A stretch of DNA of 64,000 nucleotides from Desulfitobacterium dehalogenans ATCC 51507. Its GTDB lineage: Bacteria; Bacillota; Desulfitobacteriia; Desulfitobacteriales; Desulfitobacteriaceae. The translations under genes were made by a program, and so were the position numbers. The stretch is taken from assembly GCF_000243155.2 (NCBI RefSeq), contig NC_018017.1, forward strand, positions 2,666,001 through 2,730,000, read 5' to 3'. This document shows, piece by piece, positions 1-64,000 of this stretch. The notes beneath the pieces are model-generated. The model did no database searches. It was not told the origin of the DNA and was given only the letters and a program-made list of their open reading frames with translations. Position 1 is the first letter of the stretch; each line of letters starts with the position of its first letter.

Positions 1-1095
1 GCCTTTGATTCCCCGCTTCATCCAGGACTGCAGAACTCCCTGGGGCGAGTGAATGATAAACTCACGATAGGAGGGTTCCATCTCCTGAACTTCAGGGAGG
101 GTTTTCACTCCCCACCAGCAGGAATACTCCTTTTCTTCTTTCCATTGATACCAGGAATAATAGGGAGAATCCGGGGATTGATAGGCACCTAAGCCGGGAT
201 ACTTCCCATAGCGGTTAAAATAGATGCTGTCATCACCGGTGTGGCTGAACACCCCGTCCAGAATAATTGCCATACCTAAGCGTTGGGCCTCCAGGATTAA
301 CCTTATAAAGGTTTCCTCATCTCCATACATGGGATCGATGGTGAGATAATCTCCCGTATCATACTTATGATTACTGGAGGAATCAAAGATGGGATTCAAA
401 TAAAGAATAGTAACGCCTAATTCCTTAAGATAGGGAAGTTTTTTTATGATACCTAATAGGTTGCCGCCGAAAAAGTCCCAGCGCAGCACCGCACCCCTTT
501 CATCCTTTATATAAAGGGGGGTATCATACCAGTCCCCGTGCAGCAAGGACTTAGGGCGGGGATTGAGGATTTTTCCTTGCTCCTCTCCGTTGAAGAAGCG
601 ATCCACATAGATCTGATAGATTATTCCCCGAGTATACCAGCTTGGCAATTTCATGGGCCGGTAGACTGTAATTTGATATCCGGGAGGTTCTTGGTGGCTG
701 AGTTCACCGGTTCCTCCTAATTGTTGATGATTATTGCCATAAAAGTAAGTATCTTCACTTACCTTGAAAGCAAAGAAATACCAGATTACTCCTGGTTCAG
801 GGGGAATACTATAATCCACCTCATAGACTACTCCTTCGCTCTCAACCATTCCCTGGGGATAGAATCGTGGTTCTATCCCCACTCTATTCAATGCCGGCCA
901 TTCTGCCCTGCTCATAGAGAGCCGGTGCTCCTTGCCCTGAATCCATAAACGCAAAAGGCACTCATCAACAGAACAGGCCTTCTGAATAAGCAGCCTTAAA
1001 TGCAGAAGGCTGCCGCAGGGAACGGCCCCAAAGGGGCTGCGAAAGAATTCCTCGTGGGAATTATGATAAGCCAATACCACAGGCATCTCTCCCAT
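1..1095 (-). CDS. GH13 alpha-amylase / neopullulanase-like glycosidase (partial, 3' end off window)
   Basis: This is the last gene of the glycogen operon and is cut by the window edge. Its 365 visible codons run from an ATG at 1095, two bases past the glgA stop, so it is translationally coupled to glgA. An N-terminal beta-sandwich-like part (about residues 1-150) precedes a GH13 catalytic barrel with the sequences RGIIYQIYVDRF, FFGGNLLGI, YLNPIF and DGVFSHTGDDS (conserved region I). The sequence stops at WMKRGIKG, just before conserved region II with the catalytic Asp. The fold and motifs match cyclomaltodextrinase/neopullulanase-type alpha-1,4-glucan hydrolases. Inference: it trims glycogen or maltodextrins made and degraded by its operon partners. 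Exact specificity cannot be read because regions II-IV lie outside the window. Confidence 0.85.
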   Translation of the reverse strand, partial: MGEMPVVLAYHNSHEEFFRSPFGAVPCGSLLHLRLLIQKACSVDECLLRLWIQGKEHRLSMSRAEWPALNRVGIEPRFYPQGMVESEGVVYEVDYSIPPEPGVIWYFFAFKVSEDTYFYGNNHQQLGGTGELSHQEPPGYQITVYRPMKLPSWYTRGIIYQIYVDRFFNGEEQGKILNPRPKSLLHGDWYDTPLYIKDERGAVLRWDFFGGNLLGIIKKLPYLKELGVTILYLNPIFDSSSNHKYDTGDYLTIDPMYGDEETFIRLILEAQRLGMAIILDGVFSHTGDDSIYFNRYGKYPGLGAYQSPDSPYYSWYQWKEEKEYSCWWGVKTLPEVQEMEPSYREFIIHSPQGVLQSWMKRGIKG

Positions 1096-1096
1096 T

Positions 1097-2500
1097 TTAG
1101 GATGAATAATACAAACTTTCGTATACCTCCCGGTATTGGGCCGCAGAGCGGTTCCAGCTAAAATCCGAATCTAATGCATTTTTCTGAAGTTTTTTCCAAG
1201 CCTCTTTTTGATTTTGAAAGATATCCACCGCCCTTTGAACTGCGTAAAGGAATTCGTGAGCATTATAATGAGCAAAGGTGAATCCATTCCCTTCCCCCGT
1301 GGTTAAGGAATAAGGCTTGACCGTATCTCTTAGCCCCCCTGTCTCCCTAACGATGGGAATCGTCCCATAGCTCATGGCCATCATCTGGGCTATGCCGCAA
1401 GGCTCAAACCGGGAAGGCATCAGGAAGATATCGGCACCGGCATAGATAGTATGGGCAAGCTCTTCCTGATAGCTCATGATCACCCTCAGCTTACCGGGGT
1501 ATCCTTCCTCAAACCTCTTTATTCTCTCTTCATAATAAGAGTCCCCGGAGCCTAAGATGATGAGCCGGATATCCAGGGTGAGGATTTCATCCAGAACATG
1601 GAGAAGAATATCCAATCCCTTCTGTTCCACTAAGCGCGAGATCATACTGAGGATGGGTATTTCCTCACTGATCGCAAAACCCAGCTTATCCTGCAGCTTT
1701 ATCTTGTCTTCTCTTTTACTTTCAAGGGTTGCAGGATACAGAGGTTGAGGAACTCCATTAAGTATCCCCAGCAGGGAATCTTTCCGTTCCTGAATGACTC
1801 CATGTAAACCCTCCCCAAAATAGGCATGCTGGATTTCCTGGGCATAGGTGGGACTAACGGTGGTCACCCGGTCACTGTACACTATCCCCGCCTTCATAAA
1901 ATTGACTTCGTCATGAAATTCAAGCTTTGACGGAGATAAATACTCCCTGCCCAATCCCAGAACATCTTCCAGGGCCCCTTGGGGGAATATCCCTTGGTAC
2001 TTTAAATTATGGATAGTGAATAAAGTCTTTATGTTGTAATAAAGAGTATCCTGAGCGTAAAAAGCTTTCAAAAAAAGAGGAATCAAGGCAGTATGCCAAT
2101 CATGACAATGAATAATATCCGGTTTGAACCCAGGCAGATAGCGGATGCTTTCTAGGATGGCCCGGCTGAAATAGGCATATTGCTCTCCTTCATCCTCATT
2201 CCCATAGCATTTTGAACGCAGGAAATAGTACTCATTATCTATAAAATAGTAATGTATTCCTTCGTAAACCAGTTCTTCTAAGCCGCAATACTGATTTCTC
2301 CAGGCTAGAGAAACTTTGAACTCCTTAATCGGCTTCATCCCTTGACGATAAGCTTGAGGAATGCTGCTGTATTTGGGAAGGATGACCCGAATCTCAACCC
2401 CCTGCTCTTGAAGAGCTAAGGGAAGATATCCTCCTACTTCCCCAAGACCTCCCGTCTTCATAAAAGGATTGGCTTCCGTTATTGCAAAAAGAACCTTCAT
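1097..2500 (-). CDS. glgA: Glycogen synthase (ADP-glucose), GT5
   Basis: Transfers glucose from ADP-glucose to the non-reducing end of alpha-1,4-glucan in the cytoplasm. The 467-residue length is normal for bacterial GlgA. The ADP-glucose-binding KTGGLGEVGG motif is at residues 15-24. The second Rossmann domain carries SRLVEQKGLD and the C-terminal PSRFEPCGIAQMMAMSYG segment with the retaining-GT Glu, followed by ETGGLRDTV. The start at 2500 follows an AGGTGCGCAG-type leader 15 bases after the glgD stop, and the stop is directly followed by the amylase gene, so it is a mid-operon gene. Its substrate is supplied by GlgC/GlgD, encoded just upstream. I see no unusual features. Confidence 0.95.
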   Translation of the reverse strand: MKVLFAITEANPFMKTGGLGEVGGYLPLALQEQGVEIRVILPKYSSIPQAYRQGMKPIKEFKVSLAWRNQYCGLEELVYEGIHYYFIDNEYYFLRSKCYGNEDEGEQYAYFSRAILESIRYLPGFKPDIIHCHDWHTALIPLFLKAFYAQDTLYYNIKTLFTIHNLKYQGIFPQGALEDVLGLGREYLSPSKLEFHDEVNFMKAGIVYSDRVTTVSPTYAQEIQHAYFGEGLHGVIQERKDSLLGILNGVPQPLYPATLESKREDKIKLQDKLGFAISEEIPILSMISRLVEQKGLDILLHVLDEILTLDIRLIILGSGDSYYEERIKRFEEGYPGKLRVIMSYQEELAHTIYAGADIFLMPSRFEPCGIAQMMAMSYGTIPIVRETGGLRDTVKPYSLTTGEGNGFTFAHYNAHEFLYAVQRAVDIFQNQKEAWKKLQKNALDSDFSWNRSAAQYREVYESLYYSS

Positions 2501-2515
2501 CTGCGCACCTCCCCC

Positions 2516-3637
2516 CTAGATGACGGCTTTCTTGGATATGACCATGGGTTTATTCGTCCGTCCTTGCAAAACACTCCCCTCGTTGACTTCCACGAACTTA
2601 TCCATGATAAGATTCTCCAGTCGAGAATTTCTGCCAATCGTGCATTTTGACATAATGATGCAGTTTTGAACCTCACAACCTTCTTCGATCACAACACCTC
2701 GGGAAAGGATAGCATTGACCACTTTCCCTTCAATCGTGCATCCACTGGATATTAAAGAGTTTTCGACTTGAGCTCTTTTGCCAAATTTCGTTGGCGGATT
2801 ATCTCGAATCTTGGTCCGAATGGGTCGATTTTTTCTAAAGAGATCTTGACGGATTTCTTCCTGCAGTAAGGCCATGTTATTAAGGAAATAATCCTTCACG
2901 GAACGGATCCGGCCCGCATACCCACCGAAGAAATAGCCTTGTATCGAAAGAGAGCCAAGGTGCTGGGCAATGACTTCGCTCAATTCTATGGTTTCAATGC
3001 TTCCATATCCTTCAATCATCTGAAGAAGGAGCTCACGCCGAATAATCAAGAGATCGATAAAGTATGGCCAGGGGCCCTCCAAGCCCGCCATGTCTTTGTT
3101 CTTAGTCATGGCCGTTACTTTTTCACTGGGTTTCATCTTTAAATAAATGATATCCTCCTCTTCCAGGGGCTGGACCGATTGATTATAGACTAAAGTAATA
3201 TCAGCTTCTGCCCGTTCATGATGCTCTAAAATGGGCCGAAAATCCAGGTTAAATACTTGATCTGAACTGCTGATGATGACATTCTTCGCACAATCTTTCT
3301 CCAGAAAATCAATATTATTGGCGATATCCCTTAAGCTGAAGCGAATCGTGTGATGCCCTAAACTATGGATAACTCCCGGCAGGATAAACAGACCTCCCGA
3401 TTTACGGTCCAAAGACCAGTCTTTACCGGCACCTAAATGATCCAACATGGGCCGATATTGCTGAGGGGTGATCAATCCTACAGTGCGGATTCCTGAGTTC
3501 ACCATACTGGAAAGGGCGAAATCCAAAAGCCGGTAGCGCCCTCCAAAAGGAACCGCCGCAATGGGCCGGTCTTGGGCCAGCCCTTGTAAAACGCTGGAAT
3601 TCATATTGCCAAAAATTATGCCGATAGCACTATTCAC
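2516..3637 (-). CDS. glgD: GlgD, non-catalytic/regulatory ADP-glucose pyrophosphorylase subunit
   Basis: GlgC paralogue of 373 residues. I chose the GTG at 3637 because AAGGGAGGAGG lies five bases upstream; a TTG at 3655 overlaps the glgC stop but has no such site. The GlgC signature GGxGxRL is replaced by IFGNMNSSVLQGLAQDRP, while the sugar-phosphate part GGRYRLLDFALSSM is kept. The C-terminal part (from about residue 280) is a left-handed beta-helix of hexapeptide repeats (CTIEGKVVNAILSRG and following). In Firmicutes with this arrangement GlgD is catalytically poor and forms a heterotetramer with GlgC that changes its kinetics; that role is taken from the family. It lies between glgC and glgA. 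Confidence 0.9.
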   Translation of the reverse strand: MNSAIGIIFGNMNSSVLQGLAQDRPIAAVPFGGRYRLLDFALSSMVNSGIRTVGLITPQQYRPMLDHLGAGKDWSLDRKSGGLFILPGVIHSLGHHTIRFSLRDIANNIDFLEKDCAKNVIISSSDQVFNLDFRPILEHHERAEADITLVYNQSVQPLEEEDIIYLKMKPSEKVTAMTKNKDMAGLEGPWPYFIDLLIIRRELLLQMIEGYGSIETIELSEVIAQHLGSLSIQGYFFGGYAGRIRSVKDYFLNNMALLQEEIRQDLFRKNRPIRTKIRDNPPTKFGKRAQVENSLISSGCTIEGKVVNAILSRGVVIEEGCEVQNCIIMSKCTIGRNSRLENLIMDKFVEVNEGSVLQGRTNKPMVISKKAVI

Positions 3638-3651
3638 CTTGCCTCCTCCCT

Positions 3652-4848
3652 TCAAGAGATGGTTTTTATAACGTTTTTTCCTGCATTGATGACGGTACTC
3701 TCCTGGATCTGCAAATGATCTCCAATCACTGTAATACCTTCCTGGGGCGGATTCTCTTCAGCCTCATCCCCTATCCGGCAATGATTCCGGACGATGGCAT
3801 TCTCTCCCAAAATAGTTTTCCACAGTCGGACATCCCCATGGACTTCTGAGTTGGGGAGTAAAATAGAATGTTCAATAACGCTTCCTTTCCCTACATAGAC
3901 TCCTGAGGCAATGATGGAGTCATGAACTTCCCCCAGGATAGTGCAGCCGTTACCAATAAGGCTATGGTGTATCTTCGCCTGATCACCGATATACTGAGGG
4001 GCAAGAATTTCTTCATTGGAGAAAATCCGCCGCTTCAATTCGAAAAACATATCGTTCCTTTCTTCCCGCAGAACTTCCATATTGGCATTATAATAGCTCT
4101 CAATCGTCCCCACATCCCGCCAGTATCCTTGAAAGAGATAGGAGTAGAGCCGTTTTCCCTGTTGCAAAAGCCGGGGAAGCACATTCTTCCCAAAATCATG
4201 GTCCGATTGTCTGTCCTGCTCATCTTCAAGAAGAGCTTCCTTAAGAACATCCCAATTAAAGATATAAACTCCCATGGAGGCTAAATTACTTTCAGGGCGA
4301 GAGGGCTTTTCTGCGAACCGGGTAATCCGGCCCTCGCCATCCACCATCATGATGCCGAAACGAGAGGCTTCTTCCCACGGAACCGCAATGGTGGACAGGG
4401 TGACTTCCGCTTTCTTTTGTTTGTGGTAGGACAGCATCTCGTAATAATCCATTTGATAGATGTGGTCCCCGGAGAGAATCAGGATATATTCCGGATTATA
4501 GAAATTGATAAAATCCATATTCTGATAGATCGCATTGGCGGTTCCTTTATACCAGCTTCCTTGATTTTCGCCGACAAAAGGGGGGAGAATATGAACTCCC
4601 CCATTTAAACAATTTAAATCCCAGGCAGAGCCCACACTAATATAGGAATTCAGGACAAAGGGCTTATACTGGGTTAAAACCCCCACCGTGTCGATATTGG
4701 AGTTAGTGCAGTTACTGAGACTAAAGTCGATAATTCGGTATTTGCCGGCGAAAGACACCGCCGGCTTAGCGATATTACGGGTTAAGCATCCCAATCTGCT
4801 CCCCTGTCCCCCCGCCAGCAGCATAGCGATGCATTCCTTTGTTCTCAT
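3652..4848 (-). CDS. glgC: Glucose-1-phosphate adenylyltransferase
   Basis: Makes ADP-glucose from ATP and glucose-1-phosphate, the committed step of glycogen synthesis. It has 398 residues. The N-terminal nucleotidyltransferase domain contains [19 protein letters not shown] (about 13-31) and [24 protein letters not shown] is the metal/nucleotide site, FAEKPSRP the glucose-1-phosphate-binding Lys segment, and [12 protein letters not shown] is also present. From about residue 290 a hexapeptide-repeat beta-helix forms the regulatory domain. The start follows GAAAGGGGGATGAATC. The gene sits between glgP and glgD with short gaps, so stoichiometric expression with GlgD is likely. Confidence 0.96.
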
Positions 4849-4865
4849 GATTCATCCCCCTTTCC

Positions 4866-7295
4866 TCATTCAATTCTCCGACAGCGTACCCGCCAAACCT
4901 GGTGGGCATATTCCCTTATGGTTCGGTCACTGGAGAAGATTCCTGACTCGGCAATATTGTGCAAAGAGGACTGCAACCACTTTTTTGGCAATTCATAACG
5001 GGCTGCGGCTTCCTCGAAGGTCCTTATATAGGATTCAAAATCTTTGAGGACATAGAATTCATCGTTATAGAGAAGCAAAGAATCATAAATGGCGCGAAAT
5101 TCCTGGGCATTTTCCATAAAATGATGGGAATGCAATTGTTCAAGAATTTGCCTAAGGCGTGGATTGGTATGATATTCATCCCATGATTTATAGGTTCGGT
5201 TCCTATTGCTGGTGAGGACTTCGTCTGCGGTCAGTCCGAAGATAAAGATATGGTCATCTCCTACCGCTTCTCTTATCTCCACATTGGCTCCATCTAAGGT
5301 TCCTAAAGTAAGCGCTCCGTTCATCATAAATTTCATGTTCCCGGTACCGGAGGCTTCTTTACCGGCCGTTGAGATTTGCTCGCTGAGATCAGCCGCAGGA
5401 TAGATTCTTTCTGCCAAAGATACATTGAAATTCTCCATAAAAATTACTTTCAGCTTATCTTGTATCCCGGGGTTCTTATTAACCTTTTCAGCTACGGAAT
5501 GTATCAATTTAATGATACTTTTAGCATAGTGATAGCCGGGCGCCGCTTTGCCCCCGAAAATAAAGGTGTACCCCCCCTGAACTGCCTCAGGATCTATGAG
5601 CAGACGATTGTAGAGCTCCATGATCTTCAGAACATTGAGGAGCTGTCTCTTGTAGGCATGAATTCGCTTAACATGGACATCATAAAGGGAATGGGGGTCG
5701 ATAAGAACTCCTTGCTCCTCTTGAATCATCTCCGCCAATCTTACTTTGTTTTGGTATTTCACCTGAGCCAATTGGTCGAGAAAGGAGCTATCTTCCCGAA
5801 AAGCATGAAGCTTTGCCAGTTGAGCGGCATTGGTCTTCCACCCTGGACCAATAGCCTCTGTAATCAGCTCGGAGAGAGCGGGATTGGCCGTTAAGAGGAA
5901 ACGCCGATGATTTACTCCGTTGGTTAAATTGGTAAATTTATAGCCGAAGATCCGGTGAAAATCCTTGAAAACATGTTTTTTGAGAATCTCAGTATGAAGC
6001 TTAGCCACACCATTCACAGAATGACTGCCTATCATAGCCAGATTCGCCATGTAGATCTGCCCTTCTTTAATGATGGGGGTACTTTCAAATAATTCCTCGC
6101 TGTTAAAGAACCGCCTTAAGAGCTTCTCTTTGAAACGCCGGTCGATCTCCTCAATAATCATGGTGATTCTGGGCAGGAGATTCTTAAATAAATCCAAGGG
6201 CCATTTTTCTAAAGCTTCCGGCATAACGGTATGGTTGGTGTAGGAAATGGCATCCACGGTGATATTCCAGCTTTCTTCCCAATCCATTCCCTCCTCATCA
6301 AGGAGAATCCGGATTAATTCAGGAATGCAAAGGGCCGGGTGGGTATCATTAATATGGATGGACACCCCTTGGGAGAAATCCTTGAGAGAACCATGGCTCT
6401 TCTTGTAGCTGCGGACGATCGCTCCCAGTCCTGCTGCCACAAAAAAATACTCCTGCTTCAAGCGCAGCTCCCTTCCGGCCAGATTACTATCTTCAGGATA
6501 GAGTATGTAAGAAATAGCCTCCACTTCCGATTTATAACTTAAGGCTTGAGTGAAATTCCCTTGGTTAAATAAGGCTAAATCCAGCTCAGAGGATAAAGGC
6601 TCTGCGCTCCATAAGCGTAAATTATTGATCAGAAAAGGATTCTCATAGCTGAAGATGGGAATATCGTAGGGAACTGCCAGCACCGGTTCATAATTCTCAT
6701 GATGGAACACCAGCCGGCCCTTAAGGTTTTCTGCACGAACATTCCCTTTGTACTTGACCACAATGGCTTTATCCGGTTTGCGCACTTCCCAGGGATAACC
6801 GTTCTTAAGCCAATGGTCCGCCACCTCGGTTTGATAGCCATTGACGATTTTCTGTTCAAAGAGCCCATATTTATAGCGAATTCCATTGCCATGCCCCGCT
6901 ATGCCCAGGAAAGCCATCGAATCCAGAAAACAGGCCGCTAAACGTCCTAAGCCTCCATTCCCTAATCCTGCATCACTTTCCTGAGCCAAAAGGTCCCGGA
7001 GGTCAATATTCAGTTCCCCTAAACCTTCGGCGACGATATCCTGAATACCAATGTTAATGAGATAATTATGCAGCAATTTCCCGATCAGAAACTCCATGGA
7101 GAAATAATAGACTTGCTTGGAAGGCCGGTTTTCCGCGTAATTGGTGAAGGCGCGGCAAAGGCTGATCTCCTCTTTGAGCAGTACAACCAAGGTATGATAT
7201 TTATCCCATAAAGTTCCTTCCTCAATGGGCTTTCCCTTAATTTCAGCAAATTTCTCCAAATAGGCATCTTTAAAACTGTTTTTGTCTGAGAACAT
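4866..7295 (-). CDS. glgP: Glycogen phosphorylase
   Basis: Releases glucose-1-phosphate from glycogen by phosphorolysis using pyridoxal phosphate. The 809-residue length is typical of bacterial GT35 enzymes. Visible landmarks are YFSMEFLIGKLL and GLGNGGLGRLAACFLDS near residues 65-120, HINDTHPALCIPELIR, RIHAYKRQLLN, and the PLP site with EASGTGNMKFMMNG (the Lys in this stretch forms the Schiff base), followed by GTLDGANVEI. It starts behind AAGGAGAGAAAAATAGG, 58 bases after glgB, and ends 18 bases before glgC. Pairing synthesis and breakdown genes in one transcript implies that flux is set mostly at enzyme level. Confidence 0.96.
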   Translation of the reverse strand: MFSDKNSFKDAYLEKFAEIKGKPIEEGTLWDKYHTLVVLLKEEISLCRAFTNYAENRPSKQVYYFSMEFLIGKLLHNYLINIGIQDIVAEGLGELNIDLRDLLAQESDAGLGNGGLGRLAACFLDSMAFLGIAGHGNGIRYKYGLFEQKIVNGYQTEVADHWLKNGYPWEVRKPDKAIVVKYKGNVRAENLKGRLVFHHENYEPVLAVPYDIPIFSYENPFLINNLRLWSAEPLSSELDLALFNQGNFTQALSYKSEVEAISYILYPEDSNLAGRELRLKQEYFFVAAGLGAIVRSYKKSHGSLKDFSQGVSIHINDTHPALCIPELIRILLDEEGMDWEESWNITVDAISYTNHTVMPEALEKWPLDLFKNLLPRITMIIEEIDRRFKEKLLRRFFNSEELFESTPIIKEGQIYMANLAMIGSHSVNGVAKLHTEILKKHVFKDFHRIFGYKFTNLTNGVNHRRFLLTANPALSELITEAIGPGWKTNAAQLAKLHAFREDSSFLDQLAQVKYQNKVRLAEMIQEEQGVLIDPHSLYDVHVKRIHAYKRQLLNVLKIMELYNRLLIDPEAVQGGYTFIFGGKAAPGYHYAKSIIKLIHSVAEKVNKNPGIQDKLKVIFMENFNVSLAERIYPAADLSEQISTAGKEASGTGNMKFMMNGALTLGTLDGANVEIREAVGDDHIFIFGLTADEVLTSNRNRTYKSWDEYHTNPRLRQILEQLHSHHFMENAQEFRAIYDSLLLYNDEFYVLKDFESYIRTFEEAAARYELPKKWLQSSLHNIAESGIFSSDRTIREYAHQVWRVRCRRIE

Positions 7296-7353
7296 CCTAT
7301 TTTTCTCTCCTTCAAAACCGACGTATTACAATATCTATTCCTCATACCAATAT

Positions 7354-9300
7354 TTATGCAAGTTCGGGCTTTAATATCATGGCACCCAGGGGGGGAACCT
7401 GAATTTCCAGGGAGAATTCCCGGCCGTGCCATGGGACTCTCTCTACTTTTAATAGCCCAGGATTAGTCCTATCCCCTCCACCGAAGTCAGCTGAGTCGGT
7501 GTTCAGTATTTCCCGATAGCCCAGAGCCTTTTCCACTCCGATCCGATGCCTTCCATAGCCATAGGGTTGAAAATTAATCAGAACCACCAGCCTGTCCTCA
7601 GAGGACTTTCCCTTGCGGCAAAACACAATAATCCCCTGTTCATGGTTATGGACATCGATCCATTCAAATCCGGACCAATCCTGATCAATTTCCCATAAAG
7701 CCTTTTCTTGCAAATACAGTGCATTTAATTGCTGAACGAAGAAATGGTACTTTCTATGCGTCTCATAATCCATGAGAAACCAGTCTAGTTCCCGATCTTC
7801 CCGCCACTCGATGAACTGAGCCATCTCGCCCCCCATAAAGAGCAGCTTTTTACCGGGGGAGGTGATGAAATAGGTGTATAAGCCCCTTAAGCCTGCGAAC
7901 TTCTGTTCATAATCTCCCGGCATCTTATCCAATAGAGATTTCTTGCCATGGACCACCTCGTCATGGGATAAAGGGAGAATAAAGTTTTCGGTATAGGCAT
8001 ACATCATGGGAAAGGTTAAGAGCTGATGGAAGGACCTGCGCTCATGAAAGTCCAAATTTATATAGCGGAGGGTATCATTCATCCAGCCCATATTCCATTT
8101 GAAAGTGAACCCCAGCCCCTCTTGATCAAGAGGGCAGGTCACTCCCTGCCAATCCGTAGCTTCTTCGGCTATCATCAATACCTCGGGATAAAAACGGTTG
8201 ACCGTTTCATTGAGCCGCTTTAAAAAGCCCACGGCCTCCAGATTTTCCCGCCCTCCATAAAGATTGGCCTGCCAGGACCCTCCTTCTTTCCCATAATCCA
8301 GATAAAGCATGCTGCTCACCCCATCCACCCGCAGACCATCCACATGAAAGACTTCCAGCCAGAAAACTGCATTGGATATGAGGAAGCTCCAGACTTCCGA
8401 GCGGGAATAATCAAATTTATAAGTCCCCCAATGCTCATGAACTTCTTTCTCATAGAGGGGACTTCCATCAAAATTGCCCAGACCGTGGGCATCCTTGCAG
8501 AAATGCCCCGGAACCCAGTCTAAAATCACACCGATTCCGGCTTGATGACATTGGTCGATCAGGAACATAAGATCATGAGGAGTGCCGTAGCGGCTGGTGC
8601 AGGAGTAAAATCCCGTTCCCTGATAGCCCCAGGAACCGTCGTAAGGATGCTCCATCAGGGGCAGAAGCTCCACATGAGTATAGCCCATGGATTTTACATA
8701 CCGGATCAGCTCCGGAGTGAGCTGAGCATAATTAAGGAACCGCCCTTCTTCTGTTCTTTTCCATGAGCCCAGATGAATTTCGTAGATGGATAAAGGGGAC
8801 ACTTTCTGATTCCTGGTTTTGCGCTGATTCAGCCAGGTCTGATCTCCCCAGGAATAACCCTTCAGGGAGTAGATGACTGAAGCCGTGTGGGGCCGTACTT
8901 CCGAAAAAAAGGCATAAGGGTCTGCCTTCAGCACCCTTTCCTCTGAAGAGGTGAGGAGTTCATATTTGTAAATCTCCCCTTCTTCCAGGCCAGGGATAAA
9001 GCATGTCCAAATCCCGTGATCCCCCCATTTTTCCATAGGATGGTTCATTCCCCGCCAGCCGTTGAAATCTCCTACGACAGAGACCTTCTTAGCCTGGGGA
9101 GCCCATAAAGCAAAATGAGTTCCCCATCGCCCCTCATGTTTGACAAAATGAGCGCCAAACTTGCGGAAACTATGATAAAACTCACCGCAATTAAAAAGAT
9201 ACATCTCTTCTTGGGTGAGTATTGGACCAACCTTATGAACTTCCGACTCCTTCTTTATCTCTTGTAGCTGTGAGGTACTGAGTTTTTTTATCCAGGCCAT
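7354..9300 (-). CDS. glgB: 1,4-alpha-glucan branching enzyme
   Basis: Introduces alpha-1,6 branches into glycogen. First gene of the operon. I start it at the ATG at 9300 (648 residues) because AAAGGAG lies eight bases upstream; the longer frame to 9333 adds 11 residues without a site. An N-terminal CBM48 (FALWAPQAKKVSVVGDFNGW) is followed by the GH13 barrel: DWVPGHF (region I), GLRVDGVSSMLYLDY with the nucleophile Asp (region II), MIAEEATDW with the acid/base Glu (region III) and LPLSHDEVVHGK (region IV). The C-terminal all-beta domain ends with PPLGAMILKPE. It is divergent from the CarD-like gene; I found no convincing operon promoter in the 250-base gap on this strand. Confidence 0.96.
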   Translation of the reverse strand: MAWIKKLSTSQLQEIKKESEVHKVGPILTQEEMYLFNCGEFYHSFRKFGAHFVKHEGRWGTHFALWAPQAKKVSVVGDFNGWRGMNHPMEKWGDHGIWTCFIPGLEEGEIYKYELLTSSEERVLKADPYAFFSEVRPHTASVIYSLKGYSWGDQTWLNQRKTRNQKVSPLSIYEIHLGSWKRTEEGRFLNYAQLTPELIRYVKSMGYTHVELLPLMEHPYDGSWGYQGTGFYSCTSRYGTPHDLMFLIDQCHQAGIGVILDWVPGHFCKDAHGLGNFDGSPLYEKEVHEHWGTYKFDYSRSEVWSFLISNAVFWLEVFHVDGLRVDGVSSMLYLDYGKEGGSWQANLYGGRENLEAVGFLKRLNETVNRFYPEVLMIAEEATDWQGVTCPLDQEGLGFTFKWNMGWMNDTLRYINLDFHERRSFHQLLTFPMMYAYTENFILPLSHDEVVHGKKSLLDKMPGDYEQKFAGLRGLYTYFITSPGKKLLFMGGEMAQFIEWREDRELDWFLMDYETHRKYHFFVQQLNALYLQEKALWEIDQDWSGFEWIDVHNHEQGIIVFCRKGKSSEDRLVVLINFQPYGYGRHRIGVEKALGYREILNTDSADFGGGDRTNPGLLKVERVPWHGREFSLEIQVPPLGAMILKPELA

Positions 9301-9456
9301 AGAATAAAACTCCTTTGTCTTGAGATTGCACATAGTGTTAAATTCTATGACCCATCTCCTTCCCTTAGAACAGGCATCCAGGCATATTTTACTCAGATGG
9401 TGCTTACCGATCTACTTGGGAGCTTAGCAGCAGACAACAGAGATAAAAATATTGTA

Positions 9457-9521
9457 TTGACATAGCATTATAGCTGTGATATCATAATAAATTTTACATC
9501 CAATGATTTTTGTGTTATAAT
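9457..9521 (+). promoter_or_regulatory. Two tandem sigma-A type promoters for the CarD-like gene
   Basis: The first promoter is TTGACA at 9457-9462, a 17-base spacer, then TATCAT at 9480-9485. The second is TTTACA at 9493-9498, a 17-base spacer, then TATAAT at 9516-9521. Both point at the CarD-like start at 9554. Two near-consensus promoters 36 bases apart suggest strong, possibly dual, control. Read directly from sequence; start sites are not measured. Confidence 0.7.
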
Positions 9522-9553
9522 TATTTTAAGGAAATTCTTTGGGGGGTGACTCG

Positions 9554-10078
9554 ATGTTTCAAGTGGGCGATAAGGTTCTATATCCCATGTATGGAGCAGG
9601 AATAATCGATTCCATTGAAGAAAAAGAGGTCTTAGGTGTTAAAGGGCAGTATTACCTCCTGAACATTCCTCATGTCAATATGGAAATTATGATTCCAGTA
9701 GGCAAAGCTGAGGGTTTAGGTATACGCCAAGTGGTCAACAGCCAGGTCATCGATGATGTACTGCGCTTTTTCTTTGAAGGAGATACGGACCCCATCATGT
9801 TTGAAAGCAATAACCGTTTTTACCGTGATATCAACAAGAAGAAGATGAAGAGTGGAGATATCTATCAAGAGAGCGAAATCATACGCGATCTAACAAGAAA
9901 AGGCAATCTCCAAAAACTGGGTATGGAAGACAACAATATGCTACACACAGCCTTTCAGCTTGTAACCAGTGAAATCGTACAGGTGAAAGGCATAGAAATG
10001 GAAAAAGCTGTTGAAATACTCCAGAGTGTCATCGATCAGGCAAAAGACGAAAAAGAAAAGCAAGAAGCATTAGGTTAA
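9554..10078 (+). CDS. CarD-like / CdnL-type transcription regulator
   Basis: Protein of 174 residues from the ATG at 9554, preceded by GGGGGGTGA; a TTG at 9539 would add five residues but overlaps that site. The N-terminal 60 residues (FQVGDKVLYPMYGAGIIDSIEEKE, then YYLLNIPHVNMEIMIPV) match the CarD/TRCF RNA-polymerase-interacting Tudor-like domain. The remainder is helical and charged (RDINKKKMKSGDIYQ, LTRKGNLQKLGMEDNN), as in CdnL, where the C-terminal domain contacts promoter DNA and stabilises open complexes. It has its own promoters and terminator, so it is monocistronic. Its position facing the glycogen operon is suggestive of a link, but nothing in the sequence shows one. Confidence 0.88.
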   Translation: MFQVGDKVLYPMYGAGIIDSIEEKEVLGVKGQYYLLNIPHVNMEIMIPVGKAEGLGIRQVVNSQVIDDVLRFFFEGDTDPIMFESNNRFYRDINKKKMKSGDIYQESEIIRDLTRKGNLQKLGMEDNNMLHTAFQLVTSEIVQVKGIEMEKAVEILQSVIDQAKDEKEKQEALG

Positions 10079-10103
10079 GACCTTTCATGCGTTGCACATA
10101 AAA

Positions 10104-10157
10104 GAGAGCATCGCCAAGACTACTTTTGTAGAGTAGTCGGCGATGCTCCTTTTTCTT
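10104..10157. terminator. Bidirectional intrinsic terminator between carD-like and Dabb genes
   Basis: A ten-base outer stem GAGCATCGCC (10106-10115) pairs with GGCGATGCTC (10139-10148). Inside it GACTAC pairs with GTAGTC. The plus side runs into CTTTTTCTTT and the minus side into TCTTTTATG, so it can serve both convergent genes. Confidence 0.85.
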
Positions 10158-10173
10158 TAAGGTCTCTTTGACT

Positions 10174-10467
10174 TTACAGAATATAATCCACCACTGTGCG
10201 CTTTTCCCTGATCTCTTTCATAAACTCGCCTACCTTCACATGCTCAGGATGGCTTTGATAAGCGGCTAAGCCCGCTTCATCATCAAATTCCGAATAAAGC
10301 ACCACATCATAAGCGGTATCCGATCCATTGATGTTGATTCCAACCTCGGCTTTTTTCAGTTCGGGAATCTTCCCGACTAAACCTTCCAGAAGTTCTTTAA
10401 CAGTGAGTGCATTTTGCTCTTTCTGCTCACCTTCTTTTAACTTCCACATCACGATATGCTTTAACAT
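10174..10467 (-). CDS. Dabb-family (stress-responsive A/B barrel) protein
   Basis: Small 97-residue protein that opens with MLKHIVMWKLKEG and contains VGININGSDTAYDVVLYSEFDDEAGLAAYQSHPEHVKV, the usual pattern of the Dabb ferredoxin-like fold (His near the N-terminus, YxxHPxH-like end). Dabb proteins form dimeric alpha/beta barrels; few have a known activity, and none can be assigned here. It starts behind AAGGGGGACAGTTTTTT. It follows the fosX-like gene in the same direction and shares the terminator at 10104 with the CarD-like gene. Confidence 0.85.
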   Translation of the reverse strand: MLKHIVMWKLKEGEQKEQNALTVKELLEGLVGKIPELKKAEVGININGSDTAYDVVLYSEFDDEAGLAAYQSHPEHVKVGEFMKEIREKRTVVDYIL

Positions 10468-10501
10468 AAAAAACTGTCCCCCTTAGTGGCATGTTATCTA
10501 A

Positions 10502-10912
10502 TTATTGAGCAATGCTTTTATATGTAGCTAATCTATCGGAAAGAGTACCTGTGTGAAGTTCAAAAAGGTGATTATCATAATCATAAAAATATATCGATTG
10601 GCCTTCACCCTTAACCCTTGGTCTAGGGTTCTTTATTTCTAATCCCAAAGCTCGAATTCTTGATTCAAAAATGCTAAATTCATCATCATTGATCTTGAAT
10701 GCAACATGGTTATAAGTTCGTTCAGATAACGATTCCCCTTCCATTATTGATATCCATAGGCTGTTCATCAAAAAGAACTTTTCCCTTGATAAAGAATACA
10801 CATCCTCACCGCTAGAATAAACCTCTTGAGCATCGAAGATAAATCGAAAAAACTCTGATGCACGTTCAATATCTTTAACTATGAAAGTCAAATGGCTGAT
10901 TCCTTCAATCAT
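10502..10912 (-). CDS. fosX: FosX-type fosfomycin hydrolase (VOC superfamily)
   Basis: Protein of 136 residues; start ATG at 10912 behind GGAGAGAGCGATC. A frame extension to 10975 lacks conservation with the family. The sequence follows FosX closely: ISHLTFIVKDIERA, FSLSREKFF-like YSLSREKFFLMNSLWISIMEGES, RTYNHVAFKI, RPRVKGEGQSIYFYDYDNHLFELHTGTL. The His of GISH, the His of YNH and the Glu of LFELH are the expected metal ligands. The catalytic-base Glu of FosX (in FRFIFDAQEVY) is present. FosX hydrolyses fosfomycin with Mn2+, unlike thiol-using FosA/FosB. The specificity call rests on motif resemblance only. Confidence 0.82.
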   Translation of the reverse strand: MIEGISHLTFIVKDIERASEFFRFIFDAQEVYSSGEDVYSLSREKFFLMNSLWISIMEGESLSERTYNHVAFKINDDEFSIFESRIRALGLEIKNPRPRVKGEGQSIYFYDYDNHLFELHTGTLSDRLATYKSIAQ

Positions 10913-10987
10913 GATCGCTCTCTCCAAAATCTTTTTAAATAGTGTTTTCCAATATTCACTTATCGATCCCGCCATGGATGGTTATAT

Positions 10988-12106
10988 TCATTTATACCAA
11001 CTATTAATCACTCTAATACTCTGATGACTTGGATAATAATTTTTAAACTCATCCTTTTTACCAATTGCGAAAACTGAAAAACCTAAGTTCCAACTTTCTT
11101 TTTCGAACACCTCTTTATAGGCTTGAAATCCATTCGCCTGTTCCAGTTCATTAGGTATGGCAGAAGGCTCCGGATCCCATGGATGAACCGCAGCCTTGTT
11201 CCTTTTGGGAAAACCTAATTCACCAAAAAATACTGGCTTATTCCATTCGGAAGATAAGTTCTTTAATTCCTCATAAACATTCTGATGTCTAGAGTGAATT
11301 TGGGTACTATAAAGCGAATTTACCAGACTCTCTACAGTATTCGTTTCTTGATCGGTGAGTTCAAAGTATGCTGCGACCGAAATAAAATCCACTTCTGCCA
11401 GTAAAGGGTTATTTAGCTTCGCAGTATAAGTGTCATGGAGACCGTCTTTTTCTGTGTTCCATTCCGCTGTATACCACCAATTCGTTTTATAAGTTATTCT
11501 TCCCCGATAGTTTTCACGCACAAAATTTGCGACATCAATCCAAAGCGCATATTCCTTTTCAAACTTGTCAAAATTTGACCCTATACATAAGGCGTAAACT
11601 TTGTAAGGTTTTGCGATATCCCGAATTATGGGGTGGAGTATTTCCTCTTTCCAATTCCTGAACCACTCATTTTTATCCTGTGGATCTAATTGTGTTTCAT
11701 AAAGTTCTCCGTTGCTAATGTATGGGTATGGTTCTAAGATTACATTAATCCCCTGATACCTTAGCTTTTTGATGAGCTGAATTGCTTTCTTCTTGCTCTC
11801 TATATTTAATGTCGCTGTATTGGCTGTCAAGGATGGAATATCAATTTGAACCGGTACATTAACAGTGTTTAAACCGAGATTTTCAATATCTATCAATGTC
11901 TGTTCCAGAGAGTAATCTACAGATAGATTCCCCGATTTTATTTTTTCACCCCAGGGTGTGATAATTCTTTTCTTTTCATATTGTTTACTAATATAAACCA
12001 CATCGATCAGAACTACCTTGACGAGAATTACCAACATGATTAATGATATGAAAGCAAGGTGTTTTACCCTATGCCTTTTCAAATGAGTCGAAAACCCTTT
12101 GAACAT
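10988..12106 (-). CDS. Membrane-anchored TIM-barrel protein, glycoside hydrolase (GH113-like)
   Basis: Protein of 372 residues. The ATG at 12106 follows GGAGGATTGGGA; a TTG at 12112 overlaps that site. One hydrophobic segment (about 18-38, LAFISLIMLVILVKVVLIDVV) anchors it, with the rest outside. The exported part opens with a PWGEKIKSGNLSVDYSLEQTLIDIENLGLNTVNVPVQID pattern, then INVILEPYPYISNGE, DFISVAAYFELTD and PVFFGELGFPKR. A Glu at the end of a late strand (FGELGFP) fits the nucleophile of clan GH-A barrels such as GH113 mannanases. The substrate is unknown. It lies just outside the recognisable cassette array, and a decayed copy of an array gene lies directly upstream. Confidence 0.5.
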   Translation of the reverse strand: MFKGFSTHLKRHRVKHLAFISLIMLVILVKVVLIDVVYISKQYEKKRIITPWGEKIKSGNLSVDYSLEQTLIDIENLGLNTVNVPVQIDIPSLTANTATLNIESKKKAIQLIKKLRYQGINVILEPYPYISNGELYETQLDPQDKNEWFRNWKEEILHPIIRDIAKPYKVYALCIGSNFDKFEKEYALWIDVANFVRENYRGRITYKTNWWYTAEWNTEKDGLHDTYTAKLNNPLLAEVDFISVAAYFELTDQETNTVESLVNSLYSTQIHSRHQNVYEELKNLSSEWNKPVFFGELGFPKRNKAAVHPWDPEPSAIPNELEQANGFQAYKEVFEKESWNLGFSVFAIGKKDEFKNYYPSHQSIRVINSWYK

Positions 12107-12130
12107 TCCCAATCCTCCATTATTCCAGTG

Positions 12131-12282
12131 CTAAAAATGTTATACCTTTATAGGCAGGGTCTTCGATTTCAATCTTTAATCGCTGATTTTACGGAAAGTT
12201 GAATGGTGATATTACCTACGTATAAAATTCCTCTTCTGTCATAAAGAGTTTCATTGTTGCAACAGAAATGCTTCTATATATA
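12131..12282 (-). pseudogene. Decayed, internally deleted copy of the 28449-28949 gene
   Basis: The first half (12282 down to about 12225) encodes a near copy of the RSISVSTIKLFMPEE segment of the protein at 28449-28949. It then jumps straight to the copy of the C-terminal part (GNVTIQLS, then EDPAYKG), skipping about 240 bases. A one-base loss and stop codons break the frame in the C-terminal part. Nucleotide identity is high over both halves, so the duplication is fairly recent relative to the decay. Confidence 0.8.
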
Positions 12283-12296
12283 ATTATTTTAACTCT

Positions 12297-13262
12297 TTAA
12301 TCAATCCAAATAGACTTAATAACGCTGTTTTGATTCAATTCTTCAGTATCTATAAAAAACTCCAACATATGCCCTTCTTCTAGGATAAATGTGTAGCCAG
12401 GATACTGGTATTCTAATTCCCGATTATCTAACGACTTATATTTCGATGTATAATAGTTCAATACTTTGATAGCATTATCGCCAACCTTATATCCATCTTT
12501 TAAGGGGAACTCAGGAGAAGACGTCCTCAAAAGACCGATATGGTTGGTATATTCTACAAAAGCATCTAGAGTTTGAATATCAGAGAATGGCCTTTCGATT
12601 GGCTCAATAACTATGTCTTTAGACTGATTATCCGGGAATTCATAAATTCTGCCGTTTTCATAAATAAGATAATAATCCCGATCAAGCAAACCTATAATTT
12701 TTTCTATTCTGTCACCTACTCTGAATCCTCTTAAGGTTTCGATTCCGCTCCCATAATCACGAGTATAATTTTTGTCTTTTTCATCAATTGTTATTAGTTC
12801 AGTACTGTTTGCATATCCACTGATGCCCCTAGCGTTATCTAAAACAAGACACCAGGTTCCCTCATGGTATCCTTCCTCATTTTGCGTACTAACCTCATTG
12901 ATCAATTCAACAACATCCGGGTTCCAATCCTTATAAACAAAAGGAGCTTTGGAGCTTGGATATATGCGTAAAGGTTCTTCTCCTACATAGCGTCTCAGTC
13001 CACTGGCAACAGGATATTTCATACCACTATACCTTTGTATGAATGAGTATTCCCCTTGAACGCTCTCACTTACCTTCCCATTGGTGGCAATACTACCTTT
13101 AGTAAGTATTTCCCATTCTTCTTTCAATTGTTGATGTTCTACACTGAGGTTATTGTAATCAAAAAATAATTTTTGATATTTTATATACTGGTTGGTGAAA
13201 GCAATTAACAAAACAATACCAAAGAAGCTAATGACTATTAAAGACACCCTTGCTCTTGACAT
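12297..13262 (-). CDS. Hypothetical signal-anchored protein with coiled coil
   Basis: I do not recognise the family. The 321-residue protein has one N-terminal hydrophobic anchor (residues 5-23, VSLIVISFFGIVLLIAFTN) and a short coiled coil (about 30-52, YNNLSVEHQQLKEEWEIL). The exported domain includes an SH3b-like stretch (LRRYVGEEPLRIYPSSKAPF, then GTWCLVLDNARGISGYANSTEL) and two repeats of the type GFRVGDRIEKIIGLL / GYKVGDNAIKVLNYY. It begins behind AGAGGGGAAACAATC. Upstream lies the attC-like site at 13355, so it appears to be the last cassette of the array; no attC is recognisable on its 3' side. Confidence 0.6.
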   Translation of the reverse strand: MSRARVSLIVISFFGIVLLIAFTNQYIKYQKLFFDYNNLSVEHQQLKEEWEILTKGSIATNGKVSESVQGEYSFIQRYSGMKYPVASGLRRYVGEEPLRIYPSSKAPFVYKDWNPDVVELINEVSTQNEEGYHEGTWCLVLDNARGISGYANSTELITIDEKDKNYTRDYGSGIETLRGFRVGDRIEKIIGLLDRDYYLIYENGRIYEFPDNQSKDIVIEPIERPFSDIQTLDAFVEYTNHIGLLRTSSPEFPLKDGYKVGDNAIKVLNYYTSKYKSLDNRELEYQYPGYTFILEEGHMLEFFIDTEELNQNSVIKSIWID

Positions 13263-13354
13263 TGATTGTTTCCCCTCTCTTTTATTCTATCTCTACCCAT
13301 AAAAGCTAAGAAATTAATTTTATGACCTCATAATAGTACTCCGAAATGCCATTT

Positions 13355-13430
13355 ACATAACGTACTGGGCATTCACGAAGCGTCCCAACCACATTTATCA
13401 TCCTCTAGTGTCGGCAATTACCTGTTGTCT
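13355..13430 (-). other. attC-like cassette recombination site 1
   Basis: R' side is ACATAAC (13355-13361, plus strand) and R'' side is GTTGTCT (13424-13430). The conserved centre AGCGTCCCAACCACATTTAT is present. Arm pairing is weaker than in other sites. The sequence just outside R'' (TCTACAATGCGGACG) recurs inverted at 13991-14005, the other end of the ACT-domain cassette. Confidence 0.7.
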
Positions 13431-13526
13431 ACAATGCGGACGCCCCAGATAAAGCACAATAGAATACCCCTCCATTAAACCTGTACTTTTCTATTCTTTG
13501 ATTCAAGTACTTAAAGGATATACGTA

Positions 13527-13919
13527 CTATTGTCCATTTATGGATACATGATGGCCCTCTAATCTTAATGCTTCAATTGCCCTATCCAATTCTTCTTCCT
13601 TAATCAATATATAATCGGTGTCATATGTTGAAATCGCAAATATACTGATGCCTTGACTTGCCAATGTTCCACTTAGCAATGAGAGAATTCCTACTAGAGA
13701 AAAATCTAATACTTCATCAATTTTGAAATATCGCCAACCTCGTTCGCACTTAACATCTTCAGGGATGTTTTTTTGACAACAAACGATTGATAATTCTTCA
13801 GGAGTTCTAGTTATAGTTAAAAAATCACCTTCTGCCCAGTCTGGCACCCGAGCACTTTTATCTAATCTACAAACACTTAAAATTTCTTCAAATACTTTAA
13901 TGGTTAACCGCTTTTCCAA
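13527..13919 (-). CDS. ACT domain-containing protein (cassette gene)
   Basis: Protein of 130 residues. The C-terminal half, GILSLLSGTLASQGISIFAISTYDTDYILIKEEELDRAIEAL, is a clear ACT domain of the CASTOR/ACT_7 kind. The N-terminal half includes PDWAEGDFLTITRTPEELSIVCC, typical of the YkfA-like small ACT proteins that bind amino acids. Ligand and target are unknown. It lies alone between attC-like site 1 and the 15-base inverted match at 13991, so it is a one-gene cassette of about 0.58 kb. The start lies behind AAAGGTGGGAGTTTACT. Confidence 0.8.
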   Translation of the reverse strand: MEKRLTIKVFEEILSVCRLDKSARVPDWAEGDFLTITRTPEELSIVCCQKNIPEDVKCERGWRYFKIDEVLDFSLVGILSLLSGTLASQGISIFAISTYDTDYILIKEEELDRAIEALRLEGHHVSINGQ

Positions 13920-13990
13920 TAGTAAACTCCCACCTTTTCTTTTTTTAGGCTACTCTGCACACTCCTAAATTACAACTAAAATAAGCTTTC

Positions 13991-14008
13991 CGTCCGCATT
14001 GTAGATAA
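13991..14008 (-). other. Remnant of a cassette end (attC lost)
   Basis: CGTCCGCATTGTAGA is an inverted copy of the bases flanking R'' of site 1, marking the 5' end of the ACT cassette. The arms and centre of the expected attC are missing; the DUF975 stop codon follows 30 bases later, so a deletion probably removed the site. Confidence 0.6.
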
Positions 14009-14036
14009 AGCTAGATTTTCTATTGAATTAACTTGC

Positions 14037-14684
14037 CTAATAAGCATTATCTTTTACGTCTTCATAGAAATTTGCTAAGGTTGCATTATAATAAGGCATC
14101 GCATAGAGAAAACCTATGCCAAGTGTGAAAATCCCAAGTAAAAACCAACCTATAAAGCTTAACCATAGGAAAAATAATCTCTCCTTATGTCCATACATCA
14201 TTTTTTTGCTCAAGTCTATAGCTTCCAATGGCTTAAGATCGGGGTTATCATTCATTATGTAATAGGCCATAGAATATCTTAAAACAGCAATAATCCCTGG
14301 AATTATGAGAAGCAAAAACCAGAGGGTAGTAAAAAGTATAATAAAGAAGTTCATTACAAAATTTTTTAAAAAATAGTGAAAACCGCTAAATAATTCACTA
14401 AATGTAGACTCTTGATCTCTTGCTAATTTCAAAAAGAAAGACGCTAATCCAAAATTTATTGGCCCGCCAATAATGAATGCAATCAAAGAGAACATAGCAT
14501 TTGAGTGATTTACAGTTTTTACAAACTCTCCATTACGCCATACATATTCAACAGTTTCTCTGCCGCTATTTCCTGTGAAAGCATCGGTTAACATCCAGGC
14601 AACAACGGAGACGATAATTGCTATAAGCCATTTCTCTTTTAAATTTTCCCGAGCTAAAGTTTTGAGTTCTGCATTACTTTTCAT
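14037..14684 (-). CDS. DUF975 family integral membrane protein (cassette gene)
   Basis: Protein of 215 residues with the DUF975 pattern: N-terminal ELKTLARENLKEKWLIAIIVSVVAWML, a central GGPINFGLASFFLKLARDQESTFSELFSGF and a long hydrophobic pair (FVMNFFIILFTTLWFLLLIIPGI, RLFFLWLSFIGWFLLGIFTLGIG). Five or six membrane segments are likely. DUF975 proteins have no defined activity; some occur near bacteriocin or stress genes. The start lies behind GGAGGAGATTAA. It is bounded on the 5' side by attC-like site 3; its own 3' attC is lost. Confidence 0.8.
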   Translation of the reverse strand: MKSNAELKTLARENLKEKWLIAIIVSVVAWMLTDAFTGNSGRETVEYVWRNGEFVKTVNHSNAMFSLIAFIIGGPINFGLASFFLKLARDQESTFSELFSGFHYFLKNFVMNFFIILFTTLWFLLLIIPGIIAVLRYSMAYYIMNDNPDLKPLEAIDLSKKMMYGHKERLFFLWLSFIGWFLLGIFTLGIGFLYAMPYYNATLANFYEDVKDNAY

Positions 14685-14795
14685 TTAATCTCCTCCAACC
14701 TTAGTTACTTAACAAATATCATCATCTCAATGCAAAGATATACTGCCCACGCAGAATATTATACCTGTGATTAAATGTTAAATTCGTGCCATATC

Positions 14796-14874
14796 GCATT
14801 ACGTTTTGAGGGTTTGCAACGTCGGGTTATTATCTTTAATGTTCTACCCCAATGTCGCAAACCCTCTGTTATCC
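14796..14874 (-). other. attC-like cassette recombination site 3
   Basis: R' side GCATTAC (14796-14802), R'' side GTTATCC (14868-14874). The arms GAGGGTTTGC and GCAAACCCTC pair perfectly, but the centre differs from the other sites (CGGGTTATTATCTTTAATG), so this is a variant. The GTTATCC end matches GGATAAC of the site at 17202, defining a YciI cassette that now also holds an IS. Confidence 0.7.
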
Positions 14875-14991
14875 AATGCTGTACGCCCCCGAATTCAGAG
14901 GGCGCCATGGACGGCGGCCCCTTGAACCTCCGTGTCTTTTACTACGTAATTTAAGAATGTTGTGAACTAAGGTTATGCCTATGTCCCTTAG
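14875..14991 (-). repeat. Cassette 3'-UTR module with CCATGGACGG palindrome (copy A)
   Basis: Between the YciI stop and attC site 3. It contains GTACGCCCCCGAATTCAGAG, then GCGCCATGGACGGCGGCCCC and TTGAACCTCCGTG. Parts or all of it recur at 17933, 18531, 20293, 21775, 26535 and 29878. The core can form a small stem-loop around ATGGAC. No U-tract follows, so it is not a standard terminator. Confidence 0.65.
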
Positions 14992-15267
14992 TTAAAGCAA
15001 ATAATTATTCTCTTCATTGGCCACCTCAAGCGTTCTGAGTTCGAAAGATTTGCACCCTGATGCAATAAACGGGTCAGAATTTGCAATGTTTGTTGCTTCA
15101 ATAAAATCTTCTGCCAAAATAATAACCATTCCTCCAGGATAATCCGTAAAAGGGCCACAGATCACAAGCTTGCCTTGTGAGTTTAATTTTCTTAAATATT
15201 CTACATGACTATTGATTATATCATTATTTATCGGCTTCTGATTGTTCATTAAATAAACATATGTCAT
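14992..15267 (-). CDS. YciI-like protein (cassette gene)
   Basis: Protein of 91 residues with the YCII ferredoxin-like pattern: HVEYLRKLNSQGKLVICGPFTDYPGGMVIILAEDFIEATNIANSDPFIASG, including the conserved G-P-F and the DPF motif. The His in SHVEYL and the Asp of DPF are the residues proposed as catalytic in this family. Its reaction is not defined. The start lies behind GGGAGGGGAATAA. It is the only host gene of a cassette bounded by sites 3 and 17202; an IS1111-group element is inserted upstream of it. Confidence 0.85.
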   Translation of the reverse strand: MTYVYLMNNQKPINNDIINSHVEYLRKLNSQGKLVICGPFTDYPGGMVIILAEDFIEATNIANSDPFIASGCKSFELRTLEVANEENNYLL

Positions 15268-15436
15268 TTATTCCCCTCCCTATAATATCTTTTGATTTTC
15301 TTTGAATATCTCGCTTTTTCATAGAATTTCTAACGAACCAAATTAACTCACCACGGATAGAATTCGCATAGAATGCCTAATTCAGAGAATTTGGGTATAG
15401 CAAAGCAAACGTCTGCTTTTTTAGCATATGTTGGCC

Positions 15437-15692
15437 GTTGTAAACCCATTATTCTCACGGTGGTAAACCTCCCATGTCTAACAGGGTCAAGATGATAAAT
15501 CCGCCCTAAATTCCTTCGTTCCACCTATCCATGATTGGGTGTCAGTTATGCTCCTCAACCGAGTCTTTGCTCTAATGGTGATTTATCCGACTGACTACCA
15601 GCTCTTTTGTCTGCTAGGCTACCTGGATTGTTCACTTCTGCGGTGACGCTTACTCACAGACCGTTTGTTTTTGTGATTTCGCTGCTATTCTG
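15437..15692 (-). ncRNA. Candidate guide (seek/bridge) RNA region of the IS1111-group element
   Basis: Non-coding 255 bases downstream of the transposase, inside the element. By analogy with IS1111-group elements this is where the target-selecting RNA is encoded. It contains several short inverted segments, but I cannot fold it here or define its ends. The assignment rests on position. Confidence 0.4.
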
Positions 15693-16976
15693 TTACGCTG
15701 CTGAATACTCAACTGGACGATGAATATCTTGAATCAGCTTTTTCGGGTCATAGTCTATACCCTTTGTTAATAGGGCATAGAACACCCGAATCAGTTTACA
15801 GCTTAAGGCTATTAACGATTGCTTTTTCTTCAGGGGATTCTTGGGCCTGGTCGTATAGTAGGTGTGTATCTCTGCAAACTCTGCGTTTTTGGCGACGAGC
15901 GGCATTACTGCCTGAAATAGAATCGCCCTCAACCGCGCTCGACCTCGCTTACTGATGGTGGTCTGTCCCTTGTGCTTGCCCGAGCTACTTTCTCGCAAGG
16001 CTAGGCCCGCTAGCTTTTGAATTTGCTTTGGAGAATTAAAGCGTCTAATATCTCCAACTTCGGAGAGAAAACCTGCCACGGTAACGAGGCCAACACCTTT
16101 AATTTCAAGCAACTTGGCTACTTCGGGTATCTGACGGCACAACCCATCGATGGTTTCAGTGACTGCCTCATATTGTGCTGTTTTAGTATGATAGTCTTGC
16201 AGTAATAGCTGGATTTCCATTCGGGAACAAGACTCTCCTTCGGTGCAACCAATGCTCTTCTGAGCAGCTTCATACAGGCTCTTAGCCCTTTTCATTCCCA
16301 CTGCTCTCAATTTGTTGTCTCTCCAAATTCGGTTGATTCCTTCTGCTCCAAGTCTTTCAACATCCCTAGGTAGCGGGGCAACTTGCAATACCAGCATGCT
16401 ACTCGTGGCATCAAACTTTCCAAACACCGTTTCATGCTCGGGAAAGTAGATTTTCAGCCACCGTTGAACACGATTTTTTATACTGTTCATTCCCTTTTGG
16501 ATGCGCATCCTGCAGGCCATTGCTATTCGCAGTTCTGCATAGATCCCCTCCGGGATATAGGGCTCATTGTATCTGCCCTCGATGACCAGCTTAGCGATGG
16601 TTTTGGGGTCCTTTGCATCCGTTTTGCTGGGGTGGTTGTCATCAAGCTCCTTACTACGCTTTACATGGAATGGGTTGACGAGGACCAGCTTAATACTTTG
16701 CTCTTTTAGGTAAGATGCCAGGCTAAACCAGTAATGACCGGTTGGTTCTGCGCCTACCACTATGCATTCCTTTTGTGCTTGCCTTTTTAAACGTTCAATC
16801 CATGCATGGAAATCCTTGAATCCTTCAGCGTTGTTTTCAAACTTGAAGACCTTGCCCAGCTCGACTCCTCGCCAGTCAAATGCCCTGGCATAATGAAGCT
16901 CGCTGGCGATGTCCACTCCGATCACAATACTTCTTTCAGATAGTTGCTTTAGCTTCTCGTTTTGTGTAAAATTCAT
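15693..16976 (-). CDS. IS110-family DEDD transposase (IS1111 group)
   Basis: Intact 427-residue transposase. The N-terminal RuvC-like DEDD domain carries VIGVDIASELHY (first Asp), VVGAEPTGHYW (Glu) and SKTDAKDPKTIAKLV (the Asp pair). The C-terminal Transposase_20 domain has LEIKGVGLVTVAGFLSEVGDIRRFNSPKQIQKLAGLALRESSSGKHKGQTTISKRGRARLR with the helix-hairpin-helix-like GVG and the Ser nucleophile region. The start lies behind GGAGGTCATCCCCA. The frame is complete, so the element may still move. Intergenic DNA on both sides belongs to the cassette array. Confidence 0.93.
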   Translation of the reverse strand: MNFTQNEKLKQLSERSIVIGVDIASELHYARAFDWRGVELGKVFKFENNAEGFKDFHAWIERLKRQAQKECIVVGAEPTGHYWFSLASYLKEQSIKLVLVNPFHVKRSKELDDNHPSKTDAKDPKTIAKLVIEGRYNEPYIPEGIYAELRIAMACRMRIQKGMNSIKNRVQRWLKIYFPEHETVFGKFDATSSMLVLQVAPLPRDVERLGAEGINRIWRDNKLRAVGMKRAKSLYEAAQKSIGCTEGESCSRMEIQLLLQDYHTKTAQYEAVTETIDGLCRQIPEVAKLLEIKGVGLVTVAGFLSEVGDIRRFNSPKQIQKLAGLALRESSSGKHKGQTTISKRGRARLRAILFQAVMPLVAKNAEFAEIHTYYTTRPKNPLKKKQSLIALSCKLIRVFYALLTKGIDYDPKKLIQDIHRPVEYSAA

Positions 16977-17159
16977 TGGGGATGACCTCCGTTATTTTGA
17001 TTGGATTCTGTTGGCCAACAGTCCTTTCAAATTGTAACGTGAGGTCTTCTTTTTGACAAAGCTCATTTTTGACTACTACAGGAATGCTCCTCACTTATAC
17101 AGAAACTTATCTAATTGATTGCTTCACATTTTCCTACAAGAATGTACTAGCCACCACTT

Positions 17160-17201
17160 TGTAATCCGCGTATGGGCGCGCAGCTCTTCGCATACGGTTT
17201 C
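17160..17201 (-). repeat. Shared cassette 5'-end block (copy 1)
   Basis: GTAATCCGCG..ATGG..CGCG..GCTCTTCGCATACGG lies directly outside the R' box of site 17202. A second copy, with only a few changes, lies in the same place at 27588-27629. The CGCG-ATGG-CGCG core is a small palindrome. Confidence 0.65.
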
Positions 17202-17277
17202 GGATAACGTGCCCGGTATTACTGTAGCGTCCCAACAACATGCATCATCCTCTAGTTGTGGGAACTCTGTGTTATAC
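17202..17277 (-). other. attC-like cassette recombination site 4
   Basis: R' side GGATAAC (17202-17208), R'' side GTTATAC (17271-17277), with centre AGCGTCCCAACAACATGCATCATCC. Its R'' extension GTTATACGAC matches exactly ten bases (inverted) at the R' side of the next site at 17854-17863, which defines the NUDIX cassette. Confidence 0.8.
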
Positions 17278-17296
17278 GACGGGCGGTTTAGAATCG

Positions 17297-17797
17297 CTAA
17301 ATTATCATCTTACTTCTAAGATACTTCTTTATAGTCGCCACTTGCATTGGGTAAAACTTCTCTGGTTCAATTGTTAACAGTTTGCCAAGTTCGTTGATGG
17401 AAATCCACCTTATATTCTTTGATTCTTCTGATTCATGCAACGGGACACCTTTCACCCGACAAATGAATGCTTGCACAATCAATGGATAATTCCCATCTAT
17501 ACATTGAGAGCTTGCAAATGGAGTATAGTTCACGATTCTTTGCCCGTGTAACTCTAAAACGGTTGACTCGTCTTCTCCAACAATGCTCGTCACTTCTAAT
17601 CCCGTCTCCTCATATATTTCTCTTCGAAGACAATCATAAACATTTTCATATTCTCTTACCCTACCAGCCGGTATTTCTATTAATCCCTCTTCATTGGGTG
17701 CACTTTCTTTACAACGGTTTTGAATTAGTATATAGGATTTTTCATCGATTTCTTTCTCGATTATTCCCGCTACCGCTGGTTTAGCGAAAGCCTCCAT
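17297..17797 (-). CDS. NUDIX hydrolase (cassette gene)
   Basis: Protein of 166 residues; the ATG at 17797 follows GGGGTGAGTTG. The NUDIX box is complete: GRVREYENVYDCLRREIYEETGLEV (pattern G-x5-E-x7-REUxEExGU), near residues 44-68. It hydrolyses a nucleoside diphosphate linked to another group; the substrate is unknown. The ILIQNRCKES and WISINELGKLL parts resemble ADP-ribose or 8-oxo-dGTP-type enzymes but do not decide. The gene fills a 0.59-kb cassette between sites 4 and 5, whose ends match over ten bases, making it one of the cleanest cassettes in the array. Confidence 0.88.
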   Translation of the reverse strand: MEAFAKPAVAGIIEKEIDEKSYILIQNRCKESAPNEEGLIEIPAGRVREYENVYDCLRREIYEETGLEVTSIVGEDESTVLELHGQRIVNYTPFASSQCIDGNYPLIVQAFICRVKGVPLHESEESKNIRWISINELGKLLTIEPEKFYPMQVATIKKYLRSKMII

Positions 17798-17856
17798 CAA
17801 CTCACCCCTTTACTCCCAAAAGCTATCTTGGAACTTTATTAAAATCTTAGCCTGTC

Positions 17857-17932
17857 GTATAACGTTTTCGGCATTCCCGCAGCGTCATATTACATTCTTA
17901 TTTGCTAAGTTACAGGAATGGACGTGTTATAA
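17857..17932 (-). other. attC-like cassette recombination site 5
   Basis: R' side GTATAAC (17857-17863), R'' side GTTATAA (17926-17932). The arms CGGCATTCCCGCAGC and GTTACAGGAATGGACG pair with a few mismatches. The centre is diverged from the other sites (GTCATATTACATTCTTATTT). Confidence 0.78.
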
Positions 17933-18025
17933 GACGTTTCCTGCCCTATGAATTCAGAGCTCGACGTCGCGCCCTAGGTAGTTCCAGCTGTTACACATTA
18001 TAAGAAAAATGCGTCTTATGCTACT
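17933..18025 (-). repeat. Cassette 3'-UTR module (copy H)
   Basis: GACGTTTCCTGCCC, then AATTCAGAG and GGTAGTTCCAGCTGTTACAC. It is closely matched by 20293-20375 beside site 6. It lies between the stop of the 18026 gene and site 5. Confidence 0.6.
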
Positions 18026-18418
18026 TTATTTTTCTTTCTTTTTTAGAAATGTAACATCTATAAAAGAGATGCTAAAAGCTAAACCAAGAGAAATAGAACA
18101 CGCTCTTAATAAATCTATATTTGAAGGTCTAAAAACATAATCAAAACAATAATTAACAGCTCCAAATAGGGCAAACAAGGCAATAAACTTGAATAGTCTA
18201 CTTCTTATTTCTATCCATTTTAGCCTTCTTGAATTTAAAATAGTAACGAAAGGAACATATAATAACATGAAAAAAGTAAAGAATAAATATCCCATCAAGA
18301 ATTTAAAAGTAATGCTACTATTTATATCTTTATAAACAATAAAAAGGGAAATTATAGTTCCGACTATAAATATGGCGTAAAGAGTTCTTGTTAAAACTAA
18401 AACTGCATTCTTTTTCAC
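18026..18418 (-). CDS. Small integral membrane protein, unknown (cassette gene)
   Basis: Not recognised. The 130-residue protein has four hydrophobic segments (about 8-27, 36-58, 72-92 and 104-122: TRTLYAIFIVGTIISLFIVY, FLMGYLFFTFFMLLYVPFVTI, FKFIALFALFGAVNYCFDYV, ISLGLAFSISFIDV) and a basic end LKKKEK. A short loop between helices 2 and 3 is basic (NSRRLKWIEIRSRL), suggesting it faces the cytoplasm. The start lies behind AAGGAGGCGCATAG. It follows attC site 5 in a stretch that reaches to site 6 and holds other fragments, so sites seem to have been lost in between. Confidence 0.6.
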   Translation of the reverse strand: MKKNAVLVLTRTLYAIFIVGTIISLFIVYKDINSSITFKFLMGYLFFTFFMLLYVPFVTILNSRRLKWIEIRSRLFKFIALFALFGAVNYCFDYVFRPSNIDLLRACSISLGLAFSISFIDVTFLKKKEK

Positions 18419-18489
18419 TATGCGCCTCCTTTATTATCAATCATTACTGGCATTTAGATTTATAGTCACCATATTTGTAAACCTAAATG

Positions 18490-18546
18490 GGCATTTCCTA
18501 CATGTGCGAACTAAAGCTCTCGTCTGAATCCCGCCATGGACGGCGG
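18490..18546 (-). repeat. Cassette-junction module with CCGCCATGGACGGCGG (copy B)
   Basis: CATTTCCTACATGTGCGAACTAAAGCTCTCGTCTGAATC is followed by the palindrome CCGCCATGGACGGCGG (18531-18546). The left part recurs at 20130 and 21030, and a shorter form at 17123. It lies where an attC would be expected between two cassettes. Confidence 0.6.
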
Positions 18547-18659
18547 CCCCTTGAACGCCGTTACCTTTTAATACGCTATTTAAAATGAGTGCGAATTAAC
18601 TTAACTTTATATTTCTCATTATATCTTGAATAATCTGGTCTAAGATGAGCCACTGTGGC

Positions 18660-18908
18660 TCAACTACCTCCGGAAATAGCGACTCTTGTTATCCGTGAAT
18701 CCCAGTCTCGGCAGTAAGCCTGATGTATTGTTCTAATGAAGAGAACACGTGTCCAAAACATAAAGGGCATTATCAACACGAAAACTGAATTTCGGTGATA
18801 ATGCCCTTTGTCGTTTAGTTTTCTACATAATCTAATATGGTCAACACCATCACCTAAATATCCTTTTTTGAGACCCTCACCTTTAACTATCTTTACATAG
18901 TTATCCAA
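18660..18908 (-). CDS. Doubtful ORF / gene fragment around a hairpin
   Basis: An open frame of 82 codons directly after the 18945 gene. Its first 35 codons (DNYVKIVKGEGLKKG, GVDHIRLCRKL) look like coding sequence of unknown origin. The rest runs through a long perfect hairpin (18762-18809) and is improbable as protein. There is no good ribosome binding site at the first Met. I list it as a probable fragment or chance frame. Confidence 0.2.
   Translation of the reverse strand: MDNYVKIVKGEGLKKGYLGDGVDHIRLCRKLNDKGHYHRNSVFVLIMPFMFWTRVLFIRTIHQAYCRDWDSRITRVAISGGS
18762..18809. terminator. Long perfect hairpin, possible terminator
   Basis: AAAGGGCATTATCA (18762-18775) pairs perfectly with TGATAATGCCCTTT (18796-18809). 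Inside, CGAAA pairs with TTTCG. Short T-runs follow on both strands. It could terminate the 18945 gene, but the symmetry and length are more than a terminator needs. Confidence 0.5.
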
Positions 18909-18944
18909 GTCAGAATGAGTGACTCGAGAAGAAAAGTTGAAGTT

Positions 18945-19376
18945 CTATCTGCCAGGGTTTTCTACCTCACCGACAAACACCAGATCTCCTATCCTCTTAT
19001 ATTGTCTAAATAATCCTTTTGGTCGATAAGCCTGTGCAAATTGAAGCCATTTTCTATCCTTGCTATAAACCTGATACAGGAATGCATCTCGACGAACCCC
19101 TTTTAACCTTATATATCCATCAAAAAAAAGGATGATACATTTTTGTTTAGACGATTGATCAATTGAATAATTTATCGCCGCATCAACTGCATCACGATAT
19201 TTTTCTTCAATTGAAAATGTGGTCAACTTTTCATCTTCAGATTGTCCCTCTAAAACATATGGACGACTTGCCGGTTCGCCACGTTTTCTTACCTCCTCAT
19301 CTAATTCTATAAGACTATACAACTTCTTAACAATCCACTGATCCAAGTCGACATTAAATCCCTCTATGTTGTTCAT
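18945..19376 (-). CDS. Hypothetical protein (cassette region)
   Basis: Not recognised. 143 residues from the ATG at 19376, which follows GGGAGGGCATAAA; a longer frame to 19415 lacks a site. The sequence is soluble and mixed alpha/beta: FNVDLDQWIVKKLYSLIELDEEVRK, DAVDAAINYSIDQSS, KCIILFFDGYIRLKGVRRDAFLYQVY, and a basic C-terminal part (FRQYKRIGDLVFVGEVENPGR). There are no signal or membrane segments. It could be a phage- or toxin-related cassette product, but no motif supports a specific role. Confidence 0.55.
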   Translation of the reverse strand: MNNIEGFNVDLDQWIVKKLYSLIELDEEVRKRGEPASRPYVLEGQSEDEKLTTFSIEEKYRDAVDAAINYSIDQSSKQKCIILFFDGYIRLKGVRRDAFLYQVYSKDRKWLQFAQAYRPKGLFRQYKRIGDLVFVGEVENPGR

Positions 19377-19744
19377 TTTATGCCCTCCCTTTATTACCTC
19401 AAATGCCCTTATCATTAGCCAACCAATACTATCCGCGCCAGGATGACGCTGCCTTTGCTAACTATTTCATTGAACTTTGACTCAATTGCCAGTGCCTATC
19501 TCTTTATTTGGTGAATAAAATTCCATATTCTATATTCTTCAACAAACTCCTTCACAAGAGCCAAAGTATTCTAAATTTCTCACCTAAAAACCTATATTTT
19601 ACTTTACTCATTTTATTTGAATATTAGGCATTCAGTTCAACCTTCGAAAATATGGAGCACATTTCCTGTTTGTTGAGCCACACTTATTTAGTTGCCGTGG
19701 TCTAGTACATACAGAATTTCTTTTTGCTTGCCAATAGAACGATT

Positions 19745-19855
19745 TTATGATTGCTCTACAATAGCCACAGTACTAATTGGATCAAGGCGGTGTGCCTTGA
19801 TTTGTCCGCCGCCCTCAGCCCTTTGTTCAATACTGATACTGTTAGTTAAAGCCAT
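19745..19855 (-). CDS. Unassigned 36-codon small ORF
   Basis: An ATG at 19855 opens a 36-residue frame reading MALTNSISIEQRAEGG, then IKAHRLDPISTVAIVEQS. It overlaps the end of the sigma-factor fragment in another frame. There is no clear ribosome binding site. The composition looks like real coding sequence rather than chance, but I cannot name it; it may be the start of a longer gene that is broken here. Confidence 0.3.
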   Translation of the reverse strand: MALTNSISIEQRAEGGGQIKAHRLDPISTVAIVEQS

Positions 19856-20019
19856 GTCGAAACTTTAGAGGTGCCGTCATATCGATTAGCTGATTTTATT
19901 GCACGGTAAAAGGTTTCTTGCGTGAGCTCTCTCGCAGTATCCTCATCATTTCAAATACTCATCAAAAATTTGAAAACAATCTCTGCATATTCCTTATAAA
20001 TATCATCCATGTCAAGCAT
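19846..20019 (-). pseudogene. ECF-type sigma-70 factor fragment with in-frame stop
   Basis: Reading on the minus strand from the ATG at 20019 (behind AAGGAAGTGAT) gives MLDMDDIYKEYAEIVFKFLMSI, a TGA at 19951-19953, then NDEDTARELTQETFYRAIKS, followed by ANRYDGTSKVSTWL and a stop. This is the region 2 signature of ECF sigma factors (ELTQETFYRA, core-binding helix). All of region 4 is missing. So this is a truncated and interrupted remnant. It occupies part of an otherwise gene-poor 1.1 kb in the array. Confidence 0.8.
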
Positions 20020-20217
20020 GCAATATCACTTCCTTTACAACATATATCCGGTAAATCAGTATTTCGTTACACAATAATTCATTTTTTAAAGCTGTCTGCA
20101 TAGGCAAACAGCTTTAAAAGGTTGTATAAATAACTTGATTCACATTATTTTACAAGTATGAAATAAATCTATCGTCTAAATCCCGCCATGGACGGCGAGC
20201 GGTCCTGCAGAAAATGT
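20020..20217 (-). repeat. Gene-free spacer with cassette 5' modules
   Basis: Contains an imperfect hairpin AAAGCTGT..ACAGCTTT (20088-20115), the block TTCACATTATTTTACAAGTATG (about 20130), and the palindrome CCCGCCATGGACGGCG (20182-20197), ending at site 6. These blocks recur at 18490, 21030 and 17123. No gene is seen. Confidence 0.55.
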
Positions 20218-20292
20218 ATATAACGTCCCGAGGAGTCCCGCAGCGTCCCAACCACATTCATCATCCTCTAGTTGCGGGATCCACTGTTATAT
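20218..20292 (-). other. attC-like cassette recombination site 6
   Basis: R' side ATATAAC (20218-20224), R'' side GTTATAT (20286-20292). Arms GAGGAGTCCCGCAGC and GTTGCGGGATCCACT, with the standard centre. R'' with its flank (GTTATATG) matches the R' side of site 7 (CATATAAC), giving a cassette of about 2.9 kb that must once have been two or more. Confidence 0.82.
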
Positions 20293-20536
20293 GACGTTTC
20301 CTGCCCCACAAAGCCTGAGCGCCATGGACGGCACTCCCCCAGGTAGTTCCAGTTGTTGCACTATAAGAAGAATGTGCTATATAGACAGGGCAGACGCCAC
20401 AGAGGGTGTTCCCTACAATCTTATACGCGCATCATTTATAGGGAATAGCCTCCGTGCTGTTCCGCTATAATCCTAATGTTGGACATAATACTACCAACAC
20501 TTATTGTCTAATAAAATGTCATAAGGCTTAAAAGTT
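20293..20536 (-). repeat. Cassette 3'-UTR module (copy I) and spacer
   Basis: GACGTTTCCTGCCCC, GAGCGCCATGGACGGC and GGTAGTTCCAGTTGTTGCAC match copy H at 17933. The remaining spacer to the stop at 20537 shows a hairpin-prone stretch GGGTGTTCCCTACAATC / GGGAATAGCC but no gene. Confidence 0.55.
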
Positions 20537-21016
20537 TTAAGGAGTGGTTTGATTCTCTTTTGCTTCTATTTCTTCCTCTACTATTGCTATACTTTTACTA
20601 TACTTTTTTGTAAATGAAGAAATTACTACGTATCCTAGAAAAACTGCAACATATTTTATCCCATTACCAACTAAGAGAAAAAAGCTAAAGCTAACGATTA
20701 GTTGGGGCCAAGTTATACCCAGATAATGACTATTGACAATAACTAAAGTTATAAATAACGGTAAGCCCAGAACCAATAACCTTTCCTTATTTACTTTCCA
20801 AGAACCAACTTTTTTATATTCATTTATAAAGTGTAAACTTCCAATAAATACACCAAAAATGAAAGACGCTATGATTTGGACTGGAATATTCAAAGCATAA
20901 TTAAAAGTTGAATCTGTTAAAGCTCTCATATATTGATTTAACCCGTTAGATGCTATAAGTAAAACTATGAAAATAACCAAGACACCTATATATTCTATGT
21001 ACTTCCTCAAAGCCAT
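20537..21016 (-). CDS. Integral membrane protein, unknown (cassette gene)
   Basis: Not recognised. I use the ATG at 21016 (159 residues); GGGGGG sits directly against it and would better serve the in-frame TTG two codons later. The open frame extends to 21193 but the extension crosses a cassette junction module and a foreign fragment. Four hydrophobic segments: IGVLVIFIVLLIASNGL, IPVQIIASFIFGVFIGSL, LLVLGLPLFITLVIVNS and LIVSFSFFLLVGNGIKYVAVFLGYVVI. The tail is acidic (IAIVEEEIEAKEN). A YrdB/DUF-type small membrane protein is possible. Confidence 0.55.
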   Translation of the reverse strand: MALRKYIEYIGVLVIFIVLLIASNGLNQYMRALTDSTFNYALNIPVQIIASFIFGVFIGSLHFINEYKKVGSWKVNKERLLVLGLPLFITLVIVNSHYLGITWPQLIVSFSFFLLVGNGIKYVAVFLGYVVISSFTKKYSKSIAIVEEEIEAKENQTTP

Positions 21017-21029
21017 CCCCCCATATTTT

Positions 21030-21090
21030 AGTTCACATTTTCCTACAATTACGAAATAAAGCTCTCGTCTAAAGCCCGCCATGGACGGCG
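21030..21090 (-). repeat. Cassette 5' module with CCCGCCATGGACGGCG (copy G)
   Basis: TTCACATTTTCCTACAATTACG, AAAGCTCTCGTCTAAAG and the palindrome CCCGCCATGGACGGCG (21075-21090) lie in the leader of the 20537 gene. They are nearly identical to the blocks at 18490 and 20130. Confidence 0.6.
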
Positions 21091-21093
21091 TGC

Positions 21094-21193
21094 CTCCAGA
21101 TAATTCGGCCTCGATTTCATCACCCTTGTTGATATTTAAATTTCTCTTCTCTTCAGCTTGAATTAAAACTAATGTTTCATTTATTTTGAGCAT
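21094..21193 (-). pseudogene. 5' fragment of an unidentified gene
   Basis: The first 33 codons of an open frame (MLKINETLVLIQAEEKRNL, then NINKGDEIEAELSG) read like the N-terminus of a real soluble protein. They then run into the palindromic junction module. The rest of that gene is gone. The join indicates recombination or deletion at the module. Confidence 0.4.
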
Positions 21194-21456
21194 TATTATA
21201 ACAAGCTCACACTGAAGTCGTACTATAAATGAACGAATAAAAAGTGTCGGTAGCCTAACAAGAATTCCTCCCGATCTCCACTATATCTAGCTGTGGCACT
21301 ACTAGATAGAATAAAAGTAAACCCAACTATTTTTGAACTTCCAAGTCTAATCCAAAACAAAATTTTTAATGATCGTAGGGGTTATTATTTTGTCAAAGGA
21401 AAAAACTGATTTAATTCCTCATAATCAATCAGATTCTAAGTTCTTTTCTCCTAAGC

Positions 21457-21585
21457 CTATAGGTCATTCTTAATATTGCCCTTGAGTATTTCTTTAATTG
21501 CTTTTATGTCCGAAGCAATTCTAAACACCTTATAATAGATTATGAACAGGATAATTAATGGGAAGTAAATTAGTATGACTTCCAA
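21457..21585 (-). CDS. Small single-pass membrane protein (42 aa)
   Basis: A short frame starts at a TTG (21585) behind AGGGGGTGAATTTT and encodes EVILIYFPLIILFIIYY, a membrane helix, then KVFRIASDIKAIKEILKGN, a basic amphipathic tail. It ends at a TAG at 21457-21459. The strong ribosome binding site, one helix and a charged tail argue that it is a real gene. The topology resembles DUF4083-like or toxin-type small proteins; no function is assigned. Confidence 0.5.
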   Translation of the reverse strand: MEVILIYFPLIILFIIYYKVFRIASDIKAIKEILKGNIKNDL

Positions 21586-21774
21586 AAAATTCACCCCCTA
21601 ACCTTTCCAATCACTAATTTTCAAGCTGCAAACTATTCTCCAACAATTCCCAGATATATGCTATTAAAAAGTAAACATCTAAGTAACAGGTCGCGGTATT
21701 TAGCAATTAAGAGCATGATGCAAAACGTTCTGCTGATGATACAAATAAGATGTATATTATTACTCCCGTTTAAT

Positions 21775-21866
21775 CCCGCCATGGACGACGCCCCTTGAAC
21801 TCTCCGTATTCAATGCAACCCATGATTAAATTATGTGCTCACAACCTCCGGCAAATTGAAATTTGG
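21775..21866 (-). repeat. Cassette 3'-UTR module (copy E)
   Basis: CCCGCCATGGACGACG, CCCCTTGAAC, TCTCCGT and ATTAAATTATGTGC follow the stop of the 21867 lipoprotein gene. It corresponds to copies A, B and C. The attC expected to its left is absent. Confidence 0.55.
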
Positions 21867-23054
21867 TTATGCGGGAGTGTAGATTGCAAATTGCACGCAC
21901 GGCTGCCAGTTCTCATTAAATTGGTACACAGTAATAGGTGCATAGATGAGAGGAAACATTGCCAGAAGCTCCACCCTGCCGTCGCCATCGATATCTGCGA
22001 TGAGGATGTTTTTTTCCGGCAAACGGCTATATTCTCCGTAATTGAAAATTGGGCAGACTGCAACGTTGCCATTCCGGTCATATTGATAAGCGGCGATAAA
22101 CTGTTCTATATATTTCGGGTTGTTTTCATCAAACGTATAGCTTTCATGGATATTGTTTTGCGAGTTGACAGGCTCACTGGAAACACTTGCCGAGACATGC
22201 CCGCCCATGTCAATAGCGGTTCCGTCACTATTAAAGTACGCCGTCAGGGTATAAATGGCGGTATCCTTCCTGGCTGGGGGGGACTGCTCAAGCCCGCTCG
22301 AAAAGACTGTGTTGCTAGCGTTGACGATACTTTCCTCCCTGCCGTCGCCGTCTATATCAAATAACCACGCATTCTTGATGATAAGTGGAGTGGTAGTGGA
22401 TACTTCTTTAATTTTGGCGTTGAAATAGTTCTCCCAAGACTGATTACCAGGCTGTGATTCGAGCGAATAGCACTCATACCTCACTTTTATGACAAATGGT
22501 TCCCAATCTCCCGACATGGCTATCACATCTCCTGATGCTCCTAATGGGTTGTAAAGCCACGCGCCCTCAGAAAGAGGATTGTCATAGATATTATCCTTTG
22601 AGCCGATATATATTTTGCGAGCATCGAAGATAACTGCTTTGTTTGGCTCATAATTCGCGCCAAGACGTTTTTGAATTTCAAAGTACCACTCCGGTTCTTT
22701 GTTCAACAGCTGTTGCTGGCCATCCACTATACGCGAAACCGGGAGAAAAGTATTGAAGTATTTCACCCAAACTGCGCCGTCTTTGAGCGCGGCCCTGTCA
22801 TCTCCGGACAAACCGGCATTGGCGTCCGGCGCATTTATGCGCTCTTCAGACATATTGGGCATAACGTCGTCCTTATCTCCACTATCCTTGGATTCAGACG
22901 CACTGCCTTTTGACAAGCTGGCATTTACTTTGGCGGTATTCTCCGCAACTGTACTGTCACTGGGTGTCTTTCCCGGATTCAATGTAGAATCGTGTAGGCA
23001 TCCGCTAGCAAAAAGTATGGAGAGTACAAGGAGAAAAATTAGGATTCGCTTCAT
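21867..23054 (-). CDS. Putative lipoprotein with repeated DIDGDGR motifs (cassette gene)
   Basis: Protein of 395 residues. It has a type II signal peptide with lipobox FASGC (Cys at residue 19), then a low-complexity Ser/Lys/Asp linker (about 20-75). The extracellular domain carries two DIDGDGR motifs (WLFDIDGDGREESIVNAS and ILIADIDGDGRVELLAMF), the calcium-binding-loop pattern of FG-GAP/VCBS-type beta-propeller repeats. The base composition is clearly richer in GC than the surrounding cassettes, pointing to a different source. Its 5' end adjoins site 7. The function is unknown; surface binding is plausible. Confidence 0.7.
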   Translation of the reverse strand: MKRILIFLLVLSILFASGCLHDSTLNPGKTPSDSTVAENTAKVNASLSKGSASESKDSGDKDDVMPNMSEERINAPDANAGLSGDDRAALKDGAVWVKYFNTFLPVSRIVDGQQQLLNKEPEWYFEIQKRLGANYEPNKAVIFDARKIYIGSKDNIYDNPLSEGAWLYNPLGASGDVIAMSGDWEPFVIKVRYECYSLESQPGNQSWENYFNAKIKEVSTTTPLIIKNAWLFDIDGDGREESIVNASNTVFSSGLEQSPPARKDTAIYTLTAYFNSDGTAIDMGGHVSASVSSEPVNSQNNIHESYTFDENNPKYIEQFIAAYQYDRNGNVAVCPIFNYGEYSRLPEKNILIADIDGDGRVELLAMFPLIYAPITVYQFNENWQPCVQFAIYTPA

Positions 23055-23202
23055 CTAGCATCACCCCGAAATATTAATATTTACGATAAATATCGCTTTA
23101 CAAATTTTTGCCTATCCTTATGTTATAAATATATACAATTACATAAACTGCTAAAATAATCTCCATAACCCACGCATGGATGCGTGGCAATTGTGGTATT
23201 GC

Positions 23203-23278
23203 ATATAACGTCCCGCGAATTGCCGAAGCGTCCCAACCACATCCATCATCCTCTAGTGGCGGGAATGCCGTGTTATGT
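23203..23278 (-). other. attC-like cassette recombination site 7
   Basis: R' side ATATAAC (23203-23209), R'' side GTTATGT (23272-23278). Centre AGCGTCCCAACCACATCCATCATCC. The R'' flank GTTATGTGA matches the R' side of site 8 (TCACATAAC) over nine bases, and GACC/GGTC further out also agree, defining the 23402 cassette. Confidence 0.85.
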
Positions 23279-23401
23279 GATGGACCATGCGCCCAGATTC
23301 AGAGACGACTACGAAAGGGAATCCCTTAAATCGTCCCCCTAGAACAAAATTAATGATTAAATATAACGTTTGCGCAACAATATAAACTTCTTGTGTGATA
23401 T

Positions 23402-23695
23402 TTAAAATCCAGTAGATAGAAGACTATTATCCCAATTCTCAACATTGCTTTCTAATACCTTTGCTTTGATTATTGAATTAGACAAAACAAATTTGTTTAA
23501 CCATTCGACAAATGCTTCCGAACGATAACTACAACCATACTTTTCTCCATTTTTATAAATCCAATATGAATGGTTGTTTTGATTATCATATAGCCAATCT
23601 ATAAATTTATTTCGATATTCTATTAAGTTGTCAGAGATATCCACCGGACAATCAAATATATCTGCATTTACGCAAAATTGGATTACTATTCTCAT
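23402..23695 (-). CDS. Hypothetical protein (single-gene cassette)
   Basis: Not recognised. 97 residues from the ATG at 23695 behind GGGAGAGTGATCTCA; an extension to 23755 lacks a site. The protein is soluble and rich in aromatic and Asn residues: IVIQFCVNADIFDCPVDIS, YRNKFIDWLYDNQNNHSYW, YGCSYRSEAFVEWLNKFVL, VENWDNSLLSTGF. It is the sole gene of a 0.52-kb cassette between sites 7 and 8. Small orphan proteins of this sort are typical cassette cargo. Confidence 0.6.
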   Translation of the reverse strand: MRIVIQFCVNADIFDCPVDISDNLIEYRNKFIDWLYDNQNNHSYWIYKNGEKYGCSYRSEAFVEWLNKFVLSNSIIKAKVLESNVENWDNSLLSTGF

Positions 23696-23794
23696 TGAGA
23701 TCACTCTCCCTTTCAAGTCTATCTCGCAGACTCCTACAAACGTATAATAACCCAAATAATAATTCGCTTTTTCCCAATCCGCTCATGGTCTTTC

Positions 23795-23870
23795 ACATAA
23801 CGTCCCGAGGAGTCCCGCAGCCTCCCAACCACATTCATCATCCTCTAGTTGCGGGACTCCTCTGTTAGGT
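23795..23870 (-). other. attC-like cassette recombination site 8 (best example)
   Basis: R' side ACATAAC (23795-23801), R'' side GTTAGGT (23864-23870). On the minus strand R'' reads ACCTAAC, a perfect RYYYAAC. The arms GAGGAGTCCCGCA and TGCGGGACTCCTC pair without mismatch. The R'' flank GTTAGGTGAAGTAGGC matches the 5' end of the same cassette (inverse of GCCTATTTCACCTAAC at 24592-24607) at 15 of 16 positions. Confidence 0.9.
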
Positions 23871-23882
23871 GAAGTAGGCATC

Positions 23883-24560
23883 TCAAGGCTTTTGTACTTC
23901 CGTAAGAATTTGATTTGAAAGTGTATAATACCTTGGCTCATTCGGCCTTTGATAAATTTCAAATACGTTAGAGTCGTTTCTGTATACTACGACTTGTGCA
24001 TTAACAGATTCGTTTACATCTGAGACCATAATAATATTTCCTATATTTTTATATATCTTCGTGTTTGCTAAAGTCCCCCACGTTGAGACTACTTCTTGTT
24101 CGTTATCCATATCAATATCCTTTTCTAATACATGTCCATCGACTTGAAGTAATACACTTGGCTTAAGATCTTCAATCAAAATATAAATAGCTTGACGGTA
24201 ATTTACTCCAAGGGAACCATTAAACTTAATTACCTTCTTCCCAAACAGATCCTTTACTTCAATTTCATTTCCTATTTGATAAACAGAGATCTGACCCACA
24301 TCATAATATCTATCCTTTATTTTAATGCCCCCATTAAACTCTTCTTGATTTGTTTTTGGTTTATAAAGGAATGCTAAAGCATCATCTGCTAACAGCTCAC
24401 TTGATATTTCGCCAATAGCTTGTTCAGATATTATGGTAATTTCAGATTTCATATCGATTGGCTTAAACTCCAAATTTAATATATGGTCTGTATCTTTCGC
24501 ACATCCATTTACGAGCAATGACACTGAAATTATGGCTATTAGCAACTTAAATAATTTCAT
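23883..24560 (-). CDS. Putative lipoprotein (cassette gene)
   Basis: Protein of 225 residues with a lipoprotein signal peptide (LFKLLIAIISVSLLVNGC, Cys at residue 20). The mature part is mostly beta: EITIISEQAIGEISSELLADDALAFLYKP, QAIYILIEDLKPSVLLQVDGHVLEKDIDMDNEQEVVSTWGTLANTKIY and VYRNDSNVFEIYQRPNE. The IDMDNEQE stretch resembles the DIDGDGE-type loop seen in secreted repeat proteins. The family is not recognised. It is the single gene of the cassette with the best-matched ends in the array (sites 8 and 9). Confidence 0.65.
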   Translation of the reverse strand: MKLFKLLIAIISVSLLVNGCAKDTDHILNLEFKPIDMKSEITIISEQAIGEISSELLADDALAFLYKPKTNQEEFNGGIKIKDRYYDVGQISVYQIGNEIEVKDLFGKKVIKFNGSLGVNYRQAIYILIEDLKPSVLLQVDGHVLEKDIDMDNEQEVVSTWGTLANTKIYKNIGNIIMVSDVNESVNAQVVVYRNDSNVFEIYQRPNEPRYYTLSNQILTEVQKP

Positions 24561-24600
24561 GCTAAATCTTCGTCCTTTTGCAGTATAATCAGCCTATTTC

Positions 24601-24672
24601 ACCTAACGTTCCGCGTATTGCCGACGCGTCCTAACCACATCCATCTTTTCTAAGTGTCGGTAATACGCTGTT
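24601..24672 (-). other. attC-like site 9, interrupted by IS110 element
   Basis: R' side ACCTAAC (24601-24607; GTTAGGT on the minus strand, a perfect GTTRRRY). The arms GCGTATTGCCGAC and GTCGGTAATACGC pair with one mismatch. Only CTGTT of the R'' side is next to the arms; the expected continuation (GTTTATATGATG) is found at 26265, beyond the IS110 element. Confidence 0.85.
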
Positions 24673-24676
24673 CGTA

Positions 24677-24916
24677 TTATAGGTTCATAACCAGTTCAAT
24701 CTGGGTATGGACCTTTTTCTTTTATATTCCCTTATACTGAAAGAAAACTGGGTAAGAACGTATACTCTGTTGGGACCTGGATCCCGTCACATAAACTGTT
24801 TATACTCTCTTTGGCACCAATACTTTGATTGAGCTGGTTGGGCTTTGAGCCCGTATCACAATGCGAACCTAAAGGTGGTTGTTAAAGATGGAACCCGGTG
24901 AAAGAGGAGGTTTTTC
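24677..24916 (+). ncRNA. Candidate bridge RNA region of the IS110 element
   Basis: Non-coding 240 bases between the left end and the transposase start. In IS110-group elements the bridge RNA that selects target and donor is transcribed from this side. Short inverted segments such as GGTTCATAACCAG are visible, but no fold is computed here. Confidence 0.4.
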
Positions 24917-26128
24917 ATGATCGATGTTCCTGTGTTAAGTATTGATATTTCTAAGTCTAAGAGTGTAGCTGCTTTGTTTAAAGGATATCAAGAGTCTGTT
25001 TCCAAACCCTTTCCCTTCTTGCATTCTCCGAGTGATATGTCCAGATTAACTGATATACTTCTTAAACTTGAAAGTGAAACTGGCAAACGCCCTCATGTAG
25101 TTATGGAAGCGACGGGTAATTACTCCAAGCCCATTACAACTTACTTTCAAGATGCAGGTTATAAAGTAATTGTTCTTAATCCTCTCCAAACTCATGCTGA
25201 AAAGAAATCCGTCCGCAAGGTTAAGACTGACCCCATTGATGCGAATCGGATTGCTTAGGTTTGCTATTTGAATGAATTTATTGAAGCCAAACCTGTTGAG
25301 GATCACATCTTGGAATTGCAAAACCTCTGTCGGCAATATGATAGCTTTAATACGCTTTATACTGAAACTCAACTTAGGTTTCGCTCTGTTTTAGATCTTA
25401 TATTTCCTAAGTTTGAATCAGTGTTTGCTCACTTATGTAGTCCTACTGCTTTAAAGGTCCTTTCTACTTTTTCTTCGCCAAAGGCTATTTTATCTGCCAA
25501 CCGTGAGCAGATCATTGAGTGCCTTAAGCCTGCAAAGAAATCAAGAGACTGGAGCGAACTTAAAACAGATAAACTTATTTTGGCTGCCAAGGAAAGTTTG
25601 CCTTTTAACCGGGCCCAACAGTCAAATATACGGGTTTTAAGGATGTACATTGAGCTCCTCATATCCCAACAAGATATTCTGACTGACATACGGGCTCAAA
25701 TGGTCTATTGGGTAAACTTCTCCTCTGAATATCCTCTCCTACGCTCTATCCCCGGAGTCGGAGAGGATACAGCCACCACCATCCTCGCTGAAATTGGTGA
25801 TATTAAAAGATTCCCGAGTGCAAAACAGCTGGTCGCCTTTTCTGGCATTGATCCATCTGTATTTGAATCAGGAAAGTTTAAATCGAGTAATAATAAGATC
25901 TCTAAGAGAGGGTCACCTTATCTTAGAAAGGCCATTTATCAAGCTACTGTGGCTGGGATCAGTAACAGGGCTAGCGGTCCCTTAAATCCAATCCTCAGGG
26001 ACTTTTATCTCCGGAAAGTCAATGAAGGTAAGCCGGTTAAAGTCGCAATTATAGCCACGGCTAACAAAATGCTAAGAATGATCTACGGAATCCTTTCCTC
26101 ACAACAGCCTTTTTCAGCTTCTAAATAA
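24917..26128 (+). pseudogene. IS110 transposase with in-frame TAG at codon 114
   Basis: Open for 113 codons, then TAG at 25256-25258, then open in the same frame to 26128 (403 codons in all). The N-terminal DEDD part shows VLSIDISKSKS, HVVMEATGNYS and KTDPIDANRIA. After the stop the reading continues VCYLNEF, and the C-terminal Transposase_20 domain (LRSIPGVGEDTATTILAEIGDIKRF, then FSGIDPS and SKRGSPYLRK) is intact. The usual residue at the stop in relatives is Gln, so CAG to TAG is the simplest event. The start lies behind GAAAGAGGAGGTTTTTC. Probably a recent nonsense mutation; readthrough is discussed under findings. Confidence 0.85.
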
Positions 26129-26264
26129 CAATTCTCTGTTGACTTAGATATCCCTTTTATTCACATCCCCTTTTTACATGCTTACAACATGTAGGCCAGC
26201 TTTGCTATACCCACTTCTCTTATCAATTACTACAGAAAAACTTTTACTTGACAGCAATTAGCTG

Positions 26265-26275
26265 GTTTATATGAT
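26265..26275 (-). other. Displaced R'' half of attC-like site 9
   Basis: GTTTATATGAT resembles the R'' ends of the other sites (GTTATATGAC). It is the right-hand flank of the IS110 element and continues into GCGGCGCCCCC, like the 3'-UTR modules of other cassettes. Confidence 0.55.
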
Positions 26276-26305
26276 GCGGCGCCCCCAAAGCAATACTTAA
26301 ACAAG

Positions 26306-26530
26306 CTAACCCTTTATAAACCCGTTATCCACCAGCCAGTCAATTGACGGTTTAATATCCGCAGAAAGGGTTTCTATTGTCCAGAGTGCTTTTGGTGAAT
26401 GTACTTTTAACAGCTCTAACGTATTTAACATATCGATTTCACCCTTCCAAAGGCCAAAGTGATCGTCAAGTTTTCCATTGTTATTATGCAGGTGAACGTA
26501 CCTAATCCTGTCATTTAGACCTTGTATCCA
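26306..26530 (-). pseudogene. C-terminal fragment of a sugar phosphate isomerase/epimerase-like TIM barrel
   Basis: The last 70 or so codons encode IRYVHLHNNNGKLDDHFGLWKGEIDMLNTLELL and SPKALWTIETLSADIKPSIDWL. This is the C-terminal part of the xylose isomerase-like/AP endonuclease 2 barrel family, where HLHDN and a Glu near the end bind the metal. The N-terminal 200 residues or so are absent. Upstream of codon HNW the frame runs into a cassette 3'-UTR module (copy C), so the open frame to 26638 is a chimera. The break falls exactly where the R'' box of the neighbouring cassette would start (GGATAC). Confidence 0.75.
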
Positions 26531-26534
26531 ATTG

Positions 26535-26638
26535 TGCCGTACGCCCCCAGATACAGAGCCCGCCATGGACGGCGGCCCCTTGACCCTCCGAATATTAATA
26601 CGCCATATAAGAACGCGCATAAATCTACCCTTTACCAT
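26535..26638 (-). repeat. Cassette 3'-UTR module (copy C)
   Basis: GTACGCCCCCAGATACAGAG, CCGCCATGGACGGCGG (26560-26575), CCCCTTGACCCTCCG and ATTAATACGCCATATAAGAA. It is closely related to copy A. It belongs to the 3' end of the pentapeptide cassette, whose attC arms are missing. Confidence 0.65.
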
Positions 26639-27511
26639 TTAAGTAGAAACACTCCAATGCTTAGGGTGAATAAGTAATGGGGGTAACTTTGTACTGACAT
26701 CCCCCTTCGCTACATTAAGCTGAGCTTGGGTAAGAAAGATGCTCTTGCTAAGATCTGCTCCTCTAATGTCAATATCTCGGAAATCAGCTCCAATGAAATC
26801 AGTACCATTTAGGTCTACTCCCCTGAGGTCTGCTGCAATAAGATATGCTCCCCTCAAGTTAGCTCCTCTCAGGTCGATTTTTCTAAGATCACATGCAATA
26901 AGGTCTGCTCCTCTGCCGAAGGTCTTCTTGCTTCCGCGATGAGTCTTCAACCCGTGTAAAACTTCACTCCTTACAAGTTCGCTAGACCTCAGAAGCAGGG
27001 TATTAACTTTTGCTCGGTATGCTACCAAATCTAATTGCATGAGTAAATCAGGTCTAAGGCAAGTGACTTGTTCCGTCTCATAAAGCATAGAACTAAGCAC
27101 ATCATGGATAGGGCTAGCTGGTTGTAGCGTCAACGCTTCTGTCAGATACCAAAGAAGTTCATGAAGTTGTCTCATGAAAAGAAATACCTTAAACATTTGC
27201 TCAGAAGATTCTGGGGCTTTCCGCCAGTCGCGCCCATCAAAACTGACTTTAGAAACCTTCTGACCCGCACCAAAACACTCAAATGCAATGCAACCTTTAA
27301 GTCCATGTTCCAATAGGTTATTGTGAATACAACAGCGAAAGTCTTGTTCCAGATTGGGGCAAGGTTCACCTGCGTTTTTGTCGATTGGGAAACCTTCCGA
27401 AACTGAAAAGTAGAGTGCAACACAGCATAAACCAAAACAATTTTCACAGTCGGGGTGCAGATTACTGCGTTTTTCGATAGAAAAAGATAAATCCATTTCG
27501 TTTTCGGACAA
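26639..27511 (-). CDS. Pentapeptide-repeat protein with Cys-rich N-terminal domain (cassette gene)
   Basis: I start at the TTG at 27511, behind AAGGAGGAAGAAATA (290 residues); a GTG at 27553 is possible. The N-terminal domain has a Cys cluster (HPDCENCFGLCC, then EPCPNLEQDFRCCIHNNL, KGCIAFECFG) of the kind that could bind zinc or an Fe-S cluster. The C-terminal part has about ten pentapeptide repeats, A(D/N)LXX: ADLIACDLRKIDLRGANLRG, AYLIAADLRGVDLNGTDFIG, ADFRDIDIRGADL, which fold as a right-handed quadrilateral beta-helix. Some such proteins mimic DNA and protect gyrase, but that cannot be claimed here. Confidence 0.8.
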   Translation of the reverse strand: MSENEMDLSFSIEKRSNLHPDCENCFGLCCVALYFSVSEGFPIDKNAGEPCPNLEQDFRCCIHNNLLEHGLKGCIAFECFGAGQKVSKVSFDGRDWRKAPESSEQMFKVFLFMRQLHELLWYLTEALTLQPASPIHDVLSSMLYETEQVTCLRPDLLMQLDLVAYRAKVNTLLLRSSELVRSEVLHGLKTHRGSKKTFGRGADLIACDLRKIDLRGANLRGAYLIAADLRGVDLNGTDFIGADFRDIDIRGADLSKSIFLTQAQLNVAKGDVSTKLPPLLIHPKHWSVST

Positions 27512-27587
27512 TATTTCTTCCTCCTTATCGACTTCAACCAATCTTTGCTGCACAACATCTTACGAGTGCGCACCAATCACCAGTAAT

Positions 27588-27629
27588 TCGTAATCCGCGC
27601 ATGGACGCGCGGCTTTTGCGTACGGTATC
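27588..27629 (-). repeat. Shared cassette 5'-end block (copy 2)
   Basis: GTAATCCGCGCATGGACGCG, GGCTTTTGCGTACGGTATC. It occupies the same position relative to its attC as the block at 17160-17201 and is nearly identical to it. It lies in the leader of the pentapeptide gene. Confidence 0.65.
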
Positions 27630-27705
27630 GGATAACGTTTAGGAGTTCCTGTAGCGTCCCAAGCACATTCATCATCCTCTAAGTTACGGGAACTCTGTGT
27701 TATCT
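27630..27705 (-). other. attC-like cassette recombination site 10
   Basis: R' side GGATAAC (27630-27636), R'' side GTTATCT (27699-27705). Arms AGGAGTTCCTGTAGC and GTTACGGGAACTCTG, standard centre. The R'' flank GTTATCTGAATCGCGG partly matches the inverse of AGCGTTTCGTATAAC at the next site (28263-28277), bounding the VOC cassette. Confidence 0.83.
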
Positions 27706-27748
27706 GAATCGCGGCTAATTAATCATGCAAACTTTGTTTACAATGGAC

Positions 27749-28156
27749 CTATTTATTTTTGCCTTTCCCCCATGAACCAATTTCAATCAGATTTCCTTCT
27801 GGATCAAGTATAAATGAAGACCGCATCCCCCATGGTTCTGTTCTTGGATAAAGAACTGGCGTAGCACCAGAATCGACAACTCTCTTGAATTCTATATCTA
27901 CATCCGAAAACTCAGGCAAATCAATTGCCAATTCAAATGTGCCATTAATGCCATTTGGATAAGACACTTCTGTCCCTAGATATCCTGGCAACTCTTTTCT
28001 CTCATACATCATGAAACGTATCCCTTCATGCAGAAACTCAGCATGAGGTCCATTTCCATCCCATTGAATTTCTACTCCAAGGATATCTCTGTAGAATTCG
28101 GTCATAACTTTCAGATCATTTACGAAAATACCAAACGCATCAAACTTTAAACCCAT
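27749..28156 (-). CDS. VOC-family (glyoxalase/bleomycin-resistance fold) protein (cassette gene)
   Basis: Protein of 135 residues with two beta-alpha-beta-beta-beta modules: FDAFGIFVNDLKVMTEFYRDILGVEIQWDGNGPHAEF and FELAIDLPEFSDVDIEFKRVV..GATPVLYPRTEPWGMRSSFILDPEGNLIEIGSW. The final DPEGNLIEI motif supplies the metal-ligand Glu; the first His ligand position is Phe/Asp here (KFDAFGIFV), so a classical metal site is uncertain. Relatives include PhnB-like and antibiotic-binding proteins. The start lies behind AGAGGGGTTAAGAGAAC. One-gene cassette between sites 10 and 11. Confidence 0.82.
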   Translation of the reverse strand: MGLKFDAFGIFVNDLKVMTEFYRDILGVEIQWDGNGPHAEFLHEGIRFMMYERKELPGYLGTEVSYPNGINGTFELAIDLPEFSDVDIEFKRVVDSGATPVLYPRTEPWGMRSSFILDPEGNLIEIGSWGKGKNK

Positions 28157-28270
28157 GTTCTCTTAACCCCTCTCTTACGCGAAGAATCAACTATACTAAT
28201 GGTCTTAAAAAGATACTCAATTAATTGAATAGATTTGTTTAGGATAATAAAAAACAAGACCTAGCGTTTC

Positions 28271-28351
28271 GTATAACGTATAATTACCGCAACATCCATG
28301 CGCCTTTTCGTGTTCTCAAGAGGGATTTACGCATAGTATTGCGTAAATCCC
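28271..28351 (-). other. Rearranged attC-like site 11 with separate perfect hairpin
   Basis: R' side GTATAAC (28271-28277) followed by ACCGCAACATCC, but no R'' box at the expected distance. Instead there is a 12-base perfect hairpin GGGATTTACGCA (28322-28333) / TGCGTAAATCCC (28340-28351) with loop TAGTAT. This may be the arms of another attC whose centre was deleted. Confidence 0.45.
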
Positions 28352-28448
28352 AACTATCTACAGTAGAGACTTCACAATATTTCTCCCTCTTCTTCAACTC
28401 ATTTTCGCCTCCATGGTCGACATTGTCGCACCTTTAAACTATCCTGTG

Positions 28449-28949
28449 CTAAAACTGTACACCTTTATAGGCAGGGTCTTCGATTCTAATCTTTAATCGA
28501 CTGATTTTACTCCCACCGGAAAGTTGAATCGTGACATTACCCCTCGTATAAATGTCGTGACTGGATTCCTTGAATCCACGCTTTTTCAAGGTGGTTACAG
28601 CTGAATCATAAGTGTCACCCACTTTAATTCCGAGGATGCTATATGATGGATTCTCAGTATCAATCGATGATACTTTGTTCTGGAATAATCCAAGCGATGA
28701 TGTCATCACAAAAATCTTATTGTTGCTGAATCTCCATCCATTCCCGCCCATTCCATAGACAAACTCCGCTTCTTCATCCATGGTACTTTTTAATTTCTCT
28801 TCTGGCATAAAGAGTTTAATTGTTGAAACAGAAATGCTTCTATTATAATAATAAGCCTCTAAGATAGGGTAATTCTTATATAGCGTTAAACCTAAAATAA
28901 TAATTGCTAACGCACTTAAAAGAAGAATTAAGGATTTAATTCTTTTCAC
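28449..28949 (-). CDS. Hypothetical signal-anchored protein
   Basis: Not recognised. 166 residues with an N-terminal hydrophobic anchor (IKSLILLLSALAIIILGLTLY) and a small exported domain containing SYSILGIKVGDTYDSAVTTLKKRGFKESSHDIYTRGNVTIQLSGGSKISRLKIRIEDP split by polar turns. The KVGDTYDSAVTTLKKRGF stretch resembles the SmpA/PepSY-like 'GxxxxxVxxxLGxP' repeats of secreted proteins. A decayed duplicate lies at 12131-12282. It is followed by two further minus-strand genes upstream with short gaps (28978, 29196) and no attC between, so these three form a multi-gene cassette or an old operon. Confidence 0.6.
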   Translation of the reverse strand: MKRIKSLILLLSALAIIILGLTLYKNYPILEAYYYNRSISVSTIKLFMPEEKLKSTMDEEAEFVYGMGGNGWRFSNNKIFVMTSSLGLFQNKVSSIDTENPSYSILGIKVGDTYDSAVTTLKKRGFKESSHDIYTRGNVTIQLSGGSKISRLKIRIEDPAYKGVQF

Positions 28950-28977
28950 TATTTACCCCCTAAATCTTTAGTGGTAC

Positions 28978-29163
28978 TTACGATCGCTTTTCTCTATTTT
29001 CCATCAAGTCTAAAACCCTATCCAGCTTCTCAAGGATTTCCTGATTCCTTTTTCTTTTCCTTAAAATGAATGGCACGCTAATCAATATACAAATGATTAA
29101 AATAAGTACCAGGAAAGAAATCATTTGTGCCAATAATGTAAAATCGAAGTGTATTGGGTTCAT
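28978..29163 (-). CDS. Small single-pass membrane protein (61 aa)
   Basis: Residues 9-33 (TLLAQMISFLVLILIICILISVPFI) form one membrane helix, followed by a basic stretch (LRKRKRNQEILEKLDRVLDLMENREKR) with coiled-coil character. This resembles DUF4083-type small Firmicute proteins. The start lies behind GGAGGGGCGATTGAG. It lies between two exported proteins, 28 bases from the next gene, and is probably cotranscribed with them. Function unknown. Confidence 0.7.
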   Translation of the reverse strand: MNPIHFDFTLLAQMISFLVLILIICILISVPFILRKRKRNQEILEKLDRVLDLMENREKRS

Positions 29164-29195
29164 CTCAATCGCCCCTCCGTTTATCTAATCTTCTA

Positions 29196-29846
29196 CTATT
29201 CCTCTAGGATTATTGCTGACTTAGGAACAGAGAATTTTTTATCAGAGACCGAGCCGGGACCTATTTTTACATTCTTATAAGTTAATGTGGTCAAAATCTT
29301 CTCATTCTCTACAAATTCGATTTTTGTTGGAACTCCTGTTTTCTTATCTATCCATATTTTAGATGGATCTACCCTATTAGCTATGTTTGTCTTGATAATT
29401 ACACTCTGCCGTCCTTCCACTTTTTCTGTCCCCACTATTTCCGCACTTTTCGGATCTATCATATCAATGTATCTCAAAAATGAGTTCCCTCTTATTCCCT
29501 CAAATTTTCCTATCATTCCTGTTGCTACAGCGGCTGATGTATTCTTGCTTAGAACCTTATACTTTGTCATCTTACCTGAGCCATCTCTTATATATCCGAT
29601 TGTGTCTACCGCCACATTATCGCTGTATATAGTTACTTCACGCTTAAATTGATTATCCTTAGCCCAAACCTTACCATCAAAGACTATTCCTTCAGAATTG
29701 CGTTCTTCGTAGTAAAACTCTTGGATGTCTCTGCTCATGTTAATTAAGTCATTTAAGTCCGTTGACTTAGCACACCCTGCTGTGAAAAAGAGGATACAAA
29801 TAAGGATTACCCAAAAAAGTTTTCTTCTCAAATCTTTCTCCTCCAT
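29196..29846 (-). CDS. Putative lipoprotein, LolA-like/DUF-type carrier fold
   Basis: Protein of 216 residues with lipobox FTAGC (Cys near residue 25). The mature domain reads ISRDIQEFYYE-type helix, then strands GIVFDGKVWAKDNQFKRE, VGTEKVEGRQSVIIKTNI, PSKIWIDKKTGVPTKIEFVENEKILTTLTYKNVKI. This is the pattern of LolA/LppX-like or sigma-E-regulator RseB-like half-barrels common in Firmicute lipoproteins (compare DUF4367/YdcC types). It may bind a lipid or act in envelope sensing; no direct evidence. The start lies behind AATGGAGGAGAAAG, with MEEKDLRRK as a possible leader extension. Confidence 0.65.
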   Translation of the reverse strand: MEEKDLRRKLFWVILICILFFTAGCAKSTDLNDLINMSRDIQEFYYEERNSEGIVFDGKVWAKDNQFKREVTIYSDNVAVDTIGYIRDGSGKMTKYKVLSKNTSAAVATGMIGKFEGIRGNSFLRYIDMIDPKSAEIVGTEKVEGRQSVIIKTNIANRVDPSKIWIDKKTGVPTKIEFVENEKILTTLTYKNVKIGPGSVSDKKFSVPKSAIILEE

Positions 29847-29870
29847 TTTGTATCATTGCCAATATATAAT

Positions 29871-29932
29871 GTTATGCTTTGTACGCTCAAGGATTCAGTA
29901 ACGCCAGGACGGCGTCCCCTTGAGCTTCCCGG
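29871..29932 (-). other. Cassette end remnant: R'' box plus 3'-UTR module (copy D)
   Basis: GTTATGC (29871-29877) is followed by TTTGTACGCTCAAGGATTCAG, then ACGCCAGGACGGCG and TCCCCTTGAGC, the same order of elements as copy A beside site 3. The attC arms expected on the left are absent; the lipoprotein gene leader follows at once. Confidence 0.6.
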
Positions 29933-30274
29933 TTATTTTAATTGTTCTTCTACCCTGAACCTGACAATCTCACGAATCAAATCTAAGGGCAATGGCTTAC
30001 CCAACGGGAATTGCACTGTCCCTTTCGAGGTTTTATAGTCGGATAGTTTTTCTTTGAATGCTACTATACCTTCAGGTTGTGGATAAAAGCCAATATGCTT
30101 TTTAAATCCAGCAAAATGAACCAACCATTTTCCGTTCAAATCATATGTAGGTATGCTCATACAAATTCGTTCGGTAGCCTGTGGGGCTGACTCAAGGACA
30201 ATATTTCTGATTGCGGTCAATCGCTCCTGTACTTCGACAGGGAAGCCTTTAATATATGCGTCTACTTCATTCAT
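29933..30274 (-). CDS. DUF1801 (YdhG-like) protein (cassette gene)
   Basis: Protein of 113 residues with the DUF1801 pattern: VDAYIKGFPVEVQERLTAIRNIVLESAPQATERICMSIPTYDLNGKWLVHFAGFKKHIGFYP and LPLDLIREIVRFRVEEQ. The family includes YdhG/FrataxIn-like (Fra) proteins with an iron-chaperone role in Bacillus subtilis; whether this one binds iron is unknown. The start lies behind GGGGGTGTATTTAG. It is the rightmost gene of the array. A CGTTAGGAG box (minus strand) 60 bases upstream could mark the outer edge of the array. Confidence 0.82.
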   Translation of the reverse strand: MNEVDAYIKGFPVEVQERLTAIRNIVLESAPQATERICMSIPTYDLNGKWLVHFAGFKKHIGFYPQPEGIVAFKEKLSDYKTSKGTVQFPLGKPLPLDLIREIVRFRVEEQLK

Positions 30275-30487
30275 CTAAATACACCCCCGCGCTCTTTATT
30301 TGTTTGCCTTGCCAAATACGAAGAAAAAACTTATCTCCTAACGCTTTGACATGTTTAATCTAGAACTTATAGTTTATACAAAAAGCAATCTCCAATATTA
30401 CAATTCAACCCTTCTTTAAATATTCCTCCAAATTATAGACAACCCCCTAGGGCTAAGGAGTTAGCACCTTCACCGATAAATTCGTCT

Positions 30488-30517
30488 CCCAAATTATGCA
30501 TCGATGCATAATTTGGG
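30488..30517. promoter_or_regulatory. 30-bp perfect palindrome
   Basis: CCCAAATTATGCATC followed by its exact complement GATGCATAATTTGGG, with no loop. It lies in the 400-base gene-free interval between the array and the LtaS-like gene. A dimeric repressor operator or a site of cruciform formation is possible. No T-run follows, so it is not a terminator. Confidence 0.55.
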
Positions 30518-30596
30518 CTGATTTCCGAACAATCGCTAGCTTAAGCTCTTAGCCGTCCTCTCCTCCCCAAGTACATCTTCCCGATACCTCCCATAC

Positions 30597-30636
30597 AAAA
30601 GCAGGAAGGGTCTGCCTTACGACAGACCCTTCCTGC
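30597..30636 (-). terminator. Terminator of the LtaS-like gene
   Basis: A 14-base perfect stem GCAGGAAGGGTCTG (30601-30614) / CAGACCCTTCCTGC (30623-30636) with an eight-base loop, followed on the minus strand by TTTTG. Confidence 0.8.
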
Positions 30637-30672
30637 TTTGCTAAAATTACTTGCTATAAAATTCCGAATGCC

Positions 30673-32511
30673 CTATTTAGCATTTTTGTCAAAATAATTA
30701 CTTTGGATGATTAAATCAGAAAGGGTTAACCCCTTCACTGCATGGTCTTCAAGCTCCTTGCTGGTGCCGACAAAGGTTCCGTCAGCCAAAACAGCATAAT
30801 CCCTTTGGGTCGTCATAAGATTTCGACCTTGGGTAGTCTTGACATACTTCTCTTCTTCTATCCCCATCAAATAAGCAACCGTTGGCAAAATATCAATCTG
30901 CCCTCCTGTGGTTTCAATAACCTTAGGACCCAAGCCCTTTTTGTAGATAAGGAAAGGAACCTTAGGGTCGTTCTCCATCCACCAATCTTCCTGAGGCTGG
31001 ATGCCGGGGAGCTCATCGTTGTAATATTTATGAATCCCGCCATGATCACCATAAATGACAATCACTGTATTCTCTAAAAGCCCTTTCTGATCAAGAGATT
31101 CTATGAACATACCAATCTGCTTATCTGTGTAATGAATGCTTTGGAAATACCCTCCCAGTTTTGTCCGGTCAATCCGAGGATCGATTTCCAGTTCACGATA
31201 CTCCTTTGGCAGATCATAGGGGCCATGACTGGTCATGGTGATGATGAAATCATAGAAGGGCTGAGAAGACCGCTCAAGAATAGGAAGCATTTGTCGGAGA
31301 TAGCTGCTATCGCTTAATCCCAGACCAATTTTCTCATCCATAACAAAGTCTTTAATATCCAGTGTATTGGAGAAACCCATACCTATTAAGGCCTGAACCC
31401 AGTTCCAGTAGCCGGCATTATCGGGATGGCTGGCCTGGGTAGCGTATCCTTTTTCAGCAAGAAGCTTAGGCAGAGAATTATATTCGTTGAGGGGATATCT
31501 GAAGAAGGTACTCCCCCTTCTTACCGGATAGACGGAGGCATTGGCCAGGAGCTCAGCATCAGAAGTAGTTCCATTCCATACTTGTTCATAGAAATTAGGA
31601 AAATAGATGCTATCCTGCAAAAGCCGATTCAGAGTCGGAGTTATTTCTTGATTATTGTAGCTTTGATTGATGACGAAATTCTCCAGGGACTCTACCTGTA
31701 ACAGAATAAGATTTTGTCCCGCAAACAGTCCTTTATACTCATCGGAAGGTAAATCTTCCTGATTTTGCACATACCAGTTTTGGATCTCTTCCTCCTGTTC
31801 AGGAGTCAGCTCAATGATCTGATTTTCCTTAAAATAAACATAACCGTCATAGAAATGATAGCCGATAGGAGATAAATTTCTCATACTGTCTGTAGGAGCC
31901 CAGCATATCCGAAAAACAATATGATTTTGCCCATTCTCCACTTGGTCATAACGATAATGGGCTGAATAAATAAATCCCGTAGCCAATACCCAAATAAGAA
32001 GGAACCAAGGGATTTGCCGTCTAATGTCCTTTCCTGATTCTCTTCTCAAGACAAGCAATAAAAGAGCCAATATACAGTCGATGGCAAAAAGAGCATCGGG
32101 CAAATAAAGCAGAGATAGAATCGAACTGCCTAGGTCTTCAAGATTGGTTAATTGAGCGACAAGGTGAAAGGTAAGAAAATCACCATATCCCCGATAGTAT
32201 ACCAAATCAGCCAGTAATAAAAAGGCCAGGAGTGCACCAAAGGCCCAGGTTACCCAGAGACGGCTTCTTCCTTTAAAAAGCAAAGGAATGGAAAAGAATA
32301 AGAGAGTAAAACAGAAAGCAAGAGTGCTGGACAAGGCATAATTATTGATAAAGTAAAATTCCCATGAGTTGTTCCAGGATGTGGTCAATCCCATAAAGGC
32401 GATCACTTTAATATAGCCAATAATAAAGGATCCCCACCAAAAAGGATCCGGTATAAGATCAAATATTATGCGGAGGTTTCTCTTTACGGATTTATATTGT
32501 AGAACGGACAT
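30673..32511 (-). CDS. LTA synthase family sulfatase-fold enzyme
   Basis: Membrane phosphoglycerol (or phosphoethanolamine) transferase of 612 residues. Five N-terminal membrane helices (within residues 28-190) precede an extracytoplasmic sulfatase-like domain from about residue 250. Key residues: Glu in LLQVESLENF (metal), the nucleophile Thr in WNGTTSDAELLANAS, the HGPYD segment, and Asp-His in VIYGDHGG. These match LtaS/LtaS-like enzymes that polymerise glycerol phosphate from phosphatidylglycerol. It is monocistronic with its own terminator. Whether it is the main polymerase or an accessory (LtaP/YqgS-like) form cannot be told. Confidence 0.88.
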   Translation of the reverse strand: MSVLQYKSVKRNLRIIFDLIPDPFWWGSFIIGYIKVIAFMGLTTSWNNSWEFYFINNYALSSTLAFCFTLLFFSIPLLFKGRSRLWVTWAFGALLAFLLLADLVYYRGYGDFLTFHLVAQLTNLEDLGSSILSLLYLPDALFAIDCILALLLLVLRRESGKDIRRQIPWFLLIWVLATGFIYSAHYRYDQVENGQNHIVFRICWAPTDSMRNLSPIGYHFYDGYVYFKENQIIELTPEQEEEIQNWYVQNQEDLPSDEYKGLFAGQNLILLQVESLENFVINQSYNNQEITPTLNRLLQDSIYFPNFYEQVWNGTTSDAELLANASVYPVRRGSTFFRYPLNEYNSLPKLLAEKGYATQASHPDNAGYWNWVQALIGMGFSNTLDIKDFVMDEKIGLGLSDSSYLRQMLPILERSSQPFYDFIITMTSHGPYDLPKEYRELEIDPRIDRTKLGGYFQSIHYTDKQIGMFIESLDQKGLLENTVIVIYGDHGGIHKYYNDELPGIQPQEDWWMENDPKVPFLIYKKGLGPKVIETTGGQIDILPTVAYLMGIEEEKYVKTTQGRNLMTTQRDYAVLADGTFVGTSKELEDHAVKGLTLSDLIIQSNYFDKNAK

Positions 32512-32598
32512 TGTATCACCTATAGTTAAACTTCATTTATGAAAACAACAGCATTTATTGTAACACAATCCTCTCCAAGTGCCTAAACCTCATGAGAG

Positions 32599-33141
32599 TT
32601 AAAAATCCACTCTCTTTGTGATTATAAAACGATTAACATAGCCTTCCTCATCTAATTGGACAATTCCTTCCCCATTCTTGGCTTGAGTGCTTCCATCCTT
32701 TAATCTTTTCTCGATTTCTATAGTGTAAGAATATTGCGCACCTTGATCTTTGGTAATCTGAATGTCTCTTACATAGAATTGACATTCTTCTTCCCATGCC
32801 AGTTGGTCATATTTTATGATATACCTGGTTCTAAACAATTCCTGCAAAACATCCTCTGTGCAATACTTTTTAAACTTTGCGCTATAGGGTTTGAATAGTT
32901 CCGCAAAGTCCTCCGGGTCCATAGTCTGCATTCCTATTTGCCTTGGCATTGAGTTGCTTATTTCTTGCAAGTATCGGCTAAGCTTTTCCTTCAATTCCTG
33001 ATAATCTTCCGTATTGTCAACCTGATAAAGCTCCAGAAGGAATCCTTCAATCGTCTTTTCACCCACAGATTTATTCGATTGGCAACTGGGAATAAGGAGA
33101 AAAACAAAGAATAAAATGATGCATAATACTACCTTTTTCAT
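32599..33141 (-). CDS. Putative lipoprotein
   Basis: Protein of 180 residues from the ATG at 33141, behind AAAAGGAGGAAAGAAA. The signal peptide ends in lipobox LIPSC (Cys at residue 20). The mature part, with QVDNTEDYQELKEKLSRYLQEIS, FAELFKPYSAKFKKYCTEDVLQELF and the strands YSYTIEIEKRLKD / GIVQLDEEGYVNRFIITK, looks like an NTF2-like or DUF-type fold found in Firmicute lipoproteins. No specific function. It lies downstream of the HesB-like gene, with a terminator between. Confidence 0.65.
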   Translation of the reverse strand: MKKVVLCIILFFVFLLIPSCQSNKSVGEKTIEGFLLELYQVDNTEDYQELKEKLSRYLQEISNSMPRQIGMQTMDPEDFAELFKPYSAKFKKYCTEDVLQELFRTRYIIKYDQLAWEEECQFYVRDIQITKDQGAQYSYTIEIEKRLKDGSTQAKNGEGIVQLDEEGYVNRFIITKRVDF

Positions 33142-33174
33142 TTTCTTTCCTCCTTTTTCAAGGCGATTAAACAC

Positions 33175-33207
33175 AAAGAGAGCCCATAGAGAGCTCTCTT
33201 ATTCATG
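33175..33207 (-). terminator. Terminator of the HesB-like gene
   Basis: AAGAGAGC / GCTCTCTT hairpin (33178-33203) followed on the minus strand by TTGTGTTT. Confidence 0.6.
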
Positions 33208-33219
33208 TGGTTCAATTCC

Positions 33220-33558
33220 TTAGCAACTTCCGCCGCAGCCGCCACAACTGCTGCCGCAACCTTGTCCGCCAAAATCCTTCGCCAAACGGATCTCAAAACC
33301 ACTGCTTTCTTCAGTTTCTATAAAATCGATAAAGGCATCTTCAAGATATTCGGAAAGGGAGCTGGCTGTAATAACGGATACTCCATGCTCTTCGTCCAGA
33401 ACATCCATTTCTGTCTTAGCATCTTCCAAGGCCATCCCAAAACTTGGGCCACCACAACCAAATCCCGCCAGATAGAGACGAAGATAGCAATTCTCCTTAT
33501 TCTGTGCTTTTTGCACTTCCTTAACTTTCTGGGCTGCAAGTTCTGAAATTTTAACCAT
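33220..33558 (-). CDS. HesB/IscA-like protein with Cys-rich C-terminal tail
   Basis: Protein of 112 residues. The core follows the A-type Fe-S carrier/HesB fold: ISELAAQKVKEVQKAQNKE, YLRLYLAGFGCGGPSFGMALED, EHGVSVITASSLSEYL, FIDFIETEESSGFEIRLAKD. The single Cys in GFGCGG is the usual first ligand. The tail GQGCGSSCGGCGGSC holds four Cys, where canonical IscA has CGCG. It is of the HesB-like subgroup that includes selenoproteins in anaerobes; here the ligand codons are Cys. It probably binds an Fe-S cluster or metal. The start lies behind AAGGAGTTGGAAAA. Confidence 0.85.
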   Translation of the reverse strand: MVKISELAAQKVKEVQKAQNKENCYLRLYLAGFGCGGPSFGMALEDAKTEMDVLDEEHGVSVITASSLSEYLEDAFIDFIETEESSGFEIRLAKDFGGQGCGSSCGGCGGSC

Positions 33559-33740
33559 TTTTCCAACTCCTTATTTTGACCTAGCGATCATTGTTATTTT
33601 AACACTGCAAGCTGTGTACTCGTAGGTCCTGATTAGTTATCCTTTCCAACAAACTCCTTAAATCAGTTAATGTCATCTCTTATGTTTCAGGATAATTATA
33701 ACATTTCTAAGCAGTAAGGGAAAGGTTGCTTTTCGAATGT

Positions 33741-33778
33741 GCAAGAAAAACGAACTTCAGATGAGATCCATCTGAAGT
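33741..33778 (-). terminator. Terminator of guaB
   Basis: ACTTCAGATG (33754-33763) / CATCTGAAGT (33769-33778), followed on the minus strand by TCGTTTTTCTT. Confidence 0.8.
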
Positions 33779-33799
33779 ATCGTTGCCGGAGCGATTACC

Positions 33800-35311
33800 T
33801 TATTTCATATAATCCACCATATTATTATCCTTGAGAACCACATCGTGTGAACCGCCTTCTACAATGCTGGTTGCCGAAACCAGAGTAATTCTCGCTTTCT
33901 CTTGTAAATCAGGAATGGACAGAACACCGCAGTTGCACATGGTAGAGCGAACTTTATTTAAGGAGAGGGTCACGTTGTCCTTTAAACTTCCGGCATAAGG
34001 GACATAAGAATCGACACCTTCCTCAAAAGAAAGCTTTTTGTCTCCGCCCATGTCATAACGCTCCCAGTTTCTTGCCCGGTTAGAGCCTTCACCCCAGTAT
34101 TCTTTCATATAGTTACCATTGACGTTGACCTTATTGGTAGGGCTTTCATCAAAGCGAGCAAAATATCGTCCCAACATAATGAAGTCTGAACCCATGGCCA
34201 GAGCCAAAGTCATATGATAGTCATGGACAATCCCACCGTCGGAGCAGATCGGGACATAGATTCCTGTCTCTTCAAAATACTCATCCCGAGCTTTGGCCAC
34301 TTCAATTACGGCTGTGGCCTGTCCGCGACCAATTCCCTTTTGCTCCCGAGTAATACAAATAGAACCGCCGCCAATTCCTACTTTAACAAAATCAGCCCCA
34401 GCTTTGGCCAGGAATAGGAAGCCCTCCCGATCCACCACATTACCGGCACCCACTTTAACCTTATCACCGTAATGCTCACGGATCCAGTCTATGGTTATCT
34501 TCTGCCATTCTGTAAAACCTTCCGAGGAATCAATACACAAAACATCTGCTCCCGCATTGACCAAAGCGGGGATGCGCTCTGCATAATCCCGAGTATTGAT
34601 ACCGGCTCCTACCACATAACGTTTGGAAGTATCCAGAAGCTCATTCTCATTTTCTTTGTTGGAGTCATAGTCCTTGCGGAAAACCATGGTTTTCAAACGC
34701 TGGTCTTTATCGATGAGAGGCAAAGAGTTTAATTTATGCTCCCAGATAATATCATTGGCTTCCTTAAGTGTGGTCTTTTCGTCAGCGCAAATAAGGTCCT
34801 CGAATTTAGTCATAAATTCCGCGACTTTGGTATCGGTGGACATCCGGCTCACCCGATAATCACGGCTGGTTACAAGACCGGCTAATTTTCCATTCGCTGT
34901 GCCGTCATCGGTGACAGCAACCGTTGAATGGCCTGTTTTCTCTTTTAAAGCCAAAATATCTGCCAAAGTATCCTCCGGCTTCACATTGGAATCGCTAATG
35001 ACAAAGCCTGCCTTATGGTTTTTTACTTTGGCTACCATTTGGGCTTGGTTTTCTATAGTCTGGGAGCCATAAATAAAGGAGATTCCTCCCTCTTTGGCCA
35101 AGGCGATAGCCATTTTATCATCGGAGACGGATTGCATGATGGCCGAGACAAGGGGAATATTCATCATAATAGAGGATTGTTCCCCTTTTTTGAACTTAAC
35201 CACCGGTGTTTTCAAACTTACATTAGTAGGTATACAATCGGTAGAGGAATATCCTGGGACCAAGAGGTATTCTCCAAAAGTCCGTGAAGGTTCGTCAAAA
35301 AATAATGCCAT
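33800..35311 (-). CDS. guaB: IMP dehydrogenase
   Basis: Oxidises IMP to XMP with NAD+, the committed step of GTP synthesis. 503 residues from the ATG at 35311 (AGGAG eight bases upstream). The barrel carries [25 protein letters not shown], the tandem CBS pair inserted after about residue 90 ([24 protein letters not shown].. and [23 protein letters not shown]), [11 protein letters not shown], and [15 protein letters not shown] with the catalytic Cys. The C-terminal part has [34 protein letters not shown]. The subtype resembles the short-flap variant of clostridia and protists. It has its own terminator. Confidence 0.93.
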
Positions 35312-35398
35312 TTCTATCACTCCTGATTTAAAAACTTTTATCTTTTATCTTATCATTATCACCCGGATAAAAACAAGTATTCTTTTCAAGAAATATAA

Positions 35399-35830
35399 TT
35401 ATTTCCGTAAGAATCTAAGCAGCGTCTCTTCAAAAACTTGGTCTTCAACCGGGCTTCGTTTGGCGGGACCTTTGGTTCTTCCTCCCGATCGGCGGTATTT
35501 AGCCTTCAGCTCCCTTTCCTCCAATAAATTAGCTATTAATTCAGGACGATATTCCTTACCGGCTGGACTAAGGGCTCTCCCCCCTTTGCCCAATACCATG
35601 GCTGCCAGGCCAATATCCTGAGTCACGATAATATCCCCTGCTTCACACAGGTTCATCACTTTAATATCCGTTTCCTGGGGAGAGTTCCCGACGATAATAT
35701 GATGATCCGAGGCAATCTCATGGTTAAAGCTGGCCACTGTCCACACGGGGATACCGTATTGACGGCCAATTTCAAGACAGATCTGAAGAACAGCTTTGGG
35801 GCAGGCATCACCATCAATAAGAATCTTCAT
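35399..35830 (-). CDS. YaiI/YqxD family (DUF188) protein
   Basis: Protein of 143 residues that starts [17 protein letters not shown] and contains the family's DGDACP motif, [18 protein letters not shown] and [20 protein letters not shown]188 proteins have a PIN-like nuclease fold and unknown activity. The start overlaps the stop of the HD-domain gene by four bases, so the pair is translationally coupled, and both follow queC in one likely operon. Confidence 0.9.
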
Positions 35831-36420
35831 GGTTTGAGCATTCCTCTTTCAATGGATCTCTGAATTAATCTTTCGATATATTCATAGAGCTGAGGAACTT
35901 TTTCCTTGGCTATCTCAGTGCGCTTTAATACCTTTTCACTGGTGACTCCAGGTCTTTGCCAAGTTTGGCCCTCTGTATTGTAATTGAGCAGTAAGGGCTG
36001 AAAACGGTCCAAAGTCGCTGCAAAAGCCGCTTCCTTGGTCTCCATCTCTTCAAATTCCTCCCAGAGGCTCATCATCTTTTGGGCTTGATCCTCGGGCAGC
36101 ATATTAAACAGGCGGTCTGCAGCTTCCTGTTCCCGCTCCGCCTTATCTTCATACCCTTTCTCATCATAACAATAAGTATCTCCGGCATAAATCTCTACCA
36201 AGTCATGGATCAATACCATGCTGATCACTTTGGCTATATCTATGGTTTGATCCTCGGCGTATTCGGAAAGAATCATAGCCATCACCGCTAAATGCCAGGA
36301 ATGTTCTGCGTCATTCTCATAGCGCCTGCTGCTGATCGTAATACTCTGACGGGTGATATCCTTTAACGCATCGATGGCTACTATGAAATCAATCTGTTTT
36401 TCCATTCTTTCACTGATCAA
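35827..36420 (-). CDS. HD-domain nucleotidase (YfbR/HDDC2-like)
   Basis: Protein of 197 residues. The HD motif residues are spaced as in YfbR-type 5'-deoxynucleotidases: [21 protein letters not shown] (His ligands), [20 protein letters not shown] (His-Asp pair and the EIYAGD loop), and [19 protein letters not shown] (distal Asp). Such enzymes dephosphorylate dNMPs with a divalent metal. The stop overlaps the DUF188 start, and the start follows the queC stop by one base, so it is part of a queC operon. Confidence 0.87.
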
Positions 36421-36421
36421 T

Positions 36422-37090
36422 TCAATCCATCTCCTTATAGCTTATGGGATCCTTGATACCGGCTTCGGCAAATCCCTTGAGTCTCAGGGCGCAGCTGTCA
36501 CAGGTTCCACAGGCCTTTTCTCCACCGCGGTAACAACTTGTGGTACTATGCAAGGGAGCATCATTCTCTACGGCTAATTGGATGGTTTCAGCTTTGGAAA
36601 GATACATCAGCGGCGCTTTGATTGCAATGGTTTGACCGCTCACTCCCGCTTTCGTTCCAACATCCACAACCTTCTGGAAAGCCTGCAAAAACTCCGGACG
36701 GCAATCCGGATAGCCGCTGTAATCCACGGAGCTGATACCGATAAAGATGGCCTCTGCTCCTATAACCTCTCCATAACCTAAGGCATAGCTTAAGAAAAGA
36801 ATATTGCGGGCTGGAACGTAGGTCACGGGTATTTCTCCATCTTCTGCGTAATCCGGAACTTGAATGGCGGAATCTGTTAAAGCACTTCCTCCCACACTAT
36901 CAATCTTAATGATTCGATGCTCTTTGACCTTATAGTATTGGGCTACAGCTTTTGCCGCATCCAGTTCACGTTGATGCCTTTGTCCATAATCAAAGGATAA
37001 TGGATACAACTCATATCCGGCCTTATAGGCAACACTCATGCAGGTCGTGCTGTCCAGGCCCCCTGAGAGCAATACTACAGCTTTTTTCAT
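36422..37090 (-). CDS. queC: 7-cyano-7-deazaguanine synthase
   Basis: Converts 7-carboxy-7-deazaguanine to preQ0 with ATP and ammonia. 222 residues. The PP-loop motif LLSGGLDSTTC is at residues 7-17, PLSFDYGQRHQREL follows, and YVPARNILFLSYALG is present. The zinc site is the four-Cys cluster CYRGGEKACGTCDSC near residue 190. It starts behind AAGGAGCTAGTCT. The other preQ0 genes (queD, queE, folE) are not in the window. The neighbouring transporter-like gene supports a queuosine role. Confidence 0.95.
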   Translation of the reverse strand: MKKAVVLLSGGLDSTTCMSVAYKAGYELYPLSFDYGQRHQRELDAAKAVAQYYKVKEHRIIKIDSVGGSALTDSAIQVPDYAEDGEIPVTYVPARNILFLSYALGYGEVIGAEAIFIGISSVDYSGYPDCRPEFLQAFQKVVDVGTKAGVSGQTIAIKAPLMYLSKAETIQLAVENDAPLHSTTSCYRGGEKACGTCDSCALRLKGFAEAGIKDPISYKEMD

Positions 37091-37118
37091 AGACTAGCTC
37101 CTTATCTTCTTTTCAAAA

Positions 37119-37631
37119 TCAAGTGGGCTTTAAACTATCATTCAGTTTTGATCTGTCCTTTCGGAAAAGAATCAGGGACCAGAGATAACCACCGAAAACC
37201 TTGGCAAAGAATTGTCCAAAGACAGCGTAGGGAATAAAAGCCCCAAAGGCCAAAGTCGGAAAAGCAATAGAATCTACCGCAGCGGAGGCAATATTAGAAC
37301 TGTTGACCTTGACAAAACGGGGATGTTTCCTTAAAGCCTGATAAACGGCAGTATCCGTAATTCCGGTAAGCAAAAAGGCGATAAAAGAAGCTATAGCGAT
37401 TGGCCCGGCATTGCGATTGATAAACCAGGACAATAAAGCGCCCGTTCCTACAAGCAAGAACATCTTCGGCCATAAATGTTTGCGGCTCCATTGCTCATGA
37501 AGTTTATCCCGGGCCACCAAGTCAAAAGCAATGAGTAAAAATGCATTAATCGGTGTTGAAATAGGTCCAAAATAAGTTACCGATAAATTAGCTGCGACAT
37601 TGGCTGCCAAATAGGCTAATACAATGAGCAT
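37119..37631 (-). CDS. Queuosine precursor transporter-like (VUT/YhhQ family) membrane protein
   Basis: Protein of 170 residues from the ATG at 37631 behind GGGGGAGTGGGAATC. Five or six membrane segments; characteristic pieces are LAANVAANLSVTYFGPISTPINAFLLIAFDLVARDKLHE, LLSWFINRNAGPIAIASFIAFLLTGITDTAVYQ and SAAVDSIAFPTLAFG. The VUT/YhhQ family imports preQ0/preQ1-type precursors. It ends 28 bases before queC and is likely cotranscribed, which supports the assignment. Confidence 0.8.
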   Translation of the reverse strand: MLIVLAYLAANVAANLSVTYFGPISTPINAFLLIAFDLVARDKLHEQWSRKHLWPKMFLLVGTGALLSWFINRNAGPIAIASFIAFLLTGITDTAVYQALRKHPRFVKVNSSNIASAAVDSIAFPTLAFGAFIPYAVFGQFFAKVFGGYLWSLILFRKDRSKLNDSLKPT

Positions 37632-37700
37632 GATTCCCACTCCCCCGTTTCCTATCAAATTATTATAAACCCTCTGTCAATCCATGAGCAATATGAAGGG

Positions 37701-37853
37701 CTATTTATCAAAAAGCCCTCCTTTTTTATAACTTTTAATACCGCCACGAGCTTGGCCCAGCTTAGCTGCTGCCTTATTCGGCCCACCTTGTTGAGCACTT
37801 TTTTTCTTCTTCTCTTCAATTAATTTTTTCATTAACTCTATATTCTTATCCAT
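37701..37853 (-). CDS. Small basic protein (50 aa)
   Basis: A short gene with a strong site, CGGAGGTATATCTTAA, before the ATG at 37853, ending at a TAG at 37701. It encodes MDKNIELMKKLIEEKKKK, then SAQQGGPNKAAAKLGQARGG and IKSYKKGGLFDK: a charged helix followed by a Gly/Ala/Lys-rich basic tail that could bind RNA or DNA. It lies between the transporter gene and the ABC-F gene. The 3' end overlaps a hairpin (AAGGGCT..AGCCCT, 37696-37725). Family unknown to me. Confidence 0.65.
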   Translation of the reverse strand: MDKNIELMKKLIEEKKKKSAQQGGPNKAAAKLGQARGGIKSYKKGGLFDK

Positions 37854-37887
37854 TTAAGATATACCTCCGTTTTTTTACTTATTACTC

Positions 37888-39849
37888 TTAGCGGGATTTA
37901 CGACCTGCGATCTCTTCAGCCAGCTCACTGAGGTAGGTCCAGCGCTCCAAAGATTCTTCCAGCGCCCTCTCTAAATCTTCCTTTGTTTTCATCAGCTCGT
38001 TCAATTTTCCGTAATTACTTCCCGCTTCCACCATATCCTGGTTCACTCGTTCCAATTGCCCCTCAAGGTCGGCAATCCTGTCTTCTATCTGTTCATACTC
38101 CCTTTGCTCTTTATAACTCATTTTCAGCGGACGTTCTTTTGGCTTTGCCTGATCCCCGGTATTCCCAGCCTCCTCTGGCTTCGAGGTTTGGCTATGGACC
38201 TTCTGCCCTTTGGCGAGAGTATCTTTTGCGAACTGATCCTCCAGAATCCGTCGATCCAATTGTTCCCGGTAATCCGTATAATTCCCTATGGTGGAATGTA
38301 TTCTCCCTTGACCCTCAAAGGCCAGGATCTGATCCACCACCCTATCCAGGAAAAAGCGATCATGGGATACTGTGATCACGACTCCGGGGAAATTTTCCAG
38401 ATAGTCTTCAAGAATACTAAGGGTATGAATATCCAGGTCATTGGTCGGCTCATCCAGCAAAAGGACATTAGGGGAGTCCATCAGAACCTGAAGCAGATAA
38501 AGCCGTCGTTTCTCTCCTCCGGAGAGTTTTTCAACAGGAGTCCATTGCTGTGCAGGAGTGAAAAGAAAGCGTTCCAGCATTTGGGATGCTGTCAGGACCC
38601 CTCCATCAGAAGTTGGAATCACTTCCGCCACGGATTTGATGACATCGATAACCTTGGTCTGAGGTTCGAACTCCCGGTATTCTTGAGCAAAGTACCCTAG
38701 CTTGACTGTGGGTCCCCATTCAATCTCCCCTTCATCGGCTTGAATCAGCCCGGCCAAAATATTTAATAGAGTGGATTTGCCGCTGCCGTTGGGGCCAATG
38801 ATTCCGATTCGGTCAAACTTAGCCAGGATGATGCTGAAATCATCGATGACCATCCCCCGACCAGGGTATGATTTACACAGATGAGAACACTGGATGACCT
38901 TTTTCCCTAACCGGGCTGCCCCTGCCGAGACTTCAACCTTCCCGGTCTTTTCCTCAGGCTTATCGGCTTGAAGCTGCTCGAATCGATCAATTCGTGCTTT
39001 TTGCTTTGTGGTGCGGGCTTGAGCACCCCGTCGAATCCAGGCCAATTCATTGCGCAGAATATTTTGCCGCTTTCTTTCTGAAGCCTCTTCCTGCTCATCC
39101 CGCTCCGCTTTCAATTCTAAGAAACGGCTGTAATTACCCGGATAGGAATATAGTTTTCCCCGATCCAGTTCAAAAATCCGATTCGCCACCCGATCGAGGA
39201 AATAGCGATCATGAGTGACCATCAAAAGAGCACCCTTAAGTTTATTCAAATAGTTTTCCAACCAATCCACCATTTCATTGTCGATATGATTGGTAGGTTC
39301 ATCAAGGATCAATACATTCGAAGGTTGAATCAGGGCGCCGGCCAAAGCCACCCGTTTACGCTGTCCCCCGGACAGGGTCCCTACGGGAATATCAAACTGA
39401 TTTATCCCCAGCTTGGTGAGAACTGCTTTAGCCTCGCTCTCAATCTGCCAGGCATTGTGGCTGTCCATCTTCTGCCCCAATTGGAGGAGGGCATTTTGAT
39501 AACTTTCCTTGCTGGGCTCTTGATTCAGCCGCTCCAAGGCCATTTCATAATCCCTAAGCAGCTTCATCAGGGGGGAATTCCCTTTAAAGACCTGCTGCAA
39601 TACCGTAGCCTCTTGATCAAAATCAGGCTCCTGAGGAAGATATTCCAGCTGCAACTCATTATTGGTTATGATCTGTCCTTGATCTGGTTGCTCCAAGCCG
39701 GCCAGAATCTTTAACAAGGTGGACTTCCCTGTTCCATTGACTCCGATAATGCCAATTTTCTGACCTTCCTCTATTCCTAAGGAAATATCCTTGAATAAAG
39801 GCTTAATTCCATAACTTTTCGTTAGAGATTCAGCAGTTAACAGATTCAT
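37888..39849 (-). CDS. ABC-F family ATPase (Uup-like)
   Basis: Duplicated ATPase of 653 residues without membrane segments; start ATG at 39849 behind AAGGGGAATCAAA. First domain: GVNGTGKST (Walker A), LSGGQRKRVALAGAL, NVLILDEPTNHID. Second domain: GPNGSGKST, LSGGEKRRLYLLQVL, NVLLLDEPTNDLD. The inter-domain linker is charged (ELKAERDEQEEASERKRQN..RRGAQARTTKQKARIDRFEQ). A C-terminal coiled coil (about 585-650, LKMSYKEQREYEQIEDRIADLE) is typical of Uup, which binds DNA/ribosomes. ABC-F proteins act on ribosomes; an antibiotic-resistance role is not implied. Confidence 0.9.
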   Translation of the reverse strand: MNLLTAESLTKSYGIKPLFKDISLGIEEGQKIGIIGVNGTGKSTLLKILAGLEQPDQGQIITNNELQLEYLPQEPDFDQEATVLQQVFKGNSPLMKLLRDYEMALERLNQEPSKESYQNALLQLGQKMDSHNAWQIESEAKAVLTKLGINQFDIPVGTLSGGQRKRVALAGALIQPSNVLILDEPTNHIDNEMVDWLENYLNKLKGALLMVTHDRYFLDRVANRIFELDRGKLYSYPGNYSRFLELKAERDEQEEASERKRQNILRNELAWIRRGAQARTTKQKARIDRFEQLQADKPEEKTGKVEVSAGAARLGKKVIQCSHLCKSYPGRGMVIDDFSIILAKFDRIGIIGPNGSGKSTLLNILAGLIQADEGEIEWGPTVKLGYFAQEYREFEPQTKVIDVIKSVAEVIPTSDGGVLTASQMLERFLFTPAQQWTPVEKLSGGEKRRLYLLQVLMDSPNVLLLDEPTNDLDIHTLSILEDYLENFPGVVITVSHDRFFLDRVVDQILAFEGQGRIHSTIGNYTDYREQLDRRILEDQFAKDTLAKGQKVHSQTSKPEEAGNTGDQAKPKERPLKMSYKEQREYEQIEDRIADLEGQLERVNQDMVEAGSNYGKLNELMKTKEDLERALEESLERWTYLSELAEEIAGRKSR

Positions 39850-40088
39850 TTTGATTCCCCTTATATCTCCATTAATATAAATAAAGCAACAGGTAAAGTC
39901 CATGTTTTATGCACACTAACCTTAAGTATATCATTTCTATGAGCTTCAGTGAACTGCAAATCAAAAAGCTGGAATTCACAGTTTGCTTGCCGTCCTAAAA
40001 TAATTTATAGTTAAAGATAGAACCATTAACCCAAAGACTAACCACTCTTATATTTGATGTTCCTATCAACGAATGAGGAGGCTTAATT

Positions 40089-41318
40089 ATGTCCAGTGTC
40101 ATCGACCGCTTTCTAAGGTATGTCGTAATCGACACCCAATCCAATGAAGAATCGCAAACCACCCCCAGCACCGATAAACAGCTGAACCTGGCTCGGCTTC
40201 TTGAACAAGAACTTAAAGAACTTGGTTTGCAGAATGTCCGCATCCAAGAGGGCAATGTTTACGGAACTTTACCTGCTAATTCAGCAAAGACTATCCCCGC
40301 CATTGGCTTTATCGCCCATATGGATACCAGTCCTGATTTTTCTGGAGAGCATGTCAAGCCCCAGCGTATTGAAAATTATGATGGCAAGGACATTCTTCTT
40401 AACCCGGAGCAAAATCTGGTCCTCTCCCCTGCAGACTTCCCGGAATTGCTGGATTACATAGGCAAAACCCTGATCACTACCGATGGAACCACCCTCTTAG
40501 GAGCGGATGATAAAGCAGGAATCGCCGAGATCATGGCTGCACTTGAATACCTGACCAAGCACCCGGAAATCGAGCATGGGAAAGTCTGTGTGGCCTTTAC
40601 TCCCGACGAGGAGGTAGGCCGGGGCGCCGATCAATTTGATGTGGCCGGCTTTGGAGCGGATTTTGCTTATACCGTGGACGGCGGGGCCCTTGGAGAACTG
40701 GAGTACGAAAACTTTAATGCTGCCAAGGCTATCGTCAAAGTAAAAGGAAGAAATGTTCATCCCGGCACTGCGAAGAATAAAATGATCAACGCCATCCTTT
40801 TAGCCAACGACTATATCGCCAAGCTCCCACCCCAAGAAACACCGGCAACCACAGAAGGTTATGAAGGCTTTTATCATCTCCATGATATCCAAGGGGATGT
40901 GGAAGAAACCACCCTTTACTATATTATCCGGGATTTTTATGAAGACTCTTTTGCCAAACGTAAGGAAACCATGCTGAATGTAGCCGAGGAGCTTAACCAA
41001 AAAAACGGACTCGGGCTGTTCACCGTCGAGATTACAGACCAATATCAGAATATGAAAGAAAAAATTCACCCGGTGATACATATTGTAGAGAAAGCTCAGG
41101 CTGCCATGGAAGCCGTGGGAGTTAAGCCTCTCATCAATCCCATACGCGGGGGGACCGACGGAGCACGCTTATCCTTTATGGGTTTGCCCACCCCCAATCT
41201 ATTCACCGGCGGACATAATTACCATGGCCGCTATGAATTCATTCCCACCTTCGCCATGGAAAAATCTGTGGAGGTCATCCTCAAAATTATTGAGCTCTAT
41301 GCTGAAGATCGTTCCTAG
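40089..41318 (+). CDS. pepT: Peptidase T (tripeptide aminopeptidase)
   Basis: Zinc aminopeptidase of 409 residues that cleaves the N-terminal residue from tripeptides. M20 family landmarks: [15 protein letters not shown] (His and Asp ligands), [19 protein letters not shown] (bridging Asp), [15 protein letters not shown] (catalytic Glu and ligand), [19 protein letters not shown], and [35 protein letters not shown] (distal His). The start lies behind ATGAGGAGGCTTAATT. Monocistronic, with a terminator right after the stop. Confidence 0.96.
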
Positions 41319-41324
41319 TTGAAA

Positions 41325-41366
41325 AAACCGCGTGCAATCTTTTTGATCTCACGCGGTTTCTCTTTT
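41325..41366 (+). terminator. pepT terminator
   Basis: AAACCGCGTG (41325-41334) / CACGCGGTTT (41350-41359), then CTCTTTT. Confidence 0.85.
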
Positions 41367-41409
41367 ATCTCAGTGGTATTAAAATCCTAAAACTGTTTAA
41401 AAACACTGC

Positions 41410-42309
41410 TTATATTTGCGGAAATAGGAGCTCGACAATATGAATAAATTCTTCCAATTTACTGCAATCATTAACTAAATATACCGGAAGCCCTATAAAG
41501 CGAAAGGGTAGATTTTTATGGATAAATTCATAAAGAGAGGGGGTGTTTTTAGAGGGCATACCCGCTGAAGCCTCTTTTCTATTCTCTCTCCCCAGGGCCT
41601 TAAGCTGTTCCTCCAGGATAGAGTAGAGTTCACGATAGTGCTTGGTATTTAGATTATGAGCCTGAATATATCCTTCTCTTTGCCGTGCATACAAGGATTG
41701 AATATAGTCCTTCTGCCTGACAGTCCAGTGCGGATGAACCGTTAAGACAAAGGCATTGGCCAAAGTTTCTTCCAGACATTCTTGGGTGCCCCAGGTTTGA
41801 CTATAGATCTTCTTTTTATAAGCCGGGTAAAGACCATCGCTATCCTTTCCCACATCATCCAGGAGAATACAGTAGCGCTCAATGAGATAATGAAAGGACA
41901 CATGGGTCAAAACGGAATCCAGAGCCAGGGTATGAGCCTCTCTCAATGTCATAGAGGTCTGTCTGAGAATACTTAAAAGATACATTCCGAACATTTCTGC
42001 ATAGAGATACAGACCAAAGTCTTCCGAATTAAAATGATAAGGCCGGTAGGTCCCCACCATATCAAAATTCTCACAGCGCCTTTCATTGAAGTGCAGCTCA
42101 TACTCACATAAATTCAATTTAAGTTGATTGAAGGATTTTGAATTACAGGTTATGGCTTTCCCTTTGGTCAGATATAAGTCCAAGCCCTGCATGATAGGGT
42201 ATACCTCTTCCCTTACATACTCCCCACGGTTCCACCTCTTTTCTATGGGCAATTCCTGTTGCCAGCTTGTTTCCCTAAATCCATATGACTGACTCTCCCC
42301 TTTTAGCAC
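41410..42309 (-). CDS. Hypothetical protein (possible metal site)
   Basis: Not recognised. 299 residues from a GTG at 42309 with no clear site; a later ATG at 42192, behind AGAGGTATACCCTATC, is an alternative (260 residues). The protein is soluble. The segment LDSVLTHVSFHYLIERYC has His residues four apart and a Glu shortly after, and LEETLANAFVLTVHPHWTVRQ supplies further His/Glu, which together suggest a hydrolase-like metal site. No signal or membrane segments. Its leader overlaps the antisense side of the small toxin locus. Confidence 0.55.
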   Translation of the reverse strand: MLKGESQSYGFRETSWQQELPIEKRWNRGEYVREEVYPIMQGLDLYLTKGKAITCNSKSFNQLKLNLCEYELHFNERRCENFDMVGTYRPYHFNSEDFGLYLYAEMFGMYLLSILRQTSMTLREAHTLALDSVLTHVSFHYLIERYCILLDDVGKDSDGLYPAYKKKIYSQTWGTQECLEETLANAFVLTVHPHWTVRQKDYIQSLYARQREGYIQAHNLNTKHYRELYSILEEQLKALGRENRKEASAGMPSKNTPSLYEFIHKNLPFRFIGLPVYLVNDCSKLEEFIHIVELLFPQI

Positions 42310-42394
42310 CAGTGATTAAGAAGTATATTAAAGTTGCCATGGCATCACCTTTCGGACATAAGAAAAAGCACCCCCATTGAGAGTGCTTGTATGC

Positions 42395-42400
42395 TATAAT
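42395..42400 (+). promoter_or_regulatory. Extended -10 of the holin-like toxin promoter
   Basis: TGCTATAAT with an extended TGn element, 62 bases before the toxin start. The -35 region is poor. Confidence 0.5.
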
Positions 42401-42461
42401 TGATTTTGTAACAGAAAAGGCTTGCAGAGCGGTCGGCATTCCTCCGAAGGGAGGTGATGCC

Positions 42462-42545
42462 ATGGAAGTATATGAGGCTTTAACACTAATGATCTCTTTT
42501 GGAGCATTAGTTGCTTTTTTGCTTACCTCCGATAAACGGAAATAG
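42462..42545 (+). CDS. Putative holin-like toxin, type I toxin-antitoxin (27 aa)
   Basis: A 27-residue peptide, MEVYEALTLMISFGALVA, then FLLTSDKRK. The EALTLMISFG motif, single helix and basic end match the 'putative holin-like toxin' family (TxpA/BsrG-type) of Firmicutes. Ribosome binding site AGGGAGGTGATGCC. The message would end at the hairpin 42540-42576. These peptides insert in the membrane, and their mRNA is held in check by an overlapping antisense RNA, for which a candidate lies on the opposite strand. Confidence 0.8.
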   Translation: MEVYEALTLMISFGALVAFLLTSDKRK

Positions 42546-42576
42546 ACCGCCTCTGCTCAAGGATGACGGTCTATTT
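42540..42576 (+). terminator. Hairpin at the end of the toxin message
   Basis: AAATAGACCG (42540-42549) / CGGTCTATTT (42567-42576); it overlaps the toxin stop codon. Confidence 0.6.
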
Positions 42577-42843
42577 CCCGATTTCTAAAGCCGACCGCAC
42601 TTCAAGCGGCTGTTACTAGGAGTTATGTTAGCGCATGACTCCTATTTGATTTTAGTATACCACATATTGATCGAAAACATCACTATTGGATGCTATTTTT
42701 CATCACTCGGTGGTGCGGCCTAAAAATGTCTTGATCGGTAATTTCTTCCCTTTTCTCTTTTTCCACAAGCTCTAAAAATTCTTTAGACGGAAGGGGCTGT
42801 TGCAGTAAGACAGCCCCTAATTAACGATTTCAATGTGCTATTC

Positions 42844-44022
42844 TTATGATGAAGATTCGGCCTCATCTGCTTTTCGATCCTGAATTTTCGAACCAAAGAG
42901 GATTAGACATAAGACCAGGGTTACCATGCCAATGATATAGGGTGTATTCATGGATAATCCATAGATTCCTCCCCCCACCAGAGGGCCAAGGATTCTGCCA
43001 AGGCTGCCAAAGGATTGAAATACCCCGAGAGAAGCCCCCTGCCTATTATGGCTGTTTTTGCTCACTAAACTGGAGCTGGTAGGTGTCATAAAGGAATTTC
43101 CGGTCATGAATACCACAGTTCCCAAGACCAGAAGGATAGCATTCGGAGCCCAGAGCATCCAGAGAAAGGCCAGAGCACAAAGAACTGCTCCAAACTTGGC
43201 AGGTTTGGCATCACCAAAGCGCTTGACCACTTTCCCAATTAGCATTCCCTGGACGATGACACCAACGATTCCAATAATCATAAAGACAAAGCCCATTTCT
43301 TTCGGGCCAAAGCCCACCCGCTCTGCAGCAAACAAGGTAAAGGTCGTTTCAAACATAGCCATAGTAAAGCTAAGGACAAAACTGAATACGAACAATGGAA
43401 ATAAAGGATCCCGAATCACCCCAAAATTAAGACGCACTTTTTTCCTGGGTTCCCGGTTGGGTTCTTTGAGAGTTTCAGGGAGCAGCTTCCAGGCAAAGGG
43501 CAGAATAAGTAAAGCCAAAGTCCCCGCAAAGTAAAAGGGTAAGGTAAAACTATAATGACCCAGCGAACCGCCTAAGGCCGGCCCGAAAACCATCCCCAAT
43601 CCCATAGCGGCTCCGAGCATCCCCATACTCTTGGAACGCTCCGCCCCTTCCGTGATATCCGCCATATAAGCCATAGCGGTGGGTAAAGTAGCTGAAGAGA
43701 CCATTCCCGATAGGGCCCGGAAAGCGATGAGAAGAGGGAGATTTCCGGCCATTCCATAGAGAAAAAAGGTAATTCCGTAACCACTAAGTCCAATTAATAG
43801 AACAGGCCGCCTACCGATTCGATCCGACAACCTTCCCCAAAAAGGAGCAAAGAAGAACTGCATAATGGAATAAGCAGACATAAATAACCCAAGGGAGAAG
43901 GCCCCGCCCCCTAGTTCTCCAATCAAAAAAGGAAGGATGGGAATAACTACCCCAAAGCCCACCATAACCAAGAACTGGATGATAACTAAAATAACCATCG
44001 GTCGAATATACTGCTTTTGCAT
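42844..44022 (-). CDS. MFS efflux transporter (DHA1-type)
   Basis: Protein of 392 residues from the ATG at 44022 behind GGGAGTGTACCTC. Twelve membrane segments. Motif A is APFWGRLSDRIGRRPVLLIGLSGYG after helix 2, and the GAAMGLGMVFGPALGGSLG stretch in helix 5 is motif C, the mark of drug/H+ antiporters. It resembles the MdtG/Tet-like group. The substrate is unknown and no regulator gene is adjacent. The terminus (KIQDRKADEAESSS) is hydrophilic. Confidence 0.85.
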   Translation of the reverse strand: MQKQYIRPMVILVIIQFLVMVGFGVVIPILPFLIGELGGGAFSLGLFMSAYSIMQFFFAPFWGRLSDRIGRRPVLLIGLSGYGITFFLYGMAGNLPLLIAFRALSGMVSSATLPTAMAYMADITEGAERSKSMGMLGAAMGLGMVFGPALGGSLGHYSFTLPFYFAGTLALLILPFAWKLLPETLKEPNREPRKKVRLNFGVIRDPLFPLFVFSFVLSFTMAMFETTFTLFAAERVGFGPKEMGFVFMIIGIVGVIVQGMLIGKVVKRFGDAKPAKFGAVLCALAFLWMLWAPNAILLVLGTVVFMTGNSFMTPTSSSLVSKNSHNRQGASLGVFQSFGSLGRILGPLVGGGIYGLSMNTPYIIGMVTLVLCLILFGSKIQDRKADEAESSS

Positions 44023-44182
44023 GAGGTACACTCCCATCATACTGCTGGTTCACTGCCGAGATCATAACTCTATTCCATTTTATTTCTGTTCAAATAGCCA
44101 TTGAATTATTATAATAGATGTTGGTGTTTAAATCATCCTCTAAGAAGAAAAATCACAAAAATTTCAAGGAAAGGACATTATT

Positions 44183-44422
44183 ATGAATACTTATAGAACC
44201 CAAGGTGTTTGCGCAAGTCATATTCATTTTGAAATAAAGGAAAATAAAGTATACAATGTAAAATTCGTCAATGGCTGTCCCGGCAATCTGCAGGCTTTAG
44301 CAGCCCTTGTTGAGGGAATGTCTGTAGACGACGTAGTAAAGCGTCTAAAAGGTATCCGCTGTGGTCATAAAACCACATCCTGTGCGGATCAGTTTGTAAA
44401 AGCCTTAGAGTCCGGCAAGTAA
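44183..44422 (+). CDS. TIGR03905 family TSCPD domain protein
   Basis: Protein of 79 residues with NTYRTQGVCASHIHFEIKENK, FVNGCPGNLQALAALVEGM and GIRCGHKTTSCADQFVKAL. The three Cys-containing blocks (GVCAS, NGCPGN, GIRCG/TSCADQ) are those of TIGR03905, a stand-alone version of the TSCPD domain found at the end of ribonucleotide reductases and thought to bind zinc. Role unknown. The start lies behind AAGGAAAGGACATTATT, and a terminator follows at 44424. Confidence 0.9.
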   Translation: MNTYRTQGVCASHIHFEIKENKVYNVKFVNGCPGNLQALAALVEGMSVDDVVKRLKGIRCGHKTTSCADQFVKALESGK

Positions 44423-44423
44423 G

Positions 44424-44466
44424 AAAACCCCGCCCAGTCAACACATGTGACTATGCGGGGTTTTTC
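44424..44466 (+). terminator. Terminator of the TSCPD gene
   Basis: AAACCCCGC / GCGGGGTTTTT around 44426-44465. Confidence 0.85.
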
Positions 44467-44502
44467 AATTCATCTGAGTCTATAGTCTCTGGTCCAGACT
44501 TT

Positions 44503-47439
44503 TTACTTTAGAGAACTGGAACAGCGGTCCACCAGATAGATCAAGGATTGGTAGCTTATGCCGCTGTGAGCGGATAAGCCAATCTCGCAAGTCCGGCTGT
44601 TGGAGTATCCTCCGGTACAGTTGTCCGGTATGGCTCTATTTAGCCCTGCTAAAGCGGAATCGTTTAACTCCGGGTAGGTAAACCCTTTATCTCCGGCAAA
44701 ACCGCAGCAATGGACATCATCAGGGAAGATTACTTTTTCAGCACAAGCCTCGGCAACCGCTTTGAACTTTTCACTCAAACGCATTTTTACTGAGCTGCAG
44801 GTAACATGAACTGCAACAGTTTCCGGTACTTTCTTGATCTTTAAGCGATGGAATAAAAAGTCATGGGCAAATTCCACGGATTCATGAAGCTCTATACCTG
44901 ATTTAAAGGCTCGCTTCATACGGTAAAGACAGGGGCTGGTATCACAAACGATAGGATATTGACCATTCTTGCTGGCTTGGAGAAGAACTTCTTCCAATTC
45001 CGCACTTTTTTCATCGGCAATATCGAAAAATCCTTTGCTCTCCCAGGGCATTCCACAGCAAAGCTTATCCAATCCCGGTGGAATAATCACTTCATAGCCC
45101 GCTTTAGCGAGAAGAGAGCACATCACTTCGTTAAGAGGTCTTTGATCCCTATCCTTACGAGCCGGCCCCATGGAGCGGCTGATGCAGCTGGGGAAATACA
45201 CGACTTTCAGCGCTTCACCCTGCTGCGCCGAGGGAAGAGGCGGCCGAGGCTTAACCTTGCCCGTTCCTTTGCTGGGCATCCATTCATTCCATAAGGGAAT
45301 CTTGCTTTGGGACACATCGCGAGCCGTTCTCGCCATACCTCCAAAAATCCGTGTACCTAAAAAGCCATGAACTCCATCCACAGCACCTAAGCCAAAGCGC
45401 ATTATACCGGTTACTCCGTTCATATTCTTGGCCAGTGCCTTGGCTATCTTGCGGGTCGCCGGGGTAATAGCCTGAGAGCGTAAGTATTTGGTGTTATCCC
45501 CGGTATTGATGTTCAGCGGACATGATGTAGCACATAATCCATCCGTAGCACAGGTGGCATTGCCGGCATAATCATAATCTCTAAGAAAGCGATTTAAGCG
45601 TTCGGGCTCTATTCCGGTACGTTTCAAATGAGAGATCTCCCGCTGCAGGATAATACGCATCCGGGGCGTGGTGGTAAGATGCTTGGAAGGACAGATATCC
45701 TGACAGAATCCGCAATTGGTGCAGCGATCGATCGTTTCATGAGAGGCAGGCATGGCCTTTAAATTCTCAAGGTGGACATGTTTATTGTCATTAATAATTA
45801 CACCAGGATTTAAGAGATTATTGGGGTCAAAGGCTGATTTGATGCGTTTCATGAGCTCATAAGCCTTGCTTCCCCACTCCAACTCCACAAAGGGGGCCAT
45901 GTTGCGGCCTGTTCCATGCTCAGCTTTCAGAGAACCATTGTATTTCTTAACGACAAATTCATTGACCTCATTCATCAATCCCTCATAACGAGCGATCTCT
46001 TCATCGCTGTCAAACTTAGGGGTGAATATAAAATGCCAGTTGCCGTCTAAGGCGTGTCCATAGATAATGGCGTCGGTATAACCAAATTTGTTAAGACTGT
46101 TCCGCAGATCAGCAGTAGCTTCAGCTAAGCGCTCCAAAGGAAAGGCCACATCTTCAATAAGAACCGTTGTTCCCTGGGCACGCACACCCCCTACAGCGGG
46201 GAAAATGTCTTTACGAATTTTCCAGTAGGTTTCATATTCTGATTTTACTGCCGTAAAGCTGACCGGGAATATGGTGGGTATATCTTCCAATACAGCGGTA
46301 GCTTTTTTAATCCGCTCTTCCAGCTCCTCAGGGTTTGCTCCCCGGACCTCCACTAAGAGGGCTGTCGCCGTATCGGAGAGGGTCTTCAGATAATCCGGCA
46401 TTCCGGGAGCATCTTCCACGGAGCGCAAGGAAGCTCTATCCATCATCTCAGCAGCGGCCACCAAATCCCGGTTGAGCTTCATGACTGCACGACAAGCATG
46501 ATCCATATCCGGATAGATAATCAATGCAGAAGCTTTATGGTCATAGTCTATGACCGTTTTATATGTAATTTCAGAGATAAAACCTAAGGTCCCTTCCGAA
46601 CCGATGAGAACATGCTTAATGATTTCAATAGGATCTTGGAAATCGACGAAAGCATTGATACTATACCCTGTGGTATTTTTTATCTTATATTTCTTCTTGA
46701 TCATGGCCACAAGATCAGGATCAGCATTGATCTCATCACGTATCTCTTCGATCTGCCGAATAAGATCCCCTTTGCGTTCCATAAAGTAGTGTCGTGATGA
46801 GGAATCCCCTGTATCCAACACGGTTCCATCATCGAAGATGATCCGCATTTCGTCCACGGTTTTGTAGCTGTTATCTGATGTGCCACAGCACATACCGCTG
46901 GCATTATTGGCAGCAATTCCACCGATCATACAGTGATCAATGGAAGCAGGATCCGGGCCGATTTTACGTTTATAAGACCGGAGATAGCGATTGGCTTCCA
47001 CGCCGAGAATACCGGGTTCTAAGCTGATCTTTTTTCCGTGGTCATGAATTTTATAGTGTCGCCAGGAACCTTGCAGAACCAAAAGAACAGAGTCGGTAAG
47101 CGCTTGTCCGGAAAGGCTGGTACCTGCCGTACGGAAGGTGACAGCTATTTTCATACGTTGAGATAAACGTAGAATCTCACCCATCTCTGCATCGTCAAGG
47201 ACCCGAATCACTATTTTGGGAATGAGGCGATAAAAACTCGCATCAATTCCATAACCCAAAGTATAGAGAGGATCAATAAAAATCCGTTGATAAGGTACGA
47301 ATTGAGATACCTCCCTGTAAAAATCTTGATATTCTTGAGGAAGCTCTTTCAGATCCTCTTCCTTCTGTTTCAGATTGCGGGGATCACTAGGGTTTACATA
47401 ATAGTTTAAGGGGCGTGTCCCGCTTTTCCAATGGGTCAT
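44503..47439 (-). CDS. FAD-binding and Fe-S domain dehydrogenase (D-lactate/glycolate dehydrogenase-like)
   Basis: A 978-residue fusion of a GlcD-like flavoprotein and a GlcF-like Fe-S subunit. The FAD-PCMH domain (about 50-280) has VTFRTAGTSLSGQAL and CMIGGIAANNASGMCCGT. The FAD-linked C-domain follows, with AIIYGHALDGNWHFIFTP and SLKAEHGTGRNMAP. Two 4Fe-4S motifs come next: CTNCGFCQDICP and CATDGLCATSCP. The end has two CCG-type blocks (LDKLCCGMPWESKGF; DVHCCGFAGDKGF). The set matches Dld-type membrane-associated D-lactate dehydrogenases that feed electrons to the quinone pool. Substrate is inferred. It is monocistronic. Confidence 0.88.
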   Translation of the reverse strand: MTHWKSGTRPLNYYVNPSDPRNLKQKEEDLKELPQEYQDFYREVSQFVPYQRIFIDPLYTLGYGIDASFYRLIPKIVIRVLDDAEMGEILRLSQRMKIAVTFRTAGTSLSGQALTDSVLLVLQGSWRHYKIHDHGKKISLEPGILGVEANRYLRSYKRKIGPDPASIDHCMIGGIAANNASGMCCGTSDNSYKTVDEMRIIFDDGTVLDTGDSSSRHYFMERKGDLIRQIEEIRDEINADPDLVAMIKKKYKIKNTTGYSINAFVDFQDPIEIIKHVLIGSEGTLGFISEITYKTVIDYDHKASALIIYPDMDHACRAVMKLNRDLVAAAEMMDRASLRSVEDAPGMPDYLKTLSDTATALLVEVRGANPEELEERIKKATAVLEDIPTIFPVSFTAVKSEYETYWKIRKDIFPAVGGVRAQGTTVLIEDVAFPLERLAEATADLRNSLNKFGYTDAIIYGHALDGNWHFIFTPKFDSDEEIARYEGLMNEVNEFVVKKYNGSLKAEHGTGRNMAPFVELEWGSKAYELMKRIKSAFDPNNLLNPGVIINDNKHVHLENLKAMPASHETIDRCTNCGFCQDICPSKHLTTTPRMRIILQREISHLKRTGIEPERLNRFLRDYDYAGNATCATDGLCATSCPLNINTGDNTKYLRSQAITPATRKIAKALAKNMNGVTGIMRFGLGAVDGVHGFLGTRIFGGMARTARDVSQSKIPLWNEWMPSKGTGKVKPRPPLPSAQQGEALKVVYFPSCISRSMGPARKDRDQRPLNEVMCSLLAKAGYEVIIPPGLDKLCCGMPWESKGFFDIADEKSAELEEVLLQASKNGQYPIVCDTSPCLYRMKRAFKSGIELHESVEFAHDFLFHRLKIKKVPETVAVHVTCSSVKMRLSEKFKAVAEACAEKVIFPDDVHCCGFAGDKGFTYPELNDSALAGLNRAIPDNCTGGYSNSRTCEIGLSAHSGISYQSLIYLVDRCSSSLK

Positions 47440-47707
47440 AACCTCACGTCCTTTCTTGCTGTTGTATTAGTGTTTACAGAATCTTTGCCAGAGATTCCAG
47501 TTTTGCTTAATTTATTAGATTTCGTTAGATTTAATCATTCTCCTTTTAAGAAAATTATTTTTTTAGATTTTCCTTAATAAAACAGCTAAATGACAGGATA
47601 ATTAGTATTTTTATAGAAATATATCAAGAATATTTATAATTTTATAAAATCAATGGCCTTATCTTGCAAATTTATTCACTAAATATTAAGAATAGGAGGT
47701 TTGTATT

Positions 47708-49552
47708 TTGTTTTTGCGGAAAACCCTGAAGCATTACAGCATTGCAGTAATCGGACTGCTTTATTTCATCAGTAGATTATTTTATTCCGGCGCTCATTGG
47801 GTTATCCCATCCGAATCTTTCCTTTTCCTTCATACTCTTCTTGAGTTCTTCAGCATTATCGTATCCTTTACTATCGGCTTACAATGCTTAGCCTCTTACC
47901 CCTACACTAAGTCGGATCGAAAGTATCTTCTTGGAATCTTTTTTATTACGGTCGGCCTATTCGATTTACTGCATACATTAACTTATAATGGCATGTTTCT
48001 CAACACGACAGGAGCAAGGTCAATCTATTTTTCCTTAACCGCCCGCCTGACTGAGTCAAGTGGCCTTTTGATCTACATCTTAAATCGGGCTCCTAAAAAA
48101 AGAGTTTCTATGGTTTTCGGATCTGCCTTTTTAGTGACCGCTTTGATTGTTATTATGAAGTGGGGACCCTATTTGCCCCCCATGCTGCTCCCCGATGGTG
48201 TCACTTCACTTAAGATCTTTGTTGAGTCTCTGGCAGGCAGTTTGAATCTTATAGCATTTTTTGTATTGATTTATAAATCTCGCCTTGAAAGGGCAGAAAA
48301 CTGCCCCAATCTCTCCAATGCTTTGCTTTTGCTCCTGATTTGTGAATTATTTTTTACAATATACCATACTCCCTACGACAGCGATAATCTGGTCGGACAT
48401 ATTTTTAAATTCCTGGGTTATACCTATATCCTCAAAAACATACTGATAAAAAACTTACATGAACCTTTTAAAGAAATCCAATCAGCTTATAAAGATTTTA
48501 ATACAATTTTTCAATTTGCACCGGTTGGCCTCTCCATAATTAGAAAATCAGATCATCAATTTTTAGAAATCAATCACTTCTTTATGAATTTTCTGGGGCT
48601 GCCCGACAAAGATGTTATCGGCAAAACCCCTATGGAAGTGGGATTCTCGGAAGCAGATTGGACAAAAGTCCTCGCCTATGCTGAGAACAATAACTATTAC
48701 TTCGCTGAGACCACCCTTGCCAACTTGGAAATCTCCCTGGAAAGGGAGGGAAGCAAAGTCAGCATTGCGGCAATTTCAGCTGAAACCATCCAGCTGGGCC
48801 ATGAGGAATGCATCTTAATGTCAGTCACGGATATTAAGGAGTTAAAAAGCTTGCATACGGAGATGATCCGACTGGACCGCCTTAACTTGGTTGGTCAAAT
48901 GGCTGCCGGTATCGCCCACGAAATAAGAAATCCCATGACCACTGTCCGTGGATATCTTCAACTCATGGATGAAAAATCCCAAGATATTGGGCAAAAATCG
49001 ACCCTTCATTTCATGATTGAGGAATTGGACCGGGCTAATTCCATACTCAAAGAATTTCTAACCCTTGCTAAGAACAATAAACCCAACTATCAAATCCTCA
49101 ACCTCAATAAATTACTACAAAACTTACATCCACTCATTGAGGCCGATTCTTTCACGCAAAATAAACAAATCCGCTTTACCCCCGGGGATATCCCTGATAT
49201 CGAACTCAGCCCCAAGGACATTACCCAGCTGGTCTTAAATTTATGCATAAATGGCCTTGATGCTATGTCTGAAGGGGGATGCCTAACGATCCAAACTTAT
49301 AAAAAAGACCATAGTGTAATCCTATCCATTAAAGATGAGGGCCATGGCATACCCAAAGAGTTATTGGAGAAACTTGGCACCCCATTCTTTACCACAAAGG
49401 AAAATGGAACAGGATTAGGACTGTCCATATGTTATAAAATAGCGAAATCCCATAACGCCAAGATCGATGTTACTTCCAGTTCTGAGGGCACTCTATTTCA
49501 GATTAGTTTTCCTTTGCAGTCAGTGGAATCAATGTTCATCCCTTCTCATTAG
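47708..49552 (+). CDS. Sensor histidine kinase with MASE3, PAS, HisKA and HATPase domains
   Basis: Protein of 614 residues with a TTG start at 47708 behind AATAGGAGGTTTGTATT. Residues 1-255 hold seven or so membrane helices of the MASE3 type (IGLQCLASYPYTKSDRKYLLG, LFDLLHTLTYNGMF). A PAS domain follows (about 265-380, FAPVGLSIIRKSDHQFLEIN). HisKA contains the phospho-acceptor in AAGIAHEIRNPMTTVRGYLQLM; HATPase has NLCINGLDAMSEGG (N box), KDEGHGIPKELLEKLG and GTGLGLSICYKIAKSH. The layout is that of KinB/KinE-like sporulation kinases. No response regulator is adjacent, so it is an orphan kinase. Confidence 0.92.
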   Translation: MFLRKTLKHYSIAVIGLLYFISRLFYSGAHWVIPSESFLFLHTLLEFFSIIVSFTIGLQCLASYPYTKSDRKYLLGIFFITVGLFDLLHTLTYNGMFLNTTGARSIYFSLTARLTESSGLLIYILNRAPKKRVSMVFGSAFLVTALIVIMKWGPYLPPMLLPDGVTSLKIFVESLAGSLNLIAFFVLIYKSRLERAENCPNLSNALLLLLICELFFTIYHTPYDSDNLVGHIFKFLGYTYILKNILIKNLHEPFKEIQSAYKDFNTIFQFAPVGLSIIRKSDHQFLEINHFFMNFLGLPDKDVIGKTPMEVGFSEADWTKVLAYAENNNYYFAETTLANLEISLEREGSKVSIAAISAETIQLGHEECILMSVTDIKELKSLHTEMIRLDRLNLVGQMAAGIAHEIRNPMTTVRGYLQLMDEKSQDIGQKSTLHFMIEELDRANSILKEFLTLAKNNKPNYQILNLNKLLQNLHPLIEADSFTQNKQIRFTPGDIPDIELSPKDITQLVLNLCINGLDAMSEGGCLTIQTYKKDHSVILSIKDEGHGIPKELLEKLGTPFFTTKENGTGLGLSICYKIAKSHNAKIDVTSSSEGTLFQISFPLQSVESMFIPSH

Positions 49553-49583
49553 TTTTGCCTGAGAAAGCCCCAAAGAAATGAAA

Positions 49584-49613
49584 AAGCGCAGCAGTCTCGT
49601 CACTGCTGCGCTT
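49584..49613. terminator. Bidirectional terminator between kinase and htpG
   Basis: AAGCGCAGCAGT / ACTGCTGCGCTT perfect 12-base stem with a six-base loop; the two genes converge here. Confidence 0.8.
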
Positions 49614-49631
49614 CCTTGTGCACTTTGTTGG

Positions 49632-51476
49632 TTATCTTAAGGCTTTCTCAAGTATTTCATTTAACCGATGGACCATACTCCGGGGATCCACGATAATTCC
49701 CGCTGCAATTTGTGCATTAGCAAAAAGTTGTTCAGCAGCCAGGGGAGCAAAGGAATCTTCGTTCTTTCTTAAATCGTTGAGACGTTGGATCAGGGCATGT
49801 TTAGGATTAATCTCCAGAATTCCGGCGGGAACATCCTGAATATCCCTATTCATCATCTGCATCATCCGCTGGATGCTATGAGTGCCGTAATGACTAAGGA
49901 TAATGGCGGGACTGTCTACCAAGCGCTTCGATTCACGGACTTCCGTCACTTTCATCCCCAGCACTTCCTTAAGCCAGCCGTTAAACTCCTTGAGTTCCTC
50001 CTCAGATAGAAGCTTTTCCTCTTCCGAGGCAGAATCCTCATCGGTCAGATTAAGGTCTCCATGATCGGCAGAGAGCAAACGTTTGCCATCATATTCCCTG
50101 ATCATATCAAAGACATAGTCATCGATTCCATCATAGGTATAGATCACTTCATAGTCTTTATTCTTAAAGACCTCCAAATAAGGGCCTTCTTCGATAATTT
50201 GCCGGGTCGGACCATTGATAAAATAGATGGCTTCTTGTCCTTCCTTCATCCGGCCCACATAATCCCCTAAAGAAATCAATTCCCCTTCTCCCGTCTTCGA
50301 GGACTCAAAGCGCAGAAGTTTCAGGATCTCCTGACGATGGGTAAAGTCGTTGGCTGCTCCTTCTTTAAGAAAAATACTGAACTCATTCCAAAATTCCTTA
50401 AAGATCTCAGGTTCATTTTTAGCCTGGTCATCCAGGTATTTTAAGAAGCGGCTGGTCACAGCCTTATTCAGTTTGGCAATTAAGGCACTATCCTGCATGG
50501 TCTCACGAGAAATGTTTAAGGGAAGTTCCTCGCTGTCTACCACTCCTCGTACAAAACGCAGCCACTCCGGCAGGATGTCCTTCGCTTTTTCCTGAATGAG
50601 GACTTTTTTGCAATAGAGGTTTACACCGGCCTCCATCCGTCCAAAGCCGAATTTCTCCAGGTTTGATTTGGGGACGAACATCAAGGTATTAATATTAATG
50701 GGAGCATCCGAGGAAAAGTGCATTTTCATTAAGGGCTCATCGTAGGCATTGGCGATATACTTGTAAAACTCCGTGTACTCTTCCTCTGAAATCTCATTCT
50801 TATTTTTCGTCCATAAGGCCTGGACCGTGTTGATCTTTTCCTCATTGACATAGACGGGATAAGGCACAAAACTGGAGTACTGCTTAATAATGCGCTTCAC
50901 GGTATCGGTCTGGGCAAAGGAATGAGCATCTTCTTTAAGATGAAGGGTAATGCTGGTTCCCCGTGGGAGATCCACTTCTTCAGAAATGCTGTAACTCCCT
51001 CTTCCATCGGATTCCCAACGGTAGCCCTGAGCATCAGGTTCATAGGACCGGGTGGTGAGGGATACTTTATCGGCCACCATGAAAGCGGAGTAGAAGCCTA
51101 CACCAAACTGACCGATCAGGTTCACATCCTTTTTATCCCCCGCTTCAGCTAAGCGCTGAACGAAAGCCTTAGAGCCGGAATGGGCGATGGTCCCTATGTT
51201 TTCGATTAAGCCCTCCTTGGTCATGCCAATACCTGCATCCGCAATGGTTAAGGTCTTGGCCTCTTCATCAGGAGTAATGCGAATCTCCAAGGAAAGTTCT
51301 TTATCCTTGATTTCTTGCCCGGATAGTTGCATATACCTTACTTTTTCCGAAGCATCAGCAGCATTGGAAATCAATTCGCGCAAAAAAATCTCCCGATCCG
51401 TATAAAGGGAGTTAATGACAATATCGAGCAGCTGCCTGATCTCTGTCTGGAACTCCTTGGTTTCAATCTGACTCAT
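49632..51476 (-). CDS. htpG: Molecular chaperone HtpG (Hsp90)
   Basis: ATP-dependent chaperone of 614 residues. N-terminal GHKL domain: LFLRELISNAADASEKVRYM-type helix with the ATP-site Asn, LTIADAGIGMTKEGL, GTIAHSGSKAF and LIGQFGVGFYSAFMVADKV. Middle domain: RFVRGVVDSEELPLNISRE, containing the catalytic Arg loop. The C-terminal dimerisation domain ends at LNEILEKALR. It starts behind GGAGGGTTTAAACA. No CIRCE or other heat-shock operator is visible in the 140-base leader. Confidence 0.95.
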   Translation of the reverse strand: MSQIETKEFQTEIRQLLDIVINSLYTDREIFLRELISNAADASEKVRYMQLSGQEIKDKELSLEIRITPDEEAKTLTIADAGIGMTKEGLIENIGTIAHSGSKAFVQRLAEAGDKKDVNLIGQFGVGFYSAFMVADKVSLTTRSYEPDAQGYRWESDGRGSYSISEEVDLPRGTSITLHLKEDAHSFAQTDTVKRIIKQYSSFVPYPVYVNEEKINTVQALWTKNKNEISEEEYTEFYKYIANAYDEPLMKMHFSSDAPININTLMFVPKSNLEKFGFGRMEAGVNLYCKKVLIQEKAKDILPEWLRFVRGVVDSEELPLNISRETMQDSALIAKLNKAVTSRFLKYLDDQAKNEPEIFKEFWNEFSIFLKEGAANDFTHRQEILKLLRFESSKTGEGELISLGDYVGRMKEGQEAIYFINGPTRQIIEEGPYLEVFKNKDYEVIYTYDGIDDYVFDMIREYDGKRLLSADHGDLNLTDEDSASEEEKLLSEEELKEFNGWLKEVLGMKVTEVRESKRLVDSPAIILSHYGTHSIQRMMQMMNRDIQDVPAGILEINPKHALIQRLNDLRKNEDSFAPLAAEQLFANAQIAAGIIVDPRSMVHRLNEILEKALR

Positions 51477-51647
51477 TGTTTAAACCCTCCATATTAATCC
51501 AATAGTATCTATTAAATATTTTAATCAAATTTGGTCAGAGGTCAAGCTTTGAAAAACTATCTTATCATCAGTAATATCTCCTTTACTATGTTAAAATAAA
51601 GGAAGTTTCACGACATGACCATTTCACACAATCGGGAGGAATCATCA

Positions 51648-52997
51648 ATGACCTTTTTGCCTCTATTGAACAGCGCTCTCGCTGCCTTGACCATCCTCAT
51701 CCTTATCCTGGTACTTATACAGTTTTCCAAATTCCAACGGGAGAACTCTACCCACCCTTTTCACTCTCAATTGCAAAACCTGGAAAACCAAATGGCACAA
51801 TTGGAAAAGAACCTAGAACGGCAGGAACGTCTTTTTCAAGAGGAGTTTGCCCGCAACCGGGAAGAGAATAATACCAACTTCCGTCAAGGGCGTGAAGAAA
51901 TGAGTCATGCCTTAAAACGTTTCAGCGACTCACAGCTTACCCAAATGTCGGAGATCGCCACTCTCCAGCGGAGTCAACTGGATATCTTCTCCAAGCAGCT
52001 CAACAACCTCTCCCAGACCAATGAGCAAAAGCTTGAGCATATGCGCAAAACCGTTGAGGAGCGACTTCAGCTTATTCAGCAGGATAATGCCCAAAAGCTG
52101 GAATTAATGCGGGTCACCGTAGATGAGAAGCTGACAAATACCTTAGAACAACGTCTTGGTGAGTCCTTTAAAATGGTGAGCGACCGGCTTGAACAAGTCC
52201 ACAAGGGTTTAGGAGAAATGCAAACCTTAGCTTCCGGTGTGGGGGACTTAAAAAAAGTCCTCACCAATGTAAAAACCCGGGGAACCTGGGGAGAGATTCA
52301 GCTGGGGAATCTGCTGGAACAGATCCTGACACCTGAGCAATATTCTATTAATGTTGCTACCAAAGCAGGCAGCAAGGATCGGGTGGAATTCGCCATCAAT
52401 ATTCCGGCTAAAGACAGAAATGATCGTATCGTTTATCTCCCCATTGATGCCAAATTTCCAGTGGAGGATTATAACCGCTTGCTGGATGCTCAGGAGCAGG
52501 GGGATCTCCCCCGTATCTCTGAAGCGGAGAAGGCTCTGGAATACCGTATCAAAACGGAAGCCAAATCCATTCATGAAAAATATGTGGATCCTCCGAATAC
52601 TACGGATTTCGGCATACTCTTTCTCCCTATTGAAGGTCTTTATGCCGAAATTCTCCGCCGTCCCGGACTCTGTGAATTGCTGCAACGAGATTATAAGGTG
52701 GTTATAGCAGGCCCTACAACTCTGGCCGCTCTGCTCAACAGTCTCCAGATGGGCTTCAGGACTCTGGCTATTGAAAAACGCTCCAGTGAGGTCTGGAATC
52801 TCCTGAGTGCGGTAAAGACTGAGTTTGGCAAATTCACGGAGATCCTGGAGAAGACCCAAAAGAAACTCCAGGAAGCCAGCAATACTATAGAGACCGCGAC
52901 TCGTAAGTCGCGGTCCATCGGCAGAAAACTAAAAGATGTTCAGACCCTACCCGTTGAGGAAAGCGAAGCATTGCTGGCTGCCGGGGAAGAGGAGTAG
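51648..52997 (+). CDS. rmuC: DNA recombination protein RmuC
   Basis: Protein of 449 residues; the ATG at 51648 follows CGGGAGGAATCATCA, preferred to the upstream in-frame ATG at 51615. An N-terminal membrane anchor (LNSALAALTILILILVLIQF), then a long coiled coil (about 35-200: LENQMAQLEKNLERQERLF and following), then the RmuC nuclease-like domain: KTRGTWGEIQLGNLLEQIL, VEFAINIPAKDRNDRIVYLPIDAKFPVEDY and DFGILFLPIEGLYAEILRRPG. RmuC limits inversions at short inverted repeats in E. coli, a role that may matter for a genome with repeat arrays, though this is only a thought. Confidence 0.93.
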   Translation: MTFLPLLNSALAALTILILILVLIQFSKFQRENSTHPFHSQLQNLENQMAQLEKNLERQERLFQEEFARNREENNTNFRQGREEMSHALKRFSDSQLTQMSEIATLQRSQLDIFSKQLNNLSQTNEQKLEHMRKTVEERLQLIQQDNAQKLELMRVTVDEKLTNTLEQRLGESFKMVSDRLEQVHKGLGEMQTLASGVGDLKKVLTNVKTRGTWGEIQLGNLLEQILTPEQYSINVATKAGSKDRVEFAINIPAKDRNDRIVYLPIDAKFPVEDYNRLLDAQEQGDLPRISEAEKALEYRIKTEAKSIHEKYVDPPNTTDFGILFLPIEGLYAEILRRPGLCELLQRDYKVVIAGPTTLAALLNSLQMGFRTLAIEKRSSEVWNLLSAVKTEFGKFTEILEKTQKKLQEASNTIETATRKSRSIGRKLKDVQTLPVEESEALLAAGEEE

Positions 52998-52999
52998 AG

Positions 53000-53044
53000 A
53001 GCCGCTGCCTGAGGAATAACACTGTCCTCCGGCAGCGGTTTCTT
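53000..53044 (+). terminator. rmuC terminator
   Basis: CCGCTGCC (53002-53009) / GGCAGCGG (53031-53038), with GAGGA / TCCTC paired inside, followed by TTTCTTG. Confidence 0.75.
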
Positions 53045-53064
53045 GACCCCTATCATCCAAGATT

Positions 53065-56000
53065 TTAGATACTTTGACCCTTCTCTATTTTCCCGGCAGA
53101 AGGAGCACCAGGGGCTATTCCTTTCTCTTCCCGGACGAGAATGCTGTACATTATGGGAACCACGATCAAGGTAAAGAGTGTGGAAATCAATAACCCACTC
53201 ATGAGGGCTACGGACATAGGTGTGAACAGATCACTTCCTGAAAAGGCCAGAGGAACCAGGCCGATAACTGTGGTCACAGCTGCCAGAATGATGGGACGAT
53301 AGCGGCGGTTGACCGCAAAAGTGCAGGCCTCATCGATGGACATTCCCTCTTCCCGGGCCAGGTTGATAAACTCAATCAGTAAAATCGCATTGCGGATGAC
53401 CAGGCCCATCAAGCTTACCACCCCTACTAACGCAGTAAAGGATAAGGGCTGGGCAAATATCATCAGCCCCGCTACTACTCCGATGATGGATAAGGGAATG
53501 GTAATGAAGATAATAGCCGGCTGCAAAAAGGAACGGAACTGAATCATGAGAATCACGTAGATAAGGAACAAGGCAAAAATCGCTGTGGTTCCCAGATTCC
53601 CGAAATTATCCTTGATATCTTTAGCTTCTCCTTCATAACTCACCGTCAGCCCGGAGAAGTCAAAGCCGGATTGGGCCAATCGTTGTTTCAGGGTGTTTTC
53701 AATGGTTACGGCACTGAACCCAGGTTGCACTTTCCCGGAAATGGTGACAGCCCGGACTCCATCGTACTTATTAATCGTAGGCACTGTGGATTGAAGATGG
53801 ATTTCCCCTAACTGCTTAAGGAGAACCTTATTCCCGGTTAGGGAGGATTTAATTCCCAAGTTCTCCAGATCCTCTTTGGTGCTCACATCGCTTTGGACCA
53901 TGATCGGATACTCATTGCCGGCGATGCGGAATAAGGAAGCTTCAGTACCGCTCAAAGCAATATTGATCTGTCTTTGGATGTCGTAGTTGGTAATGCCCAT
54001 AGTCGTGGCCCGCTCTGTATCCACATCCACCACAAATTCATACTCACCGGCAACATAGTCGTCCGCCACCTTCATCGCCCCGGGAATCCCCTCAAGCTCC
54101 TGGCGAATTAAGGCCACGGCATCCCTTACGTGCAGAGGATCTTCCCCACTGACCCGAACCTCTAGAGGATCTCCCGGGAGAGCCTTTTCCAGAAGCAATA
54201 CATCGGCAGATCCGCCGATTAAGCGCTGATCCAGTTGCTCTTGAAGGTGAAGGGCAAGGTCTTCATTGTTGTTGAATTTCCCTTTTGCCAAGTCCACTTT
54301 GAGCATGATTTGAGCAAAATCCTTAGAGGGCATGGCTTTGGGCAGTGCGATATAGAATTTCGGCAGACCACCTCCCAGGGCTGTGGAATAGCTCATGATC
54401 TCCTCATTTTCCTTAAGAATTCCTTCCACCTGGTCTGCTAGCTGGGCTGTAGCCGAAATATCTGAGGCACTTTCCGAATAGAGGTTAATATAAAAAACAT
54501 TCTTATCCGCTTTGGGGAAGAATTCGATATGAAGCTGGAACGCACCGTAAGAAGCTATGGCGATGAGTAAGACCAAGGCACACACGGTGGACTTTTTGTA
54601 TTTCATACCCACCCGCAAGGCGTACCCATAAACACGGCGCAGGAGAGTCCGCTTGTCATCCTCACCTTTCAGCTTGTCAAAAAATAAATAAGCCAGGACA
54701 GGGGTCACGGTAATGGCTACTAAAAAGGACGCGGTCACGGCAATTATAACCGTCTGAGGCAAAGATCTCAGAAATTCTCCAGCCGGACCGGGAACAAAGA
54801 GCATCGGTGAAAAGGCGGCGACAATGGTCAAGGTGGCTGAAAAGACAGGGATCACGGACTGCTTCATCCCCCGGATACAGGCCTCCATCTTTTCGAAGCC
54901 CTGATCAATGTGGACTTGAATGGCATCGATAATGACGATAGCATCATCCACAAGAATTCCCAGGGCTAAAATGAGGGCGGCAATGGATATTTCCTGAAGC
55001 TGTATTCCCAAAAGATACATAGCTATGAAAGTGATGATAATCGAGAGAGGAACTGCTGTGGAAGCTACTAAAGCATTCTTAAAGCCCATTCCCAAAAATA
55101 CCACGATCAGTACCAAAACCATGCCTTCCAATAGATTTTTAAAGAATTCAGCTACACTCTTTTCTACATCCGTCGGCTGATAAACCACCTCATCAAGGAT
55201 TAATTCCGCGGGCAGTTCGGATTTCAGTCGATCCAGCTCAGCGCGGACATCCTCACCAATAAGGAGGATATTGCGATTTTCTTCGAAAAAACCGCTCAAC
55301 ATAATGGTATTCTGCCCGTTATGCTTGAGCTGATAGCTGGAATCCTCAATATCCCAGCGAACTTCTGCCAGGTCCTTCAGGCGAATAGGGGCCCCGGTTT
55401 CAGCGGATACATCAATGATCATATTCTCTAAATCACTGAGTGATGTAAAAAGTCCGGGGGAGCTGACATTGATCTTCACCCGATTATTACTTAAAGATCC
55501 TGAGGGAATTTGCAGGTTTTGTGCTTGAATTAATGACACCAGCTCGGTAAGAGAGAGATTGTACTTATTCAACTCAGTCGTCTTCACTTCAATTTGGGCC
55601 ACTTTATTTTGAACACCGGCTACGGTAAAGCGGGAGATTCCGTCAATCTTGGCCAATCTGCTTTTAATTTGATCGGCGTAATCGGCAAGCTGTTCATAAG
55701 TATACCCCTCCCCGGAAAGGCTGATAATCATCCCTGCTGTTTCGGAGAGTTTGGTATCCATCTCGATGTCAAAGCACTCTGAAGGAATTTTTCCCTGGGC
55801 TCCATCGAGAATCCGCCCCAGCTCGTTCCAGGCATCCTTCACATCCACATCATTATAGAGTTCCAGCACGACGACTGAGAGACTGTTTTTGGTTATGGAA
55901 TGAGAACTCTTATAACCTGGAACTTCCCGGATTTCATCTTCAATCACCCTGCTCACTAATTTTTCCACGTCCTCAGGGGATGCTCCGGGATAAATGGTGG

Positions 56001-56154
56001 TAATGACCGCAAAAGGAGCGGATATATCCGGGCTCTCTTGCTTGGGGACAATATAATAGCTGTAGATCCCCCAAACAATGGCTAAGATAGTGAAAAAAAT
56101 AGTAAAGCGCCAATTATGGATAATGTGATAAATTATTCCTTTCTTATTGTTCAT
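53065..56154 (-). CDS. RND efflux transporter permease (AcrB/HAE1-like)
   Basis: Protein of 1029 residues from the ATG at 56154, inside the end of the adaptor gene. Twelve membrane segments and two large periplasmic-type loops. The proton-relay Asp residues are in ILALGILVDDAIVIIDAIQ (helix 4). MYLLGIQLQEISIAA, SYSTALGGGLPKFYIALPK and VVSLMGLVIRNAILLIEFI are further family landmarks. It works with the adjacent membrane-fusion lipoprotein under the TetR regulator. No outer-membrane factor gene is nearby, as expected in a monoderm or with an unlinked partner. Confidence 0.92.
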   Translation of the reverse strand: MNNKKGIIYHIIHNWRFTIFFTILAIVWGIYSYYIVPKQESPDISAPFAVITTIYPGASPEDVEKLVSRVIEDEIREVPGYKSSHSITKNSLSVVVLELYNDVDVKDAWNELGRILDGAQGKIPSECFDIEMDTKLSETAGMIISLSGEGYTYEQLADYADQIKSRLAKIDGISRFTVAGVQNKVAQIEVKTTELNKYNLSLTELVSLIQAQNLQIPSGSLSNNRVKINVSSPGLFTSLSDLENMIIDVSAETGAPIRLKDLAEVRWDIEDSSYQLKHNGQNTIMLSGFFEENRNILLIGEDVRAELDRLKSELPAELILDEVVYQPTDVEKSVAEFFKNLLEGMVLVLIVVFLGMGFKNALVASTAVPLSIIITFIAMYLLGIQLQEISIAALILALGILVDDAIVIIDAIQVHIDQGFEKMEACIRGMKQSVIPVFSATLTIVAAFSPMLFVPGPAGEFLRSLPQTVIIAVTASFLVAITVTPVLAYLFFDKLKGEDDKRTLLRRVYGYALRVGMKYKKSTVCALVLLIAIASYGAFQLHIEFFPKADKNVFYINLYSESASDISATAQLADQVEGILKENEEIMSYSTALGGGLPKFYIALPKAMPSKDFAQIMLKVDLAKGKFNNNEDLALHLQEQLDQRLIGGSADVLLLEKALPGDPLEVRVSGEDPLHVRDAVALIRQELEGIPGAMKVADDYVAGEYEFVVDVDTERATTMGITNYDIQRQINIALSGTEASLFRIAGNEYPIMVQSDVSTKEDLENLGIKSSLTGNKVLLKQLGEIHLQSTVPTINKYDGVRAVTISGKVQPGFSAVTIENTLKQRLAQSGFDFSGLTVSYEGEAKDIKDNFGNLGTTAIFALFLIYVILMIQFRSFLQPAIIFITIPLSIIGVVAGLMIFAQPLSFTALVGVVSLMGLVIRNAILLIEFINLAREEGMSIDEACTFAVNRRYRPIILAAVTTVIGLVPLAFSGSDLFTPMSVALMSGLLISTLFTLIVVPIMYSILVREEKGIAPGAPSAGKIEKGQSI

Positions 56155-57232
56155 GGGGGTTACCCTCACTTTGAATCCTGACTTTATGACCTTCCTTTAA
56201 ACTTTTCATCCCGCTAAACACATAACGCTCCCCTGAACTCAATCCCTCGACCCGGACGTTGAACCCTTGTACATCCATTAACTTAATATTCCTCTTGACC
56301 GCCCGATCTTCTTCAACAATAAAAACATAATCCTGCCCATCATTGAGGATGCAAGCCAAAGGAACCCAAATCCCGGGCGCTTCTCCCTGAGCGAATTTTA
56401 CCTCAGCTGTGGCTCCCAGATAATAGGAGTCACTGGGGAAGGGCTCAGTAATGAGGATTTCAGCAGTATAAGTCCGTGTTTGGGAGTCAGGAACGGCTTC
56501 CAGACGTTCGACTTTCCCCTTAGTCTTTTGGCCATCCACAGTGATTTCCACCGTATCCCCCACTTTTACCTTGTGAACATCATTTTGAGATAGGCCAACC
56601 GTTACTTTCTGTTCAGGGGAACGAATCACCACCGCAGGATATCCGGCGGCGATGTTTTCACTTTCCCGGAAAAGAATATCCACCACATAGCCTTCACCCT
56701 GCGCATAAAGCTGAGCGTCATTGAGCTGAATTTGTTTGGATTCCAGTTCAATCTTAGCCTGATTAAAGGTTGCTTCTTTTACATCACAATCCAGCTTAAC
56801 TTTTATAAGATCCGCTTCCGGCAGCGCACCTGCTTCATAGAGCTGTTCCAACTTCTGATAATTATCGCGCGCTTCTGTATAGGCTTTCTCCGCCTTGGTG
56901 ACATTGAGTTGGGAGGCTTGAACAGCTAACCCATACTCCGTCGTGTCCAAGGAAGCCAGTTTTTGACCCGACTTCACAAAGGCACCCTTTTCCACAGCGA
57001 TGTCCGTGAGTTTACCTGGAATCTTAAAACTATATTTTTTTACCTCCCCGGAGGAGGTAAGTCCTGTATAGCGCAGATCCACCGGAAAAGCTTCCTCTTT
57101 CGCTTCTTGTACTTGAACCAGTTGTTCTTTTTCTGGAGATGTTACATTCACCTCCTTTGTACATCCTCCCAAGATCAGGGTCAGGGTTAAAAGCATGACC
57201 GACGGCATGAGCACTCCAATACGCTTATTCAT
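56144..57232 (-). CDS. RND periplasmic adaptor lipoprotein (HlyD/membrane fusion family)
   Basis: Protein of 362 residues from the ATG at 57232 (GGGGAGGATAAGGATA upstream). Lipobox ILGGC. The barrel-sandwich halves VRYTGLTSSGEVKKYSFKIPGKLTDIAVEKGAFVKSGQKLASLD and YAQGEGYVVDILFRESENIAAGYPAVVI flank an alpha-hairpin (about 90-150, AVQASQLNVTKAEKAYTEARDNYQKLEQL). The C-terminal beta-barrel has VEITVDGQKTKGKVERLEAVPDSQTRTYTAEI. It is translationally overlapped by both neighbours (TetR stop and permease start), so the three genes form a tight operon. Confidence 0.9.
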   Translation of the reverse strand: MNKRIGVLMPSVMLLTLTLILGGCTKEVNVTSPEKEQLVQVQEAKEEAFPVDLRYTGLTSSGEVKKYSFKIPGKLTDIAVEKGAFVKSGQKLASLDTTEYGLAVQASQLNVTKAEKAYTEARDNYQKLEQLYEAGALPEADLIKVKLDCDVKEATFNQAKIELESKQIQLNDAQLYAQGEGYVVDILFRESENIAAGYPAVVIRSPEQKVTVGLSQNDVHKVKVGDTVEITVDGQKTKGKVERLEAVPDSQTRTYTAEILITEPFPSDSYYLGATAEVKFAQGEAPGIWVPLACILNDGQDYVFIVEEDRAVKRNIKLMDVQGFNVRVEGLSSGERYVFSGMKSLKEGHKVRIQSEGNPHEQ

Positions 57233-57797
57233 TATCCTTATCCTCCCCATGATTAAGAATCCCATAAAAGAATAGATTTTTCATTTGCTCAAAGAGTTGT
57301 TTGACGGTGATATCCTGGGACTCCAGCAATTTGGAATCAGCCGGCGTCATGAACAGGTTATGAATCATGGACACGATGATATCTGGATTAAAATCCAGAC
57401 GGATTTTCCCCATAGCCTGCCCTTCCTGGATCAGCGGATAGAAAATCTCCCGCCGAAACTCAGCCATTTTTTCAATCTTGACTTTTTCTTTGGGATAATA
57501 ACGATAGAGCTCATCCACCAGCCGAAAAGGAATATCCTCTGGGGTATACACCGTAAGCATGGCTTCAAATTTCTCCTGCCAGGTGGAATGCCGGCTCATC
57601 GCTTCTTTAAAGGTTCTTTTCTCAACTTCGATGATGCTGTCCACCAACTGGCTGATCAATTGATGTTTCGAGTCAAAAAATTTATAGATTGTTTTTTTGC
57701 TAATCCCTAATTCCCCGGCCACATCGTCCATGGTAAATCCCCGCAGCCCATAGCGTTGAATCAATTCATAGGCTTTCTCTAAGATGCGCTCACGCAA
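57225..57797 (-). CDS. TetR-family repressor of the RND operon
   Basis: Protein of 190 residues. The N-terminal helix-turn-helix is RGFTMDDVAGELGISKKTIYKFFDSKHQLISQLV (residues 19-52). The ligand-binding C-terminal domain is unremarkable. It is the first gene of the operon and overlaps the adaptor start by eight bases. By analogy with other TetR-RND systems it represses its own operon until a substrate binds. The leader holds CTAAATTAGTTTCCATAGG and GAAACTAGAGATACTAAATTAG-type half-sites that could be the operator (57810-57840). Confidence 0.9.
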   Translation of the reverse strand: MRERILEKAYELIQRYGLRGFTMDDVAGELGISKKTIYKFFDSKHQLISQLVDSIIEVEKRTFKEAMSRHSTWQEKFEAMLTVYTPEDIPFRLVDELYRYYPKEKVKIEKMAEFRREIFYPLIQEGQAMGKIRLDFNPDIIVSMIHNLFMTPADSKLLESQDITVKQLFEQMKNLFFYGILNHGEDKDNE

Positions 57798-57813
57798 TGC
57801 CAGTCCTCCCTAT

Positions 57814-57841
57814 GGAAACTAATTTAGTATCTCTAGTTTCC
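57814..57841. promoter_or_regulatory. Possible TetR operator
   Basis: GGAAACTAATTTAGTATCTCTAGTTTCC is an imperfect palindrome (GGAAACTA / TAGTTTCC, eight-base arms, 12-base centre) just upstream of the tetR start. Spacing and symmetry fit a TetR-type operator. Confidence 0.65.
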
Positions 57842-57867
57842 TATGCAACTCCTTTTCTGTCAAGACC

Positions 57868-57903
57868 ACTAAAATAAAAAAAGATGCAGCAAACTGCATC
57901 TTC
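57868..57903 (-). terminator. Terminator of the 57918 gene
   Basis: AAGATGCAG / CTGCATCTT with loop CAAA; on the minus strand it runs into TTTTTTTATTTT. Confidence 0.85.
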
Positions 57904-57917
57904 TCAAATTTATTGAC

Positions 57918-58586
57918 TCAAGGGCTCTCTCCTCGACCTTCTTCGAGAACTTCTCCATTGAGGACCCAAAAATAATTCTGCTCCTGGGCGCCAATCGGTT
58001 CCCCGCCGTGAGGTTCAAGCTGGATTTGACCCTTGAGTTCCCGGTGAAGACCCCATCTGAACAGTATCTTCAACCAACTCTGGAGAATCCGCTCTTCCTC
58101 ACCCTGTTCGCCCTTCCCTTTTATGTTTCCTTTGAAGTAGAAGTTTCTGCCACAATACTTTTGAATAATGGTGTTCCAAGCCAGTATAAAATTCGGGGCA
58201 TCTGTACCCAGGATCCCCTCTTCCCAATCCTTAAGCAATTGTTCCTGTCGCGGGCCGCTTAATTTTCCTGAACAGGATAAAAAAAGCACCTCATAGAATC
58301 CGCTGAATTGCTGCGCATAGCGCATATATTCCCTCTTGGCCCGTTCAAAGCTGTGGGGGTGCATTACAAGGCTGGCGACCCCTTGAGAAGAAGGAGATGG
58401 TTTCACCGGCACATGCTTCATTTCTTTTTTTGTAAGTATCATTTCCAAGGGTTTGGTCTCTTCTTTAGGCCGCGACCCTTTTTTCATAGTTTTGGGACTT
58501 TTCTGTCCAGGGGTATAACGTCTCGCGAAGTAAAATAATAGGATAATCCCGATGGCAACCACGATACTTTCCCAGCTACTTCTCAT
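57918..58586 (-). CDS. Hypothetical membrane-anchored protein
   Basis: Not recognised. 222 residues from the ATG at 58586 behind GGGGGGAAGT. One N-terminal anchor (SIVVAIGIILLFYFARRYT), then a basic linker rich in Lys/Pro/Ser (about 30-65). The soluble domain includes FERAKREYMRYAQQFSGFYEVLFLSCSGKLSGPRQEQLLKDWEEGIL and AWNTIIQKYCGRNFYFKGN. No catalytic motif is visible. It stands alone with a strong terminator, with its 3' end facing the RND operon. Confidence 0.6.
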   Translation of the reverse strand: MRSSWESIVVAIGIILLFYFARRYTPGQKSPKTMKKGSRPKEETKPLEMILTKKEMKHVPVKPSPSSQGVASLVMHPHSFERAKREYMRYAQQFSGFYEVLFLSCSGKLSGPRQEQLLKDWEEGILGTDAPNFILAWNTIIQKYCGRNFYFKGNIKGKGEQGEEERILQSWLKILFRWGLHRELKGQIQLEPHGGEPIGAQEQNYFWVLNGEVLEEGRGESP

Positions 58587-58845
58587 ACTTCCCCCCCTGT
58601 TCATTATGTTCTCAGGCCATCTGTTTCATCATATTCGGATGGACACAATTTTCTTCCTGATCAGTTCCATCTTCATTAATTTTATGCAGTTGTTGTAATT
58701 CCACTTTACGACATATTCATCTTATTTTCTATGTTTCTTGTCATTCTCCAGTATATCTTAGCAAATATCGATAAGCTTGTCATCCTAATAGTGCCGCAGG
58801 CGGCATGGAGTCTACTACGAAAAAGCCTCGAAAGCTGACTCTCCA

Positions 58846-59050
58846 GGATTTTGCTTTACACCGGTCGCTCCATAAGCTGCGCGGACAAAACTAACGCTCA
58901 AGCCCTCCGCTCCAAAAGGTGCCCGGCCAAATCGCTCCTGCTCAATGGCCGGTTGGAAACGTCCTGTTTCCAACCTTTCTCCGCTACGTGCTTTTCGCGA
59001 AGTTTTGTTTCCGCTCGCTTAAATTCGCTCCCTTTTGTAAAGCAAAATCC
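58846..59050. repeat. Structured 205-bp inverted-repeat element
   Basis: Perfect 15-base ends GGATTTTGCTTTACA (58846-58860) and TGTAAAGCAAAATCC (59036-59050). Inside, GCGG..AAAACT pairs with AGTTTTGT..CCGC, and a perfect hairpin GGTTGGAAAC / GTTTCCAACC lies at the centre. The whole can fold as one long branched hairpin. It sits in a 560-base gene-free interval. It could be a MITE-like repeat or a structured RNA. Confidence 0.6.
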
Positions 59051-59150
59051 TTGGGTGGTTTATCAGTATCTGTTCAAGTATCGTTTTAAGATGTTTTTTC
59101 ATCCTCTGCTGGTGCCGCCCGGCAAGGCCGGCTACCTTGCATTTTAATAC

Positions 59151-61496
59151 TTAGCCAGGCTTTGTCGGATTGTTTCTCTCGAACTCGAACTTTAGCTTCC
59201 CCGAGGAAGGATTTTCCCAAACAAGATAGGCTGCAAAGTTCTTCCCATTCTTAGAGCGAAAGCCCTTGATTAGATTTGTTCTTCCTTTTTTTAATAGACT
59301 CTTGACTTGGGCTGGTGTCAGCACCTTGCCACAGATAGGATTCTTCCAAAGTATAAACGGACATCCTTTTTTCCAGTTTTGACAGCCGTAGCCCTTTTCC
59401 CGTTCCTCTACCCCGCCTCCGCAGCTAGGGCAGGTTCCTAAACTATCCCCGGAAGCCGAGGCTGAACTCTCTTTCCCATCCTTTGCCTTATCAGTTTTAG
59501 GAGCGTGCGGCTCCTGGGACCTGCTCTCCTGGTTGCTTTTGCTCTTCCGTCCCTGAGTACCTTGCTTTTGGGGGGCAAAGGCCAGGGGCTTTTTCCCATG
59601 GGTAGCTTCATAGTGACGCAACTCTTCAATAATACCGCGAACAGCCTGCTCAACTTTCTCCATGTACCGGCTTAAAGGGATCTCACCTCGTTCAACTTGG
59701 GCTAACTCATATTCCATCTGCCCGGTCATTTCCGCACTGATCAGCAATTGAGCCCGGGGTAAACGTTCCTTAATCAAGCGAATGAGCTCCATACCTTTTT
59801 CCGTCGGCACAAGCACTTTCTGTTGCTGCAGAATATACCCCCGGGTCAAGAGGTTTTCAATAATTGCCCCTCGTGTCGCCACGGTTCCCAGTCCTTTTCC
59901 TTTTAACTGCCGGCGCAGGGTCTCATCCTCGACCTCCTTGCCGGCTCCTTCCATAGCTTTAATCAGATCCCCTTGGGTATAACGCTTCGGTGGCTTTGTC
60001 TCCTTTTGAAGGACTTGACAGGACCGGGTCCCAACCCTCTCTTCCTGAGAAAGGGAAGGGAGTTTGGGCGCAGAATCCTCTGAGTGCTTTCCGGTTTTCT
60101 CTACTCTCTTCCATCCCGGTTCAAGCAGGGTTTTTTCCTTAGTAAGGAAAAACTCATCTTCCACAACAGTAATGATTTCCCTTTCCGCATACCGGGCAGG
60201 GGGAAACCAAGTGCTGAGGAAGCGCAGGACAATCATCTCCCAGATTTTCTGTTCATCGGGGCTCAGGTTCTGAGCAATTCTCTCAGTGGTAGGGATAATC
60301 GCATGGTGAGCGGTAATCTCATTAATGACCCTCTTACCCTTAGGTAAGGGCCTGTCAAGAGCTTCCTTAGCCCATTGCTCAAAGGGACCTTGTTCCAAGG
60401 CTTTCAGGTGAGACTTCAGCTTGGGGAGCATATCGGGGGGTAAATAATTACAATCCGTTCTCGGGTAGGTTATGGCTTTCTTTTCATAAAGTGACTGAGC
60501 AATCTTCAGCACTTTTTCCGCCCCAAAGCCATAGCGTTTGGAGGCGGTTACAGTTAAAGAAGTTAAATCAAAAAGCAAGGGATGAGGCTCCGTACTCTCC
60601 TTATCCTTCACTGAACAGACTTTGCCCGGCCTCCCCTGGACTTTGGCTAGAATCGCCTTACCGCGCTCCAGATCTAAGATATGCTTATCTCTATCTGTCT
60701 CCTGATCTTTTTCCGCTTCCTTAGTCTGTCCATGGCTTGCCAGCCGGTCTTTGTCAAACCATTTTCCTTTATAGCATCCTTTAGCACTCTCAAATTCGGC
60801 TTCAAGTTCCACATAGGAAACAGGAACAAAGTTTTGTATAGCCCATTCACGCTCCACTACCAAGGCTAAGGTGGGAGTTTGAACCCGGCCGATGGAGATA
60901 ACATTGGGCTTTTTTCTCACAGGATCGAAACTGCCAAAAAGAGCGGTGAACCCCTCCGTCAGATTCATTCCGAAATCCCAATCCCCATAGGAGCGTCCAT
61001 ATCCTGCCTGAGCTAACCCTTCCACCTCGTGAAAGGGCCGCAATTTGCTCATTCCCTCACGAATGGCCTCCTGGGTCAAGGATGAAATCCAAAGCCGGAA
61101 AAGAGGCTTCTTGCTCCCTAGGGTGTCCCATACTTCCTGAAAAAGCAATTGTCCTTCCCGGTCGGCATCCGTTCCACAAATGACCTGTCGAACTTCTTGA
61201 GACTTGAGCAGGCGCTGCAGTACGTTGTATTGTTTTAGGGTACTGGGTTTCAGCTCATACTGAAATTCCCCCAGTTGAGGAAGTACAGGCAGGCGGTGGA
61301 TTCCCCAGCGCTTTCCTACTTTGAAGAGATCCATATAGGTCTCAGGAGGCTTCAGCTCAAACAAATGCCCGATACACCAGGAAATAATATAGTCATCGTT
61401 CTCAAAATACCCTTCTCCTTTGCCCTTTACACCAAGAGTTTTGGCATATTCCCTGGCCTGGGAGGGTTTCTCAGCTATGATTAACGTTTTACCCAA
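59151..61496 (-). CDS. topB: DNA topoisomerase III (type IA)
   Basis: Protein of 781 residues. The Toprim domain starts GKTLIIAEKPSQAREYAKTLG and has VICGTDADREGQLLFQEVW (acidic triad). The active-site Tyr is in KKAITYPRTDCNYLPPDML. Downstream are HHAIIPT, then ATRGAIIENLLTRGYI. The C-terminal extension has a linker (about 650-700, rich in Lys/Ser) and zinc-type CPSCGGGVEEREKGYGCQNW, ending in a KVLTPAQVKSLLKKGRT domain of the TopB family. The start lies behind AAGAGGTGTATC. Chromosomal TopB and plasmid forms share this layout. Confidence 0.93.
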   Translation of the reverse strand: MGKTLIIAEKPSQAREYAKTLGVKGKGEGYFENDDYIISWCIGHLFELKPPETYMDLFKVGKRWGIHRLPVLPQLGEFQYELKPSTLKQYNVLQRLLKSQEVRQVICGTDADREGQLLFQEVWDTLGSKKPLFRLWISSLTQEAIREGMSKLRPFHEVEGLAQAGYGRSYGDWDFGMNLTEGFTALFGSFDPVRKKPNVISIGRVQTPTLALVVEREWAIQNFVPVSYVELEAEFESAKGCYKGKWFDKDRLASHGQTKEAEKDQETDRDKHILDLERGKAILAKVQGRPGKVCSVKDKESTEPHPLLFDLTSLTVTASKRYGFGAEKVLKIAQSLYEKKAITYPRTDCNYLPPDMLPKLKSHLKALEQGPFEQWAKEALDRPLPKGKRVINEITAHHAIIPTTERIAQNLSPDEQKIWEMIVLRFLSTWFPPARYAEREIITVVEDEFFLTKEKTLLEPGWKRVEKTGKHSEDSAPKLPSLSQEERVGTRSCQVLQKETKPPKRYTQGDLIKAMEGAGKEVEDETLRRQLKGKGLGTVATRGAIIENLLTRGYILQQQKVLVPTEKGMELIRLIKERLPRAQLLISAEMTGQMEYELAQVERGEIPLSRYMEKVEQAVRGIIEELRHYEATHGKKPLAFAPQKQGTQGRKSKSNQESRSQEPHAPKTDKAKDGKESSASASGDSLGTCPSCGGGVEEREKGYGCQNWKKGCPFILWKNPICGKVLTPAQVKSLLKKGRTNLIKGFRSKNGKNFAAYLVWENPSSGKLKFEFERNNPTKPG

Positions 61497-61636
61497 TGAT
61501 ACACCTCTTTTACACCATTAATTCAACATTAACCTAAATTTTAATTAGTACGAGAAGGTTTTTACATTAAATGTAGAAAATATAAAAAGAAGTTAAGCGT
61601 TTGAACTGTAGAGTTCACAAACAAGGAGTTGGCAGG

Positions 61637-62551
61637 ATGGATAAAATAATTGAGGTTGTAGATTTGCATAAGAGCTATGGTCATGTTCAGGCGGTTAAGG
61701 GGCTCAATTTTTATGTGGAAAAAGGCAAATTATTTGCCTTTCTGGGACCCAATGGCGCCGGAAAATCAACGACAATCGATATCATCTGTACTTTTTTAAA
61801 GCCGGACCGGGGACGGGTCGTTGTGGACGGCTATGAATTAGGCAAAGAAGATAATAAAATCCGCTCCGTGATTGGTGCGGTATTTCAGGATGGCCTCCTG
61901 GATCCGCTGCTCACGGTAGAAGAGAATTTGAAGATAAGGGGCGGCTTCTACGGCCTGAAAAAGACGGCCTTGGCTGATTCCATAAAATCCATTGCAGCTC
62001 TTACCGGAGTCGCTGAATTTTTGAAACGGCCCTATGGCAATCTTTCCGGGGGCCAGCGCCGCCGGGCGGATATCGCCCGAGCCTTGGTTAACGCACCGAA
62101 AATTTTGTTTTTAGATGAGCCCACCACAGGGTTGGATCCTCAGACCCGTAAAAATGTCTGGGAGACCATCCAGAAAATGCAGAAAGAAAAGGACATGACG
62201 ATCTTTCTGACAACCCACTATATGGAGGAAGCTGCCGAAGCAGATTATGTTATTGTGATCGACAACGGCGAAATCGCTGCTAAAGGAACGCCCACCGAAC
62301 TCAAACAGGAATATGCCAGTGACCGGCTTAAGCTTTCTTATCATGACAAAGAAAAACTAAGCATAGCTCTTCAGGAAATGCGCATCCCTTTCCATCAGGT
62401 TGCCGATCAAATCATTATCGAACTCTCATCAACCCTGGAGGCTTTGCCGATTCTTGCCGGATGTCAAACTTATCTCACAGGCTTGGAAGTCAGTCATGGT
62501 ACCATGGACGATGCCTTTATTAAGATCACCGGAAAGGAGATCAGAGAATGA
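61637..62551 (+). CDS. ABC transporter ATP-binding protein (DrrA-like)
   Basis: Protein of 304 residues from the ATG at 61637 behind AAGGAGTTGGCAGG. Walker A GPNGAGKST, Q-loop GAVFQDGLLDP, signature NLSGGQRRRADIARALV, Walker B ILFLDEPTTGLD, His switch FLTTHYMEEA. The extra C-terminal part (about 225-304) is of the DrrA/DUF4162 kind found in drug and polysaccharide exporters. It overlaps the permease start by four bases, so the two are coupled. No regulator is adjacent. Confidence 0.92.
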   Translation: MDKIIEVVDLHKSYGHVQAVKGLNFYVEKGKLFAFLGPNGAGKSTTIDIICTFLKPDRGRVVVDGYELGKEDNKIRSVIGAVFQDGLLDPLLTVEENLKIRGGFYGLKKTALADSIKSIAALTGVAEFLKRPYGNLSGGQRRRADIARALVNAPKILFLDEPTTGLDPQTRKNVWETIQKMQKEKDMTIFLTTHYMEEAAEADYVIVIDNGEIAAKGTPTELKQEYASDRLKLSYHDKEKLSIALQEMRIPFHQVADQIIIELSSTLEALPILAGCQTYLTGLEVSHGTMDDAFIKITGKEIRE

Positions 62552-63402
62552 TCAACTTTATGCTGCGCAATCTGAAAATCTTCTTTAGAGATAAAAGTGC
62601 GGTTTTCTTTTCTCTGCTGGCGGTTTTTATCATTATCGGCCTCTATGCCCTTTTTTTAGGAGATGTTTGGACTGAGGATTATTCTGATATAGAGAATGCC
62701 CGTTATCTTATGGATAGTTGGATCATGGCAGGATTGCTGGCTGTTACTTCCGTGACGACGACCATGGGGGCCCTGGGAATTATGGTGGCGGATAAAGCCA
62801 GGAATATTATCAAGGATTTTCAATCATCGCCTGTTTCGAGAAGCGCCCTTGCCGGAGGCTATAGTTTAAGTGCTTTTGTCATTGGGGTCATCATGAGCAT
62901 TGTGGCCCTGATCTTAGCCGAAATTTACATTCTCGCCAATGGCGGGGAGCTGCTGACAGGGACAAAGACACTGCAGGTACTGGCGCTTATTCTGCTCTCT
63001 TCTCTGGCAAGCACAGCGATCCTATTTTTTCTGGCTTCTCTCTTCAAGAGTCTCCATGCTTTTTCAACAGCCAGCACCATTATCGGAACCCTTATCGGTT
63101 TTTTAACCGGTATCTATTTGCCCATTGGGGTTTTGCCTGAAGCAATACAATATGCGATAAAGATTTTCCCAATTTCCCATGCTGCCCTTCTATTTCGTCA
63201 GATCCTTATGGAAGCACCCCTTCAAAAGGCTTTTGCCCATGCCCCGGCAGAGAGCCTGGAGGAATTTAATTCAATGATGGGCGTGACTTTCCGTTTCGGA
63301 GATACTCTCTTAACTCCCCAGGGAAGTATTTTAGTGCTGCTTGTTACCGCAGGGCTGTTTTATGGTTTGAGTATCCTGAACCTGTCCCGTAAACGCAAAT
63401 AG
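62548..63402 (+). CDS. ABC-2 type transporter permease
   Basis: Protein of 284 residues with six membrane segments and the ABC-2 pattern: N-terminal MLRNLKIFFRDKSAVFFSLLAVFIIIGLYALFLGD, the cytoplasmic KARNIIKDFQSSPVSRSALAGGY loop, SLASTAILFFLASLFKSLHAF and the LIGFLTGIYLPIGVLPEAIQYAIKIFPISHAALLFRQIL helix. It partners with the ATPase encoded just upstream; the substrate is not known, though drug or lipid export is common for this class. Confidence 0.88.
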   Translation: MINFMLRNLKIFFRDKSAVFFSLLAVFIIIGLYALFLGDVWTEDYSDIENARYLMDSWIMAGLLAVTSVTTTMGALGIMVADKARNIIKDFQSSPVSRSALAGGYSLSAFVIGVIMSIVALILAEIYILANGGELLTGTKTLQVLALILLSSLASTAILFFLASLFKSLHAFSTASTIIGTLIGFLTGIYLPIGVLPEAIQYAIKIFPISHAALLFRQILMEAPLQKAFAHAPAESLEEFNSMMGVTFRFGDTLLTPQGSILVLLVTAGLFYGLSILNLSRKRK

Positions 63403-63656
63403 CATAATATGACAAAGTAAGGGCTCTTTTGTTTTTGCTAAAATTGAGTAAAAAAGTATAAAGAAAACCCGGCTTCGCCGTGCTTTTTAAACATGCATCC
63501 AGAAAGGCGAAGTCGTTGGTTGCACTTATGCTGGAGAAAAGTATACATCGACGTTATACTTTCTGACAGTATAAAAAAAACTTATCGCGGGAAATTATAT
63601 ACTGATTCAGGGTAACCATCTCTGAACCCATCTCAATTATAAAGGAGGACATGATA

Positions 63657-63839
63657 ATGCCTGGACGTGTAGACAAAATCGATTCCCATCTTCAAGGAGT
63701 TAAATGTGTGGTCAATACCTGTCACTATTGGGGAAATGATCACTGTCATGCCCAAACCATCGAAATTCAAGCCCCTAATGCTAAAACGACTGAAATGACG
63801 GACTGTGCTACCTTCGTTCCCAATGGAAGCATGAGCTAG
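63657..63839 (+). CDS. DUF1540 domain protein
   Basis: Protein of 60 residues. I start at the ATG at 63657, nine bases past AAAGGAGG; the ATG at 63651 is too close to it. It contains VKCVVNTCHYWGNDHCHAQTIEI and a final Cys (TDCATFVP), the four-Cys DUF1540 pattern common in spore-forming Firmicutes and probably metal-binding. Function unknown. It is preceded by a spacer with a small hairpin AAGTATA / TATACTT (63538-63562). Confidence 0.85.
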   Translation: MPGRVDKIDSHLQGVKCVVNTCHYWGNDHCHAQTIEIQAPNAKTTEMTDCATFVPNGSMS

Positions 63840-63887
63840 GTAGGTAAGAATTAATATTCCATCCTGAGGTTCAAAAACCTTCTTGAG

Positions 63888-63926
63888 CAGAAAAGAGTAA
63901 GGATACATGTTCCTTACTCTTTCTGC
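63888..63926. terminator. Bidirectional terminator
   Basis: GCAGAAAAGAGTAAGGA (63888-63904) pairs with TCCTTACTCTTTCTGC (63911-63926) apart from one bulged A. It serves the DUF1540 gene and the converging gene at the window end. Confidence 0.75.
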
Positions 63927-63934
63927 TTCTTTAA

Positions 63935-64000
63935 CTATTCGTCTTTTGGGGCATTGGGAATCAAGGGAAGATAGTACTTCTTGGCTAAAAGAGCGGCTCC
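63935..64000 (-). CDS. C-terminal end of an unidentified gene (partial)
   Basis: The last 21 codons before a TAG at 63935-63937 read GAALLAKKYYLPLIPNAPKDE. The start lies beyond the window. A terminator follows directly. Too little sequence to name it. Confidence 0.5.
   Translation of the reverse strand, partial: GAALLAKKYYLPLIPNAPKDE

Follow-up and report, generated by a model that had tools for sequence, protein, structure and literature searches.

The window, a stretch of 64,000 nucleotides from the genome of Desulfitobacterium dehalogenans (G000:C1:2666001-2730000; G000 is a single contig of 4,321,753 bp), probably carries a variant of the integron-type cassette array, the recombinase of which would work on folded sites with an extended stem. 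Judged from sequence, the cassettes are units with ends that are complementary over about 18-19 nt, comprising 10 paired positions, a fixed A/C opposition on the top strand (T/G on the bottom strand) and a further 6-8 paired positions, and an attC-type hairpin lies between the ends in the circle that they would form. In other genomes, the gene for a HARP-type tyrosine recombinase is directly followed, on its own strand, by predicted cassettes of the same type, with an attI-like repeat element in between. The recombinase is related to the integron integrase IntI, but the integron-specific insert is missing from it and a HARP-like domain is present at its N-terminus. These features suggest an overlooked kind of gene-shuffling system. 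Genomes are designated G### (G000 is that of the window) and recombinase loci L###.

A covariance model (R1) was built from 15 aligned attC-type sites, nine from the window and six from a second array, and all nine window sites, being part of the training set, match it by construction. They lie on the minus strand at 27629-27706 (80.4 bits), 24600-24677 (78.9 bits; the end of an IS110-family element stands in place of its R'' side), 23794-23871 (95.1 bits), 23202-23279 (80.9 bits), 20217-20293 (87 bits), 17856-17933 (69.4 bits), 17201-17278 (76.2 bits), 14795-14875 (55.2 bits; different central part) and 13354-13431 (76.7 bits; the last found in this array). At the head of the array is a predicted attI-like element (28275-28351, minus strand), in which a palindrome (28322-28351) is followed by GTTATACG. 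It can be aligned with the sequence that separates the recombinase from the first cassette in the main array of G000, in L091, in G033 and in L117. R boxes alone are no evidence for such sites, because a plain search for GTTRRRY returned 79 matches against a chance mean of 107, fewer than expected. At E 10, R1 gave 64 matches in G000, of which 52 form the main array at about 853.6-909.6 kb (plus strand) and nine are those of the window; two others are near 3.37 Mb and one is at chance level (E 0.32).

The initial annotation had reported that the two ends of individual cassettes match each other, and reading and tabulating the ends again gave the same matches. The lipoprotein cassette (ORF of 225 aa at 23883-24560, minus strand, no Pfam match at E 0.01) has 19-nt arms at its 5′ end (24589-24607) and 3′ end (23864-23882), both on the minus strand, and these agree at 15 of 16 positions, GTTAGGTGAA A TAGGC against GTTAGGTGAA G TAGGC. 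The NUDIX cassette (gene at 17297-17800, minus strand, PF00293 with E 2.8e-14; arms 17845-17863 and 17271-17289) matches at 10 of 10 positions (GTTATACGAC), then shows A/G and then GGC, giving 13 of 14. The 23402 cassette, with an ORF of 117 aa (23402-23755, minus strand; Pfam matches below threshold only) and arms at 23783-23801 and 23272-23290, matches at 9 of 9 positions (GTTATGTGA) and, after two mismatches, continues with GACCATG, or 16 of 18 overall. The ACT cassette carries TCTACAATGCGGACG at its 3′ end (site 13354-13431) and an inverted copy of it at 13991-14005. Beyond what had been described, the agreement in the lipoprotein, NUDIX and 23402 cassettes restarts after an A/G at position 11 and extends to about position 18-19. 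At the upstream end of the ACT cassette R1 found no attC-type site, and position 11 is A/A instead of A/G. This 5′ end (13991-14037), which has no preceding site, looks as though the site of the preceding DUF975 cassette was lost and the two cassettes were fused. Four of the eight intervals between consecutive window sites span 2.3-3.0 kb, with several ORFs or an insertion; the end match is poor in three of these four and in the 1.36-kb interval from 14795 to 13354.

Across genomes, the pattern was tabulated in 160 intervals between consecutive sites on the same strand, from seven genomes (G000, 60; G009, 35; G033, 25; G030, 16; G003, 12; G006, 6; G028, 6). Both R boxes were present in 150, of which 125 agree at at least five of positions 4-10, and 109 of these are unique. 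In the unique set, the agreement at positions 4-10 is 0.98, 0.94, 0.88, 0.94, 0.94, 0.98 and 0.74, falls to 0.01 at position 11, and is 0.92, 0.89, 0.92, 0.79, 0.72, 0.64, 0.54 and 0.39 at positions 12-19, compared with 0.51, 0.25, 0.31, 0.32, 0.27, 0.27, 0.37 and 0.31 for non-partners over the same eight positions; at positions 20-25 it is 0.13-0.25. Position 11 is an A in the 5′ end and a G in the reversed 3′ end in 107 of the 109 unique pairs, which had been filtered on positions 4-10 only, and in 138 of the 150 intervals without any filter. Mismatches at positions 4-10 favour wobbles on the bottom strand (23 to 7); those at positions 12-19 do not (39 to 54).

Adjacent and non-adjacent ends were compared in 86 cassettes with distinct 5′ words. 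Over positions 12-19, own partners agree on average at 5.6 of 8 positions and other partners at 2.5, and none of 10000 partner shuffles reached the own-partner value (maximum 3.1). The refuting case named in the initial annotation, in which non-adjacent ends would match as well as adjacent ones, is thus far from what the ends show. When each 5′ end was compared with every 3′ end of its genome, no other end scored higher than the own partner in 110 of the 150 intervals, and in 74 the own partner was the sole best; the remaining intervals reflect missed sites or cassettes with common end sequences. Cassette ends in G003 and G033 have the word GTTGTACTAAACCGCTGCGCGG in common. Agreement between the ends on either side of one integrated site does not exceed that of random partners, so the proposal that the matches belong to cassettes, and are specific to each, was right.

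Cassettes also recur as whole units. Among the matches listed for the 160 intervals there are 19 similar pairs, and in eight of these, with identities of 85-100%, the alignment takes in both cassettes from end to end. Four of the eight are internal to the main array of G000, one to G033 and one to G006; two are between genera. None of the pairs listed involves the cassettes next to the five same-strand copies (the four in G000 and that in G033). The G006 pair lies on opposite strands and may be part of a larger inverted repeat, and is for this reason not counted for movement of single cassettes. In the same genome, the site scores on one strand of G006:C1:696999-703506 (L080 4999-11506) are nearly repeated, as a mirror image, by those on the other, suggesting an inverted duplication of part of an array. 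If the sites were dispersed repeats or terminators without a role in recombination, their conserved common centre and their folding as hairpins would fit, but this is extremely improbable given that the partner matches are specific to each cassette and that whole-unit copies end at sites.

The initial annotation had taken matching ends as the known behaviour of integron cassettes. This holds for about the first 10 nt, since classical end pairing reaches 9-11 nt according to the available part of one paper (PMC2727003); the fixed mismatch at position 11, the second paired block and the unusual recombinase go beyond it. The window could still be an ordinary integron array that has no integrase, i.e., a cluster of attC sites with the known R-box pairing of 9-11 nt. 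The anatomy of the sites is indeed that of attC, with an A after AAC in 162 of 167 and a C before GTT in 161 of 167, and attC clusters are reported in Firmicutes in the accessible portion of PMC9024848. However, in 38 control cassettes taken from 50 kb of a VCR-bearing Vibrio sp. replicon, the agreement is 0.87 at position 8, 0.74 at position 9, 0.53 at position 10, 0.45 at position 11 and 0.34 at position 12, reaching background by about position 12-13 and showing no fixed mismatch, which speaks against the signature being present in classical integrons. The A/G signature also has no hits in 79,888 bp of Vibrio replicon, and the linked recombinase has no IntI insert. We regard the ordinary array as distinctly improbable and favour the variant array.

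A different account of the outer pairing is that it is a birth mark of cassette making (e.g., copying across a hairpin) that later decays, and not a recognition element. Among homologous cassettes, arm changes were followed in 13 of the 19 pairs (8 of the 13 align at both ends): 29 changes are one-sided with a pair lost or gained, four one-sided and four two-sided changes are unpaired in both, and only two are two-sided with pairing kept. Such mostly one-sided change agrees with a decaying birth mark, as does the cassette-specific sequence of the arms, but copying alone does not explain a mismatch at a fixed place inside the paired stem that is kept in distant phyla. This account is possible, although we lean against it, and it can be compatible with a variant integron. 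Continuous compensatory evolution of the arms is unsupported by the same counts.

The sites were folded with DNA energies (n = 125) as they would occur in the circle and as they occur in the array. Mean energies are -25.5 kcal/mol for the bottom strand of the circle, -21.7 for its top strand and -17.0 for the bottom strand of the array, so that on average the bottom-strand site is 8.5 kcal/mol more stable in the circle than in the array, and the circle 3.8 kcal/mol more stable on the bottom than on the top strand. The bottom strand is the more stable in 118 of 125 cases and the circle in 115 of 125. The wobble at position 11 was considered as the sole basis of the strand preference and rejected, as it explains about 0.9 of the 3.8 kcal/mol. 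These energies lead us to infer that folding is easy for the circle and poor for the array site, and that capture would be favoured over loss. In the mechanism proposed for the variant array, the recombinase would excise cassettes as circles and insert them by acting on one folded attC strand, most likely the bottom one. The HARP-like domain may bind the extended outer stem or help it to anneal, and may in this way partly substitute for the I2 helix of classical IntI. The array, unlike the circle, does not have a complete outer stem, and the balance should therefore lie with insertion rather than excision.

Site matches (R1 at E 0.1) occur in 31 of 41 genomes (G000 and 40 relatives). Full-length genes for HARP-type recombinases are found in six of the 31 genomes with site matches and in one (G035) of the ten without; the other 25 site-bearing genomes have no full-length match at E 1e-60. 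Gene and site thus co-occur only weakly across the 41 genomes, and physical linkage was used instead. A detector based on the end pattern only, with no attC model, required A/G at position 11, together with agreement at six of the seven positions from 4 to 10 and at six of the eight from 12 to 19. It was applied to 80 recombinase loci, the best 80 of 562 stretches encoding any relative, with one genome scanned per species. On the recombinase strand, 72 cassettes were detected in the 362,132 bp downstream of the recombinases and none in the 604,130 bp upstream; on the opposite strand there were two, both at L093. At least one cassette was detected at 34 of these best 80 loci, or 34 of the 60 with at least 600 nt downstream, and none at 46 of the 80 (26 of the 60 with room). 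Between the recombinase and the first cassette is a conserved repeat element ending in GTTA, and in 22 of the 34 loci the first cassette begins 50-130 nt after the recombinase, beyond these attI-like repeats.

With position 11 left free, 72 of 89 detected cassettes have A/G; both pairs of L102 have A/A. Block-shuffled copies gave no cassettes when A/G was required and 19 over 160 shuffled strands when it was not. The detector also returned none from both strands of the 79,888 bp of Vibrio DNA, and none from the control stretches (window 36001-64000, L010 and L011).

Among the 34 loci are members of Peptococcaceae, Desulfosporosinus, Paenibacillus, Alkaliphilus and Halanaerobacter, together with metagenome-assembled genomes (MAGs), the labels of which can be wrong, assigned to Bacteroidota, Nitrospirae, Nitrospinae, Atribacteria, Thermotogae, Spirochaetes and Neomarinimicrobiota. 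Two MAGs are labelled archaeal (Micrarchaeota and Altarchaeum), with the same caveat about labels. Of 299 evenly drawn Bacillota genomes, 22 match the recombinase at E 1e-90, and in 13 of these the N-terminal domain is included (counted as present when the model starts at position 5 or before). A Chryseobacterium plasmid carries such a recombinase, annotated as 'site-specific tyrosine recombinase/integron integrase', and has two cassettes at a looser threshold.

It could be argued that the HARP-type recombinase is only a neighbour, and that the arrays are moved in trans by a classical IntI or by relatives without the HARP domain. Such relatives, or fragments of them, do lie in or beside arrays in G003, G038, G005, G006 and G009, and most site-bearing genomes (25 of 31) have no full-length HARP-type match. 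Against this stand the asymmetry of 72 to 0 between downstream and upstream sequence, the short distance to the first cassette in 22 of 34 loci, and the result for the IntI model (TIGR02249), the cut-off of which (265 bits) no gene exceeds in any of the 41 genomes. We consider this explanation unlikely, and take the linked HARP-type enzyme as the candidate recombinase of the variant array.

Nine of the 41 genomes have a TIGR02249 hit at E 1e-30. In four of these (G000, G006, G033 and G038) the hit immediately precedes an array and shares its strand, and in the other five no site on the same contig is among the matches listed. Four of the recombinase proteins, scored whole, reach 206-224 bits against TIGR02249, below its cut-off. 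The best PDB match is the integron integrase VchIntIA (2a3v), both by sequence and, for an AlphaFold model of the recombinase (mean pLDDT 87, pTM 0.65), by fold. In the alignment, query residues 270 and 285 flank chain residues 183 and 240 of 2a3v, leaving chain residues 184-239, which hold the integron-specific insert, unmatched. The KDR and LRH motifs, both located by pattern in 45 of 80 proteins, are spaced 67-70 aa apart in these, compared with 109 in IntI1. The model scores, the alignment with VchIntIA and the motif spacing indicate that the integron-specific additional domain is absent from the array-linked recombinase.

The N-terminal domain was found to be homologous to the HARP domain of known structure (SMARCAL1, 4o66). 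A profile of 31 N-terminal segments matches 4o66 at E 2.7e-5, and when the first 77 residues were modelled alone (pLDDT 82), the first Foldseek match was the same structure (probability 0.97, E 0.043, TM 0.48-0.54). The Pfam HARP family (PF07443) matches 5 of 10 segments at E 10, ranking first in four of the five, with a best score of 21.6 bits that is below the 25-bit gathering cut-off. The domain differs from that of SMARCAL1 in being fused to a recombinase instead of a helicase motor. In SMARCAL1, two HARP domains dictate the annealing activity, and the first was dispensable in later work, as stated in the part available of PMC3409536.

The gene for this recombinase in G000 itself is broken by stops and a frame break, and the arrays of G000 are therefore probably relics, unless an enzyme acts in trans. 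In a recombinase tree, the HARP-type and HARP-less proteins are separate from two IntI sequences. No ancestry is claimed from it, because support is low (88/31) and the only Xer row is very long-branched; several sequences considered for it had no usable open frame and are absent from it. Relatives without the HARP domain, or fragments of them, are encoded on the opposite strand in or next to arrays at G003:C1:727445-728284, G038:C88:55008-55841, G006:C1:709487-710044 and G005:C23:40306-40866; G009 too has such a relative or fragment inside or beside its array.

Chromosomal integrons such as the Vibrio superintegron with its VCR arrays likewise consist of cassettes arranged in tandem and all oriented the same way, with hairpin-forming attC sites, AAC/GTT at the ends of the R boxes and end pairing specific to each cassette; the putative attI-like element ahead of the first cassette would be a further point in common. 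They differ in that their pairing is unbroken over 9-11 nt instead of extending to about 18-19 nt with a fixed A/C (top strand) at position 11, whereas the recombinase gene of the variant arrays is in the direction of the array and encodes a protein that has no IntI insert and has an extra N-terminal domain. The closest NCBIfam model for all four proteins tested is the XerA-type NF040815, 'site-specific tyrosine recombinase/integron integrase' (239.9, 229.6, 219.4 and 209.0 bits; cut-off 220), and from the XerA type they are set apart by the HARP-like domain and the linked cassette arrays. Like IntI they are tyrosine recombinases; the unmatched insert, the score below the cut-off and the added domain separate them from it. 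The system would accordingly appear to work like an integron while not being one in the strict sense, having the cassette array and the end pairing but not the insert of IntI.

Integron integrases are recognised and defined by the I2 insert, the integron-specific additional domain, in the available text of PMC9668308, and PMC7790495, in the part accessible, describes this insert as necessary for cassette capture and absent from any other protein. A cassette system that does without it would, if real, change how integrons are counted and provide a natural test of what single-strand recombination needs. It might also explain why, as the same portion of PMC9668308 reports, attC clusters have a wider distribution when no integrase is detected than when one is. 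The broader proposal is that Bacteria, and probably Archaea, have a second and widespread integron class, with a recombinase that lacks the I2 insert and carries a HARP-type annealing domain, with a longer attC stem that includes a fixed wobble, and with arrays that make up many of the clusters now regarded as 'integrase-less'. We see the chances of this as evenly balanced; if true, it would be a separate or older solution to the recombination of hairpin DNA. The paired-end signature is also a simple, model-free cassette finder, and bears on how cassettes are born. Among the matches listed in a literature search with little coverage of subscription journals and none of bioRxiv, no paper deals with integron recombinases that have no insert, with a HARP domain in such an enzyme or with integrons in Desulfitobacterium, which is not proof of absence.

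Several other elements were observed in and around the window array. An IS110-family transposase gene in two open pieces (24678-26290; PF01548 and PF02371; outer limits judged by eye) abuts the R'' box of an attC-type site, and recalls the IS1111-attC elements known from Pseudomonas integrons. A similar stretch (84% identity over 1616 bp) with the same end at an R'' box is found in G009 near 676270. A second transposase gene of the family (15693-16976; PF01548 and PF02371) lies between the sites at 17201 and 14795. The stretch 23780-24700 of the window, the only one compared with the plasmid collection, had no match there. At curated thresholds, Rfam gave one match in the window (42408-42641, 60.9 bits), unrelated to the attC-type sites, to BsrG, which is named after a type I toxin-antitoxin system of Bacillus. 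The word CGCCATGGACGGCG occurs five times in the window (14903-14916, 18532-18545, 20184-20197, 21077-21090 and 26561-26574), near cassette ends and with variants elsewhere, and is possibly a terminator or a common cassette-end element. Finally, a sequence of 269 bp is present at 97% identity in both the window array (about 26267-26535, with the end word TATATGATGCGGCGCC at 26268) and the main array (G000:C1:878523), about 1.8 Mb apart.
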